Source: Pseudaestuariivita sp.
GTDB taxonomy: Bacteria > Pseudomonadota > Alphaproteobacteria > Rhodobacterales > Rhodobacteraceae
Assembly (NCBI GenBank): GCA_020629995.1
Contig: JAHDCH010000002.1
Coordinates: 1 to 14,471, forward strand
DNA: 14,471 bases
Direction: 5' to 3'
In this document: in pieces, positions 1 to 14,471 of the stretch
Layout of the letters: every line of letters starts with the position of its first letter
How positions within the stretch are numbered: the first letter of the stretch is position 1
The notes under the pieces: model-generated
The model's input: only the letters and a program-made list of their open reading frames with translations
Told to the model about the DNA's origin: nothing
The model's database searches: none
Translations under genes and position numbers: made by a program

Positions 1-308
<308 letters not shown>

Positions 309-360
309 GGGACATTCGGAGTCCCAAGTGCGGGACAAAGGCCGCAGGCCGCCGCACCAT

Positions 361-385
361 CGACGGGCCGCCCCCCGGCACGTCG
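361..385 (+). terminator. Possible hairpin terminator in the accA/GntR convergent gap
   Basis: CGACG (361-365) can pair with CGTCG (381-385), and GCCG (367-370) with CGGC (376-379), with one G-A mismatch between them and a five-C loop. The sequence ATTTGG follows, so there is only a weak T tract. It lies 53 bases after the accA stop, in the 191-base gap 309-499 between two convergent genes. I see no other feature in that gap apart from a small GGGAC/GTCCC stem at 309-325. This could serve either strand or be chance in GC-rich DNA. Confidence 0.25.
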
Positions 386-499
386 ATTTGGCTAGACTGG
401 GCGCGCCATTCATTCTGCGCGCGGACTTGGCGGGCATAAAGCGCATCTGAACACCTGTGGATCGACGCACCGCGGCCCGACGATGGCGCTCGGGGCCCC

Positions 500-1162
500 T
501 TACGACGTCAACATCCGCAGACCCGTGGTCACATCCGAGCGCACGGCGAGGCGCAGGCCAGGCTCGTCCCCAGCCTTGAGCGCGGCGAGGATCAGGCGGT
601 GGTACTTGGGTGGCTCGTTGCGGCGCATCCGGCCATAGAGCGCGCGCATGGTCGGGCCGAGCTGGAGCCAGACCGTTTCCGCGAGGGCCAGCATCGCTGG
701 CGCCTGCGCGCGCAGATAAAGCGTGCGGTGAAAGTTGAGATTGGCGCGGATATACCCGGCGGCGTCCTGCTTGGCGACCATCTCGGCCACGGTCGAGTTC
801 AGGATCGACAGCCGGTCGATCAGCGCCATATGGGCGCGCGGCAGGGCGCGGGTGGCCAGTTCAACCTCGAGCAGGGCGCGGATCGCGGCCAGCTCTTCGA
901 TCCGGTCGGTGGACAGCACGGGCGTCGACACGCGGCCCGAGGTCGACATCTGCAACGCGCCTTCGGCCACCAGACGACGCACCGCCTCGCGCGCGGGGGT
1001 CATCGACACGGAAAACTCGCGCCCGATGCCGCGCAGGGTCAGCGCCTGCCCGGGTTCAAGATGGCCATGCATGATCTGGCCGCGCAAGCCGCGATAGACC
1101 AGGTCATGGGCCGGCGCGCTGGCGGCTGTGCTGGAAGCTGAAGGCGGGAGATCGGGCAGCAT
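500..1162 (-). CDS. GntR-family transcriptional regulator, FCD (FadR-type) subfamily
   Basis: A DNA-binding repressor or activator of 220 residues. The winged-helix GntR domain covers about residues 17-85: YRGLRGQIMHGHLEPGQAL, then the recognition-helix region FSVSMTPAREAVRRLVAEG. An all-helical FCD effector domain covers about 88-215. FCD proteins usually bind a carboxylate through a metal held by Asp and three His. Here H145 (NLNFH) and H188 (YHRL) are visible, but the position where the last helix normally gives a His reads RSDVTTG, so metal binding may be altered. I chose the ATG at 1162 over the one at 1231. The longer start would run 38 bases into the upstream gene and bury a perfect palindrome (1170-1181) inside the reading frame. 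No clear Shine-Dalgarno is visible for either start. It is the last gene of a minus-strand cluster. The effector and target genes are unknown. Confidence 0.88.
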   Translation of the reverse strand: MLPDLPPSASSTAASAPAHDLVYRGLRGQIMHGHLEPGQALTLRGIGREFSVSMTPAREAVRRLVAEGALQMSTSGRVSTPVLSTDRIEELAAIRALLEVELATRALPRAHMALIDRLSILNSTVAEMVAKQDAAGYIRANLNFHRTLYLRAQAPAMLALAETVWLQLGPTMRALYGRMRRNEPPKYHRLILAALKAGDEPGLRLAVRSDVTTGLRMLTS

Positions 1163-1169
1163 GCGCAAA

Positions 1170-1181
1170 TTGTGATCACAA
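1170..1181. promoter_or_regulatory. Perfect palindrome, likely GntR/FCD operator
   Basis: TTGTGATCACAA is a perfect 12-bp inverted repeat in the 31-bp gap before the GntR-family gene, ending 7 bases from its ATG. FadR-type regulators commonly bind TNGT-N3-ACNA. This site reads TNGT-N4-ACNA, one base longer in the centre. Its place next to the regulator suggests autoregulation. The same core could be read as a short CRP-like sequence, but CRP/FNR sites need a six-base spacer. Confidence 0.55.
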
Positions 1182-1193
1182 AGCGCGCGTGGG

Positions 1194-1631
1194 TCAAGCC
1201 GGTGCCGATGCCCGAACGCAAAGCAAGCCATCGCGGCGCGTCAGACGCGCGACGATGTACGGCGGCGAGGTCTGCCAAGCGTGGGATTGGGGCGCCATGC
1301 AGATGTCGGCGCCACCGTCCGCAAGCCGCGAATATGCGTAGGGCTCTGACGTGACAGGGTCGATGATGACCATCCCGTGAACATTCCGGGCCTCGGGGCC
1401 TCTGCGCTGCTGCGAAACCAAGGCGGACCCGCAGGGCTGCACATCATCCAGCGTCTCCGGCAGCGGCACCGATGCGCATTTCAACGCCCGCCCGATTTCG
1501 CGGATGTCGCCATAGCGCTGTTCGTCCAGCCTGACCTTGCGCGCCTCGGCCGGCCCGCCCGTCGCATAGAGCCCCAACCCGACCGCAAAGGCGCAAGTTG
1601 CCACCCCGCAGGCCATCAACGCGCGGGTCAT
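1194..1631 (-). CDS. Small membrane-anchored or exported protein, partner of DUF5671 protein
   Basis: A 145-residue protein I cannot name. An N-terminal hydrophobic stretch (about 5-24, MACGVATCAFAVGLGLYATG) fits a signal anchor or uncleaved signal peptide, so the rest is probably periplasmic. The body has a pattern seen in small pseudopilin-like proteins encoded beside DUF5671 genes: RYGDIREIGRALKC, then LPETLDDV, then DPVTSEPYAYSRL and ADICM (residues about 40-112). Cysteines at 52, 67, 111 and 138 could form disulfides. The start ATG at 1631 overlaps the stop of the upstream gene by four bases (ATGA), so the two are translationally coupled and probably work together. A longer open frame continues upstream, but it lies inside the DUF5671 gene and looks like a shadow. 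Confidence 0.75.
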   Translation of the reverse strand: MTRALMACGVATCAFAVGLGLYATGGPAEARKVRLDEQRYGDIREIGRALKCASVPLPETLDDVQPCGSALVSQQRRGPEARNVHGMVIIDPVTSEPYAYSRLADGGADICMAPQSHAWQTSPPYIVARLTRRDGLLCVRASAPA

Positions 1632-2248
1632 TCTGCCTCTCCGCTGCGGGCGATCTGGCGGGCGTAGGCAAAGACCAGGGCCGAGACGCCCAGAACCACC
1701 GCGATCTTGCAGGCAAATTGCGCGGTAAAGTCGCCGTCCAGCAGGCCATAGACGGCAGCGACGGCGGACCCGATCATCGATGCCGCCGCGCCGAGCATGG
1801 CGATATAGGTCATCCAGCGCCGGAACACCGACCTGCGCAGCGCCGCGTCGCTGGCCGCGCGGCGGTGGTCGCGCGCAGCCAGCCAGAAGAACAGCGGCCC
1901 TATCACCACGACGGCGGCCATGGGCCAGGACACGCGGCGCGCAAATCGCGTCGAGCCGGCCTCGAACACCCAATCGACCAGCACGTTCAGCAGCAACACA
2001 AGATGGATCGCGCCAAAGAGCAGCAGCCCGAACAGCAGCGCATAAAAGAAAAAGTCGCGCGCCTGCGCGGTTGCCCCCGGTCTGGGCACCGGCGCGCCCA
2101 GCGCAACGCCGTGCCAGCGCCCCAGCGCAGGGGTGATTTCGGACATGGCCCAGCCGGCCTCTTGCAACGAGGCGCTCACCTCGGCGGGGCTGGCGCCCTG
2201 AGCGAGGGCGTGATGGACAAAGCGATCAATCTCGGAACGGTGTGCCAT
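1628..2248 (-). CDS. DUF5671 domain membrane protein
   Basis: A 206-residue integral membrane protein. Residues 1-45 are soluble and helical (MAHRSEIDRFVHHALAQGAS, then EAGWAMSEITPALGRW), the usual leader of DUF5671 proteins, in which a short helical module precedes the membrane part. Predicted membrane segments lie at about 66-92, 105-125, 146-169 and 179-196. The stretch from DFFFYALLFGLLLFGAIHL to GPLFFWLAARDHRR is the core of the domain. The molecular function of DUF5671 is unknown. The gene starts 5 bp after the stop of the YgjP-like gene and ends in a 4-bp overlap with the next, so it is in an operon with both. The start at 2248 was chosen because the first residues match the family leader; upstream codons lie inside the preceding gene. 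Confidence 0.85.
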   Translation of the reverse strand: MAHRSEIDRFVHHALAQGASPAEVSASLQEAGWAMSEITPALGRWHGVALGAPVPRPGATAQARDFFFYALLFGLLLFGAIHLVLLLNVLVDWVFEAGSTRFARRVSWPMAAVVVIGPLFFWLAARDHRRAASDAALRRSVFRRWMTYIAMLGAAASMIGSAVAAVYGLLDGDFTAQFACKIAVVLGVSALVFAYARQIARSGEAE

Positions 2249-2253
2249 GGAAC

Positions 2254-2949
2254 CTAACCTTGCGAAAACCGGATGCGATGCAGCGCCGGGCCGTTGTGGC
2301 GCAGCCAGGCGCGCTGGCGTTTGTGGGGGCCGAACAGCGCCTCGACATGCGCCCAGAAAGCGGGCGAATGGTTCATCTCGGCCAGGTGGGCGACCTCGTG
2401 CGCGGCAACGTAGTCCAGAACGTCGGGCGGGGCCATGACCAGACGCCACGAATACATCAGCCGCCCTTCGGAGCTGCACGAGCCCCAGCGCGAGCGCGTG
2501 TCGCGCAGCACCAGCGCGGTGTAGCGGCGCCCAAGACGGGCGGCGTGGCGGTCCGATGCCTCGGCCAGCGCGTCGCGGGCACGCGCCTTGAGGTAAGCCT
2601 CAGTGGCGCGGGCGACGTTGCGGCTGCGCTGCGGCAGCCACAGGATACCGTCCTGAGCCCGGGGCGCGGGCACGGGGCCACGGCGCAGCAGGTGAGGCAC
2701 GCCGGCGATGGGCAGCTCGGTCTCTTCGGCGACCAGCACTTCGTCCGGGGCGCGTTCGATATGGCCGCGCACCCAGTCGGCGCGGCTGCGCGCGAATGTC
2801 AGCGCTTCGCGTTCGGTCACACCTTGCGGGACCGTCAGCGTCACGCGGCCATCGAGCGACGACACCCGCAGCGTCATCCGCCGCGCCCGCGCAGACCGGC
2901 GCAGCGTGAGAGCAACCGGGGGGTTGCCGGGAAGCATGTGTTCGCCCAT
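2254..2949 (-). CDS. YgjP-like (SprT/M48-like) zinc metallohydrolase
   Basis: A 231-residue cytoplasmic protein of the YgjP/DUF45 family, related to zinc metallopeptidases. The conserved C-terminal block is present in full: RSRWGSCSS (152-160), WRLVMAPPDVLDYVAAHE, then zinc motif HEVAH (184-188) with E185 as the likely general base, and NHSPAFW, whose H194 is the likely third zinc ligand. The N-terminal half (about 15-110) is the beta-rich module common to the family. E. coli YgjP has been reported as a UTP pyrophosphatase, so peptidase activity should not be assumed. ATG 2949 is preceded by a purine-rich CAGGTG; a GTG two codons upstream (2955) is a possible alternative. It heads the minus-strand cluster and diverges from the FYDLN-acid gene. 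Confidence 0.9.
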   Translation of the reverse strand: MGEHMLPGNPPVALTLRRSARARRMTLRVSSLDGRVTLTVPQGVTEREALTFARSRADWVRGHIERAPDEVLVAEETELPIAGVPHLLRRGPVPAPRAQDGILWLPQRSRNVARATEAYLKARARDALAEASDRHAARLGRRYTALVLRDTRSRWGSCSSEGRLMYSWRLVMAPPDVLDYVAAHEVAHLAEMNHSPAFWAHVEALFGPHKRQRAWLRHNGPALHRIRFSQG

Positions 2950-2986
2950 ATGCACCTGACCTGTTCGCGCCCCGACCCGGCCGGAC

Positions 2987-3005
2987 GGGGCTTTGCCTTT
3001 GACAC
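2987..3005 (+). promoter_or_regulatory. Promoter-like element upstream of the FYDLN-acid gene
   Basis: GGGGCTTTGCCTTTGACAC contains a TTGACA hexamer (2999-3004) identical to the -35 consensus, 66 bases before the FYDLN start, in the 121-bp divergent gap. No good -10 hexamer stands at 16-18 bases, so the exact promoter is uncertain. The first 12 bases recur upstream of the tRNA gene (3477-3494). Confidence 0.35.
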
Positions 3006-3070
3006 CTCGGACCCTTTATGGCAGGGGACGCGGATCGTCTTCAAGACAGCCAAGCTGGAGAGCAGCGGAC

Positions 3071-3400
3071 ATGCCCAAGGAAGAATGGGGAACCAAGCGC
3101 CTGTGCCCGACGACGGGCAAGCGTTTCTACGATTTGAACAAGACCCCGATCGTCAGCCCCTACACGGGCGAGGTGGTCGAAATTCAGAACGGCAAGAGCC
3201 GGATGATCGAAGCCGACGCCGAGGATGCGGCAACGCTGAAGGCCAAGGCATCGGAATCGGACGAAGATGTCGTTCTGGATGATGATGACGACGACGTGGA
3301 TGTCGATCTGGGCGATGATGTTCTGGATGACGATGACGACGAGGACAACGTGTCGCTCGACGAAATCGCGGACGTCGCATCGGACGACGACGACAACTGA
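3071..3400 (+). CDS. FYDLN-acid family protein (TIGR02300-like)
   Basis: A 109-residue protein of unknown function, typical of Alphaproteobacteria. The conserved N-terminus reads MPKEEWGTKRLCPTTGKRFY followed by DLN, then IVSPYTGEVVEI. The C-terminal half is extremely acidic, with runs of Asp broken by Val and Leu (about residues 70-109). The N-terminal segment resembles a zinc-ribbon knuckle, but only one Cys (C12, CPTTG) remains, so zinc binding by two CxxC pairs is not possible here. The start at 3071 fits the family start exactly and has GGAG (3057-3060) 10 bases upstream; an open frame upstream of it has no family similarity. The gene stands alone, followed by a GC-rich hairpin and a tRNA gene. 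Confidence 0.9.
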   Translation: MPKEEWGTKRLCPTTGKRFYDLNKTPIVSPYTGEVVEIQNGKSRMIEADAEDAATLKAKASESDEDVVLDDDDDDVDVDLGDDVLDDDDDEDNVSLDEIADVASDDDDN

Positions 3401-3407
3401 TCAGGCC

Positions 3408-3442
3408 GCAGGGCCCGGGCACACAAAGCCCCGGGCCCCTGC
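3408..3442 (+). terminator. GC-rich hairpin after the FYDLN-acid gene
   Basis: GCAGGGCCCGGGC (3408-3420) pairs with GCCCCGGGCCCCTGC (3428-3442) around a short loop, allowing two single-base bulges. It begins 8 bases after the stop codon. There is no T run directly after the stem (a five-T run comes about 15 bases later), so it may act as a terminator without a classical U tract or as a 3' stabiliser. Confidence 0.5.
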
Positions 3443-3476
3443 CCCGCACAGCGCAATTTTTCGCTTGAACGTGCCC

Positions 3477-3494
3477 GGGGCTTTGCCTAGACAC
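3477..3494 (+). promoter_or_regulatory. Promoter-like element upstream of tRNA-Ala
   Basis: GGGGCTTTGCCTAGACAC repeats the element found before the FYDLN gene (2987-3005) with the change TT to A. It ends 39 bases before the tRNA. TTGAAC (3465-3470) with a 17-base spacer leads to TAGACA (3488-3493), which could be -35 and -10 boxes, but the -10 match is poor. Confidence 0.3.
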
Positions 3495-3533
3495 ACGCGC
3501 AGCCGGACCACACCAGACCGGCGGCAAAAGGAC

Positions 3534-3609
<76 letters not shown>

Positions 3610-3679
3610 CCTTTCCCGACATGACGTTACGCAGCGCGCGGCGCCCCAAAGCGGGACACCGCCTGTGCACCGTGCCGCG

Positions 3680-5680
3680 TCAGATCAGCAGATCGTCGGA
3701 CAGAGCCTCGAGCGTCGTGTTCCAGATGGTCAGCTGCTGCGCGCCGCCAAAATCCAGAACCACATGCGCCCCGACCTGCGCCCCGTGCGCGGCGATCACA
3801 TCCGCCCCGGTGGTGCCAGTCGCAAAGTCGAAACCGGTGAGATCGACCATGTCGGTGCCATCCTCGAAGTCGCGGATCGTGTCGCGGCCCCAGCGCGGAG
3901 CGTAGACAAAGGTATCGGCATCCGCGCCACCGATCAGGATGTCGTCATTGCCGCCGCCATCCAGCGTGTCGGCCCCGGCCCCGCCGCGCAACAGGTCGGC
4001 ATCCCCGCGCCCAAGCAGCGAATCGTCGCCCGCATTGCCATTGAGAGTGTCGCGCCCGGTGCCGCCATCCAGAAGGTCATCGCCCAGACCGCCCTGCAAC
4101 AGGTCATTGCCCGATTGGCCAAAGACCACATCGCGCCCCGCGCCGCCGACGGCAAAATCGTCACCGCCGCCCAGGAACGCACGGTTGCCCAGGAAATTGC
4201 CGATGAACCGGTCCGCGCCCGACCCTGTGGCTACAAATTCGATCCCGACAAGCGAATCGCTGCCCATGCCAACCGCCGTGCCCGCGCCCAGTGAGATTTC
4301 GATGCCTGCGCTTGCGCCGCGATAGCTGACCTCGTCACGCAGGCCCGCGCCGCCGACGACCGTATCGTCGCCCATCCCGGGCGCCAGAACGTCGGACCCG
4401 GAGCCGCCACCCAGAAGGTCATCGCCGGACCCGGTGGTGATCGTGTCGTCGCCCGACAGGCCCAGCACCATCAGCGCGCCCGTCTCGCCGCCAAGGTCAA
4501 AGGCGGTGTCTTCGGGCAGGCCAAAGGCGTTGGCGTTGTTCGAGGCCGGCGTGCCCACAATGTTGGGATTGGTGCCGCCGAGGGCGATCACCCGGTCAAA
4601 GCCGGTGGCGTCCGTTTCGGCCAGAGCCTCGGCCGCGGCCAGACCGACCAGCTCGTAGGTGCTGGAATAATGCTGCGGCAGGAAGGTTGTCTGCAGCGAC
4701 GACGACAGCGCGTATTGGTCCAGCAAGGGCATCTCGACCTCGAGCCGCCCGCCTTCAAAGCTGATGTGCTCTTCGAGCGCGGTGATGAAGGTGCGCGTCA
4801 AAGGCGCCTGCTGAGGGTCATTTTCCAGATGCGCCGCGTTGTCATAGCGTTCGGGATTGCGGACGATGTCCTGCGCATTGTCGTATTGCGCGTACCAGTC
4901 CGGCGTCACGAAGGACACGCCATCGGCGGCCACCAGAGCCGGATCGTAATCGGTGCGCAGACCCAGGGTGCCCGGGTCGATCCCGGCAGAGGCAAGCGAG
5001 ACCACCTGCAAAGACACCCCCGGCACCGCGTTGAAAGCCGCCGCATCATAGAGCGCAAACATGTCCGCCATGGAACCGCCCAGCGAATGCCCTGACACGA
5101 CGACATCCGTGATTCCGTTCGCTGGATCAGACACATAGGCCAGGACAGCATCAATCAGCGGCTCGAGCTGAGCATAGTAGCGCACCTGGCCCTGCGCGGT
5201 GCCAGCCTCGCCGTCCGAGCCCAGATCGGCATCGGTGCCACGAAAGACAAGGTGCAGCGTCGCGCCGTCGTCGGTGCTGCGCACAGCGACAAGGGCCACG
5301 GCCCCCGCATCGGTGAACGGGACATAGGATCCATCCGATTGCAGCTGATAGTGATTGCGGTAGAGCCCGCCGTCATAGATCCAGTTGTGGTCCAGCCCGT
5401 CGCCATTGCCCGACCCGGGCAAGAGGTCATCGGTAAAGCCCTGCACATCGAACACCAGATCGCCGGCGCCCAGAACGTCAAACCCGAACGGGTCAAGGTA
5501 CAGATCATACCGGTCATAGACGTTCAGGTCGCTGCGGATCCCCGCGCCCGAAGGATCGCCCGCCGCGGCCATGCCGCGAAACCCGGGCTGCATGTCGTCG
5601 TCGCCGCCATAGACGCTGCGGTTGAGCAGAACGACATCTGAAAGGATGCTGGCCAGCGAGGCCGGAAAGGTGGTTGGCAT
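3680..5680 (-). CDS. RTX-type secreted lipase (class 3 lipase-like domain plus calcium-binding repeats)
   Basis: A 666-residue protein. The N-terminal part (about 1-360) is an alpha/beta hydrolase of the class 3 lipase type: LVFRGTD at 144-150 supplies the oxyanion region, GHSLGG holds nucleophile S199, YDNAQDIV gives a likely catalytic D271, and PQHYSST gives a likely H337. From about 408 to 592 there are a dozen or so degenerate GGxGxDxLx nonapeptides, which bind calcium in the RTX beta-roll. The tail (FVYAPRWGRDTIRDFEDGTD to ALSDDLLI) resembles a type I secretion signal; there is no Sec signal peptide. It should be exported to the medium and fold on calcium, cleaving acyl esters. No ABC/MFP secretion genes are in the window. 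The start is well supported by AGGAG (5689-5693) 8 bases before ATG. The gene converges on tRNA-Ala and diverges from the IclR operon. Substrate (triacylglycerol, phospholipid or polyester) is unknown. Confidence 0.88.
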   Translation of the reverse strand: MPTTFPASLASILSDVVLLNRSVYGGDDDMQPGFRGMAAAGDPSGAGIRSDLNVYDRYDLYLDPFGFDVLGAGDLVFDVQGFTDDLLPGSGNGDGLDHNWIYDGGLYRNHYQLQSDGSYVPFTDAGAVALVAVRSTDDGATLHLVFRGTDADLGSDGEAGTAQGQVRYYAQLEPLIDAVLAYVSDPANGITDVVVSGHSLGGSMADMFALYDAAAFNAVPGVSLQVVSLASAGIDPGTLGLRTDYDPALVAADGVSFVTPDWYAQYDNAQDIVRNPERYDNAAHLENDPQQAPLTRTFITALEEHISFEGGRLEVEMPLLDQYALSSSLQTTFLPQHYSSTYELVGLAAAEALAETDATGFDRVIALGGTNPNIVGTPASNNANAFGLPEDTAFDLGGETGALMVLGLSGDDTITTGSGDDLLGGGSGSDVLAPGMGDDTVVGGAGLRDEVSYRGASAGIEISLGAGTAVGMGSDSLVGIEFVATGSGADRFIGNFLGNRAFLGGGDDFAVGGAGRDVVFGQSGNDLLQGGLGDDLLDGGTGRDTLNGNAGDDSLLGRGDADLLRGGAGADTLDGGGNDDILIGGADADTFVYAPRWGRDTIRDFEDGTDMVDLTGFDFATGTTGADVIAAHGAQVGAHVVLDFGGAQQLTIWNTTLEALSDDLLI
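3905..4459 (-). repeat. RTX nonapeptide repeat region inside the lipase gene
   Basis: This stretch encodes tandem units such as GSGDDLLGG, QSGNDLLQG, GLGDDLLDG, GTGRDTLNG and GAGADTLDG. Two blocks (residues about 408-450 and 488-592) are separated by a non-repeat segment around RGASAGIEISLGAGT. The units are too diverged to be a nucleotide-level tandem repeat, so recent slippage expansion is not indicated. Confidence 0.85.
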
Positions 5681-5859
5681 GGTTGGGTCTCCTCCCCTGA
5701 TGAAGACGCGCCCGGCGCGGCCGGGGTCGTATCCGGCCCGGCACGCGGGGCCTCGGCACAGTCACGCAGCGCGCCGCAAAGGGGTTTCAGGGCACGCGCC
5801 AGTTTCTGCGCTCGGCGGCCAAGTGACGTAGCGTCGCGCATCCGCCTGGATTGGGCTAT

Positions 5860-5876
5860 GGTTCACCATGTGAACC
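5860..5876. promoter_or_regulatory. Inverted repeat, likely IclR-type operator
   Basis: GGTTCACCATGTGAACC is a perfect inverted repeat with 7-bp arms and a CAT centre, 64 bases upstream of the IclR-family start. A third half-site GGTTCGCAT (5880-5888) lies in the same orientation exactly 20 bp from the first arm, about two helical turns. IclR regulators bind palindromes or multiple half-sites as dimers or tetramers, so this is the likely binding site for control of the operon and possibly of the divergent lipase gene. The rest of the 260-bp gap 5681-5940 shows the lipase ribosome binding site and nothing else I can name. Confidence 0.6.
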
Positions 5877-5940
5877 GGTGGTTCGCATTGCGCTTGTCAG
5901 GTGCAAAGCGGGCCGCGCAGGCTGACCCCTGAACCAGAGA

Positions 5941-6732
5941 ATGCCCATGTCATCCATCGAACGTGCCCTGACGCTGCTGAGTTATTTCACCGAACCCACG
6001 CCGGTGCTGGGCCTGTCCGAGCTGCAGCGCCTCAGCGGGCGGGACAAGGCGACGGTGCACCGCCACCTGCGCGCCTTGAAGGACAGCGGTTTGGTCGAAC
6101 AGGACGGAACCACACGCGCCTACAGGCTGGGCCCCGAGGTAGAGCGGCTGGCGCAGCTGCGCCGCCGGACCATGGGCGCCCTTGGCACGCTGGCCCCGAT
6201 CGTCGACGCGCTGAGCCGCGATCTGGGCGAGCTGGTGCATGTGTCGGCCTACGAGGCGGGCCAGCTCCACGCGCTGTACCACGCCGATCACGGCGGGCAG
6301 GCGGTGCGGGTGGGGCTGATGACGTCCTGGGCGCCGCCGCTGGTGTCGTCATCGTCGGGCAAGGCCGTGCTGGCCTATGCGCCCGCAGCCGAACAGGACC
6401 TTGCCATCGAGGCCGCCGCCCTGCCCCCTGCCCGCGCCAGCGCCCTGCGCGACGAGCTGCGGCGCACCGCCGAGACCGGATTTGCCACGGCCTGCGACAC
6501 GGTCGAGGTGGGCGTGTCGTCGGTGGGCATCGCCATTTTCGACGCGGCCCGCCACGCGGTTGCGGCCTGCAGCGTCGCCTATCCCACCGTCCGGATGAGC
6601 GACGCGCTGATCCGCCGCGCCCAGGCCGCATTGGGGCGCGCAGGCCCGGCCCTGTGCGCCTGGCAGGGCGGAACGGCACCCGATCACGTCAGCGCCGCAT
6701 GGAGCGCCCAAGGGCTGAGGAGCAGCACATGA
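5941..6732 (+). CDS. IclR-family transcriptional regulator
   Basis: A 263-residue DNA-binding regulator. The winged helix-turn-helix is at about residues 5-65: SSIERALTLLSYF, LSELQRLSGRDKATVHRHLR, then ALKDSGLVEQDG and AYRLGPEV. The effector-binding domain (about 78-250) has the usual APPLVSSSSGKAVLAY motif and the pattern EVGVSSVGIAIFDAARHAVA near the ligand pocket. IclR proteins sense small metabolites, often of the pathway they control. Two ATGs two codons apart (5941, 5947) are possible; the purine stretch AGAGA (5936-5940) is better spaced for 5947. The stop overlaps the aminotransferase start by four bases (ATGA), so the regulator is co-transcribed with its likely targets, and the palindrome at 5860-5876 suggests autoregulation. 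The inducer is unknown. Confidence 0.93.
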   Translation: MPMSSIERALTLLSYFTEPTPVLGLSELQRLSGRDKATVHRHLRALKDSGLVEQDGTTRAYRLGPEVERLAQLRRRTMGALGTLAPIVDALSRDLGELVHVSAYEAGQLHALYHADHGGQAVRVGLMTSWAPPLVSSSSGKAVLAYAPAAEQDLAIEAAALPPARASALRDELRRTAETGFATACDTVEVGVSSVGIAIFDAARHAVAACSVAYPTVRMSDALIRRAQAALGRAGPALCAWQGGTAPDHVSAAWSAQGLRSST

Positions 6733-8075
6733 AGGACAGCAATTTCCTGCGGGAGAACAACGCCCGCCACATGTGGCACCCGATGGCCCATCCCGCCGAC
6801 AGCCAGGCGAACCCGCCCGCCATCATCGTCGGAGGAGAGGGCGTGAGGATCACCGATGTGGACGGGCACAGCGTGATCGACGCGGTGGGCGGCCTGTGGA
6901 ACGTGAACCTTGGCTATTCCTGCCAGCCGGTGAAAGACGCCATCGCGGCGCAGCTGAACGAATTGCCCTATTACTCGACCTTTCGGGGCACCTCGAACGA
7001 CAAGGTGATCGAGCTGAGCTATGAGCTGCGCGAGTTCTTTGCGCCCGACGGGCTGACCCGAGCGTTTTTCACCAGCGGGGGATCGGACAGCGTGGAGGTC
7101 GCGCTGAAGCTGGCGCGCCAGTACCACCGCGCGCGCGGAGAAGCGGGGCGCACCAAGTATATCTCGTTGATGAAAGGCTATCACGGCACGCATTTCGGCG
7201 GCGCCTCGGTCAACGGCAATGCCAAGTTCCGGCAGGCCTACGATCCGCCGCTGGCCGGCTGTATCCACATCCCCGGCCCGTATCTTTATCGAAATCCGTT
7301 TGATGCCGAGACGCCGGAGGCGTTGGCGCAGAAATGCGCGCAGGCGCTGGAGCAGACGATCACGTTCGAAGGCGCGGGCAGCGTGGCGGCGTTCATCATG
7401 GAGCCGGTGCAGGGCGCGGGCGGGGTGATCCCGCCGCATGCCTCTTTCATGCCGATGGCGCGAGAGATCTGCGACCGGCACGGCGTGCTCTTGATCGCCG
7501 ACGAGGTGATCACAGCCTTTGGCCGCACAGGGTCAGAAACAGGCAGCCGTCATTGGGGCGTGCAGCCCGATTTCGCCTGCACCGCCAAGGCGATCACCAA
7601 CGGCTATTTCCCTTTTGGCGCGGTGATGATCCACGAACGGGTCGCGGACGTGTTCGAGGGCGGCGGCAAGGAGGCGAGCGTCGACACCGGCTATACCTAT
7701 TCCGGCCACCCGGTGGGCGCCGCGGCGGCGCTGGCCTGCCTGTCGGAAACGCGGCGCATCCGTCCATGGGAGAACGCGGGGCCAAGGGGCGCAGAGCTGA
7801 AGGCGGGGCTGGAGGCGCTGGCGGGGCGCTATGACGCGATTGGCGACGTGCGGGGCGAAGGGCTGATGGTGGCGATGGAGTTTACCGGCGATCGCGCCAC
7901 CAAATCGATGCCCGACATGGCCGCCGTGGGCCGGTTTCAGAAGGCAGCCTACGAGGCAGGCACGATGGTGCGCGTGTCGGGGCCGAACGCGATTTTCTCG
8001 CCGCCCCTGACGGTCACGGCAGAGGACGTGGCCGAGATGCTGGGCGCGGCCGAGGCCGGGCTGAAGGCGATGTGA
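6729..8075 (+). CDS. PLP-dependent class III aminotransferase (omega-amino acid/amine:pyruvate type)
   Basis: A 448-residue cytoplasmic enzyme transferring an amino group from an amine or omega-amino acid to a keto acid, usually pyruvate. Visible signatures are GGLWNVNLGY (54-63; W57 is typical of omega-transaminases), TSGGSDSVE (115-123), the PLP-stacking GYHGT (150-154), EPVQGAGG (225-232), LLIADEV with D258 contacting the pyridine nitrogen, the Schiff-base lysine K287 in CTAKAITNGYFPFGA, TYSGHPVGAAA, and MVRVSG with R415 in the place of the arginine that binds carboxylates. Length is normal for the family. The start overlaps the IclR stop (ATGA) and the stop TGA shares its A with the TctB start, so coupling is tight on both sides. 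In the operon it probably takes the amino group from the amine released by the downstream gamma-glutamyl enzymes. Exact substrate (taurine, beta-alanine, aminopropanol or putrescine type) cannot be read from sequence. Confidence 0.93.
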   Translation: MKDSNFLRENNARHMWHPMAHPADSQANPPAIIVGGEGVRITDVDGHSVIDAVGGLWNVNLGYSCQPVKDAIAAQLNELPYYSTFRGTSNDKVIELSYELREFFAPDGLTRAFFTSGGSDSVEVALKLARQYHRARGEAGRTKYISLMKGYHGTHFGGASVNGNAKFRQAYDPPLAGCIHIPGPYLYRNPFDAETPEALAQKCAQALEQTITFEGAGSVAAFIMEPVQGAGGVIPPHASFMPMAREICDRHGVLLIADEVITAFGRTGSETGSRHWGVQPDFACTAKAITNGYFPFGAVMIHERVADVFEGGGKEASVDTGYTYSGHPVGAAAALACLSETRRIRPWENAGPRGAELKAGLEALAGRYDAIGDVRGEGLMVAMEFTGDRATKSMPDMAAVGRFQKAAYEAGTMVRVSGPNAIFSPPLTVTAEDVAEMLGAAEAGLKAM

Positions 8076-8812
8076 TGAAGATCAGCACGGCGGCAAAGGG
8101 GATGAGGTCAGAGACCGGCGCGCAGGTGATGCGCACCGGCGGGCCCCGCGTCTTTGCCGCCGAATGCCCGCCTGACGCCAAGTTCAAGATCGAGGACCTG
8201 CTGGCGTTCCGGCGCGGGCGGGGAGACCTTGTCTTTTCGGCGATCGCGCTGATGGTGGCGCTGTTTTTCGCGGTGATGTTCTTTACCGAAACCGGCTGGG
8301 ACAAGCGCAAGCTGCCGGATGGCGGCTGGACGTATTGGCTGCGCCAGTTCGGGATCATCGAGGGCGAAGGGCGGCTGGCACGGCTGGGGCGCGTCCTGAA
8401 ACAAGGCTGGGTCGCGCCGCTGATCTGTCTGGCGGTGCTGGTGCCCGCGGCGGTGCTGAACATGCGGGCGTCGTGGCGGGTGCACCAGTGGCGCCGCCGG
8501 TTCGGGCAGCCTGTGTCGATGCGCTATGAAGGCGAGATGTGGCTGCGGGCGCTCGAATTCGTCGGCTGGTTTGTCGCTTATACGCTGCTGGTGCCGGTGC
8601 TGGGTTACCTGGTGGCGACGCTGCTGCTGGGCACGCTGCTGCCGTGGCGGCTGGGCTATCGCGGTGTGCGCTGGATGGGGATCTGCCTCGCGGCGTCGAT
8701 GGCGATTGTGCTGGTGTTCCGCACGGGGCTGCAGATCAAGACGCCGGTGAACATCTGGCTTTATGCGCAGCTGCCGGATGGCCTGCGCGGTTTCATGCAG
8801 ACGTGGTTCTGA
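8075..8812 (+). CDS. tctB: TTT transporter small membrane subunit (TctB family)
   Basis: A 245-residue membrane protein, the small permease subunit of a secondary, binding-protein-dependent tripartite tricarboxylate transporter. Hydrophobic segments are at about 51-71, 111-130, 159-190 and 197-217, the four-helix plan of TctB. TctB proteins are usually about 150-180 residues; here a charged 50-residue N-terminal extension and a 40-residue loop between the first two helices make it longer. The TctB family is poorly conserved, so the call leans on topology and on its place directly before TctA. ATG 8075 overlaps the aminotransferase stop by one base (TGATG); a GTG at 8072 is possible. TctA starts one base after its stop. 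Confidence 0.87.
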   Translation: MKISTAAKGMRSETGAQVMRTGGPRVFAAECPPDAKFKIEDLLAFRRGRGDLVFSAIALMVALFFAVMFFTETGWDKRKLPDGGWTYWLRQFGIIEGEGRLARLGRVLKQGWVAPLICLAVLVPAAVLNMRASWRVHQWRRRFGQPVSMRYEGEMWLRALEFVGWFVAYTLLVPVLGYLVATLLLGTLLPWRLGYRGVRWMGICLAASMAIVLVFRTGLQIKTPVNIWLYAQLPDGLRGFMQTWF

Positions 8813-8813
8813 G

Positions 8814-10307
8814 ATGGAGGCGCTGTGGACAGGGCTGGCCAACATCACGCAGCCGGGCGTTCTGGTGGCGATGCTGATCGGGTCGGTCGGAGGGCTGGCG
8901 ATTGGGGCGGTGCCGGGGATCGGGCCGGCGATTGCCATCGCGATCCTGCTGCCTGCCACGGTGTTTCTGGATGATCTGGTGAGCCTGGTCCTGCTGCTGG
9001 GCGTGTACGGGTCGAGCATGTACGGCGGGGCGATCCCGGCGATCCTGATCAACACGCCCGGCACGCCGGTCAACGCGCTGACCACCTATGACGGCTATGC
9101 CCTGACGCGGCGCGGTCAGGCGGCGCGAGCGCTGGCGCTGGCCTATTCGGCGTCGTTCTTTGGCGGGTGCTTTTCGATCCTGATCGCGCTGGGGGCGCTG
9201 ATGGCCTTTGGCCCGTACCTGCGCGATCTGGGCGCGCTGTTCGGGCAGCGCGACATCTTTATGGCCGCCGTTCTGGGTGCGGTGCTGTTGATCGCGGCGC
9301 ACCGCAAGACGATGGGCATTGCGGCGCTGCTGTTCGGCTTTGGCATGTTGATCGCGATGATCGGGCGGCAATCGCTCAAGCAGATCGACCGGTACACGTT
9401 TGACCAGCCCTACCTTTTCCCCGGGTTCAACCTGATCGTGGTGATCGTTGGCATATTTGCCATCTCACAGGCGCTGTTTCTGCTGACCGGCAAGGATGAC
9501 GACCCGCCGCGCGCCCGGCTGAAAGGAACGATGCTGGCCGGGTTCGCCGAGCTGGCGCGGTATCGCATCGTGACGCTGTGTTCGGCCGCTTACGGCACGA
9601 TCATGGGCATCATCCCCGGCGTGGGCGAGTTTGTGGCGCAGTTTTTCAGCTATTCCACCGCCCGCGCCCTGTCGAAAGAGCCGGCAAGGTTTGGCCATGG
9701 CGCGCCCGAGGGGCTGGTGGCCAGCGAGACGGCGAACAACGCGGTGCCGGCGGCAGCGATGATCCCCCTTCTGGCCCTCGGCGTGCCGGGCGAGGCGCTG
9801 ACGGCGATGATGATGGTCGTGTTCTTTGATGCGGGGATCAAGCCGGGGCCGGACATATTCGAGAGCAATCCCGATTTTCTGTTTTCGCTGTTCATCGCGC
9901 TTTTGCTGGTGAACATCATCGTGGTGATCACGCTGCTGACCACGTCGCGGCATATCGCGCGGATGATCTATATCCCCAACCGCCTTTTGGGCGCGTTCAT
10001 CCTGATGCTGAGCTTTGTCGGCGTCTTTTCGATCCGCAATTCGTTCACCGATTGCATGTTTGCCGCCGGGTTTGGGTACCTTGGCTACATCCTGCGGCGG
10101 CTCGACTGGCCTTTGGTGCCGATCGTGCTGGGCCTCGTCCTTGGGTCGATCATGATCGAGAAGCTGACCGCCGGTGCGGGGCAGATCAAGACAGCCGCTG
10201 ACCTCATCAACCGCCCGGTGTCGGGCACGCTATTTGCGGCGATCCTTGTGGTGATCGCCGTGACCCTCTGGAGCACGTGGCGCCAGCGCCGCGTGGATCC
10301 GACATGA
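8814..10307 (+). CDS. tctA: TTT transporter large membrane subunit (TctA family)
   Basis: A 497-residue polytopic membrane protein, the main channel of the TTT importer, driven by an ion gradient. The family's two inverted halves are both visible: GLAIGAVPGIGPAIAIAILL (28-47) and MGIIPGVGEFVAQFFSY (264-280), each with the PGxG signature. The near-invariant YGGAIPAILINTPGTP (70-85) with TYDGYALTRRGQAARAL follows, and in the second half SETANNAVPAAAMIPLLALG and VPGEA. About 12 hydrophobic segments are spread along the chain. Length is typical. The start ATG lies one base after the TctB stop, where the family N-terminus begins; an upstream extension in frame would lie inside tctB. It should pair with the TctC homologue encoded 28 bases downstream. 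Confidence 0.97.
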   Translation: MEALWTGLANITQPGVLVAMLIGSVGGLAIGAVPGIGPAIAIAILLPATVFLDDLVSLVLLLGVYGSSMYGGAIPAILINTPGTPVNALTTYDGYALTRRGQAARALALAYSASFFGGCFSILIALGALMAFGPYLRDLGALFGQRDIFMAAVLGAVLLIAAHRKTMGIAALLFGFGMLIAMIGRQSLKQIDRYTFDQPYLFPGFNLIVVIVGIFAISQALFLLTGKDDDPPRARLKGTMLAGFAELARYRIVTLCSAAYGTIMGIIPGVGEFVAQFFSYSTARALSKEPARFGHGAPEGLVASETANNAVPAAAMIPLLALGVPGEALTAMMMVVFFDAGIKPGPDIFESNPDFLFSLFIALLLVNIIVVITLLTTSRHIARMIYIPNRLLGAFILMLSFVGVFSIRNSFTDCMFAAGFGYLGYILRRLDWPLVPIVLGLVLGSIMIEKLTAGAGQIKTAADLINRPVSGTLFAAILVVIAVTLWSTWRQRRVDPT

Positions 10308-10335
10308 CCAACGATAAACCACAGGGAGACCAAAA

Positions 10336-11268
10336 ATGAAAAAACTGATGGCATCCGCCGCGCTGGCGGTGATGACAGCGGCCAGCCCCGCGCTGGCTGA
10401 TTACCCCGATGGGCCGGTGCAATTCATCGTGCCGTGGCCGCCGGGCGACTTCGAAGACATCCTGACCCGCATGATCGCAGACGACATGGCCAAGGCCACA
10501 GGTCAGGCCGTGTCGGTTGTGAACCGCCCCGGTGGCGGCGACGGCCCCTTCCCCGGCGCGCTCGAGGTGCTGGCCGCGCCCAATGACGGGTCGGTTGTCG
10601 GCTCTTTCGTGATCGGCGTGCCGGTTGTGGGCCCCAACATCGACATCGGGATCGAAGCGGACAGCTTTGTCCCCGTGGGCATCTTTCTGACCTATCCGTT
10701 CGTGCTGGCCGCTGGCGCCGACGCGCCCTATTCCAACATGGAAGAGCTGGCCGCCCATGCACAGGACAATGACGTCGTGCTGGGCCACTTTGGCGCGGGG
10801 CTGACGCCGACCAAGGTGTCGTTCGTGGCGGCCAAGACCATGGGTTTTGAATTTGCCGATGACAGCGCCTTTGACCTGCTGGATTGCAACACGCTGTCCT
10901 CGGGCGACGCGGATGTGATCAACACCACGCTGGCGCTGATCGAGCCGTGCCTTGATGAGATCAAGGTGCTGGGCAACATCGGAGCGGACCCGATTGCCAA
11001 GCTGGAAGGCGTAGAGACGCTCGCCGCGCAGGCGGGCATCGCGCCGCTGGAGCTGTGGAACGGTCTGTTCGTGACCAAGGGCACACCGCAGGAGGTGATC
11101 GACACGATTGCCGGGATCGCGAAACAGACAATGGCCAGCGAGGCCGCCCAGACCCTGATGCAAGAGACCGGCGCCGCCGTCTACTGGCAGGATCAGGCGA
11201 CCAGCCAGGCCCGGATCGAGGCGGACCGCGCGACCAACGCCGAGTTCTCGCAATTCCTGTCTGAATAA
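10336..11268 (+). CDS. tctC: TTT transporter periplasmic substrate-binding protein (TctC/Bug family)
   Basis: A 310-residue binding protein delivering substrate to TctAB. A Sec signal peptide MKKLMASAALAVMTAASPAL is followed by A-DYP, with cleavage expected after A21. A strong Shine-Dalgarno (AGGGAG, 10323-10328) lies 7 bases before the ATG. The two family loops that wrap the ligand are recognisable but changed. The first reads VPWPPGDFEDILTRM (32-46), where Bug proteins normally have PPGG and a later Asp. The second is VNRPGGGDGPFPGA (62-75). Two cysteines, C184 and C205, could form a disulfide. Bug proteins classically bind carboxylates; the changed loop leaves room for a nitrogen-bearing ligand, consistent with but not proving an amine substrate. 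A stem-loop directly follows the gene. Confidence 0.9.
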   Translation: MKKLMASAALAVMTAASPALADYPDGPVQFIVPWPPGDFEDILTRMIADDMAKATGQAVSVVNRPGGGDGPFPGALEVLAAPNDGSVVGSFVIGVPVVGPNIDIGIEADSFVPVGIFLTYPFVLAAGADAPYSNMEELAAHAQDNDVVLGHFGAGLTPTKVSFVAAKTMGFEFADDSAFDLLDCNTLSSGDADVINTTLALIEPCLDEIKVLGNIGADPIAKLEGVETLAAQAGIAPLELWNGLFVTKGTPQEVIDTIAGIAKQTMASEAAQTLMQETGAAVYWQDQATSQARIEADRATNAEFSQFLSE

Positions 11269-11275
11269 AGGGAGC

Positions 11276-11297
11276 GGGGCGGCGCACAGGCCGCCCC
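11276..11297 (+). terminator. Stem-loop between tctC and the amidotransferase gene
   Basis: GGGGCGGC (11276-11283) pairs perfectly with GCCGCCCC (11290-11297) around loop GCACAG, 7 bases after the tctC stop and 8 before the next ATG. There is no T run, so full termination is unlikely. Such hairpins after binding-protein genes protect the upstream mRNA or partly attenuate, giving more binding protein than enzymes. It also occupies the place where the next gene's ribosome binding site would be. Confidence 0.6.
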
Positions 11298-11305
11298 GAC
11301 CAACC

Positions 11306-12031
11306 ATGGACCGCATCCGACTGGGCCTGCTTCAGGTCAACCACGACCGCAGCGAAGAGATCGGGGATCATTTTCCCGACGACAGCCACCGTTTCCGCGA
11401 CCTGTTCGACCAGCTTGAGCAGCGCTTTACCTATCGCGTCTACATGACCGAAGGCGGAGAGGTGCCAAAGGATCCGCTGGAGCAGGACGCGTTCCTGATC
11501 ACCGGCTCGCCCCTGTCGGCGATGGACGACCATCCGTGGATGCCGGACTTGATCGCGTTTATCCGCGCCTGCGACGCCGCGCGCACGCCGCTTTTGGGCT
11601 GCTGCTTTGGCCATCAGGTGATCGCCCGCGCCTTGGGCGGCACGCTGGGAAAACGGACGGGCGGCTATAACGTGGGCGTCGAGACCACGCATTTCCATGC
11701 GCGGCGCCCGTGGATGGGGCCCGAGGCGCAATTGCCGATGTATGTCTTTCACGAGGACCACGTCACCACCCTACCGGTAGGATGTGACCTCTTGGGCGGG
11801 TCCAACGCCTGCCCCATCGGCAGCTTTGCCAAGGGCGATCACATCTTTACCACCCAGTCGCACCCCGAGATCGACCGCCGGTTCATGGAGGCCGTGATGG
11901 CCCATGTCGAGGGCCACGGCACCGACCTGAGCGCAGGTAGAGCGACGATGGATCAGGAGCCGCAGGGCGCGATCTTTGCCGCATGGGCGGCAGAGTTTTT
12001 CAAAGGGGGGCGGCATGCTCAATCTGGCTGA
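11306..12031 (+). CDS. Class I glutamine amidotransferase-like protein, probable gamma-glutamyl amide hydrolase
   Basis: A 241-residue cytoplasmic protein with the class I GATase triad: nucleophile C100 in GCCFGHQ (98-104), H186 and E188 in SHPE (185-188). LITGSPLSAMDDHPWM (64-79) supplies the oxyanion-strand region. It is a stand-alone GATase with no synthetase domain, so it should cleave a gamma-glutamyl bond rather than channel ammonia. Known relatives acting beside GS-like ligases are the aniline-pathway AtdA2/TdnT proteins; PuuD does the same chemistry but belongs to the C26 branch. I infer that it releases glutamate from the gamma-glutamyl amide made by the ligase two genes downstream. 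No Shine-Dalgarno stands before ATG 11306; the preceding 8 bases follow a hairpin, so translation may be weak or depend on reinitiation. Its 3' end overlaps the P450 gene by 17 bases. Confidence 0.87.
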   Translation: MDRIRLGLLQVNHDRSEEIGDHFPDDSHRFRDLFDQLEQRFTYRVYMTEGGEVPKDPLEQDAFLITGSPLSAMDDHPWMPDLIAFIRACDAARTPLLGCCFGHQVIARALGGTLGKRTGGYNVGVETTHFHARRPWMGPEAQLPMYVFHEDHVTTLPVGCDLLGGSNACPIGSFAKGDHIFTTQSHPEIDRRFMEAVMAHVEGHGTDLSAGRATMDQEPQGAIFAAWAAEFFKGGRHAQSG

Positions 12032-13229
12032 CCACGACAGTTTCACGCGCGGGGTGCCGCACGACACCTTTGCCCGGATGCGGGCCGAGGCACCGCTGCA
12101 CTGGACCCCCGAATTTGCCGGGCAAAGGGGCTTTTGGTCGCTGACCCGGCACGCCGATATCGTGGCCGCCAACCGCGACCCAGGCACCTTCAGCAGCGCG
12201 CAGGGCATCCGGATCGAGGATCAGAGCCATGAGGAATACCTCGCCCGGCGCACCTTTCAGGAGACCGACCCGCCCGAGCATTTCGCCACCCGCCGGATCG
12301 TGCAGGGCGCCTTTGCCAAGCCGGTGATCGCCGAGTTCGAAGGCGTGGTGCGCGAGCTGGCGCAGGATATCGTCGCGCGGGCCGTCCGCACCGGCACAGG
12401 CGACGGCGTGGCGATGATCGCCAAGGAACTGCCGATGAAGATGCTGGGCCGCATCCTGGGCGTGCCCGACGCGGACCTTGATTGGCTGGTCGAAAAGGGC
12501 GACGCGCTGATCGGCAACACCGACCCTGATTTCACCGACACAGTGCTGGATAAGGTCGACACCGACGCCTACGCGATGATGCCCTTCCGCTCGCCCGCGG
12601 GGGTCGAGCTGTATGATTACGCCGAGGACGTGCTGGATGGCCGCCGCCCGGTGACCGACGATGGCATCCTGCGCCGGGTGATGGACGCGACAGGGGCGAT
12701 GGACCGGCTGGCCTTCAAGAACTTTTTCTGCCTGCTGGTTGCCGCCGGAAACGACACGACGCGCTATTCCATCGCGATGGCGCTCTATCTTCTGGCGCGC
12801 GACCCGGCGCTGTATAACACGCTGAAAACCGGCGATTATTTCGATACGGCAGGGGATGAGTTCATCCGCCTTGCATCGCCCACCCTGCACTTTCGCCGCA
12901 CGGCGACGCAGGACATCGAGATGCACGGACAGACGATCCGCGCGGGCGACAAGGTGATCTTGTGGTTCGTGTCGGGCAACCGCGATGGGGCGGTGTTTGA
13001 CGCGCCTGATACTGCGGTGCTCGACCGGCCCTCGAACCGCAACCTCGCCTTTGGGCAGGGCGGACCGCATGTCTGCCTTGGCATGTGGCTGGCGCGGCTG
13101 GAGCTGCGCGTGGTGCTGGAAGAGATCTGCCGCCAGACCAGCGCCCTGACCCTGACCGGAGAGCCGAGCTGGACCCGGTCGAATTTCATCTGCGGGGTCA
13201 AGACCCTGCCCCTGACCATTTCGCCATGA
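12015..13229 (+). CDS. Cytochrome P450 (bacterial class I, soluble)
   Basis: A 404-residue haem monooxygenase. Signatures in order are the C-helix region ETDPPEHFATRR (83-94), the I-helix oxygen-activation motif AGNDTT (244-249), the K-helix ExxR as E282-R285 (EFIRLASP), the LHFRRTATQDIEMHG strand (291-305), and the haem-binding loop FGQGGPHVCLGMWLAR with cysteine ligand C354. Length is typical and there is no membrane anchor. The style resembles the CYP108/111/125/142 group, though the family cannot be assigned by eye. ATG 12015, with AGGGGGG just upstream, lies 17 bases inside the end of the amidotransferase gene, so they are coupled. Class I P450s need a ferredoxin and reductase; neither is in the window. 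Lying between hydrolase and ligase, it most likely hydroxylates the gamma-glutamyl amide or the free amine. A longer upstream start is inside the previous gene and lacks similarity. Confidence 0.96.
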   Translation: MLNLADHDSFTRGVPHDTFARMRAEAPLHWTPEFAGQRGFWSLTRHADIVAANRDPGTFSSAQGIRIEDQSHEEYLARRTFQETDPPEHFATRRIVQGAFAKPVIAEFEGVVRELAQDIVARAVRTGTGDGVAMIAKELPMKMLGRILGVPDADLDWLVEKGDALIGNTDPDFTDTVLDKVDTDAYAMMPFRSPAGVELYDYAEDVLDGRRPVTDDGILRRVMDATGAMDRLAFKNFFCLLVAAGNDTTRYSIAMALYLLARDPALYNTLKTGDYFDTAGDEFIRLASPTLHFRRTATQDIEMHGQTIRAGDKVILWFVSGNRDGAVFDAPDTAVLDRPSNRNLAFGQGGPHVCLGMWLARLELRVVLEEICRQTSALTLTGEPSWTRSNFICGVKTLPLTISP

Positions 13230-13242
13230 GGACACCCACACC

Positions 13243-14471
13243 ATGAAGACGCGCGCGCTCTTTTGTGACCTGCTGAACCTGCCCCGGGGCAAGATCGTAC
13301 CACCGCATGTGGCGCAGGGCGGCATCGGCTTTGCCCGGGGTGTGTTCGGCACCACATTCGACCGCGATCTGATCCCGGTGCCGGGCGCGGGCGTGTTCGA
13401 CGGCATCCCCGACATGGAGCTGCTGCCCGAGGTCACGCGCCCGTCGTGGCGGCCGGATGAACAGCTGGTGCTGGGCGATCTGCACACTCACGGCGCGCCC
13501 TTTGGCCTGTGCCCGCGCAGCGCGCTGAAACGCGCGATTGCGGGGTGGGAAGCGCAGGGCCTGAGCCCCATGGTGGGGCTGGAGTTCGAGGCCTATGTCT
13601 TTCAACAGGACGACGACGGCACATGGCGGCCCTATGACACGCCGGGCGCCTTTGTCTATGGCACCGGTCCGCAGAACGATCCCGAAGGGCTGATGGAGGC
13701 GATCTGGGACACCGCAGAAGACGCGGGCCTGCGGATCGAGTCGATGAACGGCGAATATGACAACGGCCAGTTCGAAATGACCCTGTGCTTTGACGAAGCG
13801 CTTAAGGCCTGCGACGACGCCTTTGTGTTCCGCACGCTGGCCCGAGAGGTCGCGCTGGACCGGGGGCTGATGCTGACCTTCCTGCCCAAGCCGATCCCCG
13901 AACGGGGCGGATCGGGCCTGCACGTGAACTTTTCCTTCACGCAGGACGGCAGCAACGTGATCGCGCCGGATGGCAACCTGAGCGACGTGGCGCGGCAGGC
14001 CATGGCGGGGCTGATCGCGCATCACGAAGGGCTGGCGGGGCTGCTGGCGCAGACGGTGAACTCTTATGACCGGCTGACGCCTGCATCGATGGCCGGGTAT
14101 TGGGCCAATTGGGCCGACGATCACCGGCTGGTGACGACGCGCTGCGCGACGGGCTCGCCCAAGTCGGCGCGGCTGGAGCATCGGATGGCGGACGGGGCGA
14201 CGAACCCCTACATCGCCGTGGCTGCGGTGTTGCAGGCGGCCTTGCTGGGCGTGACCCAAGGGCTGGAGCTGGGCCCCGCCGAAGACCTTGACGGGCTGGA
14301 AAACGTGCGCGCCACGCGGCACGTGCCAGCGTCGCTGGACAAGGCGCTGGCGGCGCTGGATGCCGATGCCGAACTGCGGATGGCAGTGGGCGAAGAGCTG
14401 TGCGACGCGATCCTGTTCCTCAAGCGGGACGAGTTCAAACGGCTGGACGGCAAGACGGTGGACGAGGTGCG
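13243..14471 (+). CDS. Glutamine synthetase-like gamma-glutamyl amide ligase (3' end outside window)
   Basis: The frame opens at ATG 13243 (GAGGA 10 bases upstream) and is still open at the window edge, giving 409 residues of a protein usually about 430-450. It has the GS ATP/glutamate site: CDLLNLPRGK at the start, GLEFEAYVF with metal ligands E114 and E116, NGEYDNGQFEMT with E171 and E178, GGSGLHVNF with H227, NSYDRL (273-278), and SARLEHRMADGATNPY with R310, R314 and D317. The N-terminal FDGSSI loop that binds ammonium in true GSI is not visible; the matching region reads GFARGVFGTTFDRD. This fits relatives that ligate amines (PuuA, GlnA3, IpuC, AtdA1 types) rather than ammonia. It would use ATP to join glutamate to an amine. 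It starts 13 bases after the P450 stop, in the same operon. That it is a nitrogen-assimilating GlnA is unlikely from context and missing motif, but cannot be excluded. Confidence 0.92.
   Translation, partial: MKTRALFCDLLNLPRGKIVPPHVAQGGIGFARGVFGTTFDRDLIPVPGAGVFDGIPDMELLPEVTRPSWRPDEQLVLGDLHTHGAPFGLCPRSALKRAIAGWEAQGLSPMVGLEFEAYVFQQDDDGTWRPYDTPGAFVYGTGPQNDPEGLMEAIWDTAEDAGLRIESMNGEYDNGQFEMTLCFDEALKACDDAFVFRTLAREVALDRGLMLTFLPKPIPERGGSGLHVNFSFTQDGSNVIAPDGNLSDVARQAMAGLIAHHEGLAGLLAQTVNSYDRLTPASMAGYWANWADDHRLVTTRCATGSPKSARLEHRMADGATNPYIAVAAVLQAALLGVTQGLELGPAEDLDGLENVRATRHVPASLDKALAALDADAELRMAVGEELCDAILFLKRDEFKRLDGKTVDEV

Follow-up and report, generated by a model that had tools for sequence, protein, structure and literature searches.

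A conserved operon pairing a cytochrome P450 with a glutamine synthetase-like ligase probably forms the front end of aromatic ethylamine catabolism in Rhodobacteraceae

The stretch of DNA analysed here (the window; 14,471 nucleotides on the forward strand of contig JAHDCH010000002.1, assembly GCA_020629995.1, from Pseudaestuariivita sp., GTDB family Rhodobacteraceae) carries eight genes on the plus strand, and both open reading frame coordinates and profile matches place each in the family named for it by the first-pass annotation. The first encodes an IclR-family regulator (5941..6732; PF09339 and PF01614 above cut-off) whose top NCBIfam match, the PcaR/PcaU/PobR subfamily, scored 81 bits, below its cut-off. 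It is followed by a class III omega-aminotransferase of the PRK07481 subfamily (6729..8075, starting at the ATG at 6729; PF00202; NF005683, 681.7 bits with a cut-off of 575). A Tct-type transporter comes next: a TctB-like small membrane subunit (8075..8812), which at 27.9 bits falls slightly below the PF07331 cut-off of 29.1 and sits between the aminotransferase and TctA; the large membrane subunit TctA (8814..10307, ATG at 8814; PF01970, 397 bits); and a putative TctC solute-binding protein (10336..11268; PF03401, 57.6 bits). The last three genes encode a putative class I glutamine amidotransferase (GATase)-like gamma-glutamyl hydrolase (11306..12031), a cytochrome P450 (12015..13229; PF00067, and 292 bits to PDB entry CYP125MRCA) and a putative glutamine synthetase (GS)-like gamma-glutamyl amine ligase (13243..14471; PF00120, 264 bits). 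The ligase frame is incomplete in the window, as base 14471 directly precedes a 100-base run of N in the scaffold (C167; 33,558 bases); the last 55 bases recur exactly beyond the gap, and joining the frame over this overlap gives a protein of 417 amino acids.

The seven junctions measure -4, -1, +1, +28, +37, -17 and +13 bases, as had been reported. The gene order recurs in other genera. One observation counts against the accompanying proposal of a single transcript: a hairpin and T run resembling a terminator lie within the 3′ end of the GATase gene (11974-11995). Between 5600 and 14471 there were 11 terminator-like matches, compared with 4.9 (sd 2.6) in shuffled sequence, and the plus strand of the same interval yielded no promoter-like site.

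The ligase scored below the cut-off of all five NCBIfam GS-type models that it matched, and its best-scoring relative of solved structure is a glutamate-methylamine ligase. An alignment of 62 of the 78 cluster members with the window's sequence (frames of other lengths were excluded) showed that the metal-site residues Glu114, Glu116, Glu171, Glu178, His227, Glu312 and Arg314 are kept in all 63 ligases. The column that we take to hold the ammonia-activating Glu327 of true GS, placed by GS residue numbering and the aligned motifs, contains Leu in 42 sequences, Met in 20 and Ile in one. Retention of the GS catalytic domain and metal site with loss of Glu327 fits the gamma-glutamyl organic amide synthetases (GoaS), so that the earlier assignment as a gamma-glutamyl amine ligase gains support as a prediction.

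The hydrolase exceeds the cut-offs of both PF00117 (47.2 bits) and PF07722, Peptidase_C26 (22.0 bits), with the higher score for the former. Its best-scoring solved relative is gamma-glutamyl peptidase 1, and Cys100, His186 and Glu188 are present in 56/56 aligned sequences. In the P450, the haem cysteine, the ExxR motif and the I-helix Asp-Thr pair are invariant in 70/70 aligned sequences. The window itself holds no ferredoxin gene; one lies near the P450 in 41 of 80 loci. A similar 2Fe-2S ferredoxin was found in all ten P450-positive genomes tested, including the window's own (G000; 39% identity), and in one of them (G113) a copy adjoins the P450 gene.

Neighbourhoods were compared across 80 loci from named genomes, and co-occurrence across 295 genomes of the window's family (57 with the P450 and 238 without it), which are non-independent samples. 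Conservation of the P450, GS-like and GATase genes as neighbours had been set beforehand as a test able to refute the first reading, and the trio was found to persist: the GS-like gene stands directly behind the P450 in 79/80 loci, and a GATase gene lies within 1.2 kb in 68/80. The other 12 loci lack one at that distance, and productive removal of glutamate may thus not be a general feature. The ligase was detected in 56/57 P450-positive but only 2/238 P450-negative genomes, and in 55 of the 57 the two genes are no more than 3 kb apart; the P450-GS pair also occurs in other proteobacterial groups. The aminotransferase (threshold E 1e-165) was present in 54/57 versus 65/238 genomes, and 30 of the 57 have it no further than 20 kb from the P450. 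It also adjoins an hpa operon far from the P450 (locus L160), so that the P450, GS and GATase genes look like an add-on that takes an amine in and gives an amine out.

The first-pass annotation had left the substrate unknown. This can be amended, as in Pseudaestuariivita atlantica (locus L031), a member of the same genus, the operon continues into genes for ring cleavage by the homoprotocatechuate (hpa) pathway and for an aromatic amino acid decarboxylase, which narrows the range of substrates. There the P450 gene (10004-11221, just after the GATase gene) and the GS gene (11218-12474), which overlaps HpaF by one base, are followed on the same plus strand by HpaF (12474-12869; a homologue below cut-off), HpaE (12862-14370; 775.5 bits, cut-off 638), HpaD (14900-15880; 385.5 bits, cut-off 321), the decarboxylase (15880-17277; its best solved relatives are DOPA and tyrosine decarboxylases), HpaG (17274-18110; below cut-off) and HpaH (18107-18907; 372.8 bits, cut-off 351.5). 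Neighbouring genes in this run overlap, with the sole exception of 529 bases ahead of HpaD, and three lower-pathway enzymes (HpaD, HpaE and HpaH) thus exceed curated cut-offs within one operon.

In the window's own scaffold, the ligase gene is followed by an aldehyde dehydrogenase gene on the opposite strand and not by hpa genes. By similarity, its genome (70% complete) yielded only HpaF, a partial HpaE and a partial HpaH, all on other contigs: C155 carries an aldehyde dehydrogenase, a UPF0261 gene, a MarR-like frame (labelled by eye), HpaF and the start of HpaE, and C219 the end of HpaH. Searches at E 1e-40 for HpaD and at E 1e-60 for the decarboxylase gave no match in this incomplete genome, and HpaI had none in the P. 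atlantica stretch or in C155 and C219.

Across the family, HpaD exceeded its cut-off in 49/57 P450-positive and 42/238 P450-negative genomes (odds ratio 29), and the decarboxylase was found in 51/57 and 86/238, respectively (odds ratio 15). The P450 is present in 45 of the 74 genomes that combine decarboxylase, aminotransferase and HpaD, as against 12 of the 221 others. The P450 and either the decarboxylase or HpaD are separated by at most 20 kb in only 17/57 genomes; among the 80 loci an hpa homologue of any kind is near the P450 in 42 (stricter cut-offs) or 43 (looser cut-offs) and the decarboxylase in 28. Of the 56 loci that span 19 kb or more, 19 contain neither an hpa gene nor the decarboxylase, including five from Limnohabitans and one from Sulfitobacter (L083). 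Dongia and its kin form a second lineage, where the P450-GS pair accompanies a LigB-type HpaD relative from another protein family together with HpaE- and HpaG-like, ferredoxin and ferredoxin reductase genes, all below curated cut-offs. The sequences themselves establish which genes are present, their conserved order, the catalytic residues, the co-occurrence and the continuity of the P. atlantica operon with hpa genes.

Taken together, these observations make it probable that the operon encodes the initial part of aromatic ethylamine catabolism, with tyramine as the most likely substrate and homoprotocatechuate (3,4-dihydroxyphenylacetate) meta-cleavage as its end. According to this model, the amine would come from the aromatic amino acid decarboxylase or from the medium, and the GS-like ligase would use ATP to join it to the gamma-carboxyl of glutamate. 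The P450, receiving electrons from a 2Fe-2S ferredoxin, would then hydroxylate the masked amine, in our preferred version converting gamma-glutamyl-tyramine to gamma-glutamyl-dopamine. The GATase-like enzyme would cleave glutamate from the hydroxylated conjugate, the aminotransferase would turn the released amine into 3,4-dihydroxyphenylacetaldehyde, an aldehyde dehydrogenase would oxidize this to 3,4-dihydroxyphenylacetate, and HpaD, HpaE, HpaF, HpaG, HpaH and HpaI would carry it into central metabolism. The glutamate mask would presumably prevent the free amine from reaching the haem iron and the catecholamine from cyclizing. The individual reactions, the order in which they occur and the substrate are predictions, the P450 step above all. 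More tentatively, the genes may together constitute a complete, widespread and so far undescribed route from tyrosine, running through decarboxylation, gamma-glutamylation, P450 ring hydroxylation to gamma-glutamyl-dopamine, deglutamylation and transamination to homoprotocatechuate meta-cleavage.

The distribution of other hydroxylases bears on the P450 step. HpaB (TIGR02309) had no match in the window's 70% complete genome or in a second genome of the genus (G072). At E 1e-3 it was found in 7/57 P450-positive and 21/238 P450-negative genomes, and loss of HpaB specific to the former was therefore rejected (p = 0.45). Moreover, 34 HpaD-positive genomes carry neither P450 nor HpaB, indicating that the HpaD substrate has some P450-independent source and weakening the argument that the P450 is the missing hydroxylase. 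Three of the 80 loci (L042, L047 and L052) carry genes for HpaB and a flavin reductase close to the P450, where HpaB would be redundant if the P450 made the catechol. Such loci, like the seven P450-positive genomes with HpaB, would suit a version, which we consider unlikely, in which the P450 instead adds the para-hydroxyl group to gamma-glutamyl-phenylethylamine, giving gamma-glutamyl-tyramine, and the catechol is formed after deamination by a different enzyme (HpaBC in genomes that have it). Against it, 42 of the 57 P450-positive genomes contain HpaD without an HpaB match, and the p-hydroxyphenylacetate hydroxylase reductase model NF045919 exceeded its cut-off in 0/80 genomes (49 of them P450-positive), leaving no recognizable 3-hydroxylase of either kind in most; as a proxy for the other type of 4-hydroxyphenylacetate hydroxylase this model was set aside as uninformative, 48/80 genomes matching it at E 1e-40.

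Oxidative N-dealkylation appears distinctly unlikely. Here the P450 would hydroxylate the carbon beside the amide nitrogen to yield glutamine and an arylacetaldehyde, the GATase serving only to reverse excess glutamylation; this would accommodate the 12 loci without a nearby GATase, the use of a gamma-glutamyl conjugate by the aniline and naphthylamine oxygenase with a GAT-like enzyme limiting its level (available sections of PMC11335346), and the oxidation of N-heterocycles by morpholine/piperidine-type P450s (available sections of PMC9477822). However, it would make the aminotransferase superfluous, yet that enzyme is encoded in the same operon and nearly always accompanies the P450 (54/57). 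We regard as very unlikely a cassette for a non-aromatic or other primary amine, with hpa proximity reflecting shared regulation or a genomic-island effect: the methylamine-using solved relative of the ligase and the loci without hpa or decarboxylase genes within reach (such as L083, L097 and L104) are compatible with it, whereas the odds ratios for HpaD and the decarboxylase, the shared base of the GS and HpaF genes of P. atlantica and the second dioxygenase type adjoining the pair in the Dongia group argue against it. An ordinary glutamine synthetase was rejected on the sub-threshold GlnA-type matches and the aliphatic residue at position 327.

The Puu putrescine pathway (PuuA-PuuD), in which the amine is glutamylated and oxidized and glutamate is then removed, follows the same logic as the preferred tyramine reading. 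A Puu-type polyamine pathway was nevertheless rejected, a PuuB-type oxidase being missing among the ten window proteins scanned, and the ligase reached 203 bits where the GGputSyn model requires 650. Further parallels are the aniline and naphthylamine systems, whose genes we take to be AtdA1-A5, TdnQTA1A2B and NpaA1-A5. As far as the available sections of PMC11335346 describe them, they share adjacent genes for a GS-like ligase, a GAT-like enzyme and an oxygenase; the oxygenase substrate is the gamma-glutamyl conjugate, whose level the GAT-like enzyme holds down (though it is dispensable in the naphthylamine system), and the oxygenase forms a catechol-type compound destined for ring cleavage, as proposed here. 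They differ in using a two-component Rieske dioxygenase in place of a P450 (PF00067), in a linked lower pathway for catechol rather than homoprotocatechuate, and in the amine, here proposed to be an arylethylamine; the present operon also includes the aminotransferase, Tct transporter and IclR genes. The best reading is that it would follow the principle of the aniline gamma-glutamylation systems, a P450 replacing the Rieske dioxygenase.

The hpa pathway, the proposed common lower pathway here, reportedly serves tyramine and dopamine in the 3,4-dihydroxyphenylacetate catabolon of Pseudomonas putida U, and we know of no glutamylation or P450 step in the classical route. In morA and pipA operons and in clusters of a molinate-degrading Gulosibacter strain, an overexpressed GS gene is numbered beside those for a P450 and a ferredoxin reductase; these P450s attack cyclic secondary amines, the authors assigned the GS to nitrogen assimilation, and the available sections mention neither hpa genes nor an aminotransferase (PMC9477822), a separation made on description and not on P450 sequences. 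Gamma-glutamyl conjugation of dopamine in gastropods provides a precedent for gamma-glutamyl-dopamine as a metabolite, although as an animal inactivation reaction and not a bacterial catabolic operon (PMC6454038, in part). Among the open-access literature matches listed, none described a bacterial pathway combining gamma-glutamyl-tyramine or gamma-glutamyl-dopamine with a P450, which is not proof of novelty; the combination of glutamylation, P450, deglutamylation and ring opening appears to be undescribed so far.

If the tyramine reading is correct, P450s would join the oxygenases that act on gamma-glutamyl-masked amines, and a function would be assigned to a P450-GS pair of 57/295 sampled genomes of the family and of other proteobacterial groups. 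Should the full tyrosine route hold, a removable glutamate tag would let a P450 replace the flavin hydroxylase HpaBC on a reactive catecholamine. The operon would also represent a defined cassette for consuming tyramine or dopamine, relevant to marine algal-bacterial chemistry and to enzymatic catecholamine synthesis; it probably enables marine and other bacteria to break down tyramine-like amines in this way.

All eight genes that the first-pass annotation had assigned to one operon were recovered on the + strand as open reading frames with profile matches, in the families and at the spacing it described. The window (14,471 bases, G+C 63-71%) is the opening stretch of scaffold C167 in a draft assembly that is fragmented, totals 2.83 Mb and is ~70% complete, and it stops where a 100-base run of N begins. 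Its last 55 bases recur on the far side of this gap, and joining the two sides over that overlap gives a GS-like protein of 417 residues. At the GATase-P450 junction, a terminator-like hairpin followed by TTTTT (11974-11995) could lower P450 and GS expression or could have arisen by chance. Also encoded in the window are a tRNA-Ala (GGC) at 3534-3609 on the + strand and, at 3680-5680 on the - strand, a 666-residue protein that has RTX calcium-binding repeats and, over residues 187-231, a short match to lipase class 3.

Conservation of the P450/GS/GATase trio was assessed by scanning contigs from one genome per species with the P450, which gave 219 relatives, of which the best 80 loci were kept. 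All but one of these 80 loci have GS on the P450's strand and within 400 bases downstream of it (79/80); the record of the exception, L075, stops ~280 bases past the P450 match. A GATase (>55 bits) was found within 1.2 kb of the P450 in 68 of the 80, and 29 of those 68 genes are encoded on the opposite strand. The trio is thus kept together in relatives, whereas its dispersal had been named beforehand as an observation that would count against the proposed pathway. The 80 loci span Rhodobacteraceae, SAR116, Rhizobiaceae, Dongia, Granulosicoccaceae and Comamonadaceae (Limnohabitans). Among 295 genomes of the family Rhodobacteraceae (thresholds E 1e-60 for P450 and E 1e-95 for GS), 57 contained the P450, 58 the GS and 56 both, and the two genes were at most 3 kb apart in 55 of the 57 P450-positive genomes; in one genome (G145) the GS found sits 25 kb from the P450, and in another (G166) the contig breaks off at the P450. 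A mixed layout was seen in genome G113 (contig C41:75312-83436), with aminotransferase and GS on the + strand and P450 and ferredoxin on the - strand; here the GS is 76% identical to that of Pseudaestuariivita atlantica, a named genome of the same genus as the window, and the P450 just 57% identical to that of the window.

The GS-like ligase matches PF00120 with 264 bits and falls below the cut-off of all five matched NCBIfam GS-type models, including type III GS, PuuA and GlnA; its best-scoring solved relative is glutamate-methylamine ligase. Across 63 aligned sequences no variation occurs at the metal-site glutamates, the histidine or the arginines, while Glu327, the ammonia-activating residue of true GS, has in its column Leu in 42, Met in 20 and Ile in 1. 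This pattern fits an amine ligase. The GATase scores highest, among solved structures, with gamma-glutamyl peptidase 1 and has a Cys-His-Glu triad in 56/56 aligned sequences. The haem cysteine, ExxR motif and I-helix Asp-Thr pair of the P450 are present in 70/70, which is what a functional monooxygenase should show. Cluster frames of unexpected length were omitted from the alignments (16/78 for GS, 9/78 for P450, 1/56 for GATase). The aminotransferase scores above the cut-off of subfamily PRK07481, which is annotated 'hypothetical protein'.

Neighbour clustering across the 80 loci turned up decarboxylase, hpa and ferredoxin genes. In P. atlantica, GS and HpaF overlap by one base and HpaF also overlaps HpaE; 529 bases further on begins a run of successively overlapping genes for HpaD, the aromatic amino acid decarboxylase, HpaG and HpaH. 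HpaD, HpaE and HpaH exceed their curated cut-offs, and the best solved relatives of the decarboxylase are DOPA decarboxylase (360 bits) and tyrosine decarboxylase (316 bits). Counted over the 80 loci under stricter cut-offs, hpa homologues occurred in 42, ring-cleavage dioxygenases in 26 and the decarboxylase in 28; under looser ones the counts were 43, 27 and 28. Dongia-like genomes carry the P450-GS pair followed by a 2Fe-2S ferredoxin and ferredoxin reductase, adjoined by HpaE-like and HpaG-like genes and a LigB-type dioxygenase (131 bits against the HpaD_Fe model, under its cut-off of 316). In two such loci (L070 and L078) a decarboxylase, assigned by clustering, lies directly upstream of the P450, and no GATase was found within 1.2 kb of the P450 in Dongia-like loci. 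In 19/80 loci a UPF0261 (PRK02399) gene recurs next to the aldehyde dehydrogenase and to an hpa gene or the P450 (e.g. L150:3356-4588; L042:11320-12579).

In the window's own scaffold, hpa genes are absent after GS. The far side of the gap opens with the GS tail and a repeat, and directly behind the operon the - strand carries an aldehyde dehydrogenase (L149:1832-3271 = C167:14832-16271) and a zinc-type alcohol dehydrogenase labelled by eye (L149:3275-4321 = C167:16275-17321). By program comparison the former is 86% identical to the gene after HpaH in P. atlantica; a similar pair follows HpaH there, of which only the aldehyde dehydrogenase was compared by program. The repeat is dispersed: the HpaE-HpaD gap of P. 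atlantica (L031:14379-14690) has seven or more matches across the genome of the window, among them 358-489 (-) inside the window and C167:14662-14826 just behind GS. Two further contigs of this genome carry HpaF, the start of HpaE, an aldehyde dehydrogenase, UPF0261 and a MarR-like frame labelled by eye (C155), and the end of HpaH (C219). HpaI was not found on these two contigs, nor HpaD, HpaB or the decarboxylase in the ~70%-complete genome.

Co-occurrence was counted in the family sample (295 genomes from 294 genera of one family, for which p-values overstate independence). HpaD exceeded its cut-off in 49/57 P450-positive versus 42/238 P450-negative genomes (Fisher p 2e-22), the decarboxylase was present in 51/57 versus 86/238 (p 6e-14), the aminotransferase in 54/57 versus 65/238 (p 6e-22) and HpaB in 7/57 versus 21/238 (p 0.45). 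Eight P450-positive genomes, including the window's incomplete one, lacked HpaD over the cut-off. The P450 occurred in 45/74 genomes with decarboxylase, aminotransferase and HpaD versus 12/221 others; 45 of the 57 P450-positive genomes have this sequence-defined core, and 29 genomes have it with no P450. Co-occurrence is stronger than physical proximity, with the P450 within 20 kb of the decarboxylase or HpaD in 17/57 genomes and of the aminotransferase in 30/57. The decarboxylase itself is tied to homoprotocatechuate independently of the P450, because in five P450-negative stretches (L153, L156-L159) it forms part of hpaFED-decarboxylase-GH runs that include neither GS nor P450, and because HpaD and decarboxylase starts are at most 3 kb apart in 34/79 genomes holding both.

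According to the model, decarboxylase, aminotransferase, aldehyde dehydrogenase and HpaD would convert DOPA or dopamine to central metabolites with no oxygenase needed before ring cleavage. The cassette would glutamylate, oxidise and deglutamylate; starting and ending with a free amine, it would suit an added hydroxylation, predicted to take tyramine in and give dopamine out. Against this stand 19/56 loci of at least 19 kb in which no hpa gene or decarboxylase was seen. It is also possible that the P450 para-hydroxylates phenylethylamine, which above all fits the three loci that also hold HpaB. Absence of HpaB alone does not show that the P450 replaces it, because 34 HpaD-positive genomes have neither; four of these (G020, G053, G213, G245) have hpaFED-decarboxylase-GH runs. 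N-dealkylation of the conjugate by the P450 would render the aminotransferase superfluous, yet that gene sits in the same operon.

For the proposed tyramine hydroxylation on the glutamyl conjugate, the nearest parallels are aniline and 1-naphthylamine degradation, where the oxygenase is reported to be unable to use the free amine (PMC11335346). The logic is the same, but oxygenase family, lower pathway and accessory genes all differ. The GATase may be only a safety valve, as that study describes for aniline degradation (PMC11335346). Work on an N-heterocycle degrader numbers a GS gene beside P450 genes and reads it as nitrogen assimilation (PMC9477822), and gamma-glutamyl-dopamine is known in gastropods (PMC6454038). 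Among the matches listed from the open-access literature, no bacterial pathway of this make-up appeared. The operon is real, conserved and functionally coherent, a variation on the known scheme of glutamylating and then oxygenating an amine, and the substrate class now proposed for the cassette is open to direct testing.
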